From Pseudorhizobium pelagicum (GTDB taxonomy: Bacteria; Pseudomonadota; Alphaproteobacteria; Rhizobiales; Rhizobiaceae), in assembly GCA_000722615.1 (NCBI GenBank), contig JOKI01000003.1, positions 154,448 through 218,447 of the forward strand: a DNA stretch of 64,000 bases. Direction: 5' to 3'. How positions within the stretch are numbered: position 1 is the stretch's first letter; every line of letters begins with the position of its first letter. Of the stretch, positions 1 to 64,000 are shown piece after piece. The notes under the pieces were generated by a model. It was not told the origin of the DNA. It worked only from the letters and a program-made list of their open reading frames with translations, and did no database searches. Position numbers and translations under genes: made by a program.

Positions 1-519
1 GCCGCGCCGATGCTGCATATCGAAGGGGTGACGCCGGAAGCGGAGCTGTCACAAGCCGACGATGCCGATTATGCGGTCATCAACCAAAGTGCATTGCAGG
101 AGGCGTGGGCGCATCTTCATGCCGGCCCCGAGCAGGTGGACCTCGTCGCCATCGGCAGTCCGCATGCGTCGCTGGGAGAGTGTCGCGCTTTCGCGGATGC
201 GCTGGCCGGGCGCAGCCGCCATCCGGATGTGGCCGTGATCATCACGGCGGGCCGCGACGTAATTGCCGCCGCGGGCGAGGATGGCACCTTGGCGCGCCTT
301 CAGGATGCGGGCGTGCGCGTGCTCCAGGATCTCTGCTGGTGCACGATCAGCGAGCCAGTGTTTCCCCCTTCGGCGCGAACGGTGATGACCAATTCCGGAA
401 AATACGCCCATTATGGTCCCGGTCTCAGCGGCCGCAGCGTGCGCCTCGGCAGCTTCGCCGACTGCGCCGAAGCTGCGACGACCGGGCGAACACGGGCAAG
501 GGAGAGCGTCCATGCGTAG
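1..519 (+). CDS. Aconitase X (AcnX) catalytic domain, C-terminal part; probable cis-3-hydroxy-L-proline dehydratase
   Basis: The reading frame is open at the window edge, so only the last 172 residues are visible. They match the end of the aconitase-X (DUF521) catalytic domain: an HIEGVTPEA segment near the start of the visible part, a DLCWC cysteine pair, and the terminal [12 protein letters not shown] motif. Known AcnX proteins in rhizobia dehydrate cis-3-hydroxy-L-proline to a pyrroline in the cytoplasm. The stop codon lies 8 bp inside the next gene, a proline-racemase-family member, which fits a translationally coupled hydroxyproline-degradation operon. The substrate is inferred from family and neighbour; the N-terminal region cannot be seen. 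Confidence 0.8.
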
Positions 520-1543
520 CAGCAAGGTCATCCATGTGGTCTCGTGCCATGCCGAAGGCGAGGTCGGCGATGTCATCGTCGGCGGCGTCGCGCCGCCGCC
601 CGGCGAGACGCTCTGGGAGCAGCGCAGCCATATCGCGACCGACCAGTCGCTTCGCAACTTCATGCTGAACGAGCCGCGCGGTGGCGTGTTCCGGCACGTC
701 AATCTGCTCGTTCCGCCCAAGGACCCGCGTGCGACCATGGGCTTCATCATCATGGAGCCGGAAGACACGCCGCCGATGTCCGGCTCCAACTCCATCTGCG
801 TAGCCACCGTGCTGCTCGACAGCGGGATCGTGCCGATGGTCGAGCCCGAGACGCGGATGGTGCTGGAAGCGCCGGGTGGTCTTGTCGAGGTGGTCGCCCA
901 CTGCCGCAACGGCAAGGCCGAGCGCATCGCCGTCACCAACGTCCCGTCGTTTGCCGACAAGCTCGATGTGGCCCTGGAGGTCGAAGGGCTCGGCACCATC
1001 ACCGTCGACACGGCCTATGGCGGCGACAGTTTCGTCATCACCGACGCGCGTTCGCTCGGCTTCGCACTGACGCCGGACGAGGCGCGCGAACTGGCGGAAA
1101 CGGGGATCAGGATCACCAAGGCGGCCAACGAGCAGATCGGCTTCTCGCATCCGCTGAACCCCGACTGGGACCACATCTCCTTCTGTCAGCTGACGCTTCC
1201 CGTCGAGACAAAGGATGGGGCGCTGCACGGCCGCAACACGGTGGTGATCCAGCCGGCCAAGCTCGACCGCTCGCCGACCGGCACCGGCTGCTCCGCCCGC
1301 ATGGCCATCCTGCATGCGCGCGGGCAGATTGCAGTCGGCCGGCGCTTCGTCGGCCACTCCATCATCGGCTCCACGTTCGAGTGCAGCATCCTGTCGGAGA
1401 CCTCGGTTGCAGGACGACCAGCGATCGTGCCGCAGATCTCGGGCCGCGCCTGGATCACCGGAACCCATCAATACATGCTGGACCCCGCCGACCCCTGGCC
1501 GGACGGCTACCGCCTCGCCGACACCTGGCCCCGCAAGCTCTAG
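512..1543 (+). CDS. Proline-racemase-family protein (hydroxyproline epimerase/dehydratase group) with Ser/Thr in place of both catalytic Cys
   Basis: A 343-residue cytoplasmic protein of the proline racemase / 4-hydroxyproline epimerase / trans-3-hydroxyproline dehydratase family. The start at 512 is preceded by GGGAGAG and overlaps the AcnX stop by 8 bp; longer upstream starts would run through AcnX. The first catalytic motif reads MSGSNS (Ser90 where racemases have Cys in MCGH). The second reads DRSPTGTGC (Thr256 where racemases have Cys; a Cys sits at 260). A Thr at the second site is typical of trans-3-hydroxy-L-proline dehydratases, but these usually keep the first Cys. Pairing with AcnX points to 3-hydroxyproline catabolism; the exact reaction is uncertain. 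Confidence 0.75.
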
Positions 1544-1612
1544 CCTGGGCTGCTCAGACAAGCCTGTCGGCAGTCGGCCAGCCGATGCATCGTATCTTTC
1601 ATCAAAAACCTT

Positions 1613-1637
1613 GGAACTCCGGCCAGCCGGTTTGGTT
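1613..1637 (+). promoter_or_regulatory. EcfG/RpoE2-type (general stress) promoter for sodC
   Basis: GGAAC at 1613-1617 is followed after 17 bp by GTT at 1635-1637, which fits the alphaproteobacterial EcfG/RpoE2 consensus (GGAAC-N16/17-cGTT, here with G in place of the C). It is 91 bp upstream of the sodC ATG on the same strand. Two further sites with the same spacing occur at 5332 and 60382. The assignment is by pattern only. Confidence 0.5.
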
Positions 1638-1728
1638 AGCCCTGTGTGTCCTAAACGGGGCCAAATAAGGGCTCCTCTGGCCGCACCTGCGGCAGGCACG
1701 ATTTGCAGAACCAGAATGGGAGAAGCGG

Positions 1729-2262
1729 ATGAGACGACTAGTCGAAGCCGCAGTCTTGTCGGCTGCGATACTATCGCCAGCGGTTGCGCAGGAGGCGACC
1801 ATCAGCCCCGATGTTGCGAGAGCGGCATTCATCGACCCGGATGGAAACTCCATCGGAACCGCCACGATCCAGGAAACACCCCACGGCCTGCTTATCCAGG
1901 GCAAAGTGGCCAACCTGCCCGCCGGCCCGCACGGCTTTCACGTGCATGAGACCGGCACATGCGACGCCGAAGGCGGGTTCCAGTCCGCCGGTGGGCACTA
2001 TGCCCCGGGCGACAACGATCATGGCTTCATGATCGACGAGGGCCCCCACGCCGGCGACATGGCCAACCAGACCGTTGGAGCCGACGGCACCATGGTCTTC
2101 GAAGTCTTCAACGAGAACCTTCGACTGACAGAAGGCGATGCGTCTGTGCTGGACGACGACGGATCGGCCATCGTGATCCATGCCATGGCTGACGACTACC
2201 GGAGCCAGCCTTCGGGCAATTCCGGCGATCGGATCGCTTGCGCGGTCATCGAACAGCGCTGA
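1729..2262 (+). CDS. sodC: Periplasmic Cu/Zn superoxide dismutase
   Basis: A 177-residue secreted enzyme that dismutates superoxide in the periplasm. Residues 1-20 form a signal peptide ending AVA-QEA. The metal site is complete: HGFHVHETG supplies two His, GGHY the bridging His, HAGDM a His and the zinc Asp, and VIHAMADDY the last copper His. Cysteines in TGTC and RIAC can form the conserved disulfide, and the C-terminal SGNSGDRIACAVI stretch is typical. A GGGAGAAG ribosome-binding site precedes the ATG. It stands alone behind an EcfG-type promoter and heads a run of exported-protein genes. Confidence 0.95.
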   Translation: MRRLVEAAVLSAAILSPAVAQEATISPDVARAAFIDPDGNSIGTATIQETPHGLLIQGKVANLPAGPHGFHVHETGTCDAEGGFQSAGGHYAPGDNDHGFMIDEGPHAGDMANQTVGADGTMVFEVFNENLRLTEGDASVLDDDGSAIVIHAMADDYRSQPSGNSGDRIACAVIEQR

Positions 2263-2374
2263 TTGCGTCCTAGGACGCCTGAACTGACGTGAATTAATCT
2301 GAAGCAGGGATCGGCGAGCACACGTTCGCCGGAGCGGCCTTCTGCACCCTGCTTCCTGAAAAAGGAGAACGGAC

Positions 2375-3775
2375 ATGAGAAAACTAGAGACAGCGCTCGC
2401 GTTGATTCTTGCCGCCTCGGTGTCGCCGACGATTGCGAGCGCCCAGACCGCAAGCACCGCTGCCACGGGAGGCTCTGATGAAGTGCGCCGCCTCGGCGAC
2501 AATGCTTTTTCCCGCTGGGATAGCAACAGCAACAACCGCCTCGAGGGCGACGAATTCACCGGTGGCCTTCACGAGCTTTGGAGTGGGCAGGACGGCCAAC
2601 TGAACGAGCAGGCCTTCGACAGCAACTGGAACAACTGGTTTACCGCCGACGCACCGGACTTCGCCGAGCTCGACGAGGACGGCAACGACCTGTTGTCCCA
2701 TGAAGAGCTCCGCGTTGCGTTGAGCGATTCCGATCTGCGCGGCGACTGGCAGGGCGCGGATGACGGTTACCTGACGCCGGAGGAATTCCGGACCGGCCTC
2801 ACCACCGTGAGTGACCGTGACCGCAGCGGCACCCTGGATCAGCAGGAAACCGAGCAGCTGGTCGCTGTCGTCAGTGTTCTGGTGCCGGACGACACCAACA
2901 CGGCAGCCACGGGTCAGCAGAACACCGACATGAACCGGCAGACTGCGGGCACGAACCAGCAGGCTGGGACAGGTCAGCAAACCGCAGCCGTCGAATCGGG
3001 CAATGCCGGCACATCGGCTACGGCCAGTCAGTCCGCTTCCAACGTCGAGGTCGGGGAGATCATCTCGCTTAACGAGTGGGATGCTGAAGGCCTGTACCAG
3101 TCTGCCTGGAGCGCGGAAGCTCTCTTCGACCGTCAGGTCTTCGGCGAAAACGGCGAGGAAATCGGTGAGGTCGAGGATCTGATCGTCGGCTCCAATGGCG
3201 AACTTCTGGCGCTGATCGCGGAAGTCGGCGGCTTCTGGGACATTGGCGACACGCACGTCAGCGTGCCGTGGGACCAGGTGGCCTTCCGTCAGGACGGTTC
3301 GGTCACGCTTCCGGTGACTGAGGATAACGCGGACGACTTCAGTGTCCTCTCCATTCCAACCCAGGAACAGGTTTCTGAGAACGTGGTCTCGAACCTCGAT
3401 GACGAAGAACTGGGGCCGCGTGCATGGCGCGCATCCGAGCTGATTGGCGATATCGCCCGCATTCGCGGCGACGAGGGCAACACCGCGGGTCAGCAGACAG
3501 GGCAGGCGCAGGATGGCACTGCCGTCTCGCCAAACCGTCAGACGGCCTACCAGGGCTATGGCTATGTCAATGACCTGGTGTTCGACAACGGCAGGATCGT
3601 TGCCGCAGTGGTCGATCGCGACGCCGGCTACGGAACACGGGGACGCTTTGCCTATCCGTTCTATGGCTACGGCTATGGCTGGGCTCCCGGCAGCCGGTAC
3701 TACGACATGCCTTACAGCCGCGGCGAGGCAACGGCGATCGAGCCGTTCGATGAAGATCGCCTCAACGAAGGTTGA
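2375..3775 (+). CDS. Exported EF-hand and PRC-barrel domain protein
   Basis: A 466-residue protein with a signal peptide (residues 1-23, ending ASA-QT). At least three EF-hand loops have acidic or Asn ligands at positions 1, 3, 5 and 12: about 49-60, 100-111 and 147-158. A weaker one lies near 128-138. A Gln/Thr/Ala-rich linker (about 175-225) leads to a PRC-barrel-like half (about 240-330, with VFGENGEEIGEVEDL) and a second similar segment (about 345-450) with a Tyr/Gly-rich stretch GYGYGW. A strong AAAAAGGAG site precedes the start. It probably binds calcium in the periplasm or at the cell surface. No precise role is known; PRC-barrel proteins of this type are common in rhizobia. Confidence 0.8.
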   Translation: MRKLETALALILAASVSPTIASAQTASTAATGGSDEVRRLGDNAFSRWDSNSNNRLEGDEFTGGLHELWSGQDGQLNEQAFDSNWNNWFTADAPDFAELDEDGNDLLSHEELRVALSDSDLRGDWQGADDGYLTPEEFRTGLTTVSDRDRSGTLDQQETEQLVAVVSVLVPDDTNTAATGQQNTDMNRQTAGTNQQAGTGQQTAAVESGNAGTSATASQSASNVEVGEIISLNEWDAEGLYQSAWSAEALFDRQVFGENGEEIGEVEDLIVGSNGELLALIAEVGGFWDIGDTHVSVPWDQVAFRQDGSVTLPVTEDNADDFSVLSIPTQEQVSENVVSNLDDEELGPRAWRASELIGDIARIRGDEGNTAGQQTGQAQDGTAVSPNRQTAYQGYGYVNDLVFDNGRIVAAVVDRDAGYGTRGRFAYPFYGYGYGWAPGSRYYDMPYSRGEATAIEPFDEDRLNEG

Positions 3776-3900
3776 TCGAAAGCCCGGCCGCCTCAAGGGA
3801 GGCGGTCAGGGCAGGGACCGGCGGTATCTGCTGCCGGTCCGACTGGGGAGGTCACACGACCTTACTCAATGTTAGTCATCATCAAGGAAGGAGAGACCCC

Positions 3901-4275
3901 ATGAAAACCATCGCAATGACAATGGCATTCGGCCTTCTCGCCGCTCCCGCATTCGCCCAGACGAGCGGCGGGTCCAGCAGTGATGAAACCGAAGGCCAGA
4001 CCGACCAGTCGACGCAGGCCGGCTCCTCCACCAGCCAGATGTCCGCGGCGTCGCAGGAGAAGGTTCGCGAGCAACTGACGGAGGCTGGCTTCCAACAGGT
4101 CGAGATCCTGGACGCTTCCTACCTCGTGCGTGCGCAGACCGAAGAGGGCAACACCGTCCTCATGGTCATCGACCCGCCGATGGGCGACATGGGCAGCGGC
4201 GGCTCGACCTCCGGCTCCGGCTCGACCAACGGATCGACCAACGGATCGACTGACGGCTCTGCTGAGGAAGACTAG
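3901..4275 (+). CDS. Small exported protein of unknown function
   Basis: A 124-residue protein with a signal peptide (MKTIAMTMAFGLLAAPAFA-QT). A central folded segment (about 50-95, containing REQLTEAGFQQVEI and NTVLMVIDPP) sits between a Ser/Gly/Gln-rich region and a C-terminal tail of GST/NGST repeats ending in acidic residues. The start at 3901 is fixed by AAGGAAGGAGA just upstream; the longer frame lacks a signal peptide. Its core resembles small periplasmic proteins often found beside PRC-barrel genes in rhizobia, which fits its position here. I do not recognise a function. Confidence 0.75.
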   Translation: MKTIAMTMAFGLLAAPAFAQTSGGSSSDETEGQTDQSTQAGSSTSQMSAASQEKVREQLTEAGFQQVEILDASYLVRAQTEEGNTVLMVIDPPMGDMGSGGSTSGSGSTNGSTNGSTDGSAEED

Positions 4276-4377
4276 GAATCCGCAAGGGCATTTCGCCCTC
4301 TTCGGGACGCGGCGGCAGCTTGCCGGTCGCGTCCTTCCACGTTCTAGGCCATGTCGGCCGCCCGCCGGGAGATCCAA

Positions 4378-5313
4378 ATGCGCAAGGCTGCCTTGTTTCC
4401 GATCGTTCTTCTCTTCGTGATGATAAGCACTGCTTCCGGTTTCGGACAGGACGGCGATCTGGCGATGCTGCGTGCCGAAGCGCTTGAAGAGGTCAATGAG
4501 GACCGACGGGCGCAGGATCTTGAACCCCTGGCGCTCGGCGAAGATCTCAATGAAGCAGCGCTGGCGCACGCTAACGATATGATCGAGCGAGACTACTACG
4601 CCCATTCCTCTCCGGACGGAAACGATGTCCAGGATCGCTACATAGCGGCAGGCGGAAGCCGTTGGGAGCTCGTGGCAGAGAATATCTCCCGCTGCGAGAA
4701 CTGCATGCAGACGCCTGACGTGGCGACCGTCGAGAGGCTGCAGCGGGGCTGGATGGACAGTCCGGGACATCGGGAAAACATTCTCAGGCCGGGTCTTTCG
4801 CGCTTCGGCTTTGCCGTGGTCGTACATCCTCAGCAGGGTCTCTACGCCGTGCAGACCTTTGCCGGTCCCGGAACCCCTCGCGGAACTGGCAGCGAGCCGA
4901 CAGAACTGCTGGCGATGGATCGGCAGCTATCGGTCGCTCTCGACGCGATCAACGAGCTCAGGCAGGAGGCCGGGGTGCCGACGCTGTCTGCCTCGCAAGC
5001 TCTCACCGATATCGCCCGCCGGCTCATTCCCGCGGATGTTCCGGATCCGGACAAGCTTCCCCGACTGAATTCGGTGGCCTCCGATCTGGATCGCAGCCGC
5101 TGGGAGGAGATTGTCACCATCGTCGGAGCCTGCGGTGGTTGTGGCCCGGAGCCTGCGCGCAGCGATGTAAGAGCCTTCGTTGATGATTGGACAAATCAGC
5201 AGGTCTACCGCGAAAGCCTGCTGGGCTCTGGGGCCAGCCACCTCGGCTTTGCCCTGAGGGCCAACGGAGAGGGCAAGAAAGTGGCGGTGGCCGTGCTTGG
5301 CTCCGCACGGTAG
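4378..5313 (+). CDS. Exported CAP (SCP-like) domain protein, two-domain
   Basis: A 311-residue protein with a signal peptide (MRKAALFPIVLLFVMISTASG). The first half is a CAP/SCP domain, with LNEAALAHANDM, YYAHSSPDG, an AENIS motif and GWMDSPGHRENIL. The second half (about 190-311) repeats the helix pattern (ALDAINELRQEAGVPTLSASQAL) but lacks the histidine motifs, so it looks like a degenerate second CAP domain with a GACGGCG cysteine cluster. I chose the ATG at 4378 because GGGAGATCC precedes it and it gives a clean signal peptide; an ATG at 4351 is also open. Bacterial CAP proteins are secreted; their activity is mostly unknown. Confidence 0.8.
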   Translation: MRKAALFPIVLLFVMISTASGFGQDGDLAMLRAEALEEVNEDRRAQDLEPLALGEDLNEAALAHANDMIERDYYAHSSPDGNDVQDRYIAAGGSRWELVAENISRCENCMQTPDVATVERLQRGWMDSPGHRENILRPGLSRFGFAVVVHPQQGLYAVQTFAGPGTPRGTGSEPTELLAMDRQLSVALDAINELRQEAGVPTLSASQALTDIARRLIPADVPDPDKLPRLNSVASDLDRSRWEEIVTIVGACGGCGPEPARSDVRAFVDDWTNQQVYRESLLGSGASHLGFALRANGEGKKVAVAVLGSAR

Positions 5314-5331
5314 CCTTCGGAACGGCGCTCT

Positions 5332-5356
5332 GGAACCGCTCTCCTGTCAGCGGGTT
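5332..5356 (+). promoter_or_regulatory. EcfG/RpoE2-type promoter for the 5377 gene
   Basis: GGAAC at 5332-5336 and GTT at 5354-5356 are separated by 17 bp. The predicted start of transcription falls about 15 nt before the ATG, just ahead of the AAAAGGAG ribosome-binding site. It has the same spacing as the sodC site. Confidence 0.5.
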
Positions 5357-5376
5357 GTATCGAAAAGGAGATCCGC

Positions 5377-6015
5377 ATGAAGAACCTATTGATCCTGTCG
5401 TTGTCGGCGTCCGTCGTCTTGTTGCCCGGAGCCGCTTTTTCGCAATCGGCATGTCAGACGCGGGCCTGCGAGATGCCGCTCGAGGTGCTGGTGGCGCAGA
5501 ACGAGGCAGCTCCGGATGCCGCCGCGCAGGAACCGGCCGTGCCCGCGGAAGATGCGGAAGGCGGCGACGGATGGCTGGATCGCGCCAGACGCGCCGTGGG
5601 AGAGGCAGGCCGCGAGATCGGCGAGGCCGCAACCGCGACAGGACGCTCTGCTTCGGAATATCTTTCCGACAATCCCGACCTCAATCGCGAAGTCATCGAG
5701 TTTGGGCAGAATCTGGGAGTTCCCGGCTTTGAAGCCAGTCCTGCTCGGGGCTCCGTCCTCGACGTGACCGCAACGACGGATGGCGAGTTGCAGATCGTAG
5801 CGGCCGGCTTGCCGGGCAGCCAGGAGGTTCGGCTGGGTTGGCTTGAGGACGGCCGCTTCGTCGAGCTCCAGAAGCTCTCGAGCGATGACAATGGCCGAGT
5901 CGAGACGGCCATCGCGATCCCTGCGGCTCTTCCCGACAACGAGGAAGTAAGGCTGGCGATCGAGACGACGGACCAGCGACTTCGCCTGGCCTCGGATCTC
6001 GTCAAGCTGCCTTGA
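5377..6015 (+). CDS. Exported protein of unknown function
   Basis: A 212-residue protein with a signal peptide (MKNLLILSLSASVVLLPGAAFS-QSA). A Cys pair follows cleavage (SACQTRACEM), then an Ala/Pro/Glu-rich stretch. An amphipathic helical segment near 65-90 (DRARRAVGEAGREIGEAA) recalls late-embryogenesis or stress-type helices. The C-terminal half (about 125-212) is predicted beta-rich (GELQIVAAGLPGSQEVRLGWL). An AAAAGGAG site precedes the start, and an EcfG-type promoter lies immediately upstream. No family is recognised; position and promoter suggest an envelope stress protein. Confidence 0.7.
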   Translation: MKNLLILSLSASVVLLPGAAFSQSACQTRACEMPLEVLVAQNEAAPDAAAQEPAVPAEDAEGGDGWLDRARRAVGEAGREIGEAATATGRSASEYLSDNPDLNREVIEFGQNLGVPGFEASPARGSVLDVTATTDGELQIVAAGLPGSQEVRLGWLEDGRFVELQKLSSDDNGRVETAIAIPAALPDNEEVRLAIETTDQRLRLASDLVKLP

Positions 6016-6092
6016 CCGCAGCGCTGCCGCCACTCCTTCCTGCACCATCTGTTGAGCATCGTAGCCAAACCCAAAGGTAACCGGAGACGACA

Positions 6093-7097
6093 GTGAATCG
6101 ACCAGCCTCCAAGCCCGTCGTGGTGATAACAGGTGCATCAGCAGGTGTCGGCCGTGCCGTGGCGCAGGTGTTTGCTCGAAAAGGGTGGCGCGTGGCTCTG
6201 GTGGCGCGTGGCTTGGCGCGTCTGGAGGCGACCGCCGAGGATGTGCGCAGACTGGGCGGTGAGGCGCTCGTCTTCCCTGCGGATGTCGCGGATGCCGATG
6301 CCGTCAATGATGTTGCCGACAAGGTGCAGGCCGCCTGGGGCGGCATCGATGTCTGGATCAACAATGCCATGGTGACCGTCTTCGGGCCGGTATCCTCGAT
6401 CAAGCCGGATGAGTTCAGGCGGGTGACGGATGTCACCTATCTCGGGCAGGTGCATGGGACGCAGGCTGCCTTGCGGCACATGCGGACGCAGGGGCGCGGC
6501 ACGATCGTCTGCGTCGGTTCGGCTCTCAGCTACCGCTCGATCCCCTTGCAGTCAGCCTATTGCGGGGCGAAGGCGGCTGTCCGTGGCTTCGTGGATGCGC
6601 TCCGCTCCGAACTGATCCACGACGGTTCGCCGATCCGGCTGTCGATGGTCCACCTGCCGGCGGTCAACACGCCACAGTTCGACTGGGCGCGCTGCAAGGT
6701 CGAACGGCAACCGCGGCCCGTGGCGCCGGTGTTCGAGCCCGAAGCCGTAGCGGCACAGATCTACAAGGGCTGCTTGACCGCACCCCGCGAACTCTGGATC
6801 GGCAGGCCGACGGTGAAGACGATCATCGGTGGCCTTCTCGTGCCGGCACTGGCGGATCGTTTGGCTGCATCCCAGGCCTACGAGGGGCAGATGGACCGTA
6901 TCCCGCACAACCCCTCTCGCAAGGATAACCTCTTCGAGCCGGTGGAGCTCGACGTGGCCGCCCGGGGACGATTTGCCGGGGAGTCCCTGCCTGCAGTCGG
7001 CGCCATCTCGGGTACAGCGGCCCGCGTGCTGATCGCAGGAGTCGGCATCGCGGCAGTGGCGGCCCTGGCTGTGGCACGGCGGCAGTTGCGTCGATAG
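6093..7097 (+). CDS. Short-chain dehydrogenase/reductase with C-terminal membrane anchor
   Basis: A 334-residue classical SDR. The cofactor motif TGASAGVG is at 14-21, NNAM stands in place of the usual NNAG, the catalytic Ser is in VCVGSALSYR, and the YCGAK motif supplies Tyr and Lys. It exceeds the usual 250 residues because of a C-terminal extension ending in a hydrophobic helix (about 305-327) and an Arg-rich tail, so it is probably membrane-tethered. The start is GTG at 6093, preceded by CCGGAGACG. The same architecture occurs in many Proteobacteria as an uncharacterised oxidoreductase. The substrate is unknown. Confidence 0.85.
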   Translation: MNRPASKPVVVITGASAGVGRAVAQVFARKGWRVALVARGLARLEATAEDVRRLGGEALVFPADVADADAVNDVADKVQAAWGGIDVWINNAMVTVFGPVSSIKPDEFRRVTDVTYLGQVHGTQAALRHMRTQGRGTIVCVGSALSYRSIPLQSAYCGAKAAVRGFVDALRSELIHDGSPIRLSMVHLPAVNTPQFDWARCKVERQPRPVAPVFEPEAVAAQIYKGCLTAPRELWIGRPTVKTIIGGLLVPALADRLAASQAYEGQMDRIPHNPSRKDNLFEPVELDVAARGRFAGESLPAVGAISGTAARVLIAGVGIAAVAALAVARRQLRR

Positions 7098-7479
7098 CGC
7101 GGGCCGGCGATCGAAACGGATCCAGTGGCGGTGATCGGCAGATCGTTGCACATTCTTAACCGCTTAAGCCGTTTTTTGGGTACGTTGTTTTGGCAATTGG
7201 CCCCTTGTGGGACGAATTTTCCATGGACATCGTAGTTCTCTTGGGTTAGGTAGACAACACAGTCGCTGCTGGCCGCCTCTGACCCATTCGTCGTGGCGGC
7301 AACAGTTTCGTGGCTTATACTCAGCCTCGTCGCTCTCGGGACATCTTTCGAGGGCGTCCTTGTTGTTGTGGCCTATGCCGCAAAACTCCGGGGAGCTGAC
7401 CATCTTCTTGGTGCAATACTGCGCCAATGATCACCGTCGATGGAGGTTTGCCTTGCCGTGGCGCAAGGCAGAAAAAAAT
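7098..7479 (+). other. Intergenic region between the SDR gene and the choline/betaine importer operon
   Basis: About 380 bp without a convincing gene. It starts with a weak terminator-like structure at 7158-7177. I see no clear sigma70 or sigma54 promoter and no riboswitch. One frame is open through most of the region, but its translation looks non-coding. The promoter of the importer operon must lie here. Confidence 0.5.
7158..7177 (+). terminator. Weak rho-independent terminator candidate after the SDR gene
   Basis: AACCGC and GCCGTT can pair around a TTAA loop with one C-C mismatch, and a run of six T follows. It lies 60 bp after the SDR stop. The stem is short, so the call is tentative. 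Confidence 0.35.
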
Positions 7480-8712
7480 ATGGAAGCCAATACTTCTGTT
7501 CCGGTGTCCGAAGAGGACCGCCGGCTCAAGATCAGCCTGAAGAATGTTTTCAAGGTCTTCGGCGAACGGCCCGACAAGGCGCTTGCCATGGTCAAATCCG
7601 GCAAGAGCAAGACCGAGATCCACGCCGAGACCGGCTGTGCGATCGGTGTCAACGATGCCAGCTTCGACGTCAAGGATGGCGAGATCTTCGTCATCATGGG
7701 GCTCTCCGGCTCGGGCAAATCAACCCTCCTTCGCCTTCTCAACCGACTGATCGAGCCCACTGCCGGCTCGATCGAGATCGACGGTCGCGACATTACCAAG
7801 ATGTCCCGCAAGGAACTCATCGACGTTCGCCGCCGCGATATCAGCATGGTGTTCCAGTCGTTTGCGCTGCTGCCGAACCGTACCGTCCTCAACAATGCCG
7901 CCTTCGGGCTGGAGGTTGCCGGTGTGGGCGAGGCGGAGCGGACGGAGAAGGCGATGGTTGCGCTGAGGGCCGTCGGGCTCGAAGGCTACGCCGACAGTCG
8001 CCCAAACCAGCTTTCGGGCGGCATGAAGCAGCGCGTCGGGCTTGCCCGGGCGCTTGCCAGCGAACCGACGATCCTGCTGATGGACGAGGCCTTCTCGGCG
8101 CTCGACCCCCTGATCCGTACCGAGATGCAGGATGAACTGGTGCGCCTGCAGGCGGAACACAGCCGCACGATCGTCTTCGTCAGCCACGACCTCGATGAGG
8201 CGATGCGGATCGGCGACCGGATCTGCATCATGCAGAACGGCAGCGTCATCCAGGTGGGAACGCCGGACGAGATCGTGACCCAGCCCGCCAACGACTACGT
8301 GCGCTCCTTCTTCCGCAATGTCGATGTCACTCAGGTCTTCAAGGCCGGCGACATCGCGCGCCAGACGCAGGTGACGATCATCGACCGACAGGGCGTTTCG
8401 GTCGCGGCGGCGCTCGAGCGGATGCAGAACTTCGACCGGGAGTACGCCATCGTTCTCGGCCGCGACAAGAAATACCACGGCATGGTCAGTCAGACGTCAC
8501 TGGTGGAGAAAGTCCGGACCGGTTCCACCGATCCCTACCGCAACGCCTTCCTGGCCGACATCGAGCCGATTGCTGCGAGCGAGCCTCTCGCCACCGTCCT
8601 CGGGCGGGTTGCCGGGAGCACCTGGCCGCTGCCGGTCGTCGACGAGCAGGGTCGTTACGTCGGATCGATCAGCAAGTCGGTTCTCCTTGAGACGCTTGAT
8701 CGCGCCAGCTGA
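7480..8712 (+). CDS. Choline/glycine betaine-type ABC transporter, ATP-binding subunit (ProV/ChoV family)
   Basis: A 410-residue cytoplasmic ATPase of the quaternary-amine uptake family. Walker A GLSGSGKST lies at 74-82; Q-loop, signature LSGGMKQ and Walker B ILLMDEAFSALD follow. The N-terminal extension with VFGERPDKALAMV and the C-terminal region (about 290-410) with two CBS-like halves are typical of ProV/ChoV and set this family apart from other importers. The ATG at 7480 is preferred. A TTG at 7453 has a better Shine-Dalgarno (GGAGG, 6-nt spacing) and would add 9 residues. It is the first gene of an ATPase-permease-binding protein operon; an osmoprotectant or choline substrate is inferred. 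Confidence 0.9.
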   Translation: MEANTSVPVSEEDRRLKISLKNVFKVFGERPDKALAMVKSGKSKTEIHAETGCAIGVNDASFDVKDGEIFVIMGLSGSGKSTLLRLLNRLIEPTAGSIEIDGRDITKMSRKELIDVRRRDISMVFQSFALLPNRTVLNNAAFGLEVAGVGEAERTEKAMVALRAVGLEGYADSRPNQLSGGMKQRVGLARALASEPTILLMDEAFSALDPLIRTEMQDELVRLQAEHSRTIVFVSHDLDEAMRIGDRICIMQNGSVIQVGTPDEIVTQPANDYVRSFFRNVDVTQVFKAGDIARQTQVTIIDRQGVSVAAALERMQNFDREYAIVLGRDKKYHGMVSQTSLVEKVRTGSTDPYRNAFLADIEPIAASEPLATVLGRVAGSTWPLPVVDEQGRYVGSISKSVLLETLDRAS

Positions 8713-8733
8713 CATCAGAGATTGGATGCAATC

Positions 8734-9615
8734 ATGAACTTCGATATTGGTGACGGCGTCGACACGATCGTCAATTACATTCTCGACAACTTCTCGCCCG
8801 CCCTGGAAGGCATCGCAGCCATCATCGGTTTCGTGACCGATGGTATCCAGGATACGCTGGCCGCTCTGCCCATGCTGGTGGGGCTGGCGATCTTTGTCCT
8901 CCTGTCGCTCTGGCGGGTCGGAACGGGGTTTGCAGTCTTCACGGGCGTTGCCCTCTGGCTGGTGGACACCATGGGCCTCTGGCCGGCGATGATGGAGACG
9001 CTGTCCCTCGTCATCGCCTCGACGGTCATCGCTATGCTCATCGGCCTGCCGCTCGGCATTGCCATGGCCGCCAAGGATTCCGTCGCCTCCAGCATTCGGC
9101 CTGTGCTCGACCTGATGCAGACGATGCCGGCCTTCGTCTATCTCATTCCGGCGGCGATGTTCTTCGGGCTCGGCGCCGTACCGGGGACGATCGCCACCGT
9201 GATTTTTTCCATGCCGCCGGTGGTGCGTCTTACCAATCTCGGTATCCGTCAGGTCGACGTCGAATTCGTCGAGGCGGGCCAGGCCTTCGGCTGCACCGCG
9301 TCGCAGTTGCTCTTCAAGGTCCAGCTGCCGAACGCCCTGCCGTCGATCATGGCCGGCATCAACCAGACGATCATGCTGTCGCTGTCCATGGTGGTGATCG
9401 CCTCCATGATCGGTGCCGGTGGTCTCGGAAACACCGTGCTGACGGGCATCCAGCGCTTGGATGTCGGTACCGGTTTCGAAGGCGGCCTTGCGGTCGTCAT
9501 TCTCGCGGTCGTTCTCGACCGCATCACCCAGAGTTTTGGGAAGGAGCGGCCGGTCTTCTGGCGCACCTTCTTCCCGAAGGCAGCGCGGCAACAGACCGAA
9601 CAGGCACCAGCCTGA
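8734..9615 (+). CDS. Choline/glycine betaine-type ABC transporter, permease (ProW/ChoW family)
   Basis: A 293-residue inner-membrane permease with about six to seven hydrophobic segments. The cytoplasmic coupling loop contains GIRQVDVEFVEAGQAFGC, the EAA-type motif that contacts the ATPase, and GAGGLGNTVLTGIQRLD is typical of ProW. The start at 8734 gives MNFDIGDGVD; an in-frame TTG at 8722 is possible. It begins 21 bp after the ATPase stop and is followed after 61 bp by the binding protein, in the order V-W-X. Confidence 0.9.
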   Translation: MNFDIGDGVDTIVNYILDNFSPALEGIAAIIGFVTDGIQDTLAALPMLVGLAIFVLLSLWRVGTGFAVFTGVALWLVDTMGLWPAMMETLSLVIASTVIAMLIGLPLGIAMAAKDSVASSIRPVLDLMQTMPAFVYLIPAAMFFGLGAVPGTIATVIFSMPPVVRLTNLGIRQVDVEFVEAGQAFGCTASQLLFKVQLPNALPSIMAGINQTIMLSLSMVVIASMIGAGGLGNTVLTGIQRLDVGTGFEGGLAVVILAVVLDRITQSFGKERPVFWRTFFPKAARQQTEQAPA

Positions 9616-9676
9616 TCGTCGCGATGCGTCAAAGCGGGCAGAACGCCCGATGCGAACCTTCCAAAAAGGAGCAGAT

Positions 9677-10546
9677 ATGATCAAGAAAATTCTTTCCATG
9701 GGCCTCGCCGCAGCGATGGCAAGCAGTGTTGCAACGACCGCGCTGGCACAGGACGGCACACCCGTGAAGATCGGCTGGTCGGCATGGTCCGACGCTGAAT
9801 TCGCAACGAAACTTGCCGCAAAGCTGATCGAGGATGAACTCGGCCAGGACGTCGAGCTGGTCCAGACCGATGTCGCGCCTCTCTATCAGGGCGTCAGCCG
9901 CGGTGATCTCGACCTCATGATGATGGCATGGCTGCCGCAGACGCATGCCGACTACTACGCCAGGGTCAAGGACGACGTCGAAACGATCGGTACCGTCTAC
10001 GACGGCGCAAAGCTCGGCTGGATCGTCCCGAACTACATTCCGGAAGACATGATCAGCTCGATCGAGGACCTGTCCAAGGACGAGGTCAAGGAGAAGCTGG
10101 ACAGCACCATCCAGGGCATCGATCCGGGCGCCGGCCTGACGCGGCTTTCGCAGCAGGCCGTCAAGGATTACGGCCTCGACGACTACAACCTGCAGATCTC
10201 CAGTGAGGCCGGCATGCTGACGACCGTCGACCGTGCCATGCGCTCGGAAGACTGGTTCGTGGCCACCTCCTGGAGCCCGCACTGGATGTTCGGCAAATAC
10301 GATGTCCGCTACATCGAGGACCCGAAGAAGTCGCTGGGCGAGGCCGAGCATGTCGATATCCTGGCACGCAAGGGTTTCCAGGAAGACCGGCCTGAAGTTG
10401 CTGCCTTCCTGTCGCGCATGAAGCTGCCGATCTCCGATCTCGAGGCCGGCATGTTCAATGCCCAGGAAACCTCGTACGAGGAAGCCGTTGCACAATACAT
10501 CGAAGACCATCCGGACCAGGTCGATGCCTGGGTCGGCAAGGACTGA
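9677..10546 (+). CDS. Choline/glycine betaine-type ABC transporter, periplasmic binding protein (OpuAC family)
   Basis: A 289-residue secreted binding protein. The signal peptide covers residues 1-24 (ending ALA-QDG). The mature part starts VKIGWSAWSDAEF and has LMMMAWLPQTHADYY, GWIVPNYIPEDM and WFVATSWSPHWMF. Trp and Tyr residues in these stretches are those that form the aromatic box for quaternary ammonium ligands in the family. An AAAAAGGAG site precedes the ATG at 9677. Strict separation of choline from betaine is not possible by eye. A strong terminator follows the gene. Confidence 0.9.
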   Translation: MIKKILSMGLAAAMASSVATTALAQDGTPVKIGWSAWSDAEFATKLAAKLIEDELGQDVELVQTDVAPLYQGVSRGDLDLMMMAWLPQTHADYYARVKDDVETIGTVYDGAKLGWIVPNYIPEDMISSIEDLSKDEVKEKLDSTIQGIDPGAGLTRLSQQAVKDYGLDDYNLQISSEAGMLTTVDRAMRSEDWFVATSWSPHWMFGKYDVRYIEDPKKSLGEAEHVDILARKGFQEDRPEVAAFLSRMKLPISDLEAGMFNAQETSYEEAVAQYIEDHPDQVDAWVGKD

Positions 10547-10555
10547 TTGACGACC

Positions 10556-10592
10556 GGCCGGTCGGGCTTTGCCCGGCCGGCCATTTCTTTTT
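10556..10592 (+). terminator. Rho-independent terminator of the choline/betaine importer operon
   Basis: A 12-bp GC-rich stem (10556-10567 with 10571-10582, one G-T pair) closes a TTT loop and is followed by ATTTCTTTTT. It starts 10 bp after the binding-protein stop codon. Confidence 0.85.
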
Positions 10593-10613
10593 CCAAGGCA
10601 GGTGGAGGCTCTG

Positions 10614-10874
10614 ATGGACCACGCACAGACCGAACTCTCCGTTTGTGACGACGACACGTTGGGTGGACGCATTTCCCTTGCTCGCGACGCCGCGGCACTA
10701 TCCGTGACGGAGACTGCTTTGATCCTAGGGGTCGAAACAGCAACCTGGTCCAACTGGGAAAACGACCGGGCCGAGCCACGCGCCAACCGTCTGGGCATGC
10801 TCGCCGGCGTGCTGCAGGTCAGTGTCGGCTGGCTCCTGGCCGGCCAGGGTCGTGGACCCGGCTATAGCGCCTGA
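10614..10874 (+). CDS. Small XRE-family helix-turn-helix protein
   Basis: An 86-residue protein made almost entirely of one HTH_3/XRE domain. The pattern GGRISLARDAAALSVTETA, then WSNWENDRAEPRANRLGMLA and SVGWLLAG, covers the helix-turn-helix and the fourth and fifth helices. The ATG at 10614 follows a strong GGTGGAGG site, which decides the start over 10569. It lies just after the importer terminator and so is probably transcribed separately. Such stand-alone XRE proteins are DNA-binding regulators; the target is unknown, and the flanking importer operons are candidates only by position. Confidence 0.8.
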   Translation: MDHAQTELSVCDDDTLGGRISLARDAAALSVTETALILGVETATWSNWENDRAEPRANRLGMLAGVLQVSVGWLLAGQGRGPGYSA

Positions 10875-10965
10875 GCTTTGTCCGCAAATGCGGCTAACGC
10901 CTTGTCATCGCGGATGACGGGGCTACCTTATCTCCGAACCAGGCCAAATCGAAAGGATCTTCCCC

Positions 10966-12519
10966 ATGAAGAGGCTGTTTCAACGGGCGGCTGTTGCCGC
11001 CGCATTTGCGCTGGTCGGTTTCACCGCTGCCGCGCAGACACCCCCGAATGTCCTGATCGTCGGTCAGATTGCCGAGCCGCAGTCGCTTGATCCTCATGCC
11101 GTGACCGCCACCAACGATTTCCGCATCCTCGTGAACCTGTACGACGGCCTGGTCCGGTACAAGGACGGGACCCTCGAAGTGGAGCCGGCGCTTGCGGAAA
11201 GCTGGACGATCTCCGACGACGGGAAGACCTATACCTTCAAGCTTCGAGAAGGCGTGACCTTCCATGATGGCTCGGCCTTCGATGCGACGGCGGTCAAGTT
11301 CAACTTCGACCGGATGCTGAAGGAGGATCACCCCTTCCACGACACCGGCCCGTTTCCGCTGTCCTTCAACTTCGCCTCCATCGATGCGGTGAATGTCATC
11401 GACGACAACACGGTCGAATTCCAGCTGAAGGAAGCATTCGCGCCGTTCCTCTCCAATCTCGCCTATCCCACCGGCCTGATCGTCTCGCCCGCCGCGGTCG
11501 AGGAGCATGGCCAGGAATTCGGGCGCCATCCGTCCGGCACCGGCCCTTTCAAGTTCGCGGAATGGCAGTCCAACCAGTTGGTCGCTGCCGAGCGGAACGA
11601 AGACTATTGGGACGGGGCGCCCGCGCTTGAAGCCGTCGTCTTCCGTCCGATCACCGATTCCAACACGCGCGTTGCCGAAATGCTCGCCGGTGGCATCGAC
11701 GTGATGGTCGAAGTGCCGCCGGACAACCTCGCCTCCTTCAAGTCGGACGCCAACTTCTCCGTTACCGAGCAGGCCGGTCCCCACGTCTGGTTCTCGATCC
11801 TCAACACGAAGGAAGGGCCATTTGCCGACAAGCGGGTTCGCCAGGCGGCCAACTATGCGGTCAACAAGGAGACGCTGGTCAACGATGTGCTGCAGGGCAC
11901 CGCGACCGTTGCCGCCGGCCCCATCCCGCCGGCATTCAACTGGGTCGAAAGCTCCGTGGAGCCTTATCCATACGATCCGGAGAAGGCGAAGGCGCTGCTG
12001 GCCGAGGCCGGTGTCGAGAACCCGGAGCTGACCTTCTACGTGACCGAGGGTGGTTCGGGCATGCTCAATCCTGTCGTCATGGGAGCCGCGATCCAGGCGG
12101 ATCTCCAGGCCGTCGGCTTCGACGTCTCCATCGAGAGCTACGAGTGGAATACCTTCCTCGGCCGCGTCAACGCCGGTCTCGAGGGGCAGGCCGATATGGC
12201 CGAGATGGCCTGGATGACCAATGATCCCGACACCGTGCCCTATCTGACGCTGCGCACCGATGCGCAGCCGGAGAACGGCGGCTTCAACTCCGGCTACTAC
12301 TCGAACCCGGAGGTCGACAAGCTCCTCGACCAGGCGCGCACCTCCACGGATCAGGCGGAACGCGGCAGGCTCTACGGTGACGTGCAGCAGATCGTGCACG
12401 ACGACGCGCCGTGGCTCTTCGTGGCCAACTGGAAGCAGAACGCCGTGACGACCGCGGCCGTTCAGGGCTTCAAGCTGCAGCCGTCCTTCCTGCTGCATCT
12501 CAAAGACGTCAGCAAGTAA
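10966..12519 (+). CDS. Peptide-type ABC transporter, periplasmic binding protein (DppA/OppA family)
   Basis: A 517-residue secreted protein of the SBP_bac_5 family, with a signal peptide of about 22 residues (ending AAA-QTPP). Hallmarks are EPQSLDPHAVT, LYDGLVRYKDG, ESWTISDDGKTYTFKLREGVTFHDGS, HPSGTGPFKF and VRQAANYAVNKE. It heads a four-gene importer operon and should capture short peptides or a similar amide solute in the periplasm. The family also binds opines, nickel and other compounds, so the substrate is open. An AAAGGA site precedes the start. Confidence 0.9.
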   Translation: MKRLFQRAAVAAAFALVGFTAAAQTPPNVLIVGQIAEPQSLDPHAVTATNDFRILVNLYDGLVRYKDGTLEVEPALAESWTISDDGKTYTFKLREGVTFHDGSAFDATAVKFNFDRMLKEDHPFHDTGPFPLSFNFASIDAVNVIDDNTVEFQLKEAFAPFLSNLAYPTGLIVSPAAVEEHGQEFGRHPSGTGPFKFAEWQSNQLVAAERNEDYWDGAPALEAVVFRPITDSNTRVAEMLAGGIDVMVEVPPDNLASFKSDANFSVTEQAGPHVWFSILNTKEGPFADKRVRQAANYAVNKETLVNDVLQGTATVAAGPIPPAFNWVESSVEPYPYDPEKAKALLAEAGVENPELTFYVTEGGSGMLNPVVMGAAIQADLQAVGFDVSIESYEWNTFLGRVNAGLEGQADMAEMAWMTNDPDTVPYLTLRTDAQPENGGFNSGYYSNPEVDKLLDQARTSTDQAERGRLYGDVQQIVHDDAPWLFVANWKQNAVTTAAVQGFKLQPSFLLHLKDVSK

Positions 12520-12580
12520 TCCAACGCTGCCGGTCCAGCCGCTGCGGCGGCGGGCCGGCATGCGTCTGCGGAGGCAGTGC

Positions 12581-13528
12581 ATGCCGTCCTACATCCTGAA
12601 GCGGCTCCTTTCGATGATCCCCGTCCTCTTCGGGCTGTCGGTCATCGTGTTTCTCGTCATGGCGATGATCCCGGGCGACCCCGCAATCGCCATCCTCGGC
12701 GCCTATGCAACGCCGGAGAATGTCGCGCGGATCAACAGCGATCTCGGCCTCGACAAGCCGCTCGTGCAGCAATACTTCATCTGGATCGGGAACGTCCTGC
12801 AGGGCGATTTCGGCCGCTCCTTTGCACTCAACCGCCCGGTTCTGGACGAGGTGCTGGAGCGCTTCCGGGCGACGCTGGTGCTGGCGGGCGTTGCGCTCGT
12901 GCTGTGCTCGGTGATCGGGTTGGTGGCCGGCGTGGTGTCCGCTGTCCGACAGTTCGGCTGGGTCGACAAGGTGATCACCTTCGTCGTGCTTGCCGGTATC
13001 TCCGTGCCGTCCTTCTGGCTCGGCCTGATCCTGATCCTGCTCTTTGCCGTGAAGTGGCGGCTGCTGCCGGCAAGCGGCATGTATGCCGTCTACGGCGGCG
13101 GCGACCTGAAGGACCTCCTGCTTCATCTGATCCTGCCCGCCTTCACCCTTGCCGTGGTCGCAGCCGGCGTCATCGCCAGGCTGACGCGCGCCGCCATGCT
13201 CGAGGTGCTGCGCCAGGACTTTATCCGCACAGCCAGGGCGAAAGGACTGCCGGAACGCAGCGTCATCTACCGTCATGCGTTCCGGGCCGCGCTCGTCAGC
13301 GTCATTCCGGTGATCGGCATACAGGCTGGCTTCGTTCTGGGCGGTGCCGTCTATATCGAGACCGTCTTCCAGTGGCCGGGCGTCGGCGCCATGCTGGTCA
13401 AGGCCATCTCCACGCGCGACATCCTCCTGGTTCAGGGCGGCGTGCTCGTCGTGGCGGGCAGCTATGTGTTCTTCAACCTCATCGCCGACGTGGTCCAGAC
13501 GATGCTCGATCCGAGGATCCGCACATGA
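12581..13528 (+). CDS. Peptide-type ABC transporter permease 1 (DppB family)
   Basis: A 315-residue integral membrane protein with about six transmembrane helices. It begins MPSYILKRLLSMIPVLFGLSV, the typical DppB start. The coupling loop carries LEVLRQDFIRTARAKGL, and the C-terminus ends VQTMLDPRIRT. The ATG at 12581 follows GCGGAGGC; an upstream in-frame ATG at 12560 adds seven unlikely residues. The stop overlaps the next start by 4 bp (ATGA), so the two subunits are translationally coupled. Confidence 0.9.
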   Translation: MPSYILKRLLSMIPVLFGLSVIVFLVMAMIPGDPAIAILGAYATPENVARINSDLGLDKPLVQQYFIWIGNVLQGDFGRSFALNRPVLDEVLERFRATLVLAGVALVLCSVIGLVAGVVSAVRQFGWVDKVITFVVLAGISVPSFWLGLILILLFAVKWRLLPASGMYAVYGGGDLKDLLLHLILPAFTLAVVAAGVIARLTRAAMLEVLRQDFIRTARAKGLPERSVIYRHAFRAALVSVIPVIGIQAGFVLGGAVYIETVFQWPGVGAMLVKAISTRDILLVQGGVLVVAGSYVFFNLIADVVQTMLDPRIRT

Positions 13529-15327
13529 GCGATGCTCTCGCAACCCCATCGCTGCCGGCGGCAGGTTCCGGCCGCGTCTCCTCCTGGAGGCTGCTCTTCA
13601 ACAACCGGCTGGCGACCATTGGGCTCTGCATGCTGTCGGCGCTGGTGTTGATGACGCTCCTGGCGCCGATCCTGCCGCTGCCGGATCCGGATGCCACGGC
13701 GCCTGCGGATCGTCTGCAGCCCCTGTTTTCGGCAGGCCATATCCTCGGGACCGACCAGCTGGGCCGCGACATCCTCAGCCGGTTGATCTGGGGCAGCCGT
13801 GTCTCCATGATCGTCGGCTTCTCCGCCACCCTGGTCGCCGCGGCCATCGGGTCCACGATCGGCATCGTTTCGGGCTATGCCGGGGGGCGCACGGACAACC
13901 TGATGATGCGCGGCATCGATATGCTGATGGCATTCCCCTACATCCTGCTGGCGCTGGCCATCGTCGCCGTGCTGGGGCCGGGGCTGATGAACGCCCTCTA
14001 TGCCATTGCCGTCGTCAACATTCCCTTCTTCGCGCGCAACGTGCGCGGCGTGACGCTCGGGCTCTCGCATCGCGAGTTCGTCGATGCCGCACGGCTGTCG
14101 GGCAAGGGGCATCTGTCGATCGTTCTGACCGAGATCCTGCCCAATGTCCTGCCGGTCATCGTCATCACCATGTCGACGACCGCCGGATGGATGATCCTCG
14201 AAACGGCCGGCCTCAGCTTTCTCGGCCTCGGGGCGCAACCGCCGCAGGCAGACCTCGGCTCGATGCTCGGCGAGGGGCGGGCACAGCTCTTCACGGCGCC
14301 GCATGTCTCGGTGGTGCCAGGGGTGATGATCTTCCTGATCGTCATCAGCCTGAACGTGCTCGGTGACGGCATCCGCGACGTGCTCGATCCGCGCCTCAGG
14401 TCAGGCGCGCTCCTTCGTCCCGGTCCGGTCACGGCTGTCGATCCGGAACGCTCTCGACCGAAGAACGGCAAGCCGAGTGCGATCCTCACCGTCGAGGGGC
14501 TGGAAATCGGATTTACCCGTAACGGTCGCTATTCGGCTGCCGTCAAGGGCGTCTCCCTGCATCTGCACCCCGGCGAATGCCTGGGACTGATCGGCGAAAG
14601 CGGCTCGGGAAAAAGTGTCACCGCCTTGTCGATCATGGGACTGGTCAGCTCCCCGCCGGGGATCATCCGCAACGGGGCGATCTACCTGCATGGCGAGGAC
14701 GTGCTGTCGATGCCGCAGACCCAGCTGATTTCCGCCAGGGGAAGCCGGGTCGCCTATATCTTCCAGGACCCGCTGACGACGCTGCATCCGATGCATTCCA
14801 TCGGCCGGCAGGTCGCGGAGGCGATCGCCGCGCACCAGACACTGAGCCGGCAGGCTCTGCGGGAGAGAAGCATCGCGCTGCTCGATCGCGTCGGGATCCC
14901 GGACGCCGAGAAGCGGGCAAACCATTTCCCGCATCAGCTCTCGGGCGGTCAGCGGCAACGCGTCGGGATTGCCATGGCGCTTGCGAATGATCCGGATGTC
15001 ATCATTGCCGACGAGCCGACGACGGCGCTCGACGTCACCGTGCAGGCTCAGATCCTGGCGCTGCTGCGCGAGCTGCAACGGGAGCGCGGCATGGCCCTGC
15101 TCTTCATCACGCATGATTTCGGCGTGGTGACGGAGATCTGCGATCGCGTCGCCGTCATGAGAGATGGCCACATCGTGGAAACTGGCAAGACGCAGGCCGT
15201 GCTTGGTGATCCGCAGCACGAATACACGAAACGCCTGATCGCCTGCGTGCCGGAGATCGGGACCGGCAAAAGCTTCCTCGATAGGGTGGCGCCGATCTTT
15301 GCTGCCGATGCGGAGGAACGACCATGA
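13525..15327 (+). CDS. Fused peptide-type ABC transporter permease 2 and ATPase (DppC-DppD fusion)
   Basis: A 600-residue fusion. Residues 1 to about 290 form a DppC-type permease with LLFNNRLATIGL, GTDQLGRDILSRLIWGSR, the coupling loop EFVDAARLSGKG and the terminal DGIRDVLDPRLR. A basic linker of about 25 residues (near 290-315) leads to a DppD-type ATPase: Walker A GESGSGKS about 356-363, signature LSGGQRQR near 472, Walker B VIIADEPTTALD near 492, and the C-terminal YTKRLIACVPE. Both halves look intact with no stop or frameshift between them, so it is one polypeptide. Translation starts inside the end of dppB (ATGA) and its stop overlaps the next ATPase by 4 bp. Confidence 0.9.
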   Translation: MSDALATPSLPAAGSGRVSSWRLLFNNRLATIGLCMLSALVLMTLLAPILPLPDPDATAPADRLQPLFSAGHILGTDQLGRDILSRLIWGSRVSMIVGFSATLVAAAIGSTIGIVSGYAGGRTDNLMMRGIDMLMAFPYILLALAIVAVLGPGLMNALYAIAVVNIPFFARNVRGVTLGLSHREFVDAARLSGKGHLSIVLTEILPNVLPVIVITMSTTAGWMILETAGLSFLGLGAQPPQADLGSMLGEGRAQLFTAPHVSVVPGVMIFLIVISLNVLGDGIRDVLDPRLRSGALLRPGPVTAVDPERSRPKNGKPSAILTVEGLEIGFTRNGRYSAAVKGVSLHLHPGECLGLIGESGSGKSVTALSIMGLVSSPPGIIRNGAIYLHGEDVLSMPQTQLISARGSRVAYIFQDPLTTLHPMHSIGRQVAEAIAAHQTLSRQALRERSIALLDRVGIPDAEKRANHFPHQLSGGQRQRVGIAMALANDPDVIIADEPTTALDVTVQAQILALLRELQRERGMALLFITHDFGVVTEICDRVAVMRDGHIVETGKTQAVLGDPQHEYTKRLIACVPEIGTGKSFLDRVAPIFAADAEERP

Positions 15328-16121
15328 GCGGCAGCGCCATCGAGGTCCGCAATCTGAGCAAGACGTTTGGCGGCGGGCGGTCACTGTTTGGCACGGAGCG
15401 GCATGCGGTCAAGGCTGTCGACCAGGTGTCGCTCGTGTTGCAGCGGGGCGAAACGCTGGCGGTGGTGGGAGAGAGCGGATCGGGCAAGAGCACGCTTGCG
15501 CGCATGCTGGTCGGGCTCGAAGAGCCGACGTTCGGGGACATGCAAATTGCCGGCCGCGATGCTGCTGCACTTCGTCGCGACGGACCAAGAGCCTTCGGGA
15601 AGATGGTTCAATATGTGTTTCAGGATCCGGTCGCCTCTCTCAATCCGCGCAAGATGATCCGGCAGGCTCTGGAGGCGCCGCTGAAACTGATGAACGGATA
15701 TGACGCCGGGAAGCGGCAGGCGCGGATGGCGGAGCTGCTCGATGCGGTGCAGATGCCGAAGGATACGCTGGATCGCTACCCGCACGAGTTCTCCGGCGGT
15801 CAGGCACAGCGTATCGCCATTGCACGGGCGCTGGCGGCCGAGGCTGAAATTCTCATTCTCGACGAGCCGGTGAGCGCTCTCGACGTGTCCGTCCAGGCTC
15901 AAGTGCTCCTGCTCCTGCGGGACCTGAAGCGGCAGTTCGGCCTCTCGTATCTGTTTATCAGCCACGACCTTGCCGTCGTCGAGGCGATCTCCGACCGAGT
16001 TGCGGTGATGCACAAGGGGCGGCTGGTGGAAGAAGCGCCGACGGACCAGTTGTTCAGGGCCCCCCGCGATCCTTATACTCGGCAATTGCTTGACAGCGCG
16101 CCGAAGCTGCGGAAGGCCTGA
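15324..16121 (+). CDS. Peptide-type ABC transporter, second ATP-binding subunit (DppF family)
   Basis: A 265-residue ATPase with Walker A GESGSGKST, Q-loop YVFQDPVASLNPR, signature EFSGGQAQR, Walker B ILILDEPVSALD and switch LFISHDLAVV. It is shorter than most DppF proteins (about 320) because it ends soon after the nucleotide-binding domain (PRDPYTRQLLDSAPKL). The start overlaps the fusion gene by 4 bp. It should pair with the ATPase half of the fusion to energise the importer. About 140 bp without an obvious terminator separate it from nadE. Confidence 0.9.
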   Translation: MSGSAIEVRNLSKTFGGGRSLFGTERHAVKAVDQVSLVLQRGETLAVVGESGSGKSTLARMLVGLEEPTFGDMQIAGRDAAALRRDGPRAFGKMVQYVFQDPVASLNPRKMIRQALEAPLKLMNGYDAGKRQARMAELLDAVQMPKDTLDRYPHEFSGGQAQRIAIARALAAEAEILILDEPVSALDVSVQAQVLLLLRDLKRQFGLSYLFISHDLAVVEAISDRVAVMHKGRLVEEAPTDQLFRAPRDPYTRQLLDSAPKLRKA

Positions 16122-16265
16122 GGTCGCCCAGTTGCTTCGGCGCAGGATCACGATAAACAGGATCGAGATGATGATCTGTCGCCGATCGACATCATATGTC
16201 TTGCCGGTGGCGGCGAGCGCCCAATGTCACTCAAGGCGCAAGATCAGACGAGGAGAGGCCAGGTC

Positions 16266-18311
16266 GTGAACGCGTTCTATTCCCTTTACAGCCATGAGTT
16301 CCTGCGCGTGGCGACATGCGTCCCGGCCACCGAGGTGGCGGATCCCGACTTCGCCGTCGCCGAAACACTGCGGCTGGCGGAGCTCGGACATGCCGACGGC
16401 GCGGGCGTCATGCTGTTTCCGGAACTCGGCCTTTCGTCCTACGCCATCGACGACCTGCTGCTCCAGGATGCGCTGCTCGATGCCGTCGAGCGGGCGATCG
16501 GCAAGATCGTCGAGGCCAGCAAGGATCTCTACCCGGTGCTGGCGGTCGGCGCGCCGCTGCGGGGCGACGGGCGGCTGTACAACACTGGCGTGATCATCCA
16601 CCGCGGCAAGATCCTCGGCGTCGTTCCCAAGGCCTATCTACCGAACTACCGGGAGTTCTACGAGCGGCGGCATTTCTCCCCGGGCGCCGGCGTCACGGAC
16701 GCCACCATCTCGGTCGGGGGACATCGCGTTCCCTTCGGCGTCGATCTGCTGTTCCGGTCCGAGGGTTCGGTGCCCTTCACCTTCCATGTCGAGGTCTGCG
16801 AGGATTTCTGGGTGCCCCTGCCGCCATCGACGCGCGCGGCCATGGCGGGTGCGGAGCTGCTGCTCAACCTGTCGGCGAGCAATATCACCATCGGCAAGGC
16901 GGAGACCCGCCGGATGCTCTGCGCCAGCCAGTCTGCCCGTGCGGTGGCGGCCTACGCCTATTCGGCCGCCGGTCCGGGGGAATCCACCACCGATCTTGCC
17001 TGGGATGGTCACGCGGCCGTCTACGAATACGGCGACCTGCTGGCTGAGACGGAACGCTTTCCGACCGGTGGCACTTTCGTGACCGCCGACATCGATCTCG
17101 GGCGGCTGCGCCAGGAGCGGATGCGGCTCAACAGCTTTGCCGATTGCGCGCGGCAGGAGCTTCCGCAGGGTCACGGCTACCGCAAGGTCGGCTTCACGCT
17201 CGACAAGCCTGCCGACGTTGTGCCGCTCCGCCGCCGGATCGAGCGTTTCCCGTATGTGCCGTCGAACCCGGCACGCCTGCGCGAAGATTGCTACGAGGCC
17301 TACAACATCCAGGTCCAGGGTCTCGCCAAGCGATTGGCCGCGACCGGTATCAAGCACCCGGTGATCGGCGTCTCGGGCGGGCTCGATTCCACCCAGGCGC
17401 TGATCGTCGCCGCGCGCGCGATAGATCTGATCGGCGAGGATCGCAAGAACATCCGCGCCTATACGCTGCCGGGCTTTGCCACCTCCGATTCCACCAAGAG
17501 CAATGCCTGGACGCTGATCAACAGCCTCGGCGTGACCGGCGAGGAAATCGACATCCGCCCGGCCGCGCGGCAGATGCTGGCCGACCTCGGCCATCCCTTC
17601 GGCGCCGGCGAGCCGGTCTACGACGTGACCTTCGAGAACGTGCAGGCAGGCCTGCGCACCGATTACCTGTTCCGGCTGGCCAACCAGGTCGGTGGCCTGG
17701 TGGTCGGCACGGGAGACCTTTCCGAGCTCGGGCTTGGCTGGTGCACCTATGGTGTCGGCGATCACATGTCGCACTACAACGTCAATGCGTCGGTCTCCAA
17801 GACGCTGATCCAGCACCTTATCCGCTTTGTCGCTCGCTCAGGCGATGTCACCCCGGAAACCGCCGCGGTGCTGGAGGCGATCCTCGCGACCGAAATCTCG
17901 CCGGAACTCGTGCCGCCGGGCGAAGAGGGCGTCCTGCAGTCGACGCAGGACATCGTCGGGCCCTATGCGCTGCAGGACTTCAACCTCTTCTATCTCACCC
18001 GCTATGGATACCGCCCGTCGAAGATTGCCTTCCTGTCGTACAACGCCTGGAGCGATGCGGAGAGCGGCGTGTGGCCTCAGGATATCCCGGAAGACCAGAA
18101 GCGGGCCTATGCGATGGCGGACATCCGTCACTGGATGGAGGTCTTCCTGCGGCGCTTCTTCAACAACCAGTTCAAGCGCTCGGCTGCGCCGAACGGCCCG
18201 AAGATCTCCTCCGGCGGCTCCCTCTCGCCAAGGGGGGACTGGCGTGCACCCTCGGATGCCAGCGCAAAGGTCTGGCTTGCCGAACTCAGGGACAACGTGC
18301 CGGCCGAATAG
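16266..18311 (+). CDS. nadE: Glutamine-dependent NAD(+) synthetase
   Basis: A 681-residue two-domain enzyme that amidates nicotinic acid adenine dinucleotide to NAD with glutamine. The N-terminal nitrilase-like glutaminase domain has its triad in FPELGLSSY (Glu), KAYLPNYREFYE (Lys) and VEVCEDFW (Cys178). The synthetase domain has the ATP-binding SGGLDST at about 370, with GDLSELGLGWCTYGVGDHM and NFLFYLTRYG-like helices after it. The likely start is GTG at 16266 after AGGAGAGG; an ATG at 16224 would add 14 residues. It is of the long bacterial type. NAD biosynthesis also appears in the window as nadD. Confidence 0.95.
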   Translation: MNAFYSLYSHEFLRVATCVPATEVADPDFAVAETLRLAELGHADGAGVMLFPELGLSSYAIDDLLLQDALLDAVERAIGKIVEASKDLYPVLAVGAPLRGDGRLYNTGVIIHRGKILGVVPKAYLPNYREFYERRHFSPGAGVTDATISVGGHRVPFGVDLLFRSEGSVPFTFHVEVCEDFWVPLPPSTRAAMAGAELLLNLSASNITIGKAETRRMLCASQSARAVAAYAYSAAGPGESTTDLAWDGHAAVYEYGDLLAETERFPTGGTFVTADIDLGRLRQERMRLNSFADCARQELPQGHGYRKVGFTLDKPADVVPLRRRIERFPYVPSNPARLREDCYEAYNIQVQGLAKRLAATGIKHPVIGVSGGLDSTQALIVAARAIDLIGEDRKNIRAYTLPGFATSDSTKSNAWTLINSLGVTGEEIDIRPAARQMLADLGHPFGAGEPVYDVTFENVQAGLRTDYLFRLANQVGGLVVGTGDLSELGLGWCTYGVGDHMSHYNVNASVSKTLIQHLIRFVARSGDVTPETAAVLEAILATEISPELVPPGEEGVLQSTQDIVGPYALQDFNLFYLTRYGYRPSKIAFLSYNAWSDAESGVWPQDIPEDQKRAYAMADIRHWMEVFLRRFFNNQFKRSAAPNGPKISSGGSLSPRGDWRAPSDASAKVWLAELRDNVPAE

Positions 18312-18327
18312 CCGCCAGCGAGCGGCC

Positions 18328-19389
18328 TCAGTCGGACTCTTGCTCCGTCCGCCTCCGTGGCCCGACGGACTGCCGCTCGATGATGTGGCAGGCGAGTTCT
18401 ATCCGGCGCGGAAGTGCCGGCATTCCCGAGCAGATGTCACGGAGCAGGTCCACCGCAGTCATGCCGATCTCGCGCGCGGGGATGTGCACGGTGGTCAGGG
18501 GCGGATTCAGGAAGGCGGCCTGCGGCAGGTCGTCCATGCCCATCACCGAGACGTCGTCCGGCACCGAATAGCCGGCGCTCTGAAGTGCCGCCATGGTGCC
18601 GACCGCCAGGCTCTCGCCGGCGGCAAGCACGGCTGTGAAATCCAGACCCCGCGCCGCGATCCGGTCGGCGATCGCCTGCTGCGCCAGCTCCGGCAGCCAG
18701 TCGTCGACGGCCATGACCAGATCTTCCGGGTGCGGCAGGCCGCGATGCGCGAGGGCATCCTGCCATCCCTCCAGGCGCCGCACGATCGTCCGTCGCCCGG
18801 GGCGCATCAGGAACAGGATGCGCTCGTGTCCCTGATCGATCAGGTAGTCCGTCGCCACCTGCGCCGCCGAGCGGTTGCAGGGCGTGACGCTGGAGAGGCG
18901 CATGAAGGGATCATCGCCGTTGACGAGGACGACCGGCTTGCCGACATCGCGGGTGGCCGCGAGCATCCGTTCGTCATCGACGGTCAGGAACAACAGACCC
19001 GCCACCTCCGGATCCGTGCGCGCTTCCTCCAGCACCCTTCGTTCCTCTGCTTCGTTGGCGATCGGCCGGGTGACGATGTCGATGCCAAGCGTCTGGGCGC
19101 GCTCCCGGATGCCCTCCAGCACGTAGAGGGTGAACTGGTTGCGGACGTAGTCGATCATCGCGGCACTGGATGCGGCGAGAATCACCTTGGTGCCCGGGGT
19201 GGGATTGGGAAGCGCATAATTGGCCGTCTTGGCGGCCTCGAGAATGCGGATGCGCACGTCGTCGCGCACGCCCTTCTCTCCGGAGAGTGCCCGCGAGACG
19301 GTGCTCAGCGACACGCCGACCTTCTTGGCGATGTCCTCGAGACGCACGCGGCGCGGCTTTTTCCCCCGCTTGCCGGATCCGGTGTCCAT
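18328..19389 (-). CDS. LacI-family transcriptional regulator of the uronate locus
   Basis: A 353-residue repressor-type protein. The N-terminal helix-turn-helix (RLEDIAKKVGVSLSTVSRALSGEKGV, residues about 15-40) and hinge (TANYALPNP) precede a periplasmic-binding-like ligand domain containing GLLFLTVDDERM, IDQGHERILF and DVSVMGMDDLP. The ATG at 19389 follows GGAGGGC; a longer frame to 19440 lacks support. It is divergent from the GH105-kduI-ABC operon, with a TTGCGCAA palindrome between them, so it most likely represses that operon in the absence of an oligouronide-derived inducer. It is convergent with nadE, 16 bp apart. Confidence 0.9.
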   Translation of the reverse strand: MDTGSGKRGKKPRRVRLEDIAKKVGVSLSTVSRALSGEKGVRDDVRIRILEAAKTANYALPNPTPGTKVILAASSAAMIDYVRNQFTLYVLEGIRERAQTLGIDIVTRPIANEAEERRVLEEARTDPEVAGLLFLTVDDERMLAATRDVGKPVVLVNGDDPFMRLSSVTPCNRSAAQVATDYLIDQGHERILFLMRPGRRTIVRRLEGWQDALAHRGLPHPEDLVMAVDDWLPELAQQAIADRIAARGLDFTAVLAAGESLAVGTMAALQSAGYSVPDDVSVMGMDDLPQAAFLNPPLTTVHIPAREIGMTAVDLLRDICSGMPALPRRIELACHIIERQSVGPRRRTEQESD

Positions 19390-19406
19390 GGCTTTGCCCT
19401 CCAGTT

Positions 19407-19440
19407 TTGACAAACTGCAAAAAATTTTCAGATTGCGCAA
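19407..19440. promoter_or_regulatory. Candidate operator/promoter between lacI-type gene and GH105 operon
   Basis: TTGCGCAA at 19433-19440 is a perfect palindrome with a central CG, the usual core of LacI-family operators. A plus-strand TTGACA at 19407-19412 places the palindrome where a -10 or start site would be, although no good -10 hexamer is visible. The 132-bp divergent gap is notably A/T-rich here. Confidence 0.45.
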
Positions 19441-19521
19441 GAATTTTTCAAGTGCTTACATTCCCTCGCCGCCTGGAGAGCGGTCTGTTCGGATAGCCTG
19501 AACAGTCTGGGAGGAAATGGC

Positions 19522-20622
19522 ATGCATGAACCGGCGGGGGACATCCGTCGCAAGCTGGACCTGCTGGTGGCAGGGATGACGGGCTTGCGCCACGACGGAC
19601 GTTTCGACGAGCCCAATCTCGACGGCACCGCCGGCGACTACATCTCCTTCGACAGCTGGGAATGGCCGCAGGGCGTCGGCCTCTACGGGCTAATCCGCCT
19701 CTGGCTGTTCACCGGTCGGGAAGATCTGAAGCAGCTTGTCGAGGATTGGTATTCCGCACGACTGTCGGCTGGCCTTCCCTCCCTCAACGTCAACACGACC
19801 GCACCGATGCTGGGACTGTCGGTCCTCTGGCGGGAAACCCGCGACCCTCGCTGGCAGAAGCCGCTGGACGACTGGGCCAACCGCGTCATGGCCGATATGT
19901 CACGCACGGAGGAAGGTGCCTTCGAGCATCACGTGTCGGACAAGATCAATCATCACGAACTCTGGGACGACACGCTCTACATGGTGGCGCTGTTCCTGGC
20001 CTCCTACGGCCAGGCAAGCGGACGCCGGGAGCTGGTGGATGAGGCCGCGCGCCAGTTCCTGGTGCATTCCCGCTATCTCGCCGATACCAGAAGCGGGCTC
20101 TGGTTTCACGGCTGGACCTTCGAAGGTCGCCACAATTTTGCGCAGGCACGCTGGGCTCGCGGCAATGCCTGGATCACGGCGGGAATGCTGGACCTATTCG
20201 ATCTCGCCGAGATGGCGAAGCCCGTCGAGGATTTCCTGCGGGGCGTGCTGGTGGCGCAGGTCAACGCACTGCTGCCCTTGCAGACGAGTTCCGGCGCCTG
20301 GCGCACATTGCTCGACGATCCGACCTCCTACGAGGAAATTTCCGCCACCGCCGGGATCGGCTACGGCCTGCTGAAAGGCCACCGGCTGGGGCTCGGTGGA
20401 CAGGCCTGGCAGGCCGCAGGTCTGAAAGCGGCACAGGCCGTCATGCGCAACATCGACGAGACCGGCACCGTGCTGAACGTCTCCTACGGCACGCGCATGG
20501 GCCATGACCTGCAGTTCTACAGGGACATCCCGATCCAGCCAACCGGTTACGGCCAGGCCCTTTCGATCCTCTGCCTCTCGGAGGCCCTTCGCCACGCAGA
20601 CGCAGGAGAACAAGCCGCATGA
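19522..20622 (+). CDS. GH105/GH88-family unsaturated glycuronyl hydrolase
   Basis: A 366-residue cytoplasmic (alpha/alpha)6-barrel hydrolase, with no signal peptide. WEWPQGVGLYGL, NHHELWDDTLYMVALFLA and RWARGNAWITAGML match the conserved substrate-binding and catalytic blocks of YteR/YesR-type enzymes; the DD in WDDTLYM includes the usual acid. These enzymes hydrate the 4,5-unsaturated uronic residue left by pectin or rhamnogalacturonan lyases and release it as 5-keto-4-deoxyuronate. KduI, which uses that product, follows with a 4-bp overlap. A GGGAGGAAA site precedes the start. Confidence 0.85.
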   Translation: MHEPAGDIRRKLDLLVAGMTGLRHDGRFDEPNLDGTAGDYISFDSWEWPQGVGLYGLIRLWLFTGREDLKQLVEDWYSARLSAGLPSLNVNTTAPMLGLSVLWRETRDPRWQKPLDDWANRVMADMSRTEEGAFEHHVSDKINHHELWDDTLYMVALFLASYGQASGRRELVDEAARQFLVHSRYLADTRSGLWFHGWTFEGRHNFAQARWARGNAWITAGMLDLFDLAEMAKPVEDFLRGVLVAQVNALLPLQTSSGAWRTLLDDPTSYEEISATAGIGYGLLKGHRLGLGGQAWQAAGLKAAQAVMRNIDETGTVLNVSYGTRMGHDLQFYRDIPIQPTGYGQALSILCLSEALRHADAGEQAA

Positions 20623-21455
20623 CGATGAAGGTTCTCTACGGGGCCGGTCCCCAGGACATCAAAGGCTATGACACCGAACGGCTGCGGGCGGAGTTCCTGG
20701 TCGAAGGCATGTTCCAGCCGGATGAGGTACGCCTCGTCTATACGCATGTGGATCGCCTCATCCTTGGCGGTGCCATGCCGTCTACCAAGACGCTGACCTT
20801 CGGCGGCGGGGAGGAGATCGGCACGCCCTTCCTTCTGTCCGCGCGCGAGATGGGGATCGCCAACCTCGGCGGCACCGGCACGATCACCGTCGACGGGCAG
20901 AGCTTCACGCTCGAGAACCGCGACGTGCTCTACGTCGGCCGCGGCGCGCAGGAGATTTCCGCATCGAGCGCGTCTTCGGACACGCCGGCGCGCTTCTACA
21001 TGAACTCGGTCCCGGCCGGCGCCGATATCCCGCACCGCCTCATCACGCAGGCGGAGTCGAAGCCGCTCGATCTTGGTGAGGCGCGGCGGTCGAACAAGCG
21101 CAGGCTGCGCATGTACATCCATCCGCAGGTCGCCCCCTCCTGCCTGCTCCTGATGGGCATCACGGATCTTGCCGAAGGCAGCATCTGGAACACCATGCCG
21201 CCGCATCTGCACGAGCGCCGGATGGAGGCCTATTGTTACTTCGATCTCTCGCCCGAGGATCGGGTCATCCATCTGATGGGACGCCCGGAGGAAACCCGCC
21301 ATCTGGTCGTTGCCGACGGCGACGGCGTCCTGTCTCCGGCCTGGTCGATCCACATGGGAGCCGGCACCGGTCCCTATGCCTTCGTCTGGGGCATGACGGG
21401 AGAGAACCAGGAATACAACGATGTCGCCCCGGTGGCCCTTTCCGAACTGAGATGA
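20619..21455 (+). CDS. kduI: 5-keto-4-deoxyuronate isomerase
   Basis: A 278-residue cytoplasmic cupin enzyme that converts 5-keto-4-deoxyuronate to 2,5-diketo-3-deoxygluconate in pectin/uronate breakdown. The order of motifs is that of KduI: LVEGMFQPDEVRLVYTHVDR, LTFGGGEEIGTPFLL, the zinc-binding NTMPPHLHERRMEAY (two His and a Glu), and the last His in WSIHMGAGTG, ending WGMTGENQEYND. The length is normal for the family. It overlaps the GH105 gene by ATGA. The next pathway enzyme (KduD) is not in the window. Confidence 0.95.
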   Translation: MTMKVLYGAGPQDIKGYDTERLRAEFLVEGMFQPDEVRLVYTHVDRLILGGAMPSTKTLTFGGGEEIGTPFLLSAREMGIANLGGTGTITVDGQSFTLENRDVLYVGRGAQEISASSASSDTPARFYMNSVPAGADIPHRLITQAESKPLDLGEARRSNKRRLRMYIHPQVAPSCLLLMGITDLAEGSIWNTMPPHLHERRMEAYCYFDLSPEDRVIHLMGRPEETRHLVVADGDGVLSPAWSIHMGAGTGPYAFVWGMTGENQEYNDVAPVALSELR

Positions 21456-21465
21456 GCAGATTGCG

Positions 21466-23940
21466 ATGAACGCACAGACCCATTGGATGCAGAAGGCGCT
21501 GAACGCCGGCGACCCCGTCCGCTACTGGCAGATTGGTCCCGTTGCCGAAGAGCGCTTCGACGTGCCGGACGCGCCGATGAAGGGCGAGATGGACCCATTC
21601 TTCTTCCTGACCAAGGTCAAGAACTTCATTCCGCACGAATATCCGTGCCGGACGATCTTTGCGGAGACCTATCGCGGCAAGCGGCCCGAAGTCCGCGGAG
21701 ATTTCGAGCCCCAGCGCTGGTGGCTGCCGTTCGGCTCGCCGAGGCTCGATCTTTCCGGCTTCTGGTTCCGCCCGACCCGCCTTGCGACCTGGGTGCGCAC
21801 CTATATCGACGCCGAGGTTGAAGGTGTTGCCACGATCCGCCTTGGGACCTGCGGCGGCGCGGTGATCTGGGCAAATGGCAACGAGATCGGCTGGATGGCG
21901 CCCTACAGCCGTAATCTGGAAGTGAAGCAGGAGTTCGATCTGCCGCTGGTGGCGGGTCTGAACGAGGTCACCATCTTCTTCGACGATCTGGCGGAACGCG
22001 ACGCGCGCTACTTCTTCCAGCTCGACTATCTGTCCGGTCCGAAGGCCCGGCTGTCGCTGCCCGTGCCTGTCGCGGGCTCGGTGGCGGAAAGCCTGGAGAC
22101 GGCGCTCGACGGCATGCATTTCGACCGGCCGCATTACTTCGGCGGTGACATCACCTTGCACCTTCCAACGCCGCTGCCGGTGGAGGTTCATGCGAATGTC
22201 GCCATCGAAGGCGACTTCATGTCGAGGGAGCGCTTCGACGACGACTTCACGCTGCCCGCTGGTGCCAAGACGCTTGCCATCGGGCCGTCCGACGGTGCGC
22301 CCGCCGACTTCCGTCATTTCCGGGTGACCCTGAGCGCCGGCGGGTTCGTCGCCTCCCGCTCGCTCGGCGTGGAGATCTGCCATACGGAGCGGCAGGGCCA
22401 GGCTGGGGCGACGCTCTCCGACCGGATCGTGGAAACGCTGGACGAGGTGTCGGAGCATTCCGAGCGCGATACCGTCCGCGCCTTCGCCCGGTTGGCGAGC
22501 GGCCGCGGCGGCGCCGATACGGACGCGATGATCGAGGAGATCCTGCCATCCATCGAGGACTGCCACGACTGCGCGGATTTCTCCCTGGTGCCGCTGATCT
22601 GGTCGCGCACCGTCTGGGGCGACGACATCGGCGCGGCGACACGGGGCCGCATCGACGCCGCCATCCTCCACTATCGCTACTGGATGGATGAGCCGGGCAA
22701 TGACGTGCAGTGGTATTTCTCCGAAAACCACGCGCTGCTCTTCCACACCTCCGCCTATCTGGCCGGCCACCTGCTTCCCGAGGCGGTTTTCGTACGCTCC
22801 GGACGCACTGGGGTCGAGCAGAGCAAGGTGGGTGCCGCCCGCGTGCGGGCATGGCTCGATCACTTCGAGAAGTGGGAGATGGCGGAGTTCAATTCGGCAC
22901 CCTATTTCCCGATCGACCTGAAGGGCCTGACGGCACTTGCTGCTCTTTCGCCGGATCAGGACATCGCCGAGCGGGCGAAGGCCGGGATCGTGCGCCTGTG
23001 CGAGATCATCGCGCGGTCGGCCCATCACGGCATGGTCACCGCGGCCCAGGGGCGGTCCTACGAGCATACGCTTTGCGCCGGGAGTTCACTGGAGCTTTCC
23101 GGGGTGGCGCGGCTGCTCTGGGGCAAGGGCTGGTACGGACGCCGCGTGCATGCCCTGCCGCAGCTGGCCGTCTGCCTGCGCGACCACGGGCTCGAGATCC
23201 CGCCGGCGCTGGAAGCCATCGCCGATCATCGCAGCGATAAACATCAGGAGTGGCGGTTCGCGCAGGGCGACGGCAGCTTTGCGGCGCTCTATCACTACAA
23301 GAGCGAACATTTCGCCATGGGATCCACCGTCCACTACCGGTGGGACGAATGGGGCTACCAGGAAACGGTGCTCCATCTGCGGCTTGGTGAGAAGCCCGAG
23401 GCGGCCGTCTGGATCAACCATCCGGGCGAGAGCATTCAGTTCGGCTACGGGCGTCCTTCCTATTGGGGCGGATGCGGAACCGTGCCGCGGGTGCAGCAGT
23501 ATCGTGGCCTCGCAGTCGTCGAGTTTACCCTGAAGCCGGAACAGCCGGATTTCACGCACGCCTGGTTTCCACAGGGTGACTTTGACGACGTGCGCGTTTC
23601 CGGCGATACGGCGCTCGCGAGAAGCGGCCGCGGTGCGGTGCTCCTCAAGGGAAGCGGAGATCTTGTGGCGATGGAGGAGGGGCCATCCGCCGGCAACGAA
23701 CTGCGCCAATACGGGATGACGAGCCGCTGGATCGTCCGCATCTGCGAGTCAGACGACCTGTCATCCGTCGAACATCGCTTCTCGACGCTCGCCGTCAGCC
23801 GAGAGGCCGATGGCATCCTGGCGATCGACGATCCCGAATACGGCGCCGTGCGCTTCCATCCGGACGGCTCGGTCGATGCCGAAGGGCGCCGGATTTTGCG
23901 AAGTGATTATACCGTCGTGGGTGAAGCAATTATGCTTTAA
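21466..23940 (+). CDS. Conserved 824-residue protein of unknown function, probable polysaccharide-active enzyme
   Basis: An 824-residue protein with no signal peptide. Three regions can be seen. Residues about 60-330 are beta-rich, with TYIDAEVEGVATIRLGTCGGAVIWANGNEIGW, reminiscent of a jelly-roll. Residues about 340-620 are helical, with QWYFSENHALLFHTSAYLAG near 415-434 and MAEFNSAPYFPIDLKGL, a pattern like (alpha/alpha)-toroid lyases and hydrolases. Residues about 640-824 are beta-rich (HYRWDEWGYQETVLHLRLG). I recall similar uncharacterised proteins in carbohydrate loci but no assigned activity. It sits between kduI (10 bp) and the importer binding protein, so it probably acts in the cytoplasm on imported oligouronides. 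Confidence 0.75.
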   Translation: MNAQTHWMQKALNAGDPVRYWQIGPVAEERFDVPDAPMKGEMDPFFFLTKVKNFIPHEYPCRTIFAETYRGKRPEVRGDFEPQRWWLPFGSPRLDLSGFWFRPTRLATWVRTYIDAEVEGVATIRLGTCGGAVIWANGNEIGWMAPYSRNLEVKQEFDLPLVAGLNEVTIFFDDLAERDARYFFQLDYLSGPKARLSLPVPVAGSVAESLETALDGMHFDRPHYFGGDITLHLPTPLPVEVHANVAIEGDFMSRERFDDDFTLPAGAKTLAIGPSDGAPADFRHFRVTLSAGGFVASRSLGVEICHTERQGQAGATLSDRIVETLDEVSEHSERDTVRAFARLASGRGGADTDAMIEEILPSIEDCHDCADFSLVPLIWSRTVWGDDIGAATRGRIDAAILHYRYWMDEPGNDVQWYFSENHALLFHTSAYLAGHLLPEAVFVRSGRTGVEQSKVGAARVRAWLDHFEKWEMAEFNSAPYFPIDLKGLTALAALSPDQDIAERAKAGIVRLCEIIARSAHHGMVTAAQGRSYEHTLCAGSSLELSGVARLLWGKGWYGRRVHALPQLAVCLRDHGLEIPPALEAIADHRSDKHQEWRFAQGDGSFAALYHYKSEHFAMGSTVHYRWDEWGYQETVLHLRLGEKPEAAVWINHPGESIQFGYGRPSYWGGCGTVPRVQQYRGLAVVEFTLKPEQPDFTHAWFPQGDFDDVRVSGDTALARSGRGAVLLKGSGDLVAMEEGPSAGNELRQYGMTSRWIVRICESDDLSSVEHRFSTLAVSREADGILAIDDPEYGAVRFHPDGSVDAEGRRILRSDYTVVGEAIML

Positions 23941-23992
23941 TCCGCAGCAACCGGACGGGAGGAGGCCCTGTCCACCAAAGGGAGGAACTAGC

Positions 23993-25261
23993 ATGCAGAC
24001 CAAATCCATCATTGCGGGACTTGCGCTCGCACTTCTGACGTCCACGGCCGCCAGCGCCGGCGACGTCAGGGTCATGTGGTACTCGGACGGCGTCGAGGGC
24101 GAAGTCATGAAGGATCTCGTCGATCGCTTCATGAAGGAGAACCCGGGCATCAACGTGATCCTGGACAATGTCGCCTACAGCGTCATCAAGGAACAGCTGC
24201 CGGTCCAGCTCGAAGCCGGAAACGGCCCCGACGTTGCGCGCGTGACGGCGATTAAGGACCTTGCCAAGCACTGGCTGGACCTTCGTCCGCTCGTCAAGGA
24301 TCCCGCCTATTGGGACGAGAACTTCGGCGACAAGGCCGACTGGATGCGTCCGGACGGCTCAGACCAGATTTCCGGTTTCATGACGCAGCTGACGCTCACC
24401 GGTGGTTTTGCCAACAAGACGCTGTTTGAGCAGGCAGGTGTCGAAATGCCGGGTCCAGAGGCGACCTGGGAAGAATGGGCGGCCGCGTCCAAGCAGGTGG
24501 CTGACAGCCAGCAGGTGCCGTTCGCCATGGCGATCGACCGCTCCGGCCATCGCATTACCGCTCCGATGCTGTCCTACGGCGTCAACTATATCGGCGAAGA
24601 CGGCAAGCCGGCACCTCTCGACCAGGGCGCCAAGGACTTCCTGACGCAGTTCGTCAACTGGACCGAGGAAGGCGTCTTTGCCAAGGACGTCTGGGTTTCG
24701 GCTGCCGGCAACACCTATCGTGCCGCTGCCGAGGACTTCATCAACGGCCAGCTTGCCTTCTATTACTCCGGTTCCTGGCAGGTGGCGAACCTGACCACCA
24801 AGATCGGCAACAACTTCGACTGGGTCGCCACCGGCAGCCCCTGCGGCCCTGCTGCCTGCACCGGCATGCCGGGTGGCGCCGCCCTCGTGGCGGTGAAATA
24901 CACAAAGAACCCGGAAGAAGTGGCCACCTTCATGGACTGGATGGCGCGGGAGGAGATCGTTCGCGAGTTCTCCGAGCGGACGCTGTTCCTGCCGGCCCAC
25001 AAGGGGGTCGTCGAGAAGGGCGGGTTGAACTTCCAGACGGACAATGAGCAGGCCAAGGCGGCGCTCGGGACCTTCGTGGAGGCATCCAAGGCCACCTCGG
25101 AGACGGCGCTGAAGCTGCCGGCATGGCGCTGGGCCGATACGGTCTACGCAGCCATCGTAACGCGTGTAGGCCAGACGCTGGCCGGCGAGCTTTCGCTGGA
25201 GGATACGTTTGCCCGGATCGACGCCGACATCGCGCAGAAGGTCAAGGACGCCGGTCTCTGA
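23993..25261 (+). CDS. Carbohydrate ABC transporter, periplasmic binding protein (family 1)
   Basis: A 422-residue secreted binding protein with a 20-residue signal peptide (ending ASA-GDV). The mature part begins VMWYSDGVEGEVMKDLVDRF and continues with LPVQLEAGNGPDVAR, GFMTQLTLTGGFANKTLFEQAG and FYYSGSWQVANL, typical of sugar-binding MalE-like proteins; Cys pairs occur in GSPCGPAACTGM. An AAAGGGAGG site precedes the ATG. It belongs to the GH105-kduI operon, which suggests an oligouronide substrate. Its importer ends tail-to-tail with the probable sulfoquinovose genes, so a sulfosugar ligand is an alternative. Confidence 0.9.
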   Translation: MQTKSIIAGLALALLTSTAASAGDVRVMWYSDGVEGEVMKDLVDRFMKENPGINVILDNVAYSVIKEQLPVQLEAGNGPDVARVTAIKDLAKHWLDLRPLVKDPAYWDENFGDKADWMRPDGSDQISGFMTQLTLTGGFANKTLFEQAGVEMPGPEATWEEWAAASKQVADSQQVPFAMAIDRSGHRITAPMLSYGVNYIGEDGKPAPLDQGAKDFLTQFVNWTEEGVFAKDVWVSAAGNTYRAAAEDFINGQLAFYYSGSWQVANLTTKIGNNFDWVATGSPCGPAACTGMPGGAALVAVKYTKNPEEVATFMDWMAREEIVREFSERTLFLPAHKGVVEKGGLNFQTDNEQAKAALGTFVEASKATSETALKLPAWRWADTVYAAIVTRVGQTLAGELSLEDTFARIDADIAQKVKDAGL

Positions 25262-25290
25262 TGACCATCGTGCCTGATCTGCCAAGACTG

Positions 25291-25312
25291 GCTCTCCCCT
25301 GCGGGGGAGAGC
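25291..25312 (+). other. Stem-loop between binding-protein and permease genes
   Basis: A perfect 9-bp stem GCTCTCCCC/GGGGAGAGC closes a 4-nt loop, with no T-run after it. It lies 29 bp past the binding-protein stop. Such structures usually protect the upstream mRNA and lower expression of the membrane subunits, which would give the usual excess of binding protein. Confidence 0.6.
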
Positions 25313-25355
25313 TTCAACTCTGGAATCACGACTGCCTGCCCACTGGAGGAGCCGT

Positions 25356-26390
25356 ATGACACCGCCCGCTGCCGGCAGCCCCGCGCCCTCGCGATCGTTT
25401 GCCTCAATCCTTCTCGCGCCCGTGAAGCTCGTCATGGGGATCATCGATGTGCCCTTGCGGGCGCTGCAGAAGGCCACCGGTATTTCCGGCATGGCGATCT
25501 TCTTCCTGGCGCCGAACATGCTGATCTTCGGCATTTTCGTGCTGCTGCCGCTGGCGATCAACTTCGTCTATTCGATGACAGGCGGCACGGCCTTCTTCCT
25601 GGCCGACCGCACGTTCATCGGGCTCGACCAGTACGACCGGCTCTTCGAATGCTCGAATTACCTCGACCCGATGTCCTGCCAGGAGGATGCCTTCTGGACC
25701 GCCGTCGGCAATACCGGCTGGTTCGTCGTGCTGCAGGTGACGCTGATGATCCTGGTCGCGCTCGGCACGGCCCTGATCCTCAACCGCAAGCTGAGGGCCC
25801 GCTCCTTCTGGCGGGCCGTCTTCTTCTTCCCCGTGCTGTTGTCGCCCGTCGTCGTCGGCCTGATCTGGAAATGGATCCTGCAGCGACAGGGGCTGTTGAA
25901 TTTCGCCCTGTTCGAGATGGGCATCGAACCGCATAACTGGCTGACCGATCGGACCTGGGCCTTCGTCGCCGCGGTCGGGGTCTCGATCTGGGCCCACATG
26001 GGCTTCTATGCGCTGATCCTGCTGGCCGGCCTGCAGGCGATCCCCAAGGATCTCTATGAGGCGGCCGAGATGGACGGAACGAAGGCCTCACGCGTCTTCT
26101 GGCGCATCACGCTGCCACTGCTGGCGCCAAACCTGCTCGTGGTCGTCGTGCTCGCCCTGATCAAGGCCGTGCAGGTCTTCGACGAGGTCTACGTCCTGAC
26201 CGGCGGCGGGCCGGGCACCAGCACGATGTTTCTGACGCAATATATCTACGAGACGGGCTTTGCCTCGCAGTTGCGCAATCCGGGGCTGGCTGCCGCGGCG
26301 TCGATCCTGATGGGGCTCGTCCTCGTGGTCCTGACGCTGCTCCAGCTCGGGATCGGGCGAAAGACCGAACCCAAAGGGGGGAAGAAGTAA
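25356..26390 (+). CDS. Carbohydrate ABC transporter permease 1 (MalF/UgpA type)
   Basis: A 344-residue inner-membrane permease with about six helices after a cytoplasmic N-terminus. The coupling motif is EAAEMDGTKASRVFWRITLPLLAPN, and FDEVYVLTGGGPGTST is typical of MalF-type sugar permeases. CSNYLDPMSCQEDAF in the first periplasmic loop has two Cys. A GGAGGAG site precedes the ATG. Its TAA stop shares one base with the start of the next permease. Confidence 0.9.
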   Translation: MTPPAAGSPAPSRSFASILLAPVKLVMGIIDVPLRALQKATGISGMAIFFLAPNMLIFGIFVLLPLAINFVYSMTGGTAFFLADRTFIGLDQYDRLFECSNYLDPMSCQEDAFWTAVGNTGWFVVLQVTLMILVALGTALILNRKLRARSFWRAVFFFPVLLSPVVVGLIWKWILQRQGLLNFALFEMGIEPHNWLTDRTWAFVAAVGVSIWAHMGFYALILLAGLQAIPKDLYEAAEMDGTKASRVFWRITLPLLAPNLLVVVVLALIKAVQVFDEVYVLTGGGPGTSTMFLTQYIYETGFASQLRNPGLAAAASILMGLVLVVLTLLQLGIGRKTEPKGGKK

Positions 26391-27442
26391 TGGGCGCGGC
26401 TTCACGGTTCATTTTCCGCCGCCGCGGCGGCAAGGGCTGGCACTGGACCGACATCGTCACCTGGGTCTGGCTCGTCGGCGGGCTGCTGATCATGTTCGGC
26501 CCGGCCGTCTGGCTCGGCTTCTCCTCGTTCAAGTCGCCCGCGGCGCTTGCCGAATTCCCGCCCACCATCCTGCCCTATGTGACGCAGCAGGTGAATGTCG
26601 AGGGCTACGAACAGCCGCTGGCGCTCTACGAGGCGAGCCTGCCGGACGGAAGCACGCAGGTGCTGGCCGAGGTGCGGCGGATCGGGATCGTCAGCCAGAT
26701 GGTCGACCCGAATGCGCCGGGCGAGATCATCCGGGTCAACATTGGGGACCGCACGCCGGTCCGCACGATGTCGTTTGCCACCGAGAATTACACCGAACCC
26801 TTCGTGCAGTTCGATTTTGTCCAGTATCTCTGGAATTCGGTCTTCGTGACCGTGACGGCGACGCTGATCACCCTCGTCGTCAACTCGATGGCCGCCTTCG
26901 CTCTCTCGAAGTACGAGTTCAAAGGCCGGTCGGTGGCCATGCTGATCATCCTGGCGACGCTCATGGTGCCGCTGTCGGTGATCATGGTGCCGCTCTACTC
27001 GATCATCTCGGCGATCGGGCTGTTCAACAACCTCTGGGGCGTGATCCTGCCGACGGTCGCGACGCCGACGGGGGTCTTCATCCTGCGCCAGTACATGCTG
27101 ACGATCCCGGACGAGCTCATCGATGCCGCCCGGATGGACAAGGCCTCCGAGTGGCAGATCTACTGGCGCATCGTGCTGCCGCTGGCGGCGCCCGCGCTTG
27201 CGGTGCTTGCCATCTTCTCGGTAGTCTGGCGGTGGAACGACTTCCTCTGGCCGCTGATCGTGCTCTCGCGCCGCGAACTCTACACCCTGCAGGTGGGCTT
27301 GAGCATTTACGCCGGCGAGCTGAACGTGCAGTGGCACTTCATCCTGGCCATGACGGTCGTCACCATGATTCCGGTCGTCCTCGTCTTCATCTTCCTGCAG
27401 CGCTTCATCACCACCGGCATTGCCGGTACCGGACTGAAATGA
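26390..27442 (+). CDS. Carbohydrate ABC transporter permease 2 (MalG/UgpE type)
   Basis: A 350-residue inner-membrane permease. After the first helix there is a large periplasmic insertion (about 45-140) with paired beta segments (VEGYEQPLALYEASLPDGSTQVL), longer than in MalG. Five helices follow, with the coupling motif ELIDAARMDKASEWQIYWRIVLP and the terminal QRFITTGIAGTGLK. It overlaps the preceding permease by one base (TAATG) and is followed after 10 bp by the ATPase. Confidence 0.9.
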   Translation: MGAASRFIFRRRGGKGWHWTDIVTWVWLVGGLLIMFGPAVWLGFSSFKSPAALAEFPPTILPYVTQQVNVEGYEQPLALYEASLPDGSTQVLAEVRRIGIVSQMVDPNAPGEIIRVNIGDRTPVRTMSFATENYTEPFVQFDFVQYLWNSVFVTVTATLITLVVNSMAAFALSKYEFKGRSVAMLIILATLMVPLSVIMVPLYSIISAIGLFNNLWGVILPTVATPTGVFILRQYMLTIPDELIDAARMDKASEWQIYWRIVLPLAAPALAVLAIFSVVWRWNDFLWPLIVLSRRELYTLQVGLSIYAGELNVQWHFILAMTVVTMIPVVLVFIFLQRFITTGIAGTGLK

Positions 27443-27452
27443 GGATCCGCAA

Positions 27453-28562
27453 ATGGGCCAGATAACGCTCACCGACATCAAGAAGTCCTTCGGCGCCATC
27501 GACGTGCTTCACGACGTCAATCTCCACATCGATGACGGCGAGCTTGTTGTCTTCGTCGGGCCATCGGGCTGCGGGAAATCGACGCTGCTCAGGGTGATCG
27601 CCGGCCTGGAGAAGGTCACCGGCGGCAGCATTGACATCGATGGCCGGCGGGTCAATGACGTCACGGCGGCGGAACGGGGGCTGGCCATGGTCTTCCAGTC
27701 CTATGCGCTCTACCCGCATATGACGGTGCGCCAGAACCTTGCATTCGGACTGGAGAACTCCAAGATGCCGAAGGCGGAGATCACCGAACGCGTCGGCGAG
27801 GCGGCCCGCATGCTGGAGATCGACGCCTATCTGGACCGGCGGCCCGGCCAGCTTTCCGGCGGGCAGCGCCAGCGCGTGGCGATCGGTCGGGCGATCGTCC
27901 GCCGTCCCGTCGCCTTCCTGCTTGACGAGCCGCTCTCCAACCTCGACGCCGAGCTGCGGGTCTCGACGCGCGCCGAACTCGCCGCGCTCCACGCGCGCCT
28001 GTCGTCGACGATGATCTATGTGACCCACGACCAGGTGGAAGCCATGACGCTTGCCGACCGGATCGTGGTGATGCGGGCCGGCCGGATCGAGCAGGTCGGA
28101 ACACCGCTCGATCTCTACAACACGCCCGCCAACCGCTTCGTCGCCGGCTTCATCGGCGCGCCGCACATGAATTTCCTGCAGGGAGAGGTCGCCGAGCGCA
28201 CCGGAGATTCCGCCATTGTCACGGTCGCGGGCGGCGTCAGGGTCCATCTCCACCCGGTGGAAGGTTCGATGGAAAAAGGGCAGAAACTGACGGTGGGCGT
28301 GCGACCTCAGCACCTGGTCATCAGCGCCGATCCGACAAGTCCGAAGGTCAAGCTCCGGCTTGTCGAAGCACTGGGCTCGGAGACGGTGATCCACGGCGAG
28401 ATCAATGGCGAGCGGTTGATGGCGGTCCTGCCCGGGCAGCAGCGCTATCGCGCGGGCGACGAGGTTCCTCTCGATCTCGAGGCGGCTCCGCTGCATCTAT
28501 TCGACGAGAACGGCATGCGGATCTTCTCGACCCCCGGCACGCAACGCCGTCTCTCCGCCTGA
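27453..28562 (+). CDS. Carbohydrate ABC transporter ATP-binding protein (UgpC/MsmK family)
   Basis: A 369-residue ATPase. The N-terminal domain has Walker [11 protein letters not shown]-loop [17 protein letters not shown], signature QLSGGQRQR, Walker [12 protein letters not shown] and switch [14 protein letters not shown]. The C-terminal TOBE-type regulatory domain (about 240-369) includes VGVRPQHLV and [11 protein letters not shown]. It closes the uronate/ABC operon. A hairpin and a convergent flavin-reductase gene follow. Confidence 0.9.
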
Positions 28563-28567
28563 GCGCA

Positions 28568-28640
28568 CCGGCGGCGCGATCGCCGCCGGATGCAGTCCAA
28601 AGAGACGAGGTGCGCGATCAGCCCGCGGGTGGGGCTGATC
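28568..28640. other. Two stem-loops in the convergent gap between the ATPase and flavin-reductase genes
   Basis: CCGGCGGCG/CGCCGCCGG (28568-28589, 4-nt loop) and GATCAGCCC/GGGCTGATC (28616-28640) are perfect 9-bp stems. Neither has a T-run. Their position between converging operons suggests transcript-end structures for the two strands. Confidence 0.45.
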
Positions 28641-28673
28641 CGACTGGTGCACTCGGAAATTCAAATAGAAAAA

Positions 28674-29201
28674 TCAGCGCCGTTCGGCAAAGCGACCGAA
28701 CATGCCTCTCGAAAAACACAGAGGCTCGCCGTCGCGAAGGGCTACCCGCAGCACTCTGCCGAGGATGATCGTGTGGTCCCCGGCGTCATGGGCGTCGGCG
28801 CGGCGGCATTCGAACCGGGCAATCGTGCCGGGCAGGATGGGCGTGCCTTCCGTGTTCAACGTCCATGGCAGGTCCGCGAAAGCGGAGCCGCCGCGCGAAA
28901 ATGCGCGGCACAGCTCGTCCTGCTCGGCCCCGAGAACATGGACGGCAAAATGGGTGGCTGCGGTGAACAGCGCGTGTTTCGTCGAACTCTTGGCGGGCGA
29001 CCAGAGCACCAGGGGCGGGTCGAGGGATACAGAGGCGAAACTGTTGACCGTCATGCCGATCGGTCCCTGGTCGGCCATGGCCGTGACGACGGTCACACCG
29101 GTCGTGAAACTCCCGAGCGCGTTCCGGTAGGCCCGCTGGTCGCCCTGTTCCGGGACGATCAGCATTTCCGGGGAGACGGTGCTATCGGTGGTGCTCGTCA
29201 T
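28674..29201 (-). CDS. FMN reductase, probable SmoA-like partner of a sulfoquinovose monooxygenase
   Basis: A 175-residue flavin-reductase-domain protein. ALGSFTTGVTVVTA, GMTVNSFASVSLDPPLVLWSP and CRAFSRGG form the FMN-binding fold of the HpaC/SmoA group, and the last strand reads DHTIILGRVLRV. It would supply reduced flavin to the monooxygenase two genes upstream. Its start shares one base with the aldo-keto reductase stop (TGATG), so the three genes form one tight operon. The sulfoquinovose role is inferred from the three-gene set described in Agrobacterium (SmoA-SmoB-SmoC). A generic flavin reductase is the fallback. Confidence 0.75.
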   Translation of the reverse strand: MTSTTDSTVSPEMLIVPEQGDQRAYRNALGSFTTGVTVVTAMADQGPIGMTVNSFASVSLDPPLVLWSPAKSSTKHALFTAATHFAVHVLGAEQDELCRAFSRGGSAFADLPWTLNTEGTPILPGTIARFECRRADAHDAGDHTIILGRVLRVALRDGEPLCFSRGMFGRFAERR

Positions 29202-30094
29202 CAGGGGACCTCCTTGCCGATCGCCAGGGTGTAGAGGTCGAACCAGGTCTGCCGGTCCAGCGTCACCTTGGCCGCGTCCGACAGGCTGCGGATGCGATCC
29301 AGATTGTTGGTGCCCATGACGGGGAGGATCTGCGCGGGGTGGCGCAGCAGCCAGGCGATGGCAACGGCGCTGGGTTCGACGTCCTGGTCGGACGCAAGCT
29401 CCTGGAGCCTGACCTGAAGCGCCGGGTGATCGCCCGAGAACAGCGCGCCGCCGCCGAGCGGAGACCAGGCCATCGCCGGGATCATCCGCTCCTGGAGATA
29501 GGCAAGGTCGCCGTTGATGAAGGCATCCGTGGCGAGAAGGCTCATCTCGATCTGGTTGGTGACGAGGGTCGTCTCCATCGAGGACTGCAGCAGGGAGAAA
29601 TCCCAGGGCCGGAAGTTCGAGACGCCGACGGCGCGCACCTTGCCGGACGCCACGAGTTCATCAAGCGCCGTTCCCGTCTCGTCGGGATCGATCAGCGGAT
29701 CGGGTCGGTGGATGAGGAGGAGATCGATGTAGTCGGTCGCCATGTCGCGCAGCGAGGCTTCCACCGAGGCGGTAATGTGCGCGGCGCTGGTGTCGTAATG
29801 CTTGACCCGTGACGCGGAATGACGACCGGCCGGAACAACGATGCCGCATTTGGTGATGATCTCGATTTTCTCGCGCAAATGGGGTGCCGCCTTCAGGGCT
29901 CCGCCGAAGATGGCTTCCGCCGTGTAGCCGCCGTAGATGTCCGCCTGGTCCATGGTGGTGATGCCTTGCTCCAGGCATGCCTCCACCTTGGCCTGCACGT
30001 GGGCGGGGGAGGTGTCTGCAGCGTCGCCCAGCCGCCACATGCCGTAGATGATGCGGCTGACGGTCAGGTCTGGCGAAAGGGAAATGCGGTCCAT
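29201..30094 (-). CDS. Aldo/keto reductase, probable SmoB-like 6-oxo-glucose reductase
   Basis: A 297-residue cytoplasmic TIM-barrel oxidoreductase. The catalytic tetrad can be placed: Asp in MDQADIYGGY with its Tyr four residues on, Lys in EIITKCGIV, and His in DLLLIHRPDP. NADPH-binding segments include WSPLGGG and the C-terminal VMGTNNLDRIRSL. Known SmoB reduces the 6-oxo-glucose released by oxidative desulfonation of sulfoquinovose to glucose. The sequence, including a C-terminus TLAIGKEVP, agrees with my recollection of that subfamily. It lies between the monooxygenase and flavin-reductase genes with one-base overlaps at both ends. Confidence 0.78.
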   Translation of the reverse strand: MDRISLSPDLTVSRIIYGMWRLGDAADTSPAHVQAKVEACLEQGITTMDQADIYGGYTAEAIFGGALKAAPHLREKIEIITKCGIVVPAGRHSASRVKHYDTSAAHITASVEASLRDMATDYIDLLLIHRPDPLIDPDETGTALDELVASGKVRAVGVSNFRPWDFSLLQSSMETTLVTNQIEMSLLATDAFINGDLAYLQERMIPAMAWSPLGGGALFSGDHPALQVRLQELASDQDVEPSAVAIAWLLRHPAQILPVMGTNNLDRIRSLSDAAKVTLDRQTWFDLYTLAIGKEVP

Positions 30095-31251
30095 CAGTGA
30101 CGTTCTCCAGTGCCCAGCGGTGTCGCCGGAATTTCATTCGGGACGCGGCCGTAGGCATGCGGCAGCGAACAGGTTTTCAGATGTGGCAGCACTTTCGTGC
30201 CGAAGTGTTCTGCCTCGTCGAGATGTGGATAGCCGGAGAAGATGAAGGCGCGAATACCCATCTTCCGATAGGCCTCGATTTCCGTCAGCACCTGATCCAC
30301 GGAGCCGACCAGGGCGGCACCGCAGCCGGAGCGGGCGCGACCGATGCCGGTCCAGAGGTGTGGCTCCACGTAGCCGAACTGATCGGCCAGTTCGCGGGCC
30401 CGCGCCTGATGCGCGACGCCGAGCGAGATGCTGTCGTGAGCTCTGGAGCGAATCAGCTTGCCGTATTCGTCGTCGAGCTTCGAGACGAGATGCTCGGCAT
30501 ACTCGCGCGCTTCCTGCTCGGTATCGCGAACGATCATGTGAACACGCAGGCCGTAGTCCAGCATGCGTCCATGCGCTTCGGCGCGCGCATGGACCGCGCG
30601 CATGCGCTCCGCCAACTGCTCTTTCGGCTCCGGCCACATCAGGTAGACGTCGCACTGCGCGCCGCATAGCTCCAGCGCATCGGGCGAATAGCCGCCGAAG
30701 TAGAGGAGCGGGCCGCCGTTCTGCTGGTAGGGTCTGGCCGGCTCCGTCGACACGCCGCTGAACTGGTAGACTTCGCCGTCGTGGTCGATCGTGTCGCGGG
30801 TCCAAGCCTGGCGCAGGATCTGCACGACCTCATGGCTGCGCTTGTAGCGATAGGCGCTGTCGGCCACTTCGCCCGGAAAATCAGAGCTGATGACATTGAG
30901 CGTCAGCCGTCCCTTCAGCATGTGGTCGAGGGTGGCGACGGTGCGTGCCAGCATGATGGGCTGCATCTCGCCGCAGCGGATCGCCGCAAGCATGTTGATC
31001 CGATCGGTGATCGGCGCGCATCCGGCAACGAAGCTCAGTGTATCCTGGCCGACCTGGTAGGAGGAGGGGCAGAGGATGTTGCGGAAGCCGAGGTTTTCCG
31101 CCTTGCGGACGATGCCGGAGCAGTGCTCCCAGCTCGATCGCAGCTTCCCGTCCGGCACGCCAAGGTATTCGTAGTCATCGGAACAGAGAGCCGCGAACCA
31201 CGACACTTCCGCGGCATCAAGGTCGGCAGAACGAACCGGCACGACTGTCAT
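30094..31251 (-). CDS. LLM-class flavin-dependent monooxygenase, probable sulfoquinovose monooxygenase (SmoC-like)
   Basis: A 385-residue protein of the bacterial luciferase/SsuD family. AALCSDDYEYLGV near the N-terminus, NILCPSSYQVG, LDHMLKGRLTLNVISSDFPGE, LLYFGGYSPDAL and the SsuD-like WTGIGRARSGCGAALVGS loop are visible. SsuD-type enzymes cleave C-S bonds of sulfonates with FMNH2 and O2; SmoC does this on sulfoquinovose, giving sulfite and 6-oxo-glucose. The ATG at 31251 follows GGGAGAG; an ATG at 31290 lacks a site. It is first in the operon and divergent from a GntR-type regulator. No sulfite exporter or sulfonate importer adjoins it. Confidence 0.8.
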   Translation of the reverse strand: MTVVPVRSADLDAAEVSWFAALCSDDYEYLGVPDGKLRSSWEHCSGIVRKAENLGFRNILCPSSYQVGQDTLSFVAGCAPITDRINMLAAIRCGEMQPIMLARTVATLDHMLKGRLTLNVISSDFPGEVADSAYRYKRSHEVVQILRQAWTRDTIDHDGEVYQFSGVSTEPARPYQQNGGPLLYFGGYSPDALELCGAQCDVYLMWPEPKEQLAERMRAVHARAEAHGRMLDYGLRVHMIVRDTEQEAREYAEHLVSKLDDEYGKLIRSRAHDSISLGVAHQARARELADQFGYVEPHLWTGIGRARSGCGAALVGSVDQVLTEIEAYRKMGIRAFIFSGYPHLDEAEHFGTKVLPHLKTCSLPHAYGRVPNEIPATPLGTGERH

Positions 31252-31295
31252 CAAAATCTCTCCCGATCGAATTTTCCTCTTGCGTAGCATCCGCC

Positions 31296-31320
31296 TTGAT
31301 GTAAATCAATAGTATATCAA
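31296..31320. promoter_or_regulatory. Candidate GntR operator between smoC-like and gntR genes
   Basis: TTGAT at 31296-31300 and ATCAA at 31305-31309 form an inverted repeat with a 4-bp spacer, and a further ATCAA is at 31316-31320. It lies in the 104-bp divergent gap, 45 bp from the monooxygenase start, in an A/T-rich patch. HutC-type regulators usually bind such short inverted repeats near their own gene. Confidence 0.45.
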
Positions 31321-31355
31321 TTTTGGCAGCCCGATAACAAACCCTGACAAGCCTC

Positions 31356-32060
31356 ATGAACCAACCCGCCGGCAGTCTTCCGATCTATCTCCAGATCACC
31401 GAGCTTCTGATCCGCGACATCGCGGCCGGGCGGCTGATCGACGGGGAGAAGCTACCGCCGGAACGGGAGATGGCGGAGCGGCTGGGGATCGCCATCGGTA
31501 CCCTCAGAAAGGCGCTGTCGGAGTTGCAATCGCGGGGGATGCTGGAGCGGGTTCAGGGGTCGGGCAACTATGTCCGCGCCATCAGCGATCCGAAAAGCGT
31601 CTATGCCATGTTCCGCCTGGAACTGCTGGAAGGCGGCGGGCTTCCGACGGCGGAGGTGCTGAGCGTCGAGCGGCTTTCCAAGCCCCGGGATCTCCCGGAG
31701 TTCGGGACAAGCCCCGAAGGCCATCGGATCCGTCGCCTCCGCCGACTTTCTGGAAAGGTGGCAGCCATCGAGGAGATCTGGCTGGACGGAGGTTATGTCG
31801 ATCGCATTGCCTTGGAAGACCTTTCTGAATCCCTCTACTTCTACTATCGCACCCGGATCGGGCTCTGGATCGCGCGGGCGGAGGACCGGATCGGGCTCAA
31901 TGTCGTCCCGGACTGGGTACCGGATGACTTCGGGCCGGAGCAGGGGGCTCCGGTCGTCCATATTCTCAGAATCAGCGAGGCGCAGGATGGCAGGCGTGCG
32001 GAAGTATCCCGCACCTGGCTTGACCATGGCGTCGCCCGCTATGTGTCGCGGCTCAAATAG
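31356..32060 (+). CDS. GntR-family (HutC subfamily) transcriptional regulator
   Basis: A 234-residue regulator. The N-terminal winged helix (PIYLQITELLIRDIAAG, KLPPEREMAERLGIAIGTLRKALSELQ, RVQGSGNYV) is GntR. The C-terminal ligand domain is of the UTRA type, with AIEEIWLDGGYVDR and a last strand AEVSRTWLDHGVARYV. It is divergent from the monooxygenase operon and 12 bp upstream of the Gfo/Idh gene, so it probably senses a sugar or sugar phosphate and controls both units. Confidence 0.85.
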   Translation: MNQPAGSLPIYLQITELLIRDIAAGRLIDGEKLPPEREMAERLGIAIGTLRKALSELQSRGMLERVQGSGNYVRAISDPKSVYAMFRLELLEGGGLPTAEVLSVERLSKPRDLPEFGTSPEGHRIRRLRRLSGKVAAIEEIWLDGGYVDRIALEDLSESLYFYYRTRIGLWIARAEDRIGLNVVPDWVPDDFGPEQGAPVVHILRISEAQDGRRAEVSRTWLDHGVARYVSRLK

Positions 32061-32072
32061 GGTGTCTGGAAG

Positions 32073-33185
32073 ATGAAGTTGAACTACGGTGTCATCGGTT
32101 GCGGCATGATGGGGCAGGAGCATCTGCGCAACATCGCTCTGCTGCCGGATGCGGAGGTCGCGGTCATCCTGGAGCCGGATGCCACCATGCGGGCGCGGGC
32201 CGCGGAAGCCGCACCCGGGGCGATCTTCGTCAGGACCATCGAGGAGCTTCTGGCTGTCGATGCCGTCAACTGCCTGCTGATCGCCAGTCCCAACCAGTAT
32301 CATCTGGGCCAGTTGGAGACGGTCGCGTCGATCCGGCCGCTTCCCGTGCTCGTGGAAAAGCCACTCTTTACCCATGCGGAAGAGATGCGGCGGGTGGAGG
32401 CCCTTCGCAGCGTCTATCCGGCACCCATCTGGGTGGCCATGGAATATCGGTACATGCCCCCAGTGGCGCGGCTGATCGGCGAGGCGGATGCAGCGACCGG
32501 CGGCATTCGCATGCTCACCATTCGCGAGCACCGCTTTCCCTTCCTTCAGAAGGTGGGCGACTGGAACCGCTTCAACAGCCAGACGGGCGGCACGCTGGTG
32601 GAGAAATGCTGCCATTTCTTCGATCTGATGCGCCACATCCTGAAGTCGGACCCCGTGCGGGTGATGGCCTCGGGCGGGCAGGCGGTCAACCATCTGGACG
32701 AGGTGCATGAGGGTCGCACGCCGGACATCTGGGACCATGCCTATGTGATCGTCGATTTTGCGTCGGGTGCGCGGGCTATGCTGGAGCTCTGCATGTTTGC
32801 CGAAGGCGCACGCTACCAGGAGGAAATTTCGGCGATCGGCCCGACGGGCAAGATCGAGTGCAAGGTCCCGGGGCCCGGTCGGTTCTGGCCGGAGCACCTG
32901 GGCGAGCCGCCGGTGGCGCAGGTCATCATTTCGCCGCGCGAGCCCAGGGGGCCGCGAAAGGTGGAGATCCCCGTCGACCCGGAACTGCTGGAGGCCGGCG
33001 ACCACAATGGATCGACCTTCTATCAGCACCTGCGGTTTTCGAAGAGTGTCCGCGGCGACGGTCCGGTCGAGGTATCACTCGAGGATGGATGCTGGGCCGT
33101 GAAGATGGGGCTTGCGGCGCAGCAGTCGGCCATGACCGGCAAGGCCGTGGAGTTTTCGACCATGAAGCTCGCCGCCGCGGGATAG
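32073..33185 (+). CDS. Gfo/Idh/MocA-family protein, candidate NAD-dependent sulfoquinovosidase (GH188-like)
   Basis: A 370-residue protein with an N-terminal Rossmann fold (YGVIGCGMMGQEH), the EKPL motif (VLVEKPLFTHAEEM) that holds the catalytic Lys in this family, and the C-terminal alpha/beta domain with GGTLVEKCCHFFDLM (H-x2-D). Most members are sugar dehydrogenases. A subgroup described in sulfoglycolytic and sulfolytic clusters that lack a GH31 sulfoquinovosidase hydrolyses sulfoquinovosides by a transient NAD-dependent oxidation. This gene lies beside a SmoCBA-like operon with no GH31 in view, so that role fits. It is inferred from context, not from diagnostic residues. Confidence 0.7.
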   Translation: MKLNYGVIGCGMMGQEHLRNIALLPDAEVAVILEPDATMRARAAEAAPGAIFVRTIEELLAVDAVNCLLIASPNQYHLGQLETVASIRPLPVLVEKPLFTHAEEMRRVEALRSVYPAPIWVAMEYRYMPPVARLIGEADAATGGIRMLTIREHRFPFLQKVGDWNRFNSQTGGTLVEKCCHFFDLMRHILKSDPVRVMASGGQAVNHLDEVHEGRTPDIWDHAYVIVDFASGARAMLELCMFAEGARYQEEISAIGPTGKIECKVPGPGRFWPEHLGEPPVAQVIISPREPRGPRKVEIPVDPELLEAGDHNGSTFYQHLRFSKSVRGDGPVEVSLEDGCWAVKMGLAAQQSAMTGKAVEFSTMKLAAAG

Positions 33186-33204
33186 GCAGGCGGCTTGCAG
33201 AACC

Positions 33205-33735
33205 TCAGTCTGGCTGCAGGGCCAGAGGGGCGAATTCCGCCACCACCTGGTCGTAGACCGCCCGCTTGAAGGGCACGATCAGGCCCGGCAGATCCGCCAT
33301 CGGCTTCCATTCCCAGGCGTCGAACTCCGCCGAGTGGCCGCCCGGCGGCGGGTTGATCTGGATCTCGTCCTCGCTGCCTTCGAACCGGAAGGCGAACCAG
33401 CGCTGCGTCTGGCCGCGGTACTTGCCCTTGAGGCCGATGCCGATGAGATGCGCCGGCAGGTCGTAGTTGATCCAGTCGCGCGACTGGCCGATCAGCTTGA
33501 CCGTGCGCATCCCGGTTTCCTCGTAGAGCTCCCGGTAGGCGGCCGCGAGCGGATCCTCGCCCTTGTCGATGCCACCCTGCGGCATCTGCCAGAGTTGCGG
33601 CGAGCCGTCGTACTCGCTGTTGCCCTCTGCAATCCGCCTGCCGGCCCAGACCAGGCCCTTTTCGTTCAGGATCATCACCCCGACGCAGGGGCGATAGGGA
33701 AGGTCCTCGGCTTTCAACGGCTGTTTGCTCATCAT
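33205..33735 (-). CDS. rppH: RNA pyrophosphohydrolase
   Basis: A 176-residue Nudix hydrolase that removes pyrophosphate from the 5' end of mRNA and so starts decay. The Nudix box spans residues 54-76, with GG-ID-G-E at 54-60 and RELYEETG at 68-75. YRPCVGVMI at the N-terminus and [12 protein letters not shown] downstream are typical of RppH rather than other Nudix enzymes. Two adjacent ATG codons (33735, 33732) are possible starts. It is convergent with the Gfo/Idh gene and follows the deacetylase gene by 10 bp, probably in one operon. Confidence 0.93.
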
Positions 33736-33745
33736 TCGATCTCGA

Positions 33746-34933
33746 TCAATAGTCTGCAGGGTCTTCGACCAGTGCCGAGACCCCGACGATTTCTATGCCG
33801 CGATTGCCGGCCTCCTCAACCCATTGGCGGATCGCTTCCACGCTTTCGTCGAAGGCGGATGCAACGCCGATGGCGCTCCCCTTGCGCAGGGCAAGCCGCT
33901 CCAGGTCGTCCAGCTTCTTCAGGATCGCCGATTTTTCCAGTTGGGCATCGAGCGTCATGTCGGCGAAGCCATGGGGAAGTTCGATGGCCTTGGCAAGGGT
34001 GCCGCTGGTGGATTGCGCCGAGGTTCCGTCGTCGAGGAAGAGCAGGCCGCGTTGGGCCACGTCCCGGAGCAAGGGCTCCAGCGTGTCGGGATCCGACAGA
34101 AGCCGGCCGCCAAGGTAGTTCATGATCCCGGTGTAGCCGGTGATCTTGCCCAGCGCCTCATGTAGCCGCCCCAGGTTCTCCTCGGCCGGGAGACCTGTGA
34201 GGAGCGTTGCCGGATCGGCATTGGCGTCGGGCGCGCCGAAGGGTTCCATCGGGACCTGGATCAGGATCTCGTGGCCATCGCGGCGCGAGACCTGCATCCA
34301 GCGCTGCAGGCTGTTGCCGCTTGCAGCAAAGGCGAGGGTGACCTCCGCAGGCAGGTCCTCGATCGCCTTCTGTGTCCCTGTCTGGCTGAGACCGAGGCCG
34401 CCGACGACGATGGCGATGCGTGTTCCGCGCGCACCCGACCACGGACGGGCATACTGGTCCATGGGGCGCAGGCCGTCTTCGCCGACAACGGGAAGCTGGC
34501 CATACGGCGATTCTTCAAGAAGATCTTCGTTGGGAGTGCCCGCGAGCCTCGGATCCTGGCCGATGCGCGGTGTCCCGACGATCACCGGGCCCTCTCCGGC
34601 GCGCGACCGTGGCGAGTAGGTCGTCACGACATTGCCGTCGTCGGTCAGCGTCCGCTCGACGTTGGCACCGGATTGCGGGTTGGCTCTGCGAAGGCTTTCG
34701 GCCGCTTCGGGGGCTGCCGTCGCGGGCGCAGCCTCCGCAGTTTCGGCGGGCACATCGACGGCTGCCATTTCCGGCGCCTTGAGAGCGGCCTCGCCCATCA
34801 TGGAATAGGCTGACAGGCCGACGATCGCCGCGACGGATACTACGGAGAAGACGAAAAGCGGAGACAGCCGCAGGCGTCGCCGTTTGCCGGCCGGCCTCTC
34901 TTGTCCGAGCGGTGCATGAAGATCGGTGCCCAA
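33746..34933 (-). CDS. Divergent polysaccharide deacetylase family protein (YibQ/DUF610 type)
   Basis: A 395-residue membrane-anchored periplasmic protein. A basic N-terminus (GKRRRLRL) precedes one transmembrane helix (about 25-45), then a low-complexity Ala/Pro/Glu stretch, then a domain from about 165 with [33 protein letters not shown] and [13 protein letters not shown]. The last fits the NodB-like fold of divergent deacetylases, in which metal ligands are partly lost. In rhizobia the gene commonly follows ctpA, as here. A terminator separates it from ctpA, while rppH follows closely. The biochemical role is not established. Confidence 0.85.
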
Positions 34934-34966
34934 GAGGAAATTGTCCGCGGGTGGAATGCGATAAAG

Positions 34967-34994
34967 AAAGGGAGCCGGCTAGGCGGCTCCCTTT
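34967..34994 (-). terminator. Terminator downstream of ctpA
   Basis: A 10-bp stem (AAAGGGAGCC/GGCTCCCTTT) closes an 8-nt loop and, read on the minus strand, is followed by TTTCTTTAT. It begins 8 bp after the ctpA stop and ends the envC-ctpA transcript ahead of the deacetylase gene. Confidence 0.8.
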
Positions 34995-35002
34995 CAGGTT
35001 CT

Positions 35003-36325
35003 TTACTGCTTGGCAGCAGCCTTGTCCGGGCTCGGCGGGAAGCTAGGATCGGACTTGTTGCCGCGCAGCAGGTCGAGCGCGTAGTTCAACTGGATGTCGT
35101 CCTTGGCTTCCGGCGGAACATAGGCGACGGAGCCGGAGCCCTCGTCGGTCTCGTTCTGACCCGGAATATGGCCACGCAGGCTGGATTCGCCTTCGGCGCG
35201 GACCTTGCCCTGCAGCTCTTCCGGAAGCGGCTGTTCCACCGCGATGTCCGGCTTGATCCCAGTGCCCTGGATCGAGGTGCCCGACGGCGTGTAGTAGAGC
35301 GCTGTCGTCAGGCGCAGCGCGCCGCTTTCGCCAAGCGGGATGATCGTCTGGACCGATCCCTTGCCGAAGGAGCGGGTGCCGAGAACGGTGGCCCGCTTCA
35401 GATCCTGCAGAGCGCCGGCGACGATTTCCGAAGCCGAGGCCGAACCACCGTTGATCAGCACGACCACAGGCTTGCCGTCGGTCAGATCTCCCGGGCCGGC
35501 GTTGAAGCGGCGGGTTTCGTCCGCATTGCGACCGCGGGTCGATACGACCTCGCCACGCTCCAGGAAGGCGTCCGAAACGTTGATCGCCTGATCCAGAAGA
35601 CCGCCCGGGTTCAGGCGCAGGTCGAGCACATAGCCCTTAAGCTGGTCGGCAGGGACTTCTTCCTTGATCTTCTCGATTGCCTTTTCGAGGTCGTCATAGG
35701 TCTTCTCGGTGAAGGAAATCACCCGCAGATAGCCCACGTCGCCTTCCACACGCGACTTGACCGCCCGCACGGCGATGATGTCGCGCACAACGGTGATCTC
35801 GAGCGGCTTGTCGGCGCCTTCGCGGATGACGGTCAGCTTGATCGGCGTGTTGACCGCGCCGCGCATCTTCTCGACCGCTTCCTCGAGCTTCAGGCCGCGA
35901 ACGGCGGTGCCGTCGATCTCGGCAATCAGGTCGCCTGAGAGAATGCCGGCACGGGATGCCGGCGTATCGTCGATCGGCGCGATGACCTTGACGAGTTCGT
36001 CTTCCATGGTGACTTCGATGCCAAGACCACCAAACTCGCCGCGGGTCTGCGTGCGCATGTCTTCGGCGTCTCTGGCATTCAGGAAGCTCGAATGCGGGTC
36101 CAGCGAGGTCAGCATGCCGTTGATGGCATTCTCGACCAGCTTTTCCTCATCCGGCGGCGTCACGTACTGCGCGCGGACGCGCTCGAAGACGTCGCCGAAG
36201 ATCGACAGTTCCTTATAGGTTGAAGGGCCTGCAGCCTGCGCAGGCACTCCGGCCGAATAGATGACGCTCATGGCCGTAGCACCCATCAGCGCACCGACGA
36301 TCACAAGAGAAGCCTTACGAATCAT
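35003..36325 (-). CDS. ctpA: Carboxy-terminal processing peptidase (S41 family)
   Basis: A 440-residue periplasmic serine protease with an N-terminal hydrophobic signal (SLVIVGALMGATAMSVIYSAG). A PDZ domain lies at about 85-170 (GGLGIEVTMEDELVKVIAP, GDLIAEIDGTAVRGL). The catalytic Ser sits in NGGSASASEIVAGAL and the Lys in GTRSFGKGSVQT, the S41 dyad. The C-terminus is Pro/Lys-rich. Such proteases trim C-termini of exported proteins and, in several Gram-negatives, control peptidoglycan hydrolases. That is consistent with the coupled EnvC-like gene, whose stop lies 11 bp inside this gene. Confidence 0.93.
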   Translation of the reverse strand: MIRKASLVIVGALMGATAMSVIYSAGVPAQAAGPSTYKELSIFGDVFERVRAQYVTPPDEEKLVENAINGMLTSLDPHSSFLNARDAEDMRTQTRGEFGGLGIEVTMEDELVKVIAPIDDTPASRAGILSGDLIAEIDGTAVRGLKLEEAVEKMRGAVNTPIKLTVIREGADKPLEITVVRDIIAVRAVKSRVEGDVGYLRVISFTEKTYDDLEKAIEKIKEEVPADQLKGYVLDLRLNPGGLLDQAINVSDAFLERGEVVSTRGRNADETRRFNAGPGDLTDGKPVVVLINGGSASASEIVAGALQDLKRATVLGTRSFGKGSVQTIIPLGESGALRLTTALYYTPSGTSIQGTGIKPDIAVEQPLPEELQGKVRAEGESSLRGHIPGQNETDEGSGSVAYVPPEAKDDIQLNYALDLLRGNKSDPSFPPSPDKAAAKQ

Positions 36326-37715
36326 TTCGTGCCCTTCCGCTTTCCTTGGCAGTCCACCATGGTTTCGAATCTACCGGTGAACCGTCCTTCCTGAATTCAA
36401 TGTAAAGGGTTGGTCGATCGGTTTCCAGCGTCAATGCTGCAGCGCTCGCCACCTTTTTCGCACCCATCACGGCAATCGGTTCGCCCGACAGAACGAATTT
36501 GCCTTGCCGTGTCCTCACGTCGTCCATGCCAGCAAGGACGACATGATAACCGTCTCCAGCGTTCAGGATGATCATCTGCCCGTAGCTTCGGAAAGCGCCG
36601 GCAAAGACGACCAGACCATCGGCCGGTGCCGTCACCACGGAGCCGGGGCTCGCAGCCACTGTCATTCCCACGGCAGTATGTCCCGTCCCGTCCGCGTCCC
36701 CGAATTCCCGGAGAATGTCGCCGGTCACGGGTAGCTCAAGCGTCTGCCTGAGGCTTGAAAACGCGTATGCCGGTGCAATGCGGTTTTTGTCAGGCAATGC
36801 GTTCTGGGCCCGCTCCCTGGCCTGCTCCCGCTCCGCTTGCGACAGTTGGCGCAAGCGCTCTTCTTCCAGTCTGGCCTGCTCCACAGCTTCCCGCACCGAG
36901 GCGATCTCGCCCTCCAGCGACTGGACCAGCCCTTCCAGGCTGGTGGCCTGTTCGGCCAGCTCTTCCGAGCGCCGCCGTTCGGCCTCCAGCTCCGCGGTAC
37001 TTTGCAGACTGAGCTTCTCGTTCTCGGCCAGCAGCATGTCCATGCGCTTTTCTTCCTCAAGGCTCGCGGCGATGGTCGCCGATACCGAGGTTCTTTCCGC
37101 GGAAGCCTGTGCCTGGAGCGTGGTCAGCGCCTGGAGATCGGCGTGCAGCCTTTCAGCCTGAGCCCGCATGCCGGGAACCACTGCTCCGAGAAGGATCGCG
37201 CTTCTGACGGAGGCAAGTGCATCCTCCGGCGTGACGAGGAGCGCGGGGGGCGGATTGCGCCCCATCCGTTGCAGGGCGGCGAGAACTTCAGCCAGAACGT
37301 CGCGACGACCGCGCAGGGATGTTCGGATCTCGGCTTCTCTGAGCCGAAGTCTCGCAAGCGTTTCCTCGCTGTCGCGGATCTTCTCTTCCAGGTCCTTGCG
37401 GCGTGCGGCGGAGTCAATCAGCGCCTGGCGCAGATTGCTCGTCGTTTTTTCCAGTTCGGCAATGTCCTGCTCGATGGACTCGGCCTTGCCGACCGACAGG
37501 CTGATCGTATCGCTGAGCTCTTCCAGTTCCTGTCGCGCCTCATCGCGCTTGCGCTCGAGGTCGAGCGCCGGATCGGCAGGCGTGGCGGGCTGTTCGACAA
37601 GCTGGGCGTAGGCCGCAGTCCGATCCGATGTCATCGGCGGAAGAAGGGCAAGCGCCGACGCAGCGGCCCAGACCGGCAGCCTCGAAGACAGGAATTTGCG
37701 TGAAGCCAAGCTCAT
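36315..37715 (-). CDS. Murein hydrolase activator EnvC family protein
   Basis: A 466-residue exported protein. The signal peptide (SLASRKFLSSRLPVWAAASAL) is followed by a long coiled coil (about 45-270, rich in Glu/Arg/Leu heptads) and a C-terminal LytM/M23 domain (about 350-455). The M23 metal motifs are degenerate: GHTAVGMTV replaces the usual HxGxD, and YHVVLAGM replaces HxH. This matches EnvC activators of amidases rather than active endopeptidases. The ATG at 37715 after CAGGAACG is preferred over 37781. It overlaps ctpA by 11 bp and should act at the septum with it. Confidence 0.88.
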   Translation of the reverse strand: MSLASRKFLSSRLPVWAAASALALLPPMTSDRTAAYAQLVEQPATPADPALDLERKRDEARQELEELSDTISLSVGKAESIEQDIAELEKTTSNLRQALIDSAARRKDLEEKIRDSEETLARLRLREAEIRTSLRGRRDVLAEVLAALQRMGRNPPPALLVTPEDALASVRSAILLGAVVPGMRAQAERLHADLQALTTLQAQASAERTSVSATIAASLEEEKRMDMLLAENEKLSLQSTAELEAERRRSEELAEQATSLEGLVQSLEGEIASVREAVEQARLEEERLRQLSQAEREQARERAQNALPDKNRIAPAYAFSSLRQTLELPVTGDILREFGDADGTGHTAVGMTVAASPGSVVTAPADGLVVFAGAFRSYGQMIILNAGDGYHVVLAGMDDVRTRQGKFVLSGEPIAVMGAKKVASAAALTLETDRPTLYIEFRKDGSPVDSKPWWTAKESGRARNDS

Positions 37716-37799
37716 AAGCGTTCCTGTTGCCGCGCCGTGCAAACCTAAGCTGATTTGCGCTCCATGGCCATAAACATCCACGTGTTTCTGATCGATGGG

Positions 37800-38282
37800 T
37801 CAGACACGATGGTAGGGATGGCCGGACAGGATGGTGACAGCGCGGTAGAGCTGTTCGGCAATCAGGATGCGCACCAGCTGGTGCGGCCAGGTCATGCTGC
37901 CGAGATTGAGAACCATGTCGGCCCTCGCGTAGAGGGCAGGGTCCAATCCATCCGCCCCTCCCACGGCGACCATCAGGTCGCGCTTGCCGCTGTCGCGGAA
38001 GCGACCCAGAGTGTCTGCGAAGGCTTCGCTGTCGAGGGATTTGCCGCGTTCGTCCAGAAGCACGAGCAGGGCACCGTCGGGCAAGGCCTTCTCCAGTGCC
38101 GCAGCCTCGTCGCGCTTGCGCGTCTCCGCGTTGGACGCCTTGCTTTCCGGGACCTCCGTCACGCGGACCAGTTCCAGCCCGATCGCCGGACCCGCCTTGG
38201 CAAACCGGTCGAGGTAGCGAGACGCAAGATCCTTCTCCGGTCCCGCTTTCAGCCGACCGACGGCAAAGAGGCTTATGCGCAT
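37800..38282 (-). CDS. rlmH: 23S rRNA pseudouridine-1915 N3-methyltransferase
   Basis: A 160-residue SPOUT methyltransferase that modifies pseudouridine 1915 in helix 69 of 23S rRNA. MRISLFAVGRLKAG opens the protein; AVGGADGLDP and LGSMTWPHQLVRILIAEQLYRA form the knotted SAM site, and it ends in the invariant PYHR-V. The start at 38282 is set by homology to the family N-terminus; the frame is open further upstream. It is followed after 84 bp by envC and preceded by rsfS. Confidence 0.95.
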   Translation of the reverse strand: MRISLFAVGRLKAGPEKDLASRYLDRFAKAGPAIGLELVRVTEVPESKASNAETRKRDEAAALEKALPDGALLVLLDERGKSLDSEAFADTLGRFRDSGKRDLMVAVGGADGLDPALYARADMVLNLGSMTWPHQLVRILIAEQLYRAVTILSGHPYHRV

Positions 38283-38388
38283 GTCTGTCCCGCCGGCGTC
38301 CGGCCCGTCATCTGCTGGTCGACGTGCGCGCAAGGCGCAGCCGCTTCCATACTGTTGCTACCGGCAACAGGACATGGCCTGCCGCGGA

Positions 38389-38880
38389 TCAGTGCCGTGT
38401 TTCTTCCTCAAGGTCGGGAGCGGACCACATCTTTTCGATGTTGTAGAACTCCCGGACTTCGGGGCGGAACACATGGATGATGATGTCACCACTGTCAATC
38501 AGCACCCAGTCTCCCGCTTCGAGACCTTCGACGCGGGCTGTTCCCAGGCCTTCGTCCTTGAGGTCTGAAATCAGATGATCCGAAATGGCTGCGACGTGAC
38601 GGTTCGAGCGCCCGGACACTACGACCATGTAGTCTCCCAGTGCGGACTTGCCGGCGATGTTGATGGTGACGATATCTTCTGCTTTGGAGTCCTCAAGGCT
38701 GGCGAGGACCAGTTCGAGAGCACGGGCAGCAGCATCGGCGCCACGTTCTGTGCTCTGCGGGAGGATGGCGTGCATCTTTCCCTTGGTGTGTACTGTTGTC
38801 AGGGTTCGTCCTTTCTTGGAGGTAACAGCTACAGCACTGTCAGCGAATCCGGCTTTCCGGCCGCTGATCAAAGGTGGCAT
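38389..38880 (-). CDS. rsfS: Ribosomal silencing factor RsfS
   Basis: Up to 163 residues. RsfS binds L14 and blocks subunit joining when nutrients are short. The core ALELVLASLEDSKAEDIVTINIAGKSALGDYMVV, followed by RHVAAISDHLISDL and a terminal FYNIEKMW segment, is diagnostic. The start is uncertain: the ATG at 38880 has a weak site; a CTG at 38802, preceded by AAAGGAC, would begin LTTVHTKGK, close to the N-terminus I recall for rhizobial homologues; and the next ATG is at 38775. It lies between nadD and rlmH as usual. Confidence 0.9.
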   Translation of the reverse strand: MPPLISGRKAGFADSAVAVTSKKGRTLTTVHTKGKMHAILPQSTERGADAAARALELVLASLEDSKAEDIVTINIAGKSALGDYMVVVSGRSNRHVAAISDHLISDLKDEGLGTARVEGLEAGDWVLIDSGDIIIHVFRPEVREFYNIEKMWSAPDLEEETRH

Positions 38881-38938
38881 TGAAATGTAAATCTTTCAAG
38901 ATATCTGCGGAAATCGTGATTGAAGCTCGGAACCGGCT

Positions 38939-39559
38939 TCAGGACACGCCGAGGCGCAGATTCGTCGAGCTGAGGGCCGATCGGGGGCCATGGATGAACG
39001 TCCAGGCAGGCGCCTGCTTCCGCCAGAGGATGCCGGCGTCGTCCTCGTCGATGCGGGCATGGTCGAAGGTGCGCGTCATCTTCGACGACAGGAAGGAGAG
39101 GGTCGACCCGGGGCGGTCGATCACGGCGATGGGGAAGGTGCAGACGATGGACTGCCATTTCTGCCAGCGATGGAACGATCGAAGGCTGTCGGCCCCCATG
39201 ATCCAGACGAAATGCACGCCGCGATTGCGGGCAGCAATATGCGACAGTGTATGGGCCGTATAGGGACTGCCCAGCGCCTGCTCGAATGCCGTGATCTTGA
39301 CGCGTGGATCCTGAACCAGCTTTGCGCTCATGGCTATCCGATCGCCGAGGGAGGCGAGCTCGGACCGGCTCTTCAGCGGGTTTCCCGGCGTCACCATCCA
39401 CCAGAGCTGATCCAGTCCCAGGCGCCGAAGAGCAATCTCGGCAACCAGGAGATGGCCTTCATGGGGCGGGTTGAAGGAGCCGCCGAACAGGCCGACCACC
39501 ATGCCGGGCTGGACGTGCGGCATCGAAAGGTACTGCCGATCCACGCGATCTTCTGTCAC
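38939..39559 (-). CDS. nadD: Nicotinate-nucleotide adenylyltransferase
   Basis: A 206-residue enzyme that adenylates nicotinate mononucleotide, the step before NAD synthetase. GLFGGSFNPPHEGH carries the nucleotidyltransferase HxGH-type motif; VTPGNPLKS, SPYTAHTLSH, WIMGADSL and the C-terminal ISSTxLR-like ALSSTNLRLG complete the fold. It starts 5 bp after proA and precedes rsfS, the standard rhizobial order. nadE, also in the window, catalyses the next step. Confidence 0.95.
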   Translation of the reverse strand: MTEDRVDRQYLSMPHVQPGMVVGLFGGSFNPPHEGHLLVAEIALRRLGLDQLWWMVTPGNPLKSRSELASLGDRIAMSAKLVQDPRVKITAFEQALGSPYTAHTLSHIAARNRGVHFVWIMGADSLRSFHRWQKWQSIVCTFPIAVIDRPGSTLSFLSSKMTRTFDHARIDEDDAGILWRKQAPAWTFIHGPRSALSSTNLRLGVS

Positions 39560-39564
39560 AGCGG

Positions 39565-40843
39565 CTAGGGCCGGATCTGGCCGGTGCCATGCACGCGGTA
39601 TTTGAACGATGTCAGCTGCTCGACGCCCACCGGCCCGCGCGCATGCATCTTGCCAGTCGCTATGCCGATTTCGCCACCCATTCCGAACTCACCGCCGTCG
39701 GCGAACTGGGTCGAGGCGTTGTGCAGAAGGATGGCGGAGTCGATCTCGTTGAAGAAGCGCTCCACGACCTTCGGGTCTTCCGCAATCACAGCTTCGGTAT
39801 GGTTGGAGGAATAGGTGTTGATATGGGCGATCGCACCCGAGATGCCATCGACGATCGCAACCGAGATGACGGCGTCGAGATATTCGGTGCGCCAGTCCTC
39901 TTCGGATGCGGGTTTCAGGCCCGGAACCACCTTGAGGACAGCTGCAGACGCGCGCACCTCGCAGCCGGCCTCGGTCAACGCCTCCAGGATCGGCGTCAGG
40001 TGGCTGCCGATGGCGGCGCTGTCGATGAGGAGTGTTTCGGCCGCTCCGCAGACGCCGGTCCGACGCATCTTGGCGTTGACCACGATCCGCCTGGCCATCT
40101 CGAGGTCCGCCGATGCGTCCACATAGATGTGGCAGAGGCCCTCGAGGTGAGCAAAGACCGGGACCCGTGCCTCGCTCTGGACGCGGGCGACAAGGCTCTT
40201 GCCCCCGCGCGGGACGATCACGTCGATCGCGCCGTTGAGGCCGCCCAGCATGGCGCCGACGGCCGCGCGGTCGCCGGTCGGGACGATCTGAATGGCATGC
40301 TCCGGCAAGCCGGCGGCCGTCAATCCCGTGACGAGGCAGCGGTGAATGGCGCGCGACGAGTTGAGCGAATCCGAGCCGCCGCGCAGGATCACGGCATTGC
40401 CGGCCTTCAGGCACAGTGCCCCGGCATCGGCGGTCACATTGGGGCGGCTTTCATAGATGACGCCGATGACGCCGAGCGGCGTGCGAACCCGTTCGATCTT
40501 CAGCCCGTTGGGACGGTCCCAGGCGGCAATCACATCGCCGACCGGGTCCTTCAGCGCCGCGATCTCGCAAAGCGCCTGCGCCATGCCCTCGATCGAGGCT
40601 TCCGTCAGCGTCAGCCGGTCGATGAAGGACGGCTGCAGGCCCTTTCCCTCGACCTGCTTCAGGTCTTCGGCATTGGCGGCCAGGATGTCATCCTTTGCGT
40701 CCAGGATGGCTTTGGCCATGGCCTGAAGAGCCTGGTTCTTGGCATCCGGAGAGGCTGTCGCAAGGGCGCGCGCCGCGGACTTCGCCTGGCGGCCGATCCG
40801 GTCCATCAGCACGGTGACGTCCTCTGCCGCATTGGTCACCAGA

Positions 40844-40851
<8 letters not shown>
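39565..40851 (-). CDS. proA: Gamma-glutamyl phosphate reductase
   Basis: A 428-residue NADPH-dependent enzyme, the second step of proline synthesis from glutamate. The catalytic Cys is in [46 protein letters not shown] and IPRGGKSL-like [11 protein letters not shown] bind cofactor and substrate, and SDCILH-like regions with HTEAVIAED follow. Its start lies 8 bp inside the end of proB, so the two enzymes of the pathway are coupled. Confidence 0.96.
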
Positions 40852-43110
<2,259 letters not shown>

Positions 43111-43125
43111 TTAGCGGCAACGCCA

Positions 43126-43154
43126 TTGTCATAGACATTGTCCGGGTTCGATAT
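43126..43154 (+). promoter_or_regulatory. Sigma70-type promoter for the endonuclease/phosphatase gene
   Basis: TTGTCA at 43126-43131, a 17-bp spacer and CGATAT at 43149-43154 match the rhizobial TTGACA-N17-CTATAT pattern well. The ATG of the downstream gene is 31 bp away. Confidence 0.5.
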
Positions 43155-43184
43155 AGGCCGTGCAGGCGGAGGTCAAAGATTATC

Positions 43185-44048
43185 ATGAAATTGGCGAGCT
43201 ATAATATCCAGTACGGCATCGGCCTCGACGGTCGCTACGACCTGAAACGGATCGCGGACAGCATCGCCGACGCGGACATCATCCTGCTGCAGGAGGTGAC
43301 CCGCGGTTTCTCCCGCAACGGTGCCGTCGACATGGTGGCGGAACTCGAGGCCCTGTTTCCGCGCCACTTCTCCAGCTTTGCTGCACCCTGCGACGTGCTG
43401 CTCGGCATCGACGAGACGGAGGGGCGCGCCGTGGAGCGCCGCCTGCAGTTCGGAAACATGGTCCTGTCGCGCTGGCCGATGCTGGCGATCCGCCATCTGC
43501 TTCTGCCGCGCAGCCGCACGTTCGAGAAGCTCAACCTGCAGCGCGGCGCCGTCGAGGCGGTGATCGCAACGCCCTCGGGTCCGTTGCGCGTCTATTCCGT
43601 GCATCTCGATCATGTCTCGCCGGACGAGCGGATCGAGCAGATCCGCTTCCTCAAGGCACGCGCCCTGAACTATATCGCCGAGGGTGGGGCCCTGACGGGG
43701 GCCGAGGAATTCGGCTTTGCCAATCCCCCGCTTCCGGAAGACTTCGTGATGATGGGCGACTTCAACATGACGCCGGAATCGCCCGAGTACGTGGAGATGG
43801 TGGGCAGGACCGACAGCTATGGCGAGCGGGTGTCTCGCGCCAACCAGATGGTCGATGTCTGCGCGCGACTGGGCGTCGTGACGCCGGACAGCTACACCTG
43901 GGTCAAATCGCCGGGCGACGGCACGGAGCGGATGCATCTCGATCATTGTTTCGTCAATGCGCAACTGGCGGCGCGGCTGAGATCGGCACGGGTGGATCAT
44001 CAGGCACTTGGCTCCGACCACTTCCCCGTCTGGCTGGAACTGGCCTGA
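43185..44048 (+). CDS. Endonuclease/exonuclease/phosphatase (EEP) family protein
   Basis: A 287-residue metal-dependent phosphodiesterase-like protein. The family motifs are KLASYNIQYGIG, DIILLQEV (Glu ligand), YSVHLDHVSPDERIEQI, VMMGDFNMTPES (the catalytic D and N), and the C-terminal MHLDHCFVN and LGSDHFPVWLEL (D-H pair). No signal peptide is visible, so it is cytoplasmic. The substrate could be DNA, a phospholipid or a small phosphoester. It is conserved next to obgE in rhizobia by my recollection. Confidence 0.85.
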   Translation: MKLASYNIQYGIGLDGRYDLKRIADSIADADIILLQEVTRGFSRNGAVDMVAELEALFPRHFSSFAAPCDVLLGIDETEGRAVERRLQFGNMVLSRWPMLAIRHLLLPRSRTFEKLNLQRGAVEAVIATPSGPLRVYSVHLDHVSPDERIEQIRFLKARALNYIAEGGALTGAEEFGFANPPLPEDFVMMGDFNMTPESPEYVEMVGRTDSYGERVSRANQMVDVCARLGVVTPDSYTWVKSPGDGTERMHLDHCFVNAQLAARLRSARVDHQALGSDHFPVWLELA

Positions 44049-44084
44049 CAAGCCGGGGGATCGCGCCACCGGCTTGTCAGCTCT

Positions 44085-44663
44085 TCAGGGGCGACGAAAG
44101 TCCTCCGGGCGAAGCTTCGTCTCCACATGCGGCACCATGGCATTGCGTGACAGATTGAAGAGGTCGCCGCAGCCGGTGATGGTGAAGCCCAGCTTCTGCT
44201 GGATGCGCAGCGACGCCGGATTGTCGACGAAGACGCCGGAGTGGATCTCGATGCCCGGCATGCGCCGCAGGAACCGATCGACGGCGGCGCCGACCGCCTC
44301 CGTCATGATGCCCTTGCCCCAGTAGAACCGGTTCAGCCAGTAGCCGAGGTTCCAATCGGACCCGCGCTGCTCCAGCCCGACGACGCCGATGTGAACGTCG
44401 TCGCCGGTGGTGATGGCCAGCGCCCATTCCGTGGACGCGCCGGACAGATGCAGTTGCAGCCAGTCAAGCGCGTCTTCCCGGTGATAGGGCTGCGGGATGC
44501 GCGCCAGCATGCCGGCAACGGCGTAGTCAGACAGCGATTGCGCCACCGCATCGGCATCCTCCAGCCGGTGAGGCCGCAGCACCAGACGTCGGCTGGTGAT
44601 CACCGGGCAGGGGCCGGGCGTGCCGGTTGCTGCCCGGTCACGGGCATCGAGCAGGGTGCTCAT
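44085..44663 (-). CDS. GNAT family N-acetyltransferase (RimJ/RimL type)
   Basis: A 192-residue acetyltransferase. SRRLVLRPHRLEDADAVAQSL opens the fold, and GYWLNRFYWGKGIMTEAV is the acetyl-CoA pyrophosphate-binding loop (motif A), followed by NPASLRIQQKLGF. The pattern is that of RimJ/RimL-like ribosomal-protein N-acetyltransferases, although many act on other amines. Its start overlaps the preceding, similar gene by 4 bp, so the two are a coupled tandem pair. Confidence 0.85.
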   Translation of the reverse strand: MSTLLDARDRAATGTPGPCPVITSRRLVLRPHRLEDADAVAQSLSDYAVAGMLARIPQPYHREDALDWLQLHLSGASTEWALAITTGDDVHIGVVGLEQRGSDWNLGYWLNRFYWGKGIMTEAVGAAVDRFLRRMPGIEIHSGVFVDNPASLRIQQKLGFTITGCGDLFNLSRNAMVPHVETKLRPEDFRRP

Positions 44664-45292
44664 CTAAGCTCTCCCCAGCTGCGCAGCGACATCCAGGTCT
44701 TGCGGTCCAGCCGGAACCATTCGACCGCCACCATGCCGCCCATGGCCAGCGATCCGAACATGCCGGAGCCCTGGAACTGGAAACCGCACTTCTGGATCAC
44801 CCGCCTTGAGGCGACATTGGTCACCCGGCAGCGGGCATCGATGTAGTCGATTTCCCGGGTGCGGAAGGCCATGTCGATGAGGACATGCGCCGCTTCCGTC
44901 GCATAGCCCTGGTTCCAGTGGGGTTCGCCCAGCCAGTAGCCGATCTCCACCGTCTGGTTGTCTTCCTGCGGTTCCAGGCCGCAGCAACCGAGAAAGGCGC
45001 CGTTGTCGCCGCGGGTAATGGCATAGACGCACTTGCCAATCTCGCCGGTTTTCGCGCGTCGCACGAAATCGGCGGCGTCTTTTGCCGAGTAGGGGTACGG
45101 CATGCGCGACACCATGGTGGCGATGTTCGCGTTATTGGCGAGATGGGCAAGGGCGTCGATGTCTTCTTCGTGGGGTGCACGCAGAACAAGTCTCTGCGAC
45201 AGTAAGACGGGGCAATCGCTCCTCGGCCTCTCGGGCCTCAGCCGTTCCTCGGGCAGCCGTGATTGGCTTGCCCTCAACAATTCGCCTTGCAT
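44660..45292 (-). CDS. GNAT family N-acetyltransferase (RimJ/RimL type)
   Basis: A 210-residue acetyltransferase. After an Arg-rich N-terminus it shows SQRLVLRAPHEEDIDALAHLANN, the acetyl-CoA loop GYWLGEPHWNQGYATEAAH and NVASRRVIQKCGFQFQG. It is related to the next gene downstream (44085) and probably arose by duplication. The pair lies between the rpmA terminator and the end of the EEP gene. A role in ribosomal protein modification is suggested only by rplU-rpmA nearby. Confidence 0.85.
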   Translation of the reverse strand: MQGELLRASQSRLPEERLRPERPRSDCPVLLSQRLVLRAPHEEDIDALAHLANNANIATMVSRMPYPYSAKDAADFVRRAKTGEIGKCVYAITRGDNGAFLGCCGLEPQEDNQTVEIGYWLGEPHWNQGYATEAAHVLIDMAFRTREIDYIDARCRVTNVASRRVIQKCGFQFQGSGMFGSLAMGGMVAVEWFRLDRKTWMSLRSWGELR

Positions 45293-45321
45293 GGTTCAGT
45301 CCTCCGTGTGGAACAAAAGAA

Positions 45322-45355
45322 AAAGGGAAGATGGGCGGCGCCCCATCTTCCCTTT
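45322..45355 (-). terminator. Terminator of the rplU-rpmA operon
   Basis: A 14-bp perfect stem (45322-45335 with 45342-45355) closes a 6-nt loop; on the minus strand it is followed by TTTTCTTTTG. An outer inverted repeat GGTTCAGTC/GACTGAACC (45293-45301 and 45361-45369) could extend the structure. It lies 68 bp after the rpmA stop. Confidence 0.85.
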
Positions 45356-45422
45356 CTTTTGACTGAACCTGGTGGTGCCAGCCGGGTCGATGAGACGCCG
45401 GCTGTTTTAGAGCGCTACCGGC

Positions 45423-45692
45423 TTATTCCGCTGCTTCTGCTTTCGGCATAACAGATACGTACACGCGGCCATTGGCCTTCGTACGGTAGTTCACGTTGCC
45501 GGCGGTCAGCGCAAAAATCGTATGATCCTTGCCGAGGCCGACATTGCTGCCCGGATGCCACTGCGTGCCGCGCTGACGCACGATGATGTTGCCCGGAATG
45601 ACGACCTCGCCACCGAACTTCTTCACGCCAAGGCGCTTGGACTCAGAATCGCGACCGTTGCGCGACGAGCCGCCAGCTTTTTTATGTGCCAT
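45423..45692 (-). CDS. rpmA: 50S ribosomal protein L27
   Basis: An 89-residue ribosomal protein. The N-terminus [20 protein letters not shown] is typical of L27 that needs no N-terminal cleavage, and [19 protein letters not shown] with KDHTIFAL completes it. The N-terminal tail reaches the peptidyl-transferase centre. It follows rplU by 37 bp in the usual operon. Confidence 0.98.
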
Positions 45693-45729
45693 TGGTGTTC
45701 TCCTTAAACCTTACAAAATCCCGATCGAC

Positions 45730-46041
45730 TTAAGCCAAGATGTCCGTGATGCGGACAACCGTGTGATGCTGGCGATGGCCGCGAATCCGCTTGGAATTCT
45801 GCCGGCGACGCTTCTTGAAGGACAGAACCTTCTTGCCACGGTTATGTTCGACCACTTCGGCCTTGACCGTCGCGCCCGAGACGAAGGGGGCGCCGAACTT
45901 GGCATCCGCACCGACGCCGATGACGAGGATTTCGTTGAATTCGATCGTCGTGCCGGCTTCAGCGTCGAGCTTCTCTATGGTAACCACATCGTTGGCCGCA
46001 ACGCGGTACTGCTTACCGCCGGTCTTGATGACTGCGAACAT
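45730..46041 (-). CDS. rplU: 50S ribosomal protein L21
   Basis: A 103-residue ribosomal protein beginning [20 protein letters not shown] and ending in [22 protein letters not shown], the RNA-binding tail of L21. It carries no C-terminal extension, unlike some alphaproteobacterial L21 proteins. The start follows AAAGGATAAC. The operon promoter lies about 170 bp upstream, leaving a long untranslated leader. Confidence 0.98.
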
Positions 46042-46213
46042 TTGTTATCCTTTCATGTTCGTTCCGGCTCTGCCCGAAGGCGGCCGTCTTTTTGTCAGTC
46101 GTTGAGCAGGTCGTCCTTCGTGGACTTGATCCCGCCGGTGAATTGCGTGCCGCATGACACGTCGCGCAACAGAGAAAGAGGCATGGAGACTTTTCCACGC
46201 CTGATCGCAAGCG

Positions 46214-46242
46214 GGCATACGCGAGGCCTCAAAATCTGTCAA
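46214..46242 (-). promoter_or_regulatory. Promoter of rplU-rpmA
   Basis: On the minus strand, TTGACA (46237-46242), a 17-bp spacer and TATGCC (46214-46219) form a good sigma70 promoter. The leader to rplU (about 165 nt) contains a short Gly/Pro-codon-like GC-rich patch (GCCGCCTTCGGGC) but no motif I recognise. The promoter is back-to-back with the old tRNA-Ser promoter at 46273. Confidence 0.6.
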
Positions 46243-46272
46243 GATGAAAGCATTCCGAACCGCCATTTGCCG

Positions 46273-46301
46273 CTTGCCAGCCCCTCCAACCTTCGCTATG
46301 A
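46273..46301 (+). promoter_or_regulatory. Ancestral tRNA-Ser promoter, now driving only a tRNA stub
   Basis: CTTGCC (46273-46278), a 17-bp spacer and CTATGA (46296-46301) fit the rhizobial promoter pattern. The -10 is inside the 60-bp repeat; the -35 is not. The equivalent place at the right repeat reads ATCGCC (49950-49955), so the -35 differs between the two copies. Confidence 0.5.
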
Positions 46302-46352
46302 GACAGCCCGCGCCGAACAGCGCCGACCAGACCCGCGGAGAGGTGGCTGAGT
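46293..46352 (+). repeat. 60-bp direct repeat, left copy (attL-like)
   Basis: It is identical over 60 bp to 49970-50029. It contains the CTATGA -10 element, the tRNA 5' leader and GGAGAGGTGGCTGAGT, the first 16 nt of tRNA-Ser. Identity stops abruptly: TTCG follows here, GGTC in the intact tRNA. Confidence 0.9.
46337..46352 (+). pseudogene. tRNA-Ser 5' fragment (16 nt)
   Basis: GGAGAGGTGGCTGAGT equals the acceptor stem 5' strand and the start of the D arm of the intact tRNA-Ser at 50014. The rest of the gene is missing, so it cannot fold. Confidence 0.85.
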
Positions 46353-46453
46353 TTCGACAGCAACCTGTCCACACAGCAGCTGCCACGATCGCCTGAGTCA
46401 CTAAGAATGGCCATTGGGTGATGTCGATCTATGTGCAGAACGCCTCCGTTGCC

Positions 46454-47374
46454 TCACCGGTCCCGTGTTCTTCCAGTAGGAACGAGCGAAAATATCTGAA
46501 TTGCAGCGAGTAGGAACGAAAACAGGACAGCTAGTGCGACAAGCATCGGGCTTGACGACAGCGTGTCAATCCAATCGGGCCGGAAGACTGCGGCTTTCGA
46601 CAGCCCGTAATGTTTTATCCTGACAGCAACGGGTCCCCGCTCAGACAAGAGCGCGACGCCAACGCCGGACTCGTCTTCGGGAGCCGGCGTTATATGCCCG
46701 TAGCTCAATACGTCTGGCGTCTCGCTCACCAAATCAACGGTTGCACCAAGTTTGAAGCTGCCGCTTTTTACAACTTCCGTGACGTCGCGAAAAAAGGACG
46801 TCGCTAGCCCTGACTGATGGGCTTCCCAGGTCCCGCCGATCAGGTAATCCTTGCTGCCAGAGGCAATCGCTCCACCCAATCGTGCCACGCCCTGGAAGGT
46901 CAAGGCTCCATGTCCTCGCCAGGTATCCGCCGGGATTACGATCAACGACCCCTCCGGTAATCCTGCGGTGTTACCGGCTAGGGTCTGGACCACAAACTCT
47001 CCCTGTCCATTTCTGGTGAAACGTATCGTTGTATCTGCGCTCCAGTCGATGACGGCATCTTCAACCACTTCTCTGTTATAGAGTGACAGAGAACAAGGTC
47101 CGCTGGTGTCGGGCTGCTTTGCCCGGAAATTCGGCGTCAGCAGTAATCTGCAGATTGTTCCTTTCTCGACTACCCAATCATTCAACTGCCCCTTGAATGT
47201 GATCTCCCCGCCCCACGTCGTTGCTTGTATGCTTATGGTTCGGATGTTGGACATCGTGCTCCAAGTTACTACGACGCACAGTCCCATCAATCCAGCGAGC
47301 ATGAGGCCGCGGCCTTGACCCCTTCGAACCAGCGACAGCAAGCGGTATCGGCTGAGAAGCGATTGCAAGGTCAT
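46454..47374 (-). CDS. Membrane-anchored protein of unknown function (island gene A)
   Basis: A 306-residue protein with an N-terminal transmembrane helix (about 24-42, GLMLAGLMGLCVVVTW) and a C-terminal one (about 275-297, MLVALAVLFSFLLAAIQIF). Between them is a mainly beta-rich domain of about 230 residues, probably periplasmic, with two Cys (TICRLL, GPCSL). No family is recognised. Its start overlaps the stop of the next upstream gene by 4 bp (ATGA), so the two are co-expressed. Codon use is less GC-biased than in the housekeeping genes beside the island. Confidence 0.65.
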   Translation of the reverse strand: MTLQSLLSRYRLLSLVRRGQGRGLMLAGLMGLCVVVTWSTMSNIRTISIQATTWGGEITFKGQLNDWVVEKGTICRLLLTPNFRAKQPDTSGPCSLSLYNREVVEDAVIDWSADTTIRFTRNGQGEFVVQTLAGNTAGLPEGSLIVIPADTWRGHGALTFQGVARLGGAIASGSKDYLIGGTWEAHQSGLATSFFRDVTEVVKSGSFKLGATVDLVSETPDVLSYGHITPAPEDESGVGVALLSERGPVAVRIKHYGLSKAAVFRPDWIDTLSSSPMLVALAVLFSFLLAAIQIFSLVPTGRTRDR

Positions 47375-48078
47375 TCCGAGGCCGAAGGAAACCAGATCTC
47401 TAGCGCAGTAGGCTTCGAAGGCTTACCCCCGACTACGCGATAAATTTCAACCTGGGTTTGACCGGCGAGACCCTCAGCCTGCAAGTTGCACTTCGTGTCA
47501 AAGGCAGTCCCGCCTCCCGCTACCACTCTCTTGCAGAGGACTGGTGCCGGTTGATCGCCCACGTAGGCAAAGACGCTATCGGCGCGGAACGAGTTCAGCA
47601 CGATGTCAACGGAGCTGGCCTGATCAGAATTCCAGAGCGCTATCGTTTTTACCGCACCCTCTTGCTTTCCGCATTCTCCATGCGACACCAGGACGCCGAT
47701 ACCATCTTCGGGCAGAGAACGTAGAAGTTCGCCGTGTTTGGTAGGAAACGGCAGCTCAGCAGCTCCTCCTGACCAACCAACAGGGACAGAATAAGGACCG
47801 ATCGCTTCATATAGACCATCAGCGGACACAACTTTTGCGCAAACGGTTTGACCGCCCCAATGGCTGGGAATGTAGCTCGACAAAGTCAAATCTTGGTCTG
47901 ACGCGTTACGCACTTGCACACCGATAACCACAGCACCGGCGATAAGCGCTCCGTCCCTCACAACTTCATTGAGCTCTTCTAACGCAAGTGTCATCTTCTG
48001 ATTGTCTGCAGCAGAAGCCGGGCGGTCCGCCAACAGCAGAGGAAGCAACAGCGAGATGATTATGAGACGTCCTGCCAT
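47371..48078 (-). CDS. Exported protein of unknown function (island gene B)
   Basis: A 235-residue protein with a signal peptide (GRLIIISLLLPLLLADRPASA-AD). The mature part is predicted beta-rich (ALIAGAVVIGVQVRNASDQDLTLS, SVDIVLNSFRADSVFAYVG) with four Cys (TVCAKV, GECGK, VLCKRV, TKCNL) that could form two disulfides. AGGAAA precedes the ATG. Its 5' end overlaps the divergent protease gene by about 20 bp. I recognise no domain; coupling with gene A suggests a periplasmic partner of that membrane protein. Confidence 0.65.
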   Translation of the reverse strand: MAGRLIIISLLLPLLLADRPASAADNQKMTLALEELNEVVRDGALIAGAVVIGVQVRNASDQDLTLSSYIPSHWGGQTVCAKVVSADGLYEAIGPYSVPVGWSGGAAELPFPTKHGELLRSLPEDGIGVLVSHGECGKQEGAVKTIALWNSDQASSVDIVLNSFRADSVFAYVGDQPAPVLCKRVVAGGGTAFDTKCNLQAEGLAGQTQVEIYRVVGGKPSKPTALEIWFPSASE

Positions 48079-49129
48079 TTTAGGTTTCCTGGTGCATATT
48101 ATTCTTTGGATACTCTATCCTTCCCTCGGTCTTTCACAAACGGTTTCCATCCAAAATGGTTTAGGTGAATACGGCTTCGGCTGGATGTTCGGCCGGAATG
48201 GGGCATGCTACGTGGTAATGCCGAAACACGTGGCCGGTCCATTTCCGCGCGTGACTGTTAGCACCTCTGCGCCTGTTGAAAGTGCTTCGGCGACAGTCGT
48301 GGCTCCGTTTTGGAACGGGATTGATCTGGCGCTGGGGATTGCCCGAGGGGGTCTCCTTGACCGCTGCACGTCAACCCTCGACGATTTGGAGGAAACTGGA
48401 GCCGGCTTGAACGCCATGCACGGGGAGCTAGTTCGATTGTCGCCCAGCGGCGAAATGACCCGCAACAGAATCCGTTTTGCTGACAGGGATTATCTTTCTT
48501 TCACTGGGTATCTCGATTCAGGTCAGGCTTCGATCGCTCAGGGGACATCAGGAGCATTTGTATTCGCTGATGGTCGACCGATTGGAATGGCAATAACCTC
48601 CGATGATCCGGCTAGAGGTTTATTCATGCGTTCCGGTGAAATTCTTATACATGTTCATCGGTTTCTTGATGAACAAGGTGGGGCATATCTGCCAGCGCCC
48701 CCTTCAGCGGAGGAAGGTGAGAACCACTCAAACGGAAACGCTCTGCCGCTTCGCTTTATTGAGGCAAGTGTCCCGGCCATTAACCCTCAGTTTGCACCCG
48801 AAAACATGGTTGAAGAAGGTCGTTTCATCTTTGGAACCCAGCGCGTCATGCGCTTCGTCTTCGGTTTCGACGAGCCGACGGCGGTCTCACGTATCGTGAT
48901 GCAGTCGACAACGACAGAGAATCAAACGAAGCCAAAGGACGTCATCCTTCGATGGTCAGTTGATAGTAAACGTGAGCACTTTCGCGAACTGCAAAGGGGG
49001 GAGATGGGACCAGATGGGGTGTTTGATAGTGGCCAAATGGCCGGCAGAAACATTCGCTATCTCGAAATAATCGCGCTGAACACCTGGGGAGACGGCGACG
49101 TCGTGATCGATCAGGTCACCGCCTACTGA
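48056..49129 (+). CDS. Exported trypsin-like serine protease with C-terminal discoidin-like domain (island gene C)
   Basis: A 357-residue protein. The signal peptide (residues 1-28; ILGFLVHIILWILYPSLGLS-QT) leads to a chymotrypsin-fold domain: His58 in VVMPKHVAG, Asp90 in NGIDLALGIA and Ser165 in AQGTSGAFVF fall in the right order and spacing for a catalytic triad, though the Ser motif is GTSGA rather than GDSGG. Residues about 255-357 are a beta-rich domain with TAVSRIVMQSTTTEN and IRYLEIIALNTWGDG, like F5/8-type carbohydrate- or ligand-binding modules. Starts at 48056 and 48062 are possible; AGAGGAAG precedes 48056. The triad is inferred by eye. Confidence 0.7.
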   Translation: MIMRRPAILGFLVHIILWILYPSLGLSQTVSIQNGLGEYGFGWMFGRNGACYVVMPKHVAGPFPRVTVSTSAPVESASATVVAPFWNGIDLALGIARGGLLDRCTSTLDDLEETGAGLNAMHGELVRLSPSGEMTRNRIRFADRDYLSFTGYLDSGQASIAQGTSGAFVFADGRPIGMAITSDDPARGLFMRSGEILIHVHRFLDEQGGAYLPAPPSAEEGENHSNGNALPLRFIEASVPAINPQFAPENMVEEGRFIFGTQRVMRFVFGFDEPTAVSRIVMQSTTTENQTKPKDVILRWSVDSKREHFRELQRGEMGPDGVFDSGQMAGRNIRYLEIIALNTWGDGDVVIDQVTAY

Positions 49130-49138
49130 TCCGCCACA

Positions 49139-49756
49139 TCAGTCGATGAGCTGGACCGTGAACGGGACAGTTTCATCAACCTGGTATACGGTGCCCGATC
49201 CTTCCAAAGTGCCAGTATCGGAAAGGACAGCCCGACCATTGAAACGCCGCGGAGTCAAAAATATGCCGTCACTATTGACGGTTATAAAGCAATTGTTTTT
49301 GTCAATCGAGCTTGCATAACACTTGTGATCGGTCAAAAAAGGTCCGACCGGGACTCGCCAATACCCTGTTCCGTTATCAAGGGTGCCACTATATTCTCTG
49401 GTTATGCTGCTTGCGAAGTCCGAATCCTTCACTGCGCTCCCATCGAATTTCATTGAAAGAATAGGGGCTGTGGCCAAGAATCCTTCGAATGCTGCACGCT
49501 TCACTGTGGCGTTCGGAGACAATAGACCGAATTCTAACGCCATGCGCCGCAAGCTCTCGTCGCCACTTTCCAGCATGATTGTCATTGCTGAAAGGCTGCG
49601 TTGCGGGTCCGGGTCATTTAGTAGAGCCTGATATGGGTTTAGGTCGTTTATCTGCTTGTCGACCATCTTAGTTATATCTTCCGGAGATAGGCTCTGCGCA
49701 ACGGTCGTTTCGCCGAACGCTAGAATGGCGGTCGCCAGAAAATAAACCAGTTTCAT
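49139..49756 (-). CDS. Exported protein of unknown function (island gene D)
   Basis: A 205-residue protein with a signal peptide (MKLVYFLATAILAFGETTVA-QS). A helical segment (about 22-105; EDITKMVDKQINDLNPYQALL, SLSAMTIMLESGDESLRRMALEFGL) resembles a HEAT-like repeat. It is followed by a beta-rich half with two Cys (HKCYAS, NNCFIT) and a terminal VDETVPFTVQLID. GGGAGGAG precedes the ATG at 49756, which decides the start over a longer frame. It is convergent with the protease gene, 9 bp apart. No family is recognised. Confidence 0.65.
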   Translation of the reverse strand: MKLVYFLATAILAFGETTVAQSLSPEDITKMVDKQINDLNPYQALLNDPDPQRSLSAMTIMLESGDESLRRMALEFGLLSPNATVKRAAFEGFLATAPILSMKFDGSAVKDSDFASSITREYSGTLDNGTGYWRVPVGPFLTDHKCYASSIDKNNCFITVNSDGIFLTPRRFNGRAVLSDTGTLEGSGTVYQVDETVPFTVQLID

Positions 49757-49969
49757 ACTAAACTCCTCCCTTAGCTTCTTCAAAGCGGGGGAATGTCCCC
49801 CCACGCGATTATGTTTAGAGACCCCGATGGGTTTTGCAAAGAATTTCAACCCTGGCGTAGGCAATGAGTGAATGGCTGGGGCTTTGAATCGCACCGCTAA
49901 TGGGCGGATTGAGGCACGCTTCAGCCACACTGCCGGTGCCGAGACGCAAATCGCCAGCCCCGACAATCA

Positions 49970-50029
49970 TCGCTATGAGACAGCCCGCGCCGAACAGCGC
50001 CGACCAGACCCGCGGAGAGGTGGCTGAGT
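49970..50029 (+). repeat. 60-bp direct repeat, right copy (attR-like)
   Basis: It is identical to 46293-46352 and runs into the intact tRNA-Ser, of which it supplies the first 16 nt and the promoter -10. Confidence 0.9.
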
Positions 50030-50103
50030 GGTCGAAAGCACCGCACTCGAAATGCGGCATACGGGCAACCGTATCGTGGGTTCGAATCCCACCCTCTCCG
50101 CCA
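50014..50103 (+). tRNA. tRNA-Ser (anticodon CGA)
   Basis: A 90-nt serine tRNA with encoded CCA. The acceptor stem GGAGAGG pairs with CCTCTCC, the discriminator is G, the anticodon loop CTCGAAA lies between CCGCA and TGCGG, a long variable arm (TACGGGCAACCGTA) is typical of tRNA-Ser, and the T arm reads GTGGGTTCGAATCCCAC. It decodes UCG. Confidence 0.97.
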
Positions 50104-50529
50104 TGGTCTCGTGTGCCTGACCCGAACACCCAGCTACATTTCTTCCAAAGACATAGGCGAAAGCCTCGTGCCGGACGGGTTGGCGGTGTTCTTCTTGGCT
50201 CCTCTGAGGAACGTCTCCATCTGCCGAAATCTTCCGGGAGCCCAGCCTCGACACGCCGTGCTGATGGCGCCGACTTATCGTGTGGTCTCACCATGTGATG
50301 CTGAGGTCGAGTCGCCTCGACTGGTGACGCCGGGAATCAACGAAGTGCCGAGGTGTTCTTGCTGCGCTCCGCCGTCCTCGCCACGGGCCGGGATACTTCT
50401 TTGTTGTTCGCGAGAGGTCACATCTTGCTGTCCGTTCAAGGAACCTTAAGGCAGTCTTTCTAGTCCATGCTTCGCCTATTTACGGGGCGCGGTGAAGTCG
50501 ACATACTCGCGGCATCAGTGAGGTTGGAC
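50104..50529 (+). other. Intergenic region after tRNA-Ser
   Basis: About 425 bp without a supportable gene. It contains a short hairpin GTCGAG/CTCGAC and scattered GGAAC words without good -10 partners. I see no terminator with a T-run for the tRNA and no clear promoter for the GGDEF gene. Confidence 0.5.
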
Positions 50530-51504
50530 ATGCATTCTCAGTTCGTGGCACGACGCTCTACGGCGAAGATGAGCGACGACAGCCCCCCAACGTCGGAGCA
50601 GTTCAATCGCCTTCAGGAGCTGTTCGAGAAGACGTTCAAGGCCGCCCGCGTCGGCATCTGGGAGTGCAGCCTGCCGGACGAGACGTTGACATGGACAGAC
50701 ACCGTCTTTGAGCTTTTCGATCTGGATCCCCGGTCGCCGCTGCGCCGCGACGATATTGTCGCACTCTATACACCGGCATCACGCAAGGATCTTGGCCGCA
50801 TCCGCAGCGCCGCGATCGACGAAGGGGAGGGCTTCACGCTCGACGCCGAGATCGTCACGGCCAAGGGGAACCGCCGCTGGATCCGGATTACCGCGCTCGT
50901 GGAGCGAGCCGATGGCCGCGCGAAACGCATCTTCGGCATGAAACAGGACATAACAGCCGAGAAGGCGATGTTCGACCATATCCGTCGGCTGACGGAAATC
51001 GATCCGATGACCGGCCTTGCGTCTCGCGCCAAGTTCGAATCCGTCTTCAGCGACGTGTGTGCTTGCTCCACCGGAGCGGTCCACGGGTTGCTGCTGGTCG
51101 ATCTGGATGGTTTCAAGGCGGTCAACGATGCACTGGGGCATCAGGCCGGCGACGCGTGCCTGACGACCGCCGCGCGCAGGCTTGCGGATGTTGTCCCGGA
51201 GGCGGTCCTCGTTGCCCGACTTGGCGGCGATGAATTTGCGGTCATTCACGCTTGCCCGTCCGCGCAGCATCTCGAGGAGGCCGGGCACCGGATCGTCAAT
51301 GCGCTGGCATTCGGTTGGGGTTCGTTTCCGAACCAGCTCAGGATCAGCGCCTCGGTCGGGGGCGCCATCATCGCGAACGGAGCGGCGCCGAAGGATGTTT
51401 TCGCGCAGGCCGATGGTGCCCTGTACAGGGTCAAGGCCGAAGGCAAATGCGGCTTCAGACGATCGGCCGACAGCCAGATCGTGGCTGAACGCCGCGCAGG
51501 ATGA
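50530..51504 (+). CDS. PAS-GGDEF protein, probable diguanylate cyclase
   Basis: A 324-residue cytoplasmic signalling protein. The N-terminal PAS fold with PAC segment (about 30-150; GIWECSLPDETLTWTDTVFELF, RRWIRITALVERADG, FGMKQDITAEK) is followed by a GGDEF domain: DPMTGLASRAKFE, VDLDGFKAVND, the intact active-site motif RLGGDEFAV and YRVKAEGK-type end. It should make cyclic di-GMP in response to a ligand or redox signal sensed by the PAS domain. No RxxD inhibitory site is evident just before GGDEF. The start at 50530 follows GAGG; ATG codons at 50467 and 50569 are alternatives. Confidence 0.88.
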   Translation: MHSQFVARRSTAKMSDDSPPTSEQFNRLQELFEKTFKAARVGIWECSLPDETLTWTDTVFELFDLDPRSPLRRDDIVALYTPASRKDLGRIRSAAIDEGEGFTLDAEIVTAKGNRRWIRITALVERADGRAKRIFGMKQDITAEKAMFDHIRRLTEIDPMTGLASRAKFESVFSDVCACSTGAVHGLLLVDLDGFKAVNDALGHQAGDACLTTAARRLADVVPEAVLVARLGGDEFAVIHACPSAQHLEEAGHRIVNALAFGWGSFPNQLRISASVGGAIIANGAAPKDVFAQADGALYRVKAEGKCGFRRSADSQIVAERRAG

Positions 51505-51595
51505 GTGACGCGATCTGCCGGGCATGATCCCGGGCAGCCCTCTGCACGATCCGGGAAAGCCGGTCAGGCGCGGCGGATCGGTGCGGCGAGCCTCC

Positions 51596-53032
51596 TCACG
51601 GCACCAGGCTCCAGAAGCCGTGCTTCTTGCCATGTCGGCGCTTCAGCTCCGCGGTATAGGTCTGGTGGGATCCGATGTCGGCGAAGTCGTCGATATGCGG
51701 GGCAAGGGCGCCGCATTCGCCCAGATGCCGCGCCGCGTGCCTGTAGCGGCCGGATTTCCCGCTCTCGAGCGTGAAGTCGATCATGGATCGCAGGGCAAGG
51801 GTGGCGGCGAGCGGGTACCTTGCAGACAATGCTTCAGCGGCCGGCGTCATCAACTCGTAGAGATTGCCGTCAAGGTCCGCCTTTCGCGTGACGATAAGCT
51901 TGGCGGCCTCGGCCAGGGCCGGCCAGCGCAGCAGAAAAGCAAGCGCGCTGTGGACGTCTGGATAGGCCTGAGCATGGGCGAAGGCCTTCTCCTCCGCCTC
52001 CAGGTCGTCGAAGTCCGGCAATCGCTTGAGGAAGGCACGCAGGTGCACATCGGTCAGCGATTGCTCGAACCAGGTCCAGCGGTCGGCCTGGGCTTCGTCG
52101 GCGCGTCCGAGGGCTTCGAGCGCCTGAAGCCGGGCGAGCTGCCATTCGATGGGAATGTCGATGCGGCCCGTCGTATCGGCCCGCTCCAGGGTCTCGAGCG
52201 CTTCGAGAGCTCGCCCCGAGGACAGCAGGCGGCTGGCGATGTCCGCCGCCACCAGAGGCGCCCTGCGGGTTTTCTCAGGCTGCTGGGCGATATAGGCATC
52301 TATGTCGCCCTGAGCATCGGCAATCTCCTGCAGCGCGATACGCACTGCCAGGTCCCGCTGGTTCCCATACACATCGTCCTCGTAGATCGGTTTCCTGCTG
52401 CGCCAGCCGATCACCCGGCGGTTGCCATCTGCGGGCTTTTCCTCGAGCTCTTTCGACCATTGGAGGAACAAGGCCTTCAGATGCTCAAGCCCATCCTTGC
52501 CGAGCGCCGGAACCATGGCTGAGATCAGGCGGTCATACTGGCCGTATCCATTGTCCTGGAGGGCCGAGAAAATCCTTTCGGCAAGGACGTCGTGACCGAT
52601 CGCTGCCGCCTGGGCGATGCCCCCGGCATCAATGCAGGCCTGGTGAAAGCTCTCGACAAGCGAGCCGCTGCCGTCGTCGGATCTCTCGAAGATCGAAGCG
52701 GCGATGGCGAGGAACTGCCAGATCAGCTCGAAGCCTTCGTTCGGATCGTCGTCGGCGACGACATCGACGACCGTCCTGCGCTGCGTTTCCAGATCGGCCT
52801 TGAGGGCCTTCACCTTGCGCCCGTTGATGAATGTTCTGGCGCGCGCAATGCTGGAGAGGCGTTTTCTGACCTCGCGCGCCACCTCGGCGCTGCTGTGACT
52901 GCCGGCAAGCTCCAAGCGGAGCCGTCGTTTGTGGGCGGCGCTGCCGGTGCTGATCTCGATGAGAAGCTCCGCGAGGCGCTGCACGCCCAGGGCTTCCAGG
53001 TTCTTTGCGTTGAGTGTCGTCTTCTCTGCCAT
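51596..53032 (-). CDS. DUF6880-like helical repeat protein of unknown function
   Basis: A 478-residue cytoplasmic protein, almost all helical, with TPR/HEAT-like repeats (RLLSSGRALEALETLERAD, WQLARLQALEALGRADEAQ). The N-terminal segment (LEALGVQRLAELLIEISTGSAAHKRRLRLELA) and the C-terminal HAARHLGECGALAPHI with HGKKHGFW match what I recall of the DUF6880 family of Proteobacteria. The function of the family is unknown. An AATGGCAGAGA start context and single-gene setting are ordinary. Confidence 0.75.
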   Translation of the reverse strand: MAEKTTLNAKNLEALGVQRLAELLIEISTGSAAHKRRLRLELAGSHSSAEVAREVRKRLSSIARARTFINGRKVKALKADLETQRRTVVDVVADDDPNEGFELIWQFLAIAASIFERSDDGSGSLVESFHQACIDAGGIAQAAAIGHDVLAERIFSALQDNGYGQYDRLISAMVPALGKDGLEHLKALFLQWSKELEEKPADGNRRVIGWRSRKPIYEDDVYGNQRDLAVRIALQEIADAQGDIDAYIAQQPEKTRRAPLVAADIASRLLSSGRALEALETLERADTTGRIDIPIEWQLARLQALEALGRADEAQADRWTWFEQSLTDVHLRAFLKRLPDFDDLEAEEKAFAHAQAYPDVHSALAFLLRWPALAEAAKLIVTRKADLDGNLYELMTPAAEALSARYPLAATLALRSMIDFTLESGKSGRYRHAARHLGECGALAPHIDDFADIGSHQTYTAELKRRHGKKHGFWSLVP

Positions 53033-53199
53033 TGGTCTTCGTACCTTGCCGGCCTCGGAAGTCCAAGATTGGATAAGCCTTAGCCTCCGTTCTTGACGTC
53101 GATCCTTCCGAGATCACAGCGCATGAGCCGACGAGTCGAATAGGTCGTGGGCTTCCCGGCCCGGGGATGCAGACCAGGCCGGGTCGAAGTCCTCTAGGC

Positions 53200-53808
53200 C
53201 TATGCCCGCGCCTCGCGGATCGCCTCCTTCAGTCCCTTCTCGTCGAGCACGCCGGCGAAGGTTGTGCGTCCGATCACGAAGGAAGGCGTGCCTGCGAAGT
53301 TGAAGGCCAGCGCCTGGCTGTAATTGCGGTCAAGCAGGCCGGAGATCTTGGCGGTGTGCTCGTTCACCGCGGCCGCGATCTCCTTCATGGCGAGGCCGGC
53401 TTCCGCCAGAGCCTTTTCCACGTCCTCTTCCGTCAGCTTTCCGGTGGTCTTCATCAGCGCTTCCATGGCGGGCTCATACTTGCCGATCTGCGCCGCGCCC
53501 AGAACGGCCTGGGCGGCGAAGATGGATGCGCCACCGAAGACCGGCCAGTCCTTGAGAACGAGGCGAACATTGCCGTCCTCCCGGACCACCTTCTCGACCA
53601 TCGGATGGATCTTCTTGCAGTAGGGGCACTGGTAGTCGAAGAATTCGACCACCGTGACGTCGCCCTTGGGATTGCCGAGAACCGGCGCGTCCGGATCGAA
53701 GAAGACCGTCTTTTCGGTGATCTCCTGGCTGAGGGCGAGGAGTGGCATTGCGGCAGCAAGGGCGGCTCCGCCGGCGGTGACTGCAAGCAGGTTTCTGCGC
53801 GTGATCAT
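53200..53808 (-). CDS. DsbA-family thioredoxin-fold protein (ScsC/DsbA-like)
   Basis: A 202-residue periplasmic thiol oxidoreductase. A signal peptide (residues 1-28, ITRRNLLAVTAGG...) precedes VTVVEFFDYQCPYCKKIHP, where CPYC is the active site, a helical insertion (about 85-145), and the cis-Pro loop AGTPSFVIG. The CPYC motif and fold match ScsC/DsbA-type proteins, which isomerise or oxidise disulfides. It is the last gene of the dsbD operon and directly follows the lipoprotein gene (1 bp apart), so its partner is most likely the DsbD encoded first. Confidence 0.88.
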   Translation of the reverse strand: MITRRNLLAVTAGGAALAAAMPLLALSQEITEKTVFFDPDAPVLGNPKGDVTVVEFFDYQCPYCKKIHPMVEKVVREDGNVRLVLKDWPVFGGASIFAAQAVLGAAQIGKYEPAMEALMKTTGKLTEEDVEKALAEAGLAMKEIAAAVNEHTAKISGLLDRNYSQALAFNFAGTPSFVIGRTTFAGVLDEKGLKEAIREARA

Positions 53809-54504
53809 TCATACTTCTCCTTTTCCAGATTCGTCCGGTCCGAGCACCACCACCTTGGATCCCTTCGGGACGCGGCGATGGAGGTCGATGATGTCGTGGT
53901 TCAACAGTCTGATGCAGCCGGAGGACACGGACTTGCCGATCGTCCAGGGCTCATTGGTCCCGTGGATGCGGTAGAGCGTGTCCTTCCCTCCCTGGTAGAG
54001 GTAGAGGGCACGCGCTCCCAGAGGATTCTTGATGCCACCCTCCAGGCCTGCCGCCAAAGGGCCGTAGCGGTCCGGCTCGCGCTTGATCATGTTCTGCGTC
54101 GGTACCCAGCCGGGCCACTGTGCCTTGCGCGAGATGTCGGCCTCGCCGACGAACTCCATGCCGGCCTTGGCGACGCCAACGCCGTAGCGCATCGCCTTGC
54201 CGTTCTCCATCACGAGATAGAGAAACCTGGCATAGGGATCCACGACGATGGTGCCCGGCGGATATCCGGTCGTGTAGTCCACCACCTGACGGACGTTCTT
54301 CGGGTCCATCTTGGCGGCGTCGACGCCGGGAACCGTCTCGTCCCCGTCCTGGATCGGCGCATACATGCTGACCACGGACGGGTCGACCGTCGGGGTTTCG
54401 ATCGTCGGAGGTTCAGGGGCCGTCTGGGCACAGGCCGACAATCCCATGACCAGAAGCAGGGCGGCCAGCGGGCGCCGCGAAGCTGTCGCTCGGGCAGGTA
54501 TCAT
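53809..54504 (-). CDS. L,D-transpeptidase lipoprotein (YkuD family)
   Basis: A 231-residue lipoprotein. The signal ends in a lipobox (LLLVMGLSAC-AQ). The YkuD domain (about 80-220) starts GTIVVDPYARFLYLV and contains the catalytic HGTNEPWTIGKSVSSGCIRL, with His and Cys in the expected S-x-G-C arrangement. It cross-links peptidoglycan or attaches lipoprotein to it in the periplasm, using a cysteine that must stay reduced. Its location inside a thiol-disulfide operon, coupled by ATGA to the TlpA-like gene, suggests that reduction is the link. Confidence 0.9.
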   Translation of the reverse strand: MIPARATASRRPLAALLLVMGLSACAQTAPEPPTIETPTVDPSVVSMYAPIQDGDETVPGVDAAKMDPKNVRQVVDYTTGYPPGTIVVDPYARFLYLVMENGKAMRYGVGVAKAGMEFVGEADISRKAQWPGWVPTQNMIKREPDRYGPLAAGLEGGIKNPLGARALYLYQGGKDTLYRIHGTNEPWTIGKSVSSGCIRLLNHDIIDLHRRVPKGSKVVVLGPDESGKGEV

Positions 54505-55316
54505 TCCGATATTCCTTCTAGGGTTTCGAGTTCTTGGATCTTCTGCGCGAGAACCTCGCGGGATATTTCGCCGAGGTGGGACCCCGCGAGCGTGCCGTCG
54601 GCGGCGAGGAAGAGCGTGGCGGGCAGCCCGACAGCCGAATAGTGGCGGCTGAGGAGAAGCTGCGGATCGAGCATGACGTTCGACAGCTCGAGGTTCTCGC
54701 CCAGGAGGTAGGCGGCCACCGTTTCCGATGGCTCCCCCTGGTTGGCGAAGACAAAGTCGACGTTTGACGTGGTCGCGGCGAGTTGTGCAATCATCGGCAG
54801 TTCGCGGCGGCAAGGCGGACACCAGGTCGCCCACAGGTTCAGGACCGCCGGGCGGCCTGTGCCACCAATCGGACTTTCGGTGCCCGCCAGGGTGCGGAAG
54901 GTGGAGGTGACGGGCGCAACCTGCGTGCCGGAATAGGTGAATGCCACCGCCGCGATCGCCGCCACGACACCCGCCGTCACGCTGGCCGCCCCCCATCCGA
55001 GCAGCCTTCTGCTCCTCAGGAACAGCACGACCATCATCAGGGTCACGCCTGCGGCGCCTCCGACCCAGGAGAAGCCGCCCTGCCATAGCGCAAGGATTCG
55101 CGAGGGCTCGGAGGCGAAGCTTTCAAGGTGCAGCAGAACATGCGCCAGACGCGCCGCGAAGAGCCCCACGAGCGCTGTCCACGTGGACCACCGGCCGAGC
55201 CGGTCGTCCACTCGACCGGCGAGGACTGTCGCAACAGCGAGGAAGACGACCATGCCCGCAATTGCGGCGAAACGCTCGGCGTCGAAGGCGAAGGGTCCGA
55301 TGGACACGGCATTCAT
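54501..55316 (-). CDS. Membrane-tethered TlpA-like thioredoxin with Lgt-like N-terminal membrane domain
   Basis: A 271-residue protein. The first ~130 residues hold four hydrophobic helices; ALVGLFAARLAHVLLHL and ILALWQGGFSWVGGAAG recall part of prolipoprotein diacylglyceryl transferase (Lgt). The C-terminal thioredoxin domain, periplasmic, has LNLWATWCPPCRRELP (WCPPC active site) and VGLPATLFLAADG with the cis-Pro. It would carry electrons from DsbD to periplasmic targets, as ScsD/TlpA proteins do. It overlaps dsbD by 4 bp (ATGA) upstream and the L,D-transpeptidase by 4 bp downstream. Confidence 0.85.
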   Translation of the reverse strand: MNAVSIGPFAFDAERFAAIAGMVVFLAVATVLAGRVDDRLGRWSTWTALVGLFAARLAHVLLHLESFASEPSRILALWQGGFSWVGGAAGVTLMMVVLFLRSRRLLGWGAASVTAGVVAAIAAVAFTYSGTQVAPVTSTFRTLAGTESPIGGTGRPAVLNLWATWCPPCRRELPMIAQLAATTSNVDFVFANQGEPSETVAAYLLGENLELSNVMLDPQLLLSRHYSAVGLPATLFLAADGTLAGSHLGEISREVLAQKIQELETLEGISE

Positions 55317-57163
55317 GGCAGGCTTTTCCTGGCTGCCGCGGCGGAGGCGGCAACGGTTTGCGCCGTGATCTCGCCCACGAGCCGGCTGGTGGCGGCTTCA
55401 TTGTTGCCGGCGTCGAGAAACAGCATGGTCGGCGGGCCGACGACCTGCAGTTGCTTCATCAGCGCCCGGTTGGCGTCGGTGATTTCGCTGAGATCGACGG
55501 AGATCAGGCGCATGCCGTCCAGTGCGCTCGCCACTCTCGCGTCGGGAAGAACGGACCGCTCGATCACCCGACAGGTGACGCACCAGTCGGCCGTAAAATA
55601 GACGAGGGACGGGGACTCGGTCGGACCGTCTGCGAGCAGCGAGGACAGTTCGGCGGACGATGCGACGGATCGGAAGGAGGTCTTGTCGATCTTTTCCGTC
55701 GATGCCGTGTCGCCGGATCGGGTGGCGGCCATGGCGGCGAGGGGTCTCAAGGGATCGGTGGCGCCTGACAGCGCGCCAATTCCCAGCATGACCCCATAGA
55801 GGCCTGCAAGAACGCCTGCGGACTTGGCAAGCCGCGCAAGGATGCCCGCTTCGGGTTGGATCGCATCGAAGGCGCCGATGACCACCGCGAAGGTAATCGC
55901 CAGGACGGACCACAGGAGCAGGCCCGTGCCGGCGGGCAGGAGGCGATCTGCGAGCCAGACGGCAGTGGCGAGGAAGAGGAAGCCGAAGACATGCCGCACC
56001 CGCTCCATCCATTGCCCGGCGCGGGGAAGCAGGCCCGAACCGAAGGTCCCCATCAGGATCAACGGGATCCCCTTGCCGACGCCGAGCGCAAAGAGTGCCG
56101 CTGCGCCGAGAACGACGTCTCCGGTCTGCGCGATGTAGAGGAGCGCGCCCGCCAGCGGTGCCGTCACGCAGGGGCCGATGACGAGGGCGGAGGAAAAGCC
56201 GAGTGCCGCCGAGGAGGCCAGCGACCCGTCGGAACCGCGGCGTCGCGCGAGCCGGTTCCGCAGAAAGGACGGAAGCTGCAGCTCGAAAAGCCCGAAGCTG
56301 GACAGTGCGAGCGCCACGAAGATGGCGACCACGACAATCGTCGCCGTGCTCGATTGCAGTGCCACCTGGAAGCCCTGGCCCCACCACGCGGCGACGACGC
56401 CGAAGAGACTGAAGGCCGCCGCCAGGGACAGGACATAGGCCAGCGACAGGGCAAATCCGCGCTTGGCGGAAAGCGTCTCCCCTTCTCTCGAAAGCGCCGC
56501 CGCGAGGATCGGGTACATTGGAAACACGCAGGGCGTGAAGGCCAGCAGCAGGCCGAGGCCCATGAAGCCGGCGATCAGCAACGCCACGCCGCCGCGGTCG
56601 AGGAGCGAACCGACCACCCCGTTTTCCGACTGGTCCGATATGCGGATGCCCGATCCCTCAGCAGAGGGCGAGGCCGCCTTCGACAGGAGAGGAAAGGCGG
56701 CCGGTGACTCCCGCGCCGGTGGGGCTGCCTCGTTGGCACTCCAACCCGGCGCCTGTGCGAGTGTCGCGGGATCGATCTCCACCGTGGCCGGCGGATAGCA
56801 GAGCCCGCCGTCCTGGCAGCCCTGGTAGGTCACCTTCACCGTGCCCGTGGTCGGTGCAGCAACGCTCGCCGTGGCGGTACCGTAATAGACCTCGGTGCTG
56901 CCAAAGCCGGGATCATCCTTGATCACACCCGGTGGAGTGGCCATCTCCACGGACAGGCCGTCGCTGCCGGTGGCGCTCAGATATTCCCGGTACAGATAGT
57001 AGCCGTCCTCAAGCTGCCATCTTAGTGCGATGTCGGGACCGTCCCAGTGGGCCTCCACACGGAAGGCCTGATCCATGGGCAGCGGCGCCTTAAGGGCAGG
57101 CGTCGCCACCGCTGCTGCGGCGAATGTGAGGATGAACCATGAGGTCGACAGGAAGAAACGCAA
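55313..57163 (-). CDS. dsbD: Thiol:disulfide interchange protein DsbD
   Basis: A 616-residue inner-membrane reductant conduit. After the signal sequence, the periplasmic alpha domain (about 25-150) has its Cys pair in GCQDGGLCYPP. The membrane beta domain has eight helices with Cys in FTPCVFPMYP and VIGPCVTAPL. The gamma domain (about 490-616) has the thioredoxin motif FTADWCVTC and the GPPTMLFLD loop. All six redox cysteines are present. It is first of four coupled genes and is divergent from a response-regulator gene across a CTTAAG box. Confidence 0.94.
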   Translation of the reverse strand: MRFFLSTSWFILTFAAAAVATPALKAPLPMDQAFRVEAHWDGPDIALRWQLEDGYYLYREYLSATGSDGLSVEMATPPGVIKDDPGFGSTEVYYGTATASVAAPTTGTVKVTYQGCQDGGLCYPPATVEIDPATLAQAPGWSANEAAPPARESPAAFPLLSKAASPSAEGSGIRISDQSENGVVGSLLDRGGVALLIAGFMGLGLLLAFTPCVFPMYPILAAALSREGETLSAKRGFALSLAYVLSLAAAFSLFGVVAAWWGQGFQVALQSSTATIVVVAIFVALALSSFGLFELQLPSFLRNRLARRRGSDGSLASSAALGFSSALVIGPCVTAPLAGALLYIAQTGDVVLGAAALFALGVGKGIPLILMGTFGSGLLPRAGQWMERVRHVFGFLFLATAVWLADRLLPAGTGLLLWSVLAITFAVVIGAFDAIQPEAGILARLAKSAGVLAGLYGVMLGIGALSGATDPLRPLAAMAATRSGDTASTEKIDKTSFRSVASSAELSSLLADGPTESPSLVYFTADWCVTCRVIERSVLPDARVASALDGMRLISVDLSEITDANRALMKQLQVVGPPTMLFLDAGNNEAATSRLVGEITAQTVAASAAAARKSLP

Positions 57164-57210
57164 GGCTCCACTCCGTTGCTGTGTATGGAGCGGCGGTCTC
57201 TCCTCCCAAG

Positions 57211-57227
57211 CTTAAGGCAGCCTTAAG
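57211..57227. promoter_or_regulatory. Response-regulator binding box between dsbD operon and two-component genes
   Basis: CTTAAG (57211-57216), five bases, CTTAAG (57222-57227) form a direct repeat with 11-bp period. This equals the box bound by PmrA/QseB/TctD-type OmpR-family regulators. It lies 48 bp upstream of dsbD and 41 bp upstream of the regulator gene, so one site could serve both. Confidence 0.6.
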
Positions 57228-57267
57228 GTGACGGGAGCAGGGAGATGACGAACGCGACGAGGATGTG

Positions 57268-57930
57268 ATGCGCCTGCTGGTGGTTGAAGATGACGAGATC
57301 CTGCTCGACGGCCTGAAGGTCGGGCTGCAGATGTGCGGCTTCACGGTCGATACCGTGACCTCGGTTGCCGATGCGCAGGCGGCCGTACACGCCGACACCT
57401 TCGACGCCATCATCCTCGACCTCATGCTCCCCGACGGATCGGGGCTCGACGTCCTGGCCAGAATGCGCCGGTCCGGCGACCGCACGCCGGTTCTTCTCCT
57501 GACGGCAAAGGACGAGGTGGCCGACCGAATTGCCGGGCTTGATTGCGGCGCCGACGATTATCTCGGCAAACCCTTCGATCTTGACGAGGTCGCTGCCCGG
57601 CTGCGTGCCATCGTGCGCCGTGCCCATGGCAGGGCGATCGGACATCTGGAATGGAACGACATGGTTCTCGATCCGGCACGCATGTCGGCATTGCGCGATG
57701 GCACGGCGGTTGCCTTGTCGCGACGGGAATTTGCCATCCTGCAGGCGTTGATGGAGGCGCCCGGGGTTATACAGTCCAAGACGAGCCTGGAGCAGAAACT
57801 CTACGGGTGGCAGGAGGAGGTGGAAAGCAACACCGTCGAGGTACACATCCACAAGCTTCGATCCAAGCTCGGCGCGTCCTTCATCGAAACCGTGCGAGGC
57901 GCCGGCTACCGTCTGAGGGCGGTGCCATGA
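57268..57930 (+). CDS. OmpR/PmrA-family response regulator
   Basis: A 220-residue two-component regulator. The receiver domain has the acidic pair EDDE at 7-10, the phospho-acceptor Asp51 in AIILDLMLP, and Lys in DDYLGKPF. The C-terminal winged helix reads LSRREFAILQALM, VEVHIHKLRSKLG and ETVRGAGYRL. The ATG at 57268 follows GAGGATGTG; a GTG one codon earlier is possible. It overlaps the kinase gene by 4 bp. The adjacent CTTAAG-N5-CTTAAG box suggests control of itself and of dsbD. Confidence 0.93.
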   Translation: MRLLVVEDDEILLDGLKVGLQMCGFTVDTVTSVADAQAAVHADTFDAIILDLMLPDGSGLDVLARMRRSGDRTPVLLLTAKDEVADRIAGLDCGADDYLGKPFDLDEVAARLRAIVRRAHGRAIGHLEWNDMVLDPARMSALRDGTAVALSRREFAILQALMEAPGVIQSKTSLEQKLYGWQEEVESNTVEVHIHKLRSKLGASFIETVRGAGYRLRAVP

Positions 57931-59297
57931 ATTCGATCCGGACAAGGCTGTTTGTCATCCTGCTCGCCACAACCGGCGCCGTCTGGCTCTTCGCTGCGGC
58001 ATGGATCTACGCCAGCACCCAGGCGGAGGTCGAGCGTGTTCTCGACGCCCGTCTGATGGAAGCTGCCCGGATGGTGAGCTCGTTGATCACGGATCACCGT
58101 ATAGATCCCGTGGCGGCGGTGGACGCGGCAACCGCAAATGCGCCGCCTCCACCGTTCGAGGAGGCGGGCGACAGCTACAGCCGGCAGCTCTCCTGTCAGA
58201 TCTGGTCACTGCAAGGCAGCCTTGTCAGCCGATCCGAAAGCGCGCCTGCGACCTCGCTGGCCAGCCACATGAATGGTTTCGAGGAGACCGAGATCGACGG
58301 GGAAAGGTGGCGGGTCTATGCCGTCGTCAATCCGTCGCTCGGCGTTCGCGTGCTCGTCGGAGACAGTCTCGAAATCCGCGAGCGGCTGATCGGCGACGTC
58401 ATCAAAGGGCTTCTTCTTCCCGGGATCGCCATTCTCCCGATCCTCGCGGCTCTGATCTGGCTGAGCGTCGGTCGAGGTCTTGCTCCCCTGACCCGCATTG
58501 CCGAAGGACTGGCAGGCCGTTCAGCCTCGGAGCTGCATCCCGTCGACGACGGCTCCGTACCGCGGGAGGTGCGTCCGGTCATCCTGGCCCTGAACAGCCT
58601 GTTCGGCCGTGTTGCCGAAGCGCGCGACCGCGAGCGCAGTTTTACGGCCTATGCCGCGCACGAACTGAAGACGCCGCTCGCAGGGCTGAAGACCCAGGCG
58701 CAGATCGCGCTCCGGACCGACGATCAGAAGGTCCAGCGCGACGCACTGTCTCACATTTCCACCAGCGTCGACCGGACCAGTCGGATGGTTAGACAGCTCA
58801 TCGATCTGGCGACCGTCGATGCGTCGCAGGGCGTCGCGACGGACGAACCCGTCGACATCGCGGCGCTGCTGGGCGAAGTCGCGGCAGAACTGGAGACGCA
58901 ACTTGCGGTCAACGACGCCCATGTCGCGGTGGAGCTTGGCGATCAGGCGCAGCGCCCGGCCGTGCTCCGGATCGACAGGGTCCTGCTCCGTCTGGCCATC
59001 CGGAACCTGCTGGAAAATGCCATCCAGCATTCCCCGAAAGGTGGAGAAGTCCGGTGTCGCGTCACGGTGCGGCGGAACGAGGTCGTCGTCGAGATCCTGG
59101 ACGAGGGGCCGGGAATTCCCCAGGCGGAAGAAAAACGTGCCACGGAACGCTTCTACAGAGGCTCCAAGGTCCATGGCCATGGGAGCGGGCTCGGACTGTC
59201 GATCGTCCAGATGGCACTTGACCGCCTCGGCGGCAGCCTGGCGTTCGACAGAGGCGGCCGGTGGTTCACGGCAAGGGTATCGTTCCCTCTCCTGTAG
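57927..59297 (+). CDS. Sensor histidine kinase (QseC/PmrB-like)
   Basis: A 456-residue inner-membrane kinase. Two transmembrane helices (about 10-30 and 156-178) flank a periplasmic domain of about 125 residues with a single Cys (QLSCQIW). A short HAMP region, then the H-box FTAYAAHELKTPLAG with His245, N-box NLLENAIQHS, G1 DEGPGIP and G2 GHGSGLGLSI follow. The lone periplasmic Cys would suit redox sensing, but QseC-type kinases also sense metals or peptides. It is coupled to the regulator by an ATGA overlap. Confidence 0.92.
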   Translation: MNSIRTRLFVILLATTGAVWLFAAAWIYASTQAEVERVLDARLMEAARMVSSLITDHRIDPVAAVDAATANAPPPPFEEAGDSYSRQLSCQIWSLQGSLVSRSESAPATSLASHMNGFEETEIDGERWRVYAVVNPSLGVRVLVGDSLEIRERLIGDVIKGLLLPGIAILPILAALIWLSVGRGLAPLTRIAEGLAGRSASELHPVDDGSVPREVRPVILALNSLFGRVAEARDRERSFTAYAAHELKTPLAGLKTQAQIALRTDDQKVQRDALSHISTSVDRTSRMVRQLIDLATVDASQGVATDEPVDIAALLGEVAAELETQLAVNDAHVAVELGDQAQRPAVLRIDRVLLRLAIRNLLENAIQHSPKGGEVRCRVTVRRNEVVVEILDEGPGIPQAEEKRATERFYRGSKVHGHGSGLGLSIVQMALDRLGGSLAFDRGGRWFTARVSFPLL

Positions 59298-59300
59298 TGG

Positions 59301-59336
59301 GATCCGCCTCTGCGGGAAGCATGCAGAGGCAGGATC
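59301..59336. other. Stem-loop in the convergent gap after the kinase gene
   Basis: GATCCGCCTCTGC (59301-59313) pairs with GCAGAGGC-A-GGATC (59323-59336) with one bulged A and a 9-nt loop. No T-run follows on either strand. It sits between converging genes and probably marks transcript ends. Confidence 0.5.
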
Positions 59337-59352
59337 GACAGGGTCGCTCCGA

Positions 59353-60345
59353 CTAATGCGCGCCCTGTGAACTCTTCCGTGACCGCAGAGCTTTCAGCGA
59401 TCGCCATGCAGGGGAGATCACATAGCCGGCAACCGGTATCAGCGCGCCGCCGATCATCAATCCCGCCACTCCGTAGCCGGTGGATTCGACGACCCACGAA
59501 ACCATACCCGACAGACCCGGCAGGGCATGTGCTGCCGCTTCGGCCCCATGATGTATGATGCTTCCAGGCTGGGGCAGGCCGAACCCCTTGAGCCCATGCA
59601 CGATGATGCCGCCGCCGACCCATATCATCGCGGCAGTGCCGACAACGCTGAGAATGGACATCAGGACCGGCATGCCCTTGACGAGTCCACGGCCAAAGGT
59701 GCGGGCGATGCCTGTCCTGTTGGTGGCGAGCGACAGGCCCACGTCGTCCGCCTTCACGAGCAATGCCACGGCGCCATAGACGGCCAGCGTCATGCCGAAG
59801 GCGACAAGCACCAGGATGATCGCCTGCGACAGAAGGTTTTCGTCCGGCAGCTCGGCGAGGGCGATCGCCATGATCTCGGCAGACAGGATGAAGTCGGTCT
59901 TGATCGCTCCGGCGACTTTCTGGTCCTCCAGCGTCTTGGGGGCCACGGCAACGGAATCCAGATGCGCTTCGTGCTCGTGTGCCTGGCTCGGAGCCAGGAG
60001 GTGATAGACCTTCTCGGCACCCTCGTAACACAGATACGCACCGCCGATCATCAGCAACGGCGTTATCGCCCACGGCAGGAGGTAACCCAAGGCAAGCGCG
60101 GCCGGCAGCAGGAACAGGAGCTTGTTCTTGATCGAACCCTTGGCGATCTTGAAGACGATGGGCAGTTCGCGGTCGGCAGCAAAGCCCTGAACATAGCGGG
60201 GCGTCACGGCCGCATCGTCGATGACGGCGCCCGTGGCCTTGATGCCGGCCTTCATGGCCATTCCGGTCACGTCATCGAGGGAGGCGGCGGCGACTTTTGC
60301 CAAGCCGGCGACGTCGTCCAACAGACCAAGCAGTCCTATGCTCAA
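59353..60345 (-). CDS. DUF808 family inner-membrane protein
   Basis: A 330-residue membrane protein. The N-terminus (SIGLLGLLDDVAGLAKVAAASLDDV), then AGIKATGAVIDDAAVTPRYVQG and ELPIVFKIAKGSIKNKL, are characteristic of the DUF808/YedI family, followed by about six helices. The middle loop has a His-rich HEHEAHLD. The function of the family is unknown. An EcfG-type promoter immediately upstream suggests induction in general stress. Confidence 0.9.
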   Translation of the reverse strand: MSIGLLGLLDDVAGLAKVAAASLDDVTGMAMKAGIKATGAVIDDAAVTPRYVQGFAADRELPIVFKIAKGSIKNKLLFLLPAALALGYLLPWAITPLLMIGGAYLCYEGAEKVYHLLAPSQAHEHEAHLDSVAVAPKTLEDQKVAGAIKTDFILSAEIMAIALAELPDENLLSQAIILVLVAFGMTLAVYGAVALLVKADDVGLSLATNRTGIARTFGRGLVKGMPVLMSILSVVGTAAMIWVGGGIIVHGLKGFGLPQPGSIIHHGAEAAAHALPGLSGMVSWVVESTGYGVAGLMIGGALIPVAGYVISPAWRSLKALRSRKSSQGAH

Positions 60346-60381
60346 GGCAGTTTCTCCTGAATTTCCGTCCCGCTCAGCCTG

Positions 60382-60406
60382 AACGGCCTGCCGCCGCTGC
60401 TGTTCC
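60382..60406 (-). promoter_or_regulatory. EcfG/RpoE2-type promoter for the DUF808 gene
   Basis: On the minus strand GGAAC (60402-60406), 17 bp, then GTT (60382-60384). The expected start of transcription is about 30 nt before the DUF808 ATG. It has the same spacing as the sites at 1613 and 5332. Confidence 0.5.
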
Positions 60407-60515
60407 GCGTAATCTGCCGCGCCCCCTTTGAGACGGCCTGATCATTTTCCATTCGGTCTTATCCATAAATGACCCGGCCGCCGGTGTCGCGTCGGATCTC
60501 GATCGCTCCCGTCCA

Positions 60516-60543
60516 CTTGCGGCCTGGCCCGAAGCCACTAGAT
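60516..60543 (+). promoter_or_regulatory. Sigma70-like promoter for the PRISE-type reductase gene
   Basis: CTTGCG (60516-60521), a 16-bp spacer and CTAGAT (60538-60543) resemble the rhizobial consensus. The ATG is 25 bp downstream. Spacing is one base short, so the call is tentative. Confidence 0.35.
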
Positions 60544-60568
60544 AGGCCGCAGTACGACAGGAGCATGA

Positions 60569-61630
60569 ATGACACATAAAGCATTGATCGTGGGCGCGAG
60601 TGGCATCGTCGGCAGCGCGACGGCGAAGCTTCTCAGCGATGAGGGATGGCAGGTCTGGGGTCTGGCCCGCACGCCGCGGCAGCAGGCGAATGTGACGCCC
60701 GTGGCGGCCGATCTTCTCGATCCTGCCGCGCTCGCCTCGGCGCTATCCGGTCTCGACCCGTCGCATGTGTTCATCTCGAGCTGGCTGCGGCAGGCGACGG
60801 AAGCGGAGAACATCCGCGTCAATTCCGCCATGGTGCGCAATCTTCTCACCGCGCTGTCGCCGGCCAAATCCGTCAAGCATGTCGCGCTGGTGACGGGCCT
60901 CAAGCATTATCTGGGGCCTTTCGAGAACTACGGAAAAGGGGTGCTGCCGCAGACCCCGTTCCGCGAGGAACAGGGCCGCCTCGACGTGGACAATTTCTAT
61001 TACGCGCAGGAAGACGAGGTCTTCGCTGCCGCTGATCGAGACGGCTTCACCTGGAGCGTCCATCGTCCGCACACGATCGTCGGCAAGGCGGTCGGCAACG
61101 CCATGAACATGGGCACGACACTGGCCGTCTATGCGTCGATCTGCAAGCACACAGGGCGGCCGTTCCGTTTCCCCGGCGTCGAGATGCAGTGGGAGGGCGT
61201 CACCGACATGACCGATGCCACGCTGCTTGCCCGGCATCTCCTCTGGGCTTCCACCACACAGGCAGCGGCCAACCAGGACTTCAACGTCGCCAACGGCGAT
61301 GTCTTCCGCTGGAAGTGGATGTGGGGGCGTATCGCCGACTGGTTCGGCATCGAAGCTGCGCCCTTCGATGGCACCATGCGACCGCTCGAAGAGCAGATGG
61401 CGGACGACGCAGCGACATGGAGCGAGATCGCCAGGCACCACGATCTGGCGGAACCGGACATGAACCGGCTGGTGTCGCCCTGGCACACGGACGCGGATCT
61501 CGGACGGCCGATCGAGGTCATTACCGACATGTCGAAGAGCCGTCGCCTCGGTTTCCTCGACTATCAGCCGACAGACGACGCCTTCATTGCGCTCTTTGAG
61601 GAACTGCGCGCTGACCGGCTGATCCCATAA
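60569..61630 (+). CDS. PRISE-type (atypical SDR) NADPH-dependent reductase
   Basis: A 353-residue Rossmann protein. KALIVGASGIVGSATAKLL binds the cofactor. GLKHYLGPFENY, FYYAQEDEVF and WSVHRPHTIVGKAVGNAMN are motifs shared with the progesterone 5-beta-reductase/iridoid synthase group, which reduce activated C=C bonds. The Tyr in NFYYAQED and Lys in GLKHY stand where the catalytic pair is expected. The bacterial substrate is unknown; the gene stands alone. Confidence 0.85.
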   Translation: MTHKALIVGASGIVGSATAKLLSDEGWQVWGLARTPRQQANVTPVAADLLDPAALASALSGLDPSHVFISSWLRQATEAENIRVNSAMVRNLLTALSPAKSVKHVALVTGLKHYLGPFENYGKGVLPQTPFREEQGRLDVDNFYYAQEDEVFAAADRDGFTWSVHRPHTIVGKAVGNAMNMGTTLAVYASICKHTGRPFRFPGVEMQWEGVTDMTDATLLARHLLWASTTQAAANQDFNVANGDVFRWKWMWGRIADWFGIEAAPFDGTMRPLEEQMADDAATWSEIARHHDLAEPDMNRLVSPWHTDADLGRPIEVITDMSKSRRLGFLDYQPTDDAFIALFEELRADRLIP

Positions 61631-61813
61631 GGACACCGCCGATCGGACAGCAAACGAGTCGCTCTCAGGAAGAAACTCGCTTTGCCACCATGGCTGCACG
61701 CGCTTTCGGCGGGTGGGCCCTTCTGATCCGGCATGACCGGGAAAGCGTATAGAGGTCATGACAGAACCCCAAGGTCGGCGTGCTCGACCTTGTCCCATGG
61801 CCAGAGGCGCAGC

Positions 61814-62167
61814 ATGATTGAGACGATGCAGGTCACTGTCTGGTTTGACAGCAGTTGTCCGCTCTGCCGGCGGGAGATCGCGCTGATGCGACGGCTTGAC
61901 CGGCGTGGCGCGATCCGTTTCGTCGATGCCGGCGATCCGAATGCGACCTGTCCGGTGGACAGGGACGCGATACTGGCCCGCTTCCATGCAGAGGAGGGCG
62001 GAAAGCTGCTTTCGGGTGCTGCCGCGTTTGCCGCCATGTGGCGCGCCATCCCGCTTCTGCGGCCGCTCGGGCTGTTGGCCGGCTGGCGTCCCCTGACGCC
62101 GCTTTTCGAAGCAGCCTATCGCGGTTTCCTGCGGGTGCGGCCACGCCTGCAGAGGCTGATGCGTTGA
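61814..62167 (+). CDS. DUF393 (DCC) family thiol-disulfide oxidoreductase-like protein
   Basis: A 117-residue protein. The family motif FDSSCPLCRREIALMRRLD (a D-x2-C-x2-C thioredoxin-like active site) is near the N-terminus, with FVDAGDPN and a C-terminal helix ending RVRPRLQRLMR. The start at 61814 follows AGAGGCG; the longer frame is unsupported. It overlaps the next gene by 4 bp (TTGA), suggesting that it works with the ABC1-type kinase. The DCC family is poorly characterised. Confidence 0.85.
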   Translation: MIETMQVTVWFDSSCPLCRREIALMRRLDRRGAIRFVDAGDPNATCPVDRDAILARFHAEEGGKLLSGAAAFAAMWRAIPLLRPLGLLAGWRPLTPLFEAAYRGFLRVRPRLQRLMR

Positions 62168-63480
62168 GCAAGGATCGCTATCGCCCGGTTCCCCAGAGCC
62201 GTCTGGGGCGGCTTGCAGCCTTCGGCCAGCTTGCCGGCGGGGTCGCTTCCGGTGTTCTGTCGGAGGGTCTGACCCGGCTGGCGCAGGGCGAACGGCCGCA
62301 TCTTCGCGACCTGCTGCTGACGCCCGCGAATGCGCGGCGGGTCACCGACCAGCTGTCGCGCCTGCGGGGAGCTGCCATGAAGCTTGGTCAGATGCTCTCG
62401 CTCGATCCCGGTGACGTCCTGCCGGGGGAACTGACAGCCATTCTCGGGCAGTTGCGGGATGCCGCCCACTTCATGCCGGACAGCCAGCTTCAGGCGGCCC
62501 TGGCGTCGGCCTGGGGCCCCGACTGGCGAAGCCATTTTTCCCGCTTCGACATGGTTCCGATCGCCGCAGCCTCCATCGGGCAGGTCCACCATGCGGTGCT
62601 CATATCGGGGCAGGAACTGGCCGTGAAGGTGCAGTATCCGGGCGTCGTCGCCAGCATCGATGCCGATATCGACAATGTCGCGACACTTCTGCGGATGTCC
62701 GGTCTCTTGCCCTCCAACCTGGATATCACGGCGCATCTGGCGGAGGCGAAACGGCAGCTTCACGAGGAAGCGGACTATCTGCGCGAAGCGGACCAGATGC
62801 GCCGCTACCGTGCCCTTCTCGCCGATGATCCACGTTTTCTGCTTCCAGAACCCGTCGACGCACTGTTGCGTCCGACTATCCTGCCGATGGACTTTATGCC
62901 CGGTTCTGCCATCGAAGCGCTTGCGGCAGCACCGGAGCCGCAACGGAATGCTGCGCTGTCGGCCATCGTCGGGCTGGTGCTGCGGGAGATGTTTGAATTC
63001 GGCCTGATGCAGACGGACCCGAATTTCGCGAACTTCCTGTGGCAGGGTGACAGCGAACGGATCGTGCTTCTCGACTTCGGAGCAACACGTGCCGTTGCGC
63101 CGGACAGCGCATCGGACTATCGCCGCCTTCTGCGTGCGGGATTGAACGGCAACGTCGACGAGGTTAGGGATGCATTGCTGGCGATGGATTATCTGTCGCG
63201 CGCGCAGGTGCAACGGCACGGCGCGGAAATCGATGCGATGATCCGCATCGTGCTCGATCATGTTCACGCGGACCCCGATGGCATGGTCGATTTCTCCGAC
63301 CGCGGCCCGCTGGCGCATGTCCGCGACCGGGCAGCCCCGATCCTTGCCGACCGGACCGGCTGGAGCCTGCCATCTCCCGACAAGATGTTCCTGCAGCGCA
63401 AGATCAGCGGCACCGCGCTGATGTGCATGAACACGCGCGTCAGGCTGCCGTTGATGCCGATGCTGAAGCGCTACGCCTGA
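62164..63480 (+). CDS. ABC1/UbiB-family atypical kinase
   Basis: A 438-residue protein of the ABC1/ADCK/UbiB group. The KxGQ motif (GAAMKLGQMLS), AAASIGQVHHA, the ATP-binding Lys in LAVKVQYPG and the DPNFANFLW plus VLLDFGATR motifs are all present. Such proteins support coenzyme Q synthesis or related lipid handling through ATPase activity. The start is TTG at 62164, overlapping the DUF393 stop, with an AGAGG site upstream. It is distinct from canonical ubiB in lacking the C-terminal transmembrane pair. Confidence 0.88.
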   Translation: MSKDRYRPVPQSRLGRLAAFGQLAGGVASGVLSEGLTRLAQGERPHLRDLLLTPANARRVTDQLSRLRGAAMKLGQMLSLDPGDVLPGELTAILGQLRDAAHFMPDSQLQAALASAWGPDWRSHFSRFDMVPIAAASIGQVHHAVLISGQELAVKVQYPGVVASIDADIDNVATLLRMSGLLPSNLDITAHLAEAKRQLHEEADYLREADQMRRYRALLADDPRFLLPEPVDALLRPTILPMDFMPGSAIEALAAAPEPQRNAALSAIVGLVLREMFEFGLMQTDPNFANFLWQGDSERIVLLDFGATRAVAPDSASDYRRLLRAGLNGNVDEVRDALLAMDYLSRAQVQRHGAEIDAMIRIVLDHVHADPDGMVDFSDRGPLAHVRDRAAPILADRTGWSLPSPDKMFLQRKISGTALMCMNTRVRLPLMPMLKRYA

Positions 63481-63502
63481 CCGCTAGGCGCGGCGCTCGC
63501 GA

Positions 63503-64000
63503 TCAGCGGGGAGCCACCGTGGCGGCCAATCCGGTCGAGCAGGTGAAGGGTGGCTCCCAGGAAAGTGTCTCGCATGTCGCGCTCATGTCCACCTCGAGAC
63601 TGTCCAGGAGCCGCTCAACCACGGGCCTGCGGCCGGCCAGCGAGCCCAGCAGTCTCAACGCCGCAGGAGACACCGGAATGCTTCTCGGCTTCCGGCCGAA
63701 GGCCGAGGTGAGGGTGGCCAGAAGCTCATGCGTGGAAAGTGCCTCACCATCGCTGACCAGAAACGTCCGGTGGGCGGCGTTCGGATGCGTCAGCGTGGTG
63801 ACCAGGAGGTCGCAGAGGTTTCCGACATAAACGAGCGACCGCCTGTTCCTCACGTTCGAGAAGATCGACGGCGCGCCGCTCTCGGCCCATCTCATCAGAC
63901 TGCGGAAATTGCCGCCGACGCCTTGTCCGTAGACGAGGGGAGGGCGGATGGTCACGATCTCGAGGCCGGTCTCCCGGCCGATCTCCCGCAAGGCGGCTTC
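63503..64000 (-). CDS. NAD-dependent epimerase/dehydratase, C-terminal part (cut by window end)
   Basis: Its 5' end lies beyond position 64000; 165 residues are visible. REIGRETGLEIVTIRPPLVYGQGVGGNF, then RRSLVYVGNLCDLLVTTL and FLVSDGEALSTHELLATL, match the C-terminal half of extended SDR sugar-nucleotide epimerases (UDP-glucose 4-epimerase-like, often linked to surface polysaccharide genes). The catalytic Tyr region is outside the window. The gene is convergent with the ABC1-type gene, 22 bp apart. Confidence 0.85.
   Translation of the reverse strand, partial: EAALREIGRETGLEIVTIRPPLVYGQGVGGNFRSLMRWAESGAPSIFSNVRNRRSLVYVGNLCDLLVTTLTHPNAAHRTFLVSDGEALSTHELLATLTSAFGRKPRSIPVSPAALRLLGSLAGRRPVVERLLDSLEVDMSATCETLSWEPPFTCSTGLAATVAPR

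Follow-up and report, generated by a model that had tools for sequence, protein, structure and literature searches.

Organization of the locus

In the window, the whole 64,000-nucleotide stretch of Pseudorhizobium pelagicum DNA that was analyzed, an insert filled by four open reading frames (ORFs) separates rplU from an intact tRNA-Ser(CGA) gene and is bracketed by two copies of the 5' end of that gene. The features of the region are as follows.

45730..46041, minus strand: rplU, host flank (PF00829, E 1.1e-38); adjoins tRNA-Ser(CGA) in relatives
46276..46352, plus strand: left copy, with native promoter, leader, and tRNA nt 1 to 16; 297 bp from rplU, like relatives
46353..46453, no strand assigned: left junction DNA; alignments with four left arms score only 18 to 21
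46454..47374, minus strand: orfA, 306 amino acids (aa); ORF without a family match
47371..48078, minus strand: orfB, 235 aa; ORF without a family match
48056..49129, plus strand: orfC, putative secreted trypsin-like serine protease with an extra C-terminal region, from alignment
49139..49756, minus strand: orfD, 205 aa; ORF without a relevant family match
49913..49929, plus strand: pair of right-arm motifs, GGCAC[AG]-N5-GCCACA, with 11-bp spacing; probable arm sites of the integrase
49953..50013, plus strand: promoter (-35 TCGCCA) and leader, presumably element borne
50014..50103, plus strand: intact tRNA-Ser(CGA), 64.1 bits; 5' part probably from the element, 3' part probably from the host

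An earlier note on this DNA had described a perfect 60-bp direct repeat. It was recovered at 46293 to 46352 and 49970 to 50029 (start-to-start distance, 3,677 bp) and forms part of a wider repeat of 77 bp at 95% identity (46276 to 46352 and 49953 to 50029), the runner-up direct-repeat families in the region being 16 to 25 nt long and 75 to 82% identical. As had also been stated, the repeat spans the -10 box, the leader, and the first 16 nt of tRNA-Ser(CGA) (50014 to 50103). The right copy continues into the intact gene; in the left copy, the exact match ends after tRNA nt 16, and weak blastn similarity persists to 46362, which is nt 27. The -10 box and leader are common to both copies, whereas the -35 box and spacer differ; the two -35 boxes, whose difference had been noticed before, are TTGCCA on the left and TCGCCA on the right, both 17 bp from TATGAG. 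The left promoter may be back-to-back with that of rplU, as the earlier note had it; rplU is on the opposite strand, with 235 bp between it and the left copy.

The GC content of the insert is 49 to 58% (500-bp windows). The earlier description of the insert as A/T-richer than its surroundings holds against the flanks away from rplU (approximately 60 to 69% GC); toward rplU the contrast is weaker, because that side is itself 56 to 59% GC. No PF00589 integrase was detected on the window's contig, in keeping with the earlier statement that no integrase is present, and seven were found elsewhere in the same genome.

Taken alone, the window repeat looks exactly like the product of integration at the 5' end of the tRNA gene, which was how the earlier note read it. 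Such 5' sites are known; in the available parts of the reports, they account for 159 of 3,919 Islander islands (PMC4383910) and 9 of 88 in Sinorhizobium meliloti (PMC11476347).

Empty sites in relatives

A search of 57 genomes of the genus, with the leader plus tRNA as the query, gave matches in 55 at 1e-20. The distance from rplU to tRNA-Ser(CGA) is 291 to 352 bp in 49 of the 54 same-genus genomes with loci; in the window, it is 297 bp for the left copy and 3,974 bp for the right copy. The insert therefore sits at tRNA-Ser(CGA) and is missing from the empty sites, and the earlier claim of an insertion is supported by these relatives. An old vertical duplication, with the insert and both repeats in place family-wide, was not found and is rejected, because relatives keep an uninterrupted rplU-tRNA interval.

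The five genomes without shown adjacency of rplU and the tRNA gene are G006, G008, G017, G031, and G064. In G008, a truncated rplU at a contig start adjoins the tRNA gene; for the remaining four, either rplU is located elsewhere or the sequence near the tRNA gene is too short to show it. Two genomes, G021 and G079, gave no tRNA match; the rplU contig of G079 stops within the leader, as expected for an assembly break at a repeat.

Intact islands at the same tRNA gene

Larger inserts with an integrase, which the earlier note had proposed should be sought in relatives, were found at the same tRNA gene in six genomes of the genus (G004, G010, G028, G069, G072, and G080). Each has two direct tRNA-Ser(CGA) copies, 7.3 to 20.5 kb apart, the first of which adjoins rplU; G029, whose two copies are on separate contigs, was left out of this set. 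Both tRNA copies are full in all six islands, and the promoter is included in five, where the repeat unit runs from the -35 box, or just inside it, to beyond the tRNA 3' end; in G004 it begins near the -10 box. The two copies are identical across the unit in G010, G069, and G072; they differ by one base in the promoter spacer in G028, in the leader in G080, and in the leader and variable arm in G004.

An orthologous tyrosine integrase is encoded between the copies in all six islands. These integrases are 84.9 to 96.9% identical, except for one pair at 80.4%, a value that arises because an extended start was aligned; the G072 protein matches only to aa 292 of 330, and its gene is probably damaged. 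An orthologue is also present in G079, and G008 has a remnant (83% identity over 187 aa). No orthologous integrase lies between the copies in the window; elsewhere in the window's genome, contig C1 carries an integrase remnant (67% over 42 aa) approximately 4 kb after a tRNA-Ser(CGA) copy.

Distribution of the integrase

At an E value of 1e-60, the integrase was found in 42 of 394 family genomes, representing 30 of 109 genera. Twenty of the 45 listed places were fetched, namely the best 21 by score minus G307, with 67 to 86% identity. In 18 of these 20 loci, ARAGORN predicted a tRNA-Ser(CGA) gene 1.2 to 6.4 kb upstream on the same strand, and a second full copy lies downstream in 7 of the 20. 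One further locus, L190, has a downstream piece that comprises nt 28 to 89 only, a classical 3' fragment, and another, L187, has two damaged tRNA copies. In the remaining 9 of the 18 tRNA-bearing loci, a second copy or fragment is absent within the sequence fetched. Two of these nine contigs ended early; in the other seven, 15.9 to 19.5 kb past the tRNA gene was covered, and larger islands or losses must therefore be assumed there.

In the conjugative plasmid pRL10 of Rhizobium ruizarguesonis, the integrase (80% identity) is flanked by two tRNA-Ser(CGA) genes that are separated by 10.1 kb and of which the left is degenerate (37.4 versus 62.0 bits). A megaplasmid of Shinella oryzae has half an integrase (91%), with a 3' tRNA fragment on one side and a tRNA with a leader on the other; this tRNA is damaged as well and falls under Rfam's gathering score. 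Relatives of the integrase on viral contigs were found only at 28 to 37% identity (five loci).

Arm motifs

With arm patterns that were defined after inspection of the same sequences, a left-arm half-site, G[GC]CAC[AG], was found 78 to 96 nt past the rplU-side tRNA copy in 17 of the 18 family loci and in all 9 other copies (the six genus islands, pRL10, the C1 copy of the window's own genome, and G006), compared with none of 43 single-copy control sites. By the same kind of pattern, a right-arm half-site is present upstream of all 18 far-side copies, including that in the window, versus 2 of 48 control sites, and a right-arm pair, 11 bp apart, accompanies 7 of the 18 far-side copies and none of the 48 controls. 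A stricter left-arm pattern, in which the second half was fixed, failed (1/18 and 0/9; controls, 0/43), and the half-site test was used instead. We infer that the arm motifs are integrase binding sites.

In the window, the right-arm motif lies next to the element-side promoter-plus-tRNA copy. The pair at 49913 to 49929 is the sole one in 64 kb, where 0.19 would be expected; since at least one pair occurs in 18 of 100 window shuffles, the evidence is the position of the pair and not its presence. When right-arm stretches from G028, G080, and G008, taken without the leader, were aligned with the whole window on both strands, all three peaked at the right end of the insert (approximately 49.9 kb), with scores of 39 versus a next best of 26 for G028, 32 versus 23 for G080, and 25 versus 23 for G008. 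The G008 arm wins narrowly. An 87-bp alignment of the window with the G008 remnant covers the arm and the promoter. A left arm following a full rplU-side tRNA was not found in the window, where the left copy is broken and the junction DNA gave the alignment scores listed above.

On the strength of the arm motif, the arm-stretch scores, and the G008 alignment, we conclude that the right end of the insert belongs to the tRNA-Ser(CGA) island family. This family duplicates the whole tRNA gene, with the promoter in five of the six genus islands, and the L190 fragment comprises nt 28 to 89. Both findings argue against an attachment site at the 5' end of the tRNA gene, and we regard integration there as very unlikely.

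The cargo and far-side tRNA might also have been delivered by ectopic homologous recombination between leader-tRNA copies, without integrase action at this site. The three leader copies in the genome are identical over their common stretch from ATGAGACAG on, and copy pairs are identical in three of the six intact islands; for both reasons, exchange between tRNA copies probably happens. As the origin of the insert, however, such recombination is highly improbable, since the junction position and the arm motif match those of integrase-bearing islands at the same site in relatives.

Site of exchange and proposed origin of the insert

Several island ends bear on where the exchange takes place. The pRL10 copies differ only in nt 1 to 28 and at one acceptor position; the segment shared in L190 runs from nt 28 to the tRNA 3' end; in L187, the damage to the left copy lies 5' of about nt 28; and the left end in Shinella keeps only the last nucleotides of the tRNA. 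All four would fit an exchange somewhere from nt 28 to the tRNA 3' end. A crossover position drawn from G004 and G080 was set aside as merely suggestive, given that the variable-arm type varies within the clade. In terms of the exchange model, the left copy in the window retains the part assigned to the host (promoter to about nt 27) without the part assigned to the element.

We propose that the insert is probably the right-hand, integrase-less remnant of a Rhizobiaceae integrative island that targets tRNA-Ser(CGA). Intact members have a tyrosine integrase gene, and their attachment site itself includes a complete tRNA-Ser(CGA) gene, in most cases together with promoter and leader. Upon integration, the native tRNA gene and the element copy would recombine at some point from about nt 28 to the 3' end, and a full tRNA gene would then stand at each end of the island. 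In the window's genome, a deletion would then have removed everything beyond about nt 16 to 27 of the native-side copy, together with the left arm and the integrase. The far-side copy (50014 to 50103), expressed from a promoter and leader that we take to be the element's, would supply tRNA-Ser(CGA), and loss of the island would remove it. A remnant, rather than an active member, is proposed because there is no integrase in the window; the earlier note had suggested as much, and integrase-bearing larger islands at the same tRNA gene in relatives support it.

The 5' end that had been described as split is most readily explained as what remains of the host's part of the native tRNA gene. The earlier idea of an incoming replacement upstream region finds no support in that form; because relatives duplicate the entire gene and L190 has a 3' fragment, the incoming DNA would have been a complete promoter-plus-tRNA gene and not an upstream segment.

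It can also be envisioned that integration used a short core near nt 16 to 28 and never rebuilt the native tRNA gene, the element copy complementing its loss as in tRNA-dependent lysogeny. This mechanism has been demonstrated in mycobacteriophages (PMC10865867), and the similarity of the left copy fades at nt 16 to 27, near the start of the L190 core at nt 28. We nevertheless consider it unlikely: the six intact relatives in the genus rebuild a full tRNA on the rplU side, and the left arm that would be expected beside the core is absent here, so that something must have been lost at the window.

Some observations sit less easily with the remnant model. Neither an integrase nor a left arm is left at the window. 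Nine of the 18 tRNA-bearing integrase loci show no second copy or fragment in the sequence fetched, and the arm evidence is weakened by patterns defined after the fact, by the pairs in shuffled windows, and by the narrow margin of the G008 arm. Moreover, leaders differ from strain to strain, yet the two in the window are identical, and a recent transfer or gene conversion is therefore needed.

tRNA-Ser(CGA) supply in the host

The window's own genome has six matches to the leader plus tRNA, which are the intact gene, the C1 copy, the left remnant, and the serine tRNAs with anticodons GCU, UGA, and GGA. The C1 copy, with a disturbed T arm, scores 47.5 bits, versus 64.1 for the intact gene. Since it is damaged and the left copy is a remnant, the gene at 50014 to 50103 is the only undamaged tRNA-Ser(CGA) found in the 62-contig assembly. 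The idea that the C1 copy is the left half lacking from the element in the window finds no support, both loci having the leader and the tRNA 5' end; the C1 copy may represent a remnant of its own.

Among serine codons, UCG is the one used most (232 of 621) in 24 window ORFs picked by GC3 and not curated. tRNA-Ser(UGA) might partly read UCG. The element's tRNA copy appears now to stand in for the broken native gene, and we infer that the cell depends on it. This suggests a path to indispensability, in which the native tRNA decays and the element copy may be the only one left.

Relation to known systems

Islands in tRNA genes, 5' sites, and element tRNAs that replace host tRNAs, in mycobacteriophages and as reported in S. 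meliloti, are already known. Like the islands of the Islander class, those described here have an internal tyrosine integrase, direct repeats, a tRNA target, and empty sites in relatives; unlike them, as far as the class is set out in the available text (PMC4383910), both ends are full tRNA genes, most with a promoter. According to the same text, Islander seeks one tRNA and a displaced fragment and rejects matches inside full-length tRNA genes; islands of the present kind would therefore be hidden from it, and an integration route that leaves two complete tRNA ends may be undercounted.

In tRNA-dependent lysogeny, as described in the parts of that report available (PMC10865867), the loss of a host tRNA is likewise offset by a tRNA of matching isotype that the element carries with a promoter of its own; there, however, the core is about 10 bp, the tRNA is apart from attP, and integration breaks the host tRNA, whereas here the tRNA lies inside the attachment site and a full gene is left at both ends of an intact island. 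The shared segment is 62 nt in L190 and the whole gene in the others, and the host tRNA is broken in the window yet full in the six intact relatives. Islands and prophages of S. meliloti also bring tRNA genes that are added or substitute for an inactivated one; the accessible sections of that report list no Ser(CGA) among the tRNAs and describe no promoter-plus-tRNA repeat (PMC11476347). With the pTN3-like archaeal integrases, the tRNA 5' part and promoter are similarly replaced by the element, but attB corresponds to the 5' half and the tRNA is driven by the integrase promoter, by the portion of the account at hand (PMC8371274); the core in the present family begins near nt 28, and its elements have a promoter for the tRNA. 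An attachment core in the 5' half would fit the window repeat alone and does not fit the relatives. Tycheposons are described, in the available extract, as tRNA-bordered cargo elements with their own recombinase type (PMC10872708).

No title or abstract opening was found in the literature searched that describes a tRNA-Ser(CGA) promoter-plus-tRNA island family. What is distinct here is that the replacement tRNA, usually with its promoter, lies within the attachment site, with the result that an intact island ends in a complete gene on either side.

Cargo genes

The four-gene block of the insert recurs in Roseovarius sp. ZX-A-9 (45, 51, 60, and 55% identity for orfA, orfB, orfC, and orfD, respectively), in a Rhodobacteraceae metagenome-assembled genome (38, 39, 44, and 42%), and in an IMG/VR contig (34, 37, 46, and 56%), where its neighbors are a tape-measure piece on one side and a minor tail gene on the other; no tRNA was detected in the vicinity of the homologous blocks. 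Apart from the window's own genome, orfA, orfC, and orfD are clustered at 23 to 30% identity in three of 297 family genomes, and orfD has two further weak matches, with stops. The four genes of the window were not found in any intact island of the family, an observation that tells against the remnant model.

orfC is a putative trypsin-like serine protease by the pattern of H57, D89, and S164 (numbered from the codon at 48059), which are invariant in the alignment of five homologues. A search of orfC against PDB profiles gave nothing useful, nor did searches of orfA to orfD against Pfam, NCBIfam, and PHROGs, in which orfD had one meaningless weak NCBIfam match; against PADLOC, the four proteins matched no family at E 0.1. 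Pfam searches of ten proteins from the homologous loci gave two subthreshold DUF matches.

Because the intact islands carry restriction or helicase-nuclease genes, the four-gene cluster is perhaps, through guilt by association, a defense system, and it is a testable candidate for a new one. A broader proposal, which we put forward tentatively and hold to be rather doubtful as a whole, is that Rhizobiaceae-wide defense islands with a promoter-plus-tRNA-Ser(CGA) attachment site can become the sole tRNA source of the host and so lock themselves in, that the window captures this end state, and that the protease cluster, found also amid phage tail genes and in distantly related Alphaproteobacteria, is a so far undescribed antiphage system.

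Ten proteins from the six intact islands were scanned with PADLOC. Restriction or restriction-modification matches are among the proteins of G004, G010, G028, G072, and G080, one G028 protein having a weak match only. In G069, one protein matches UvrD helicases of the GajB type, and two are IS21-like by Pfam, one of which also fits a DrmD model.

Insertion sequence and tRNA variants at the tRNA-Ser(CGA) locus

In several relatives, a putatively IS481-like insertion sequence, whose transposase is of the rve type, starts approximately 22 to 24 nucleotides past tRNA-Ser(CGA). It was located in the following fetched loci (L numbers):

L009, 209-1456: insertion sequence with the rve-type transposase
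L023, L033, L045, L055 and, more weakly, L066: rve-type insertion sequence on the 3' side of tRNA-Ser(CGA)

Local alignment of window positions 50101 to 50190 with this insertion sequence gave a score of 56 over 90 bp; the segment seems to be a decayed end of the element.

The tRNA-Ser variable arm is of a different, GTGCC type in 7 of the 49 relatives (L038, L041, L059, L060, L061, L063, and L064); since the leaders there nevertheless track clade, exchange of tRNA parts between strains is suggested.

Additional features of the islands and of contig C1

At L180 and L185, a GGGCCAC site that resembles the left arm, the candidate integrase site following the rplU-side tRNA copy of the islands, is also present downstream of the second tRNA copy, and both loci look as though they carry islands in tandem. 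Two further features were recorded:

L037, 16771-16844: tRNA-Tyr(GTA) gene within the G010 island, near its left end (modest score, 43.7 bits)
L047, 4626-18108: damaged second tRNA-Ser(CGA) copy and integrase fragment amid large genes, on contig C1 of the window's own genome

By eye, these large genes resemble a DNA methylase and helicases; this stretch of C1 is perhaps a defence region.
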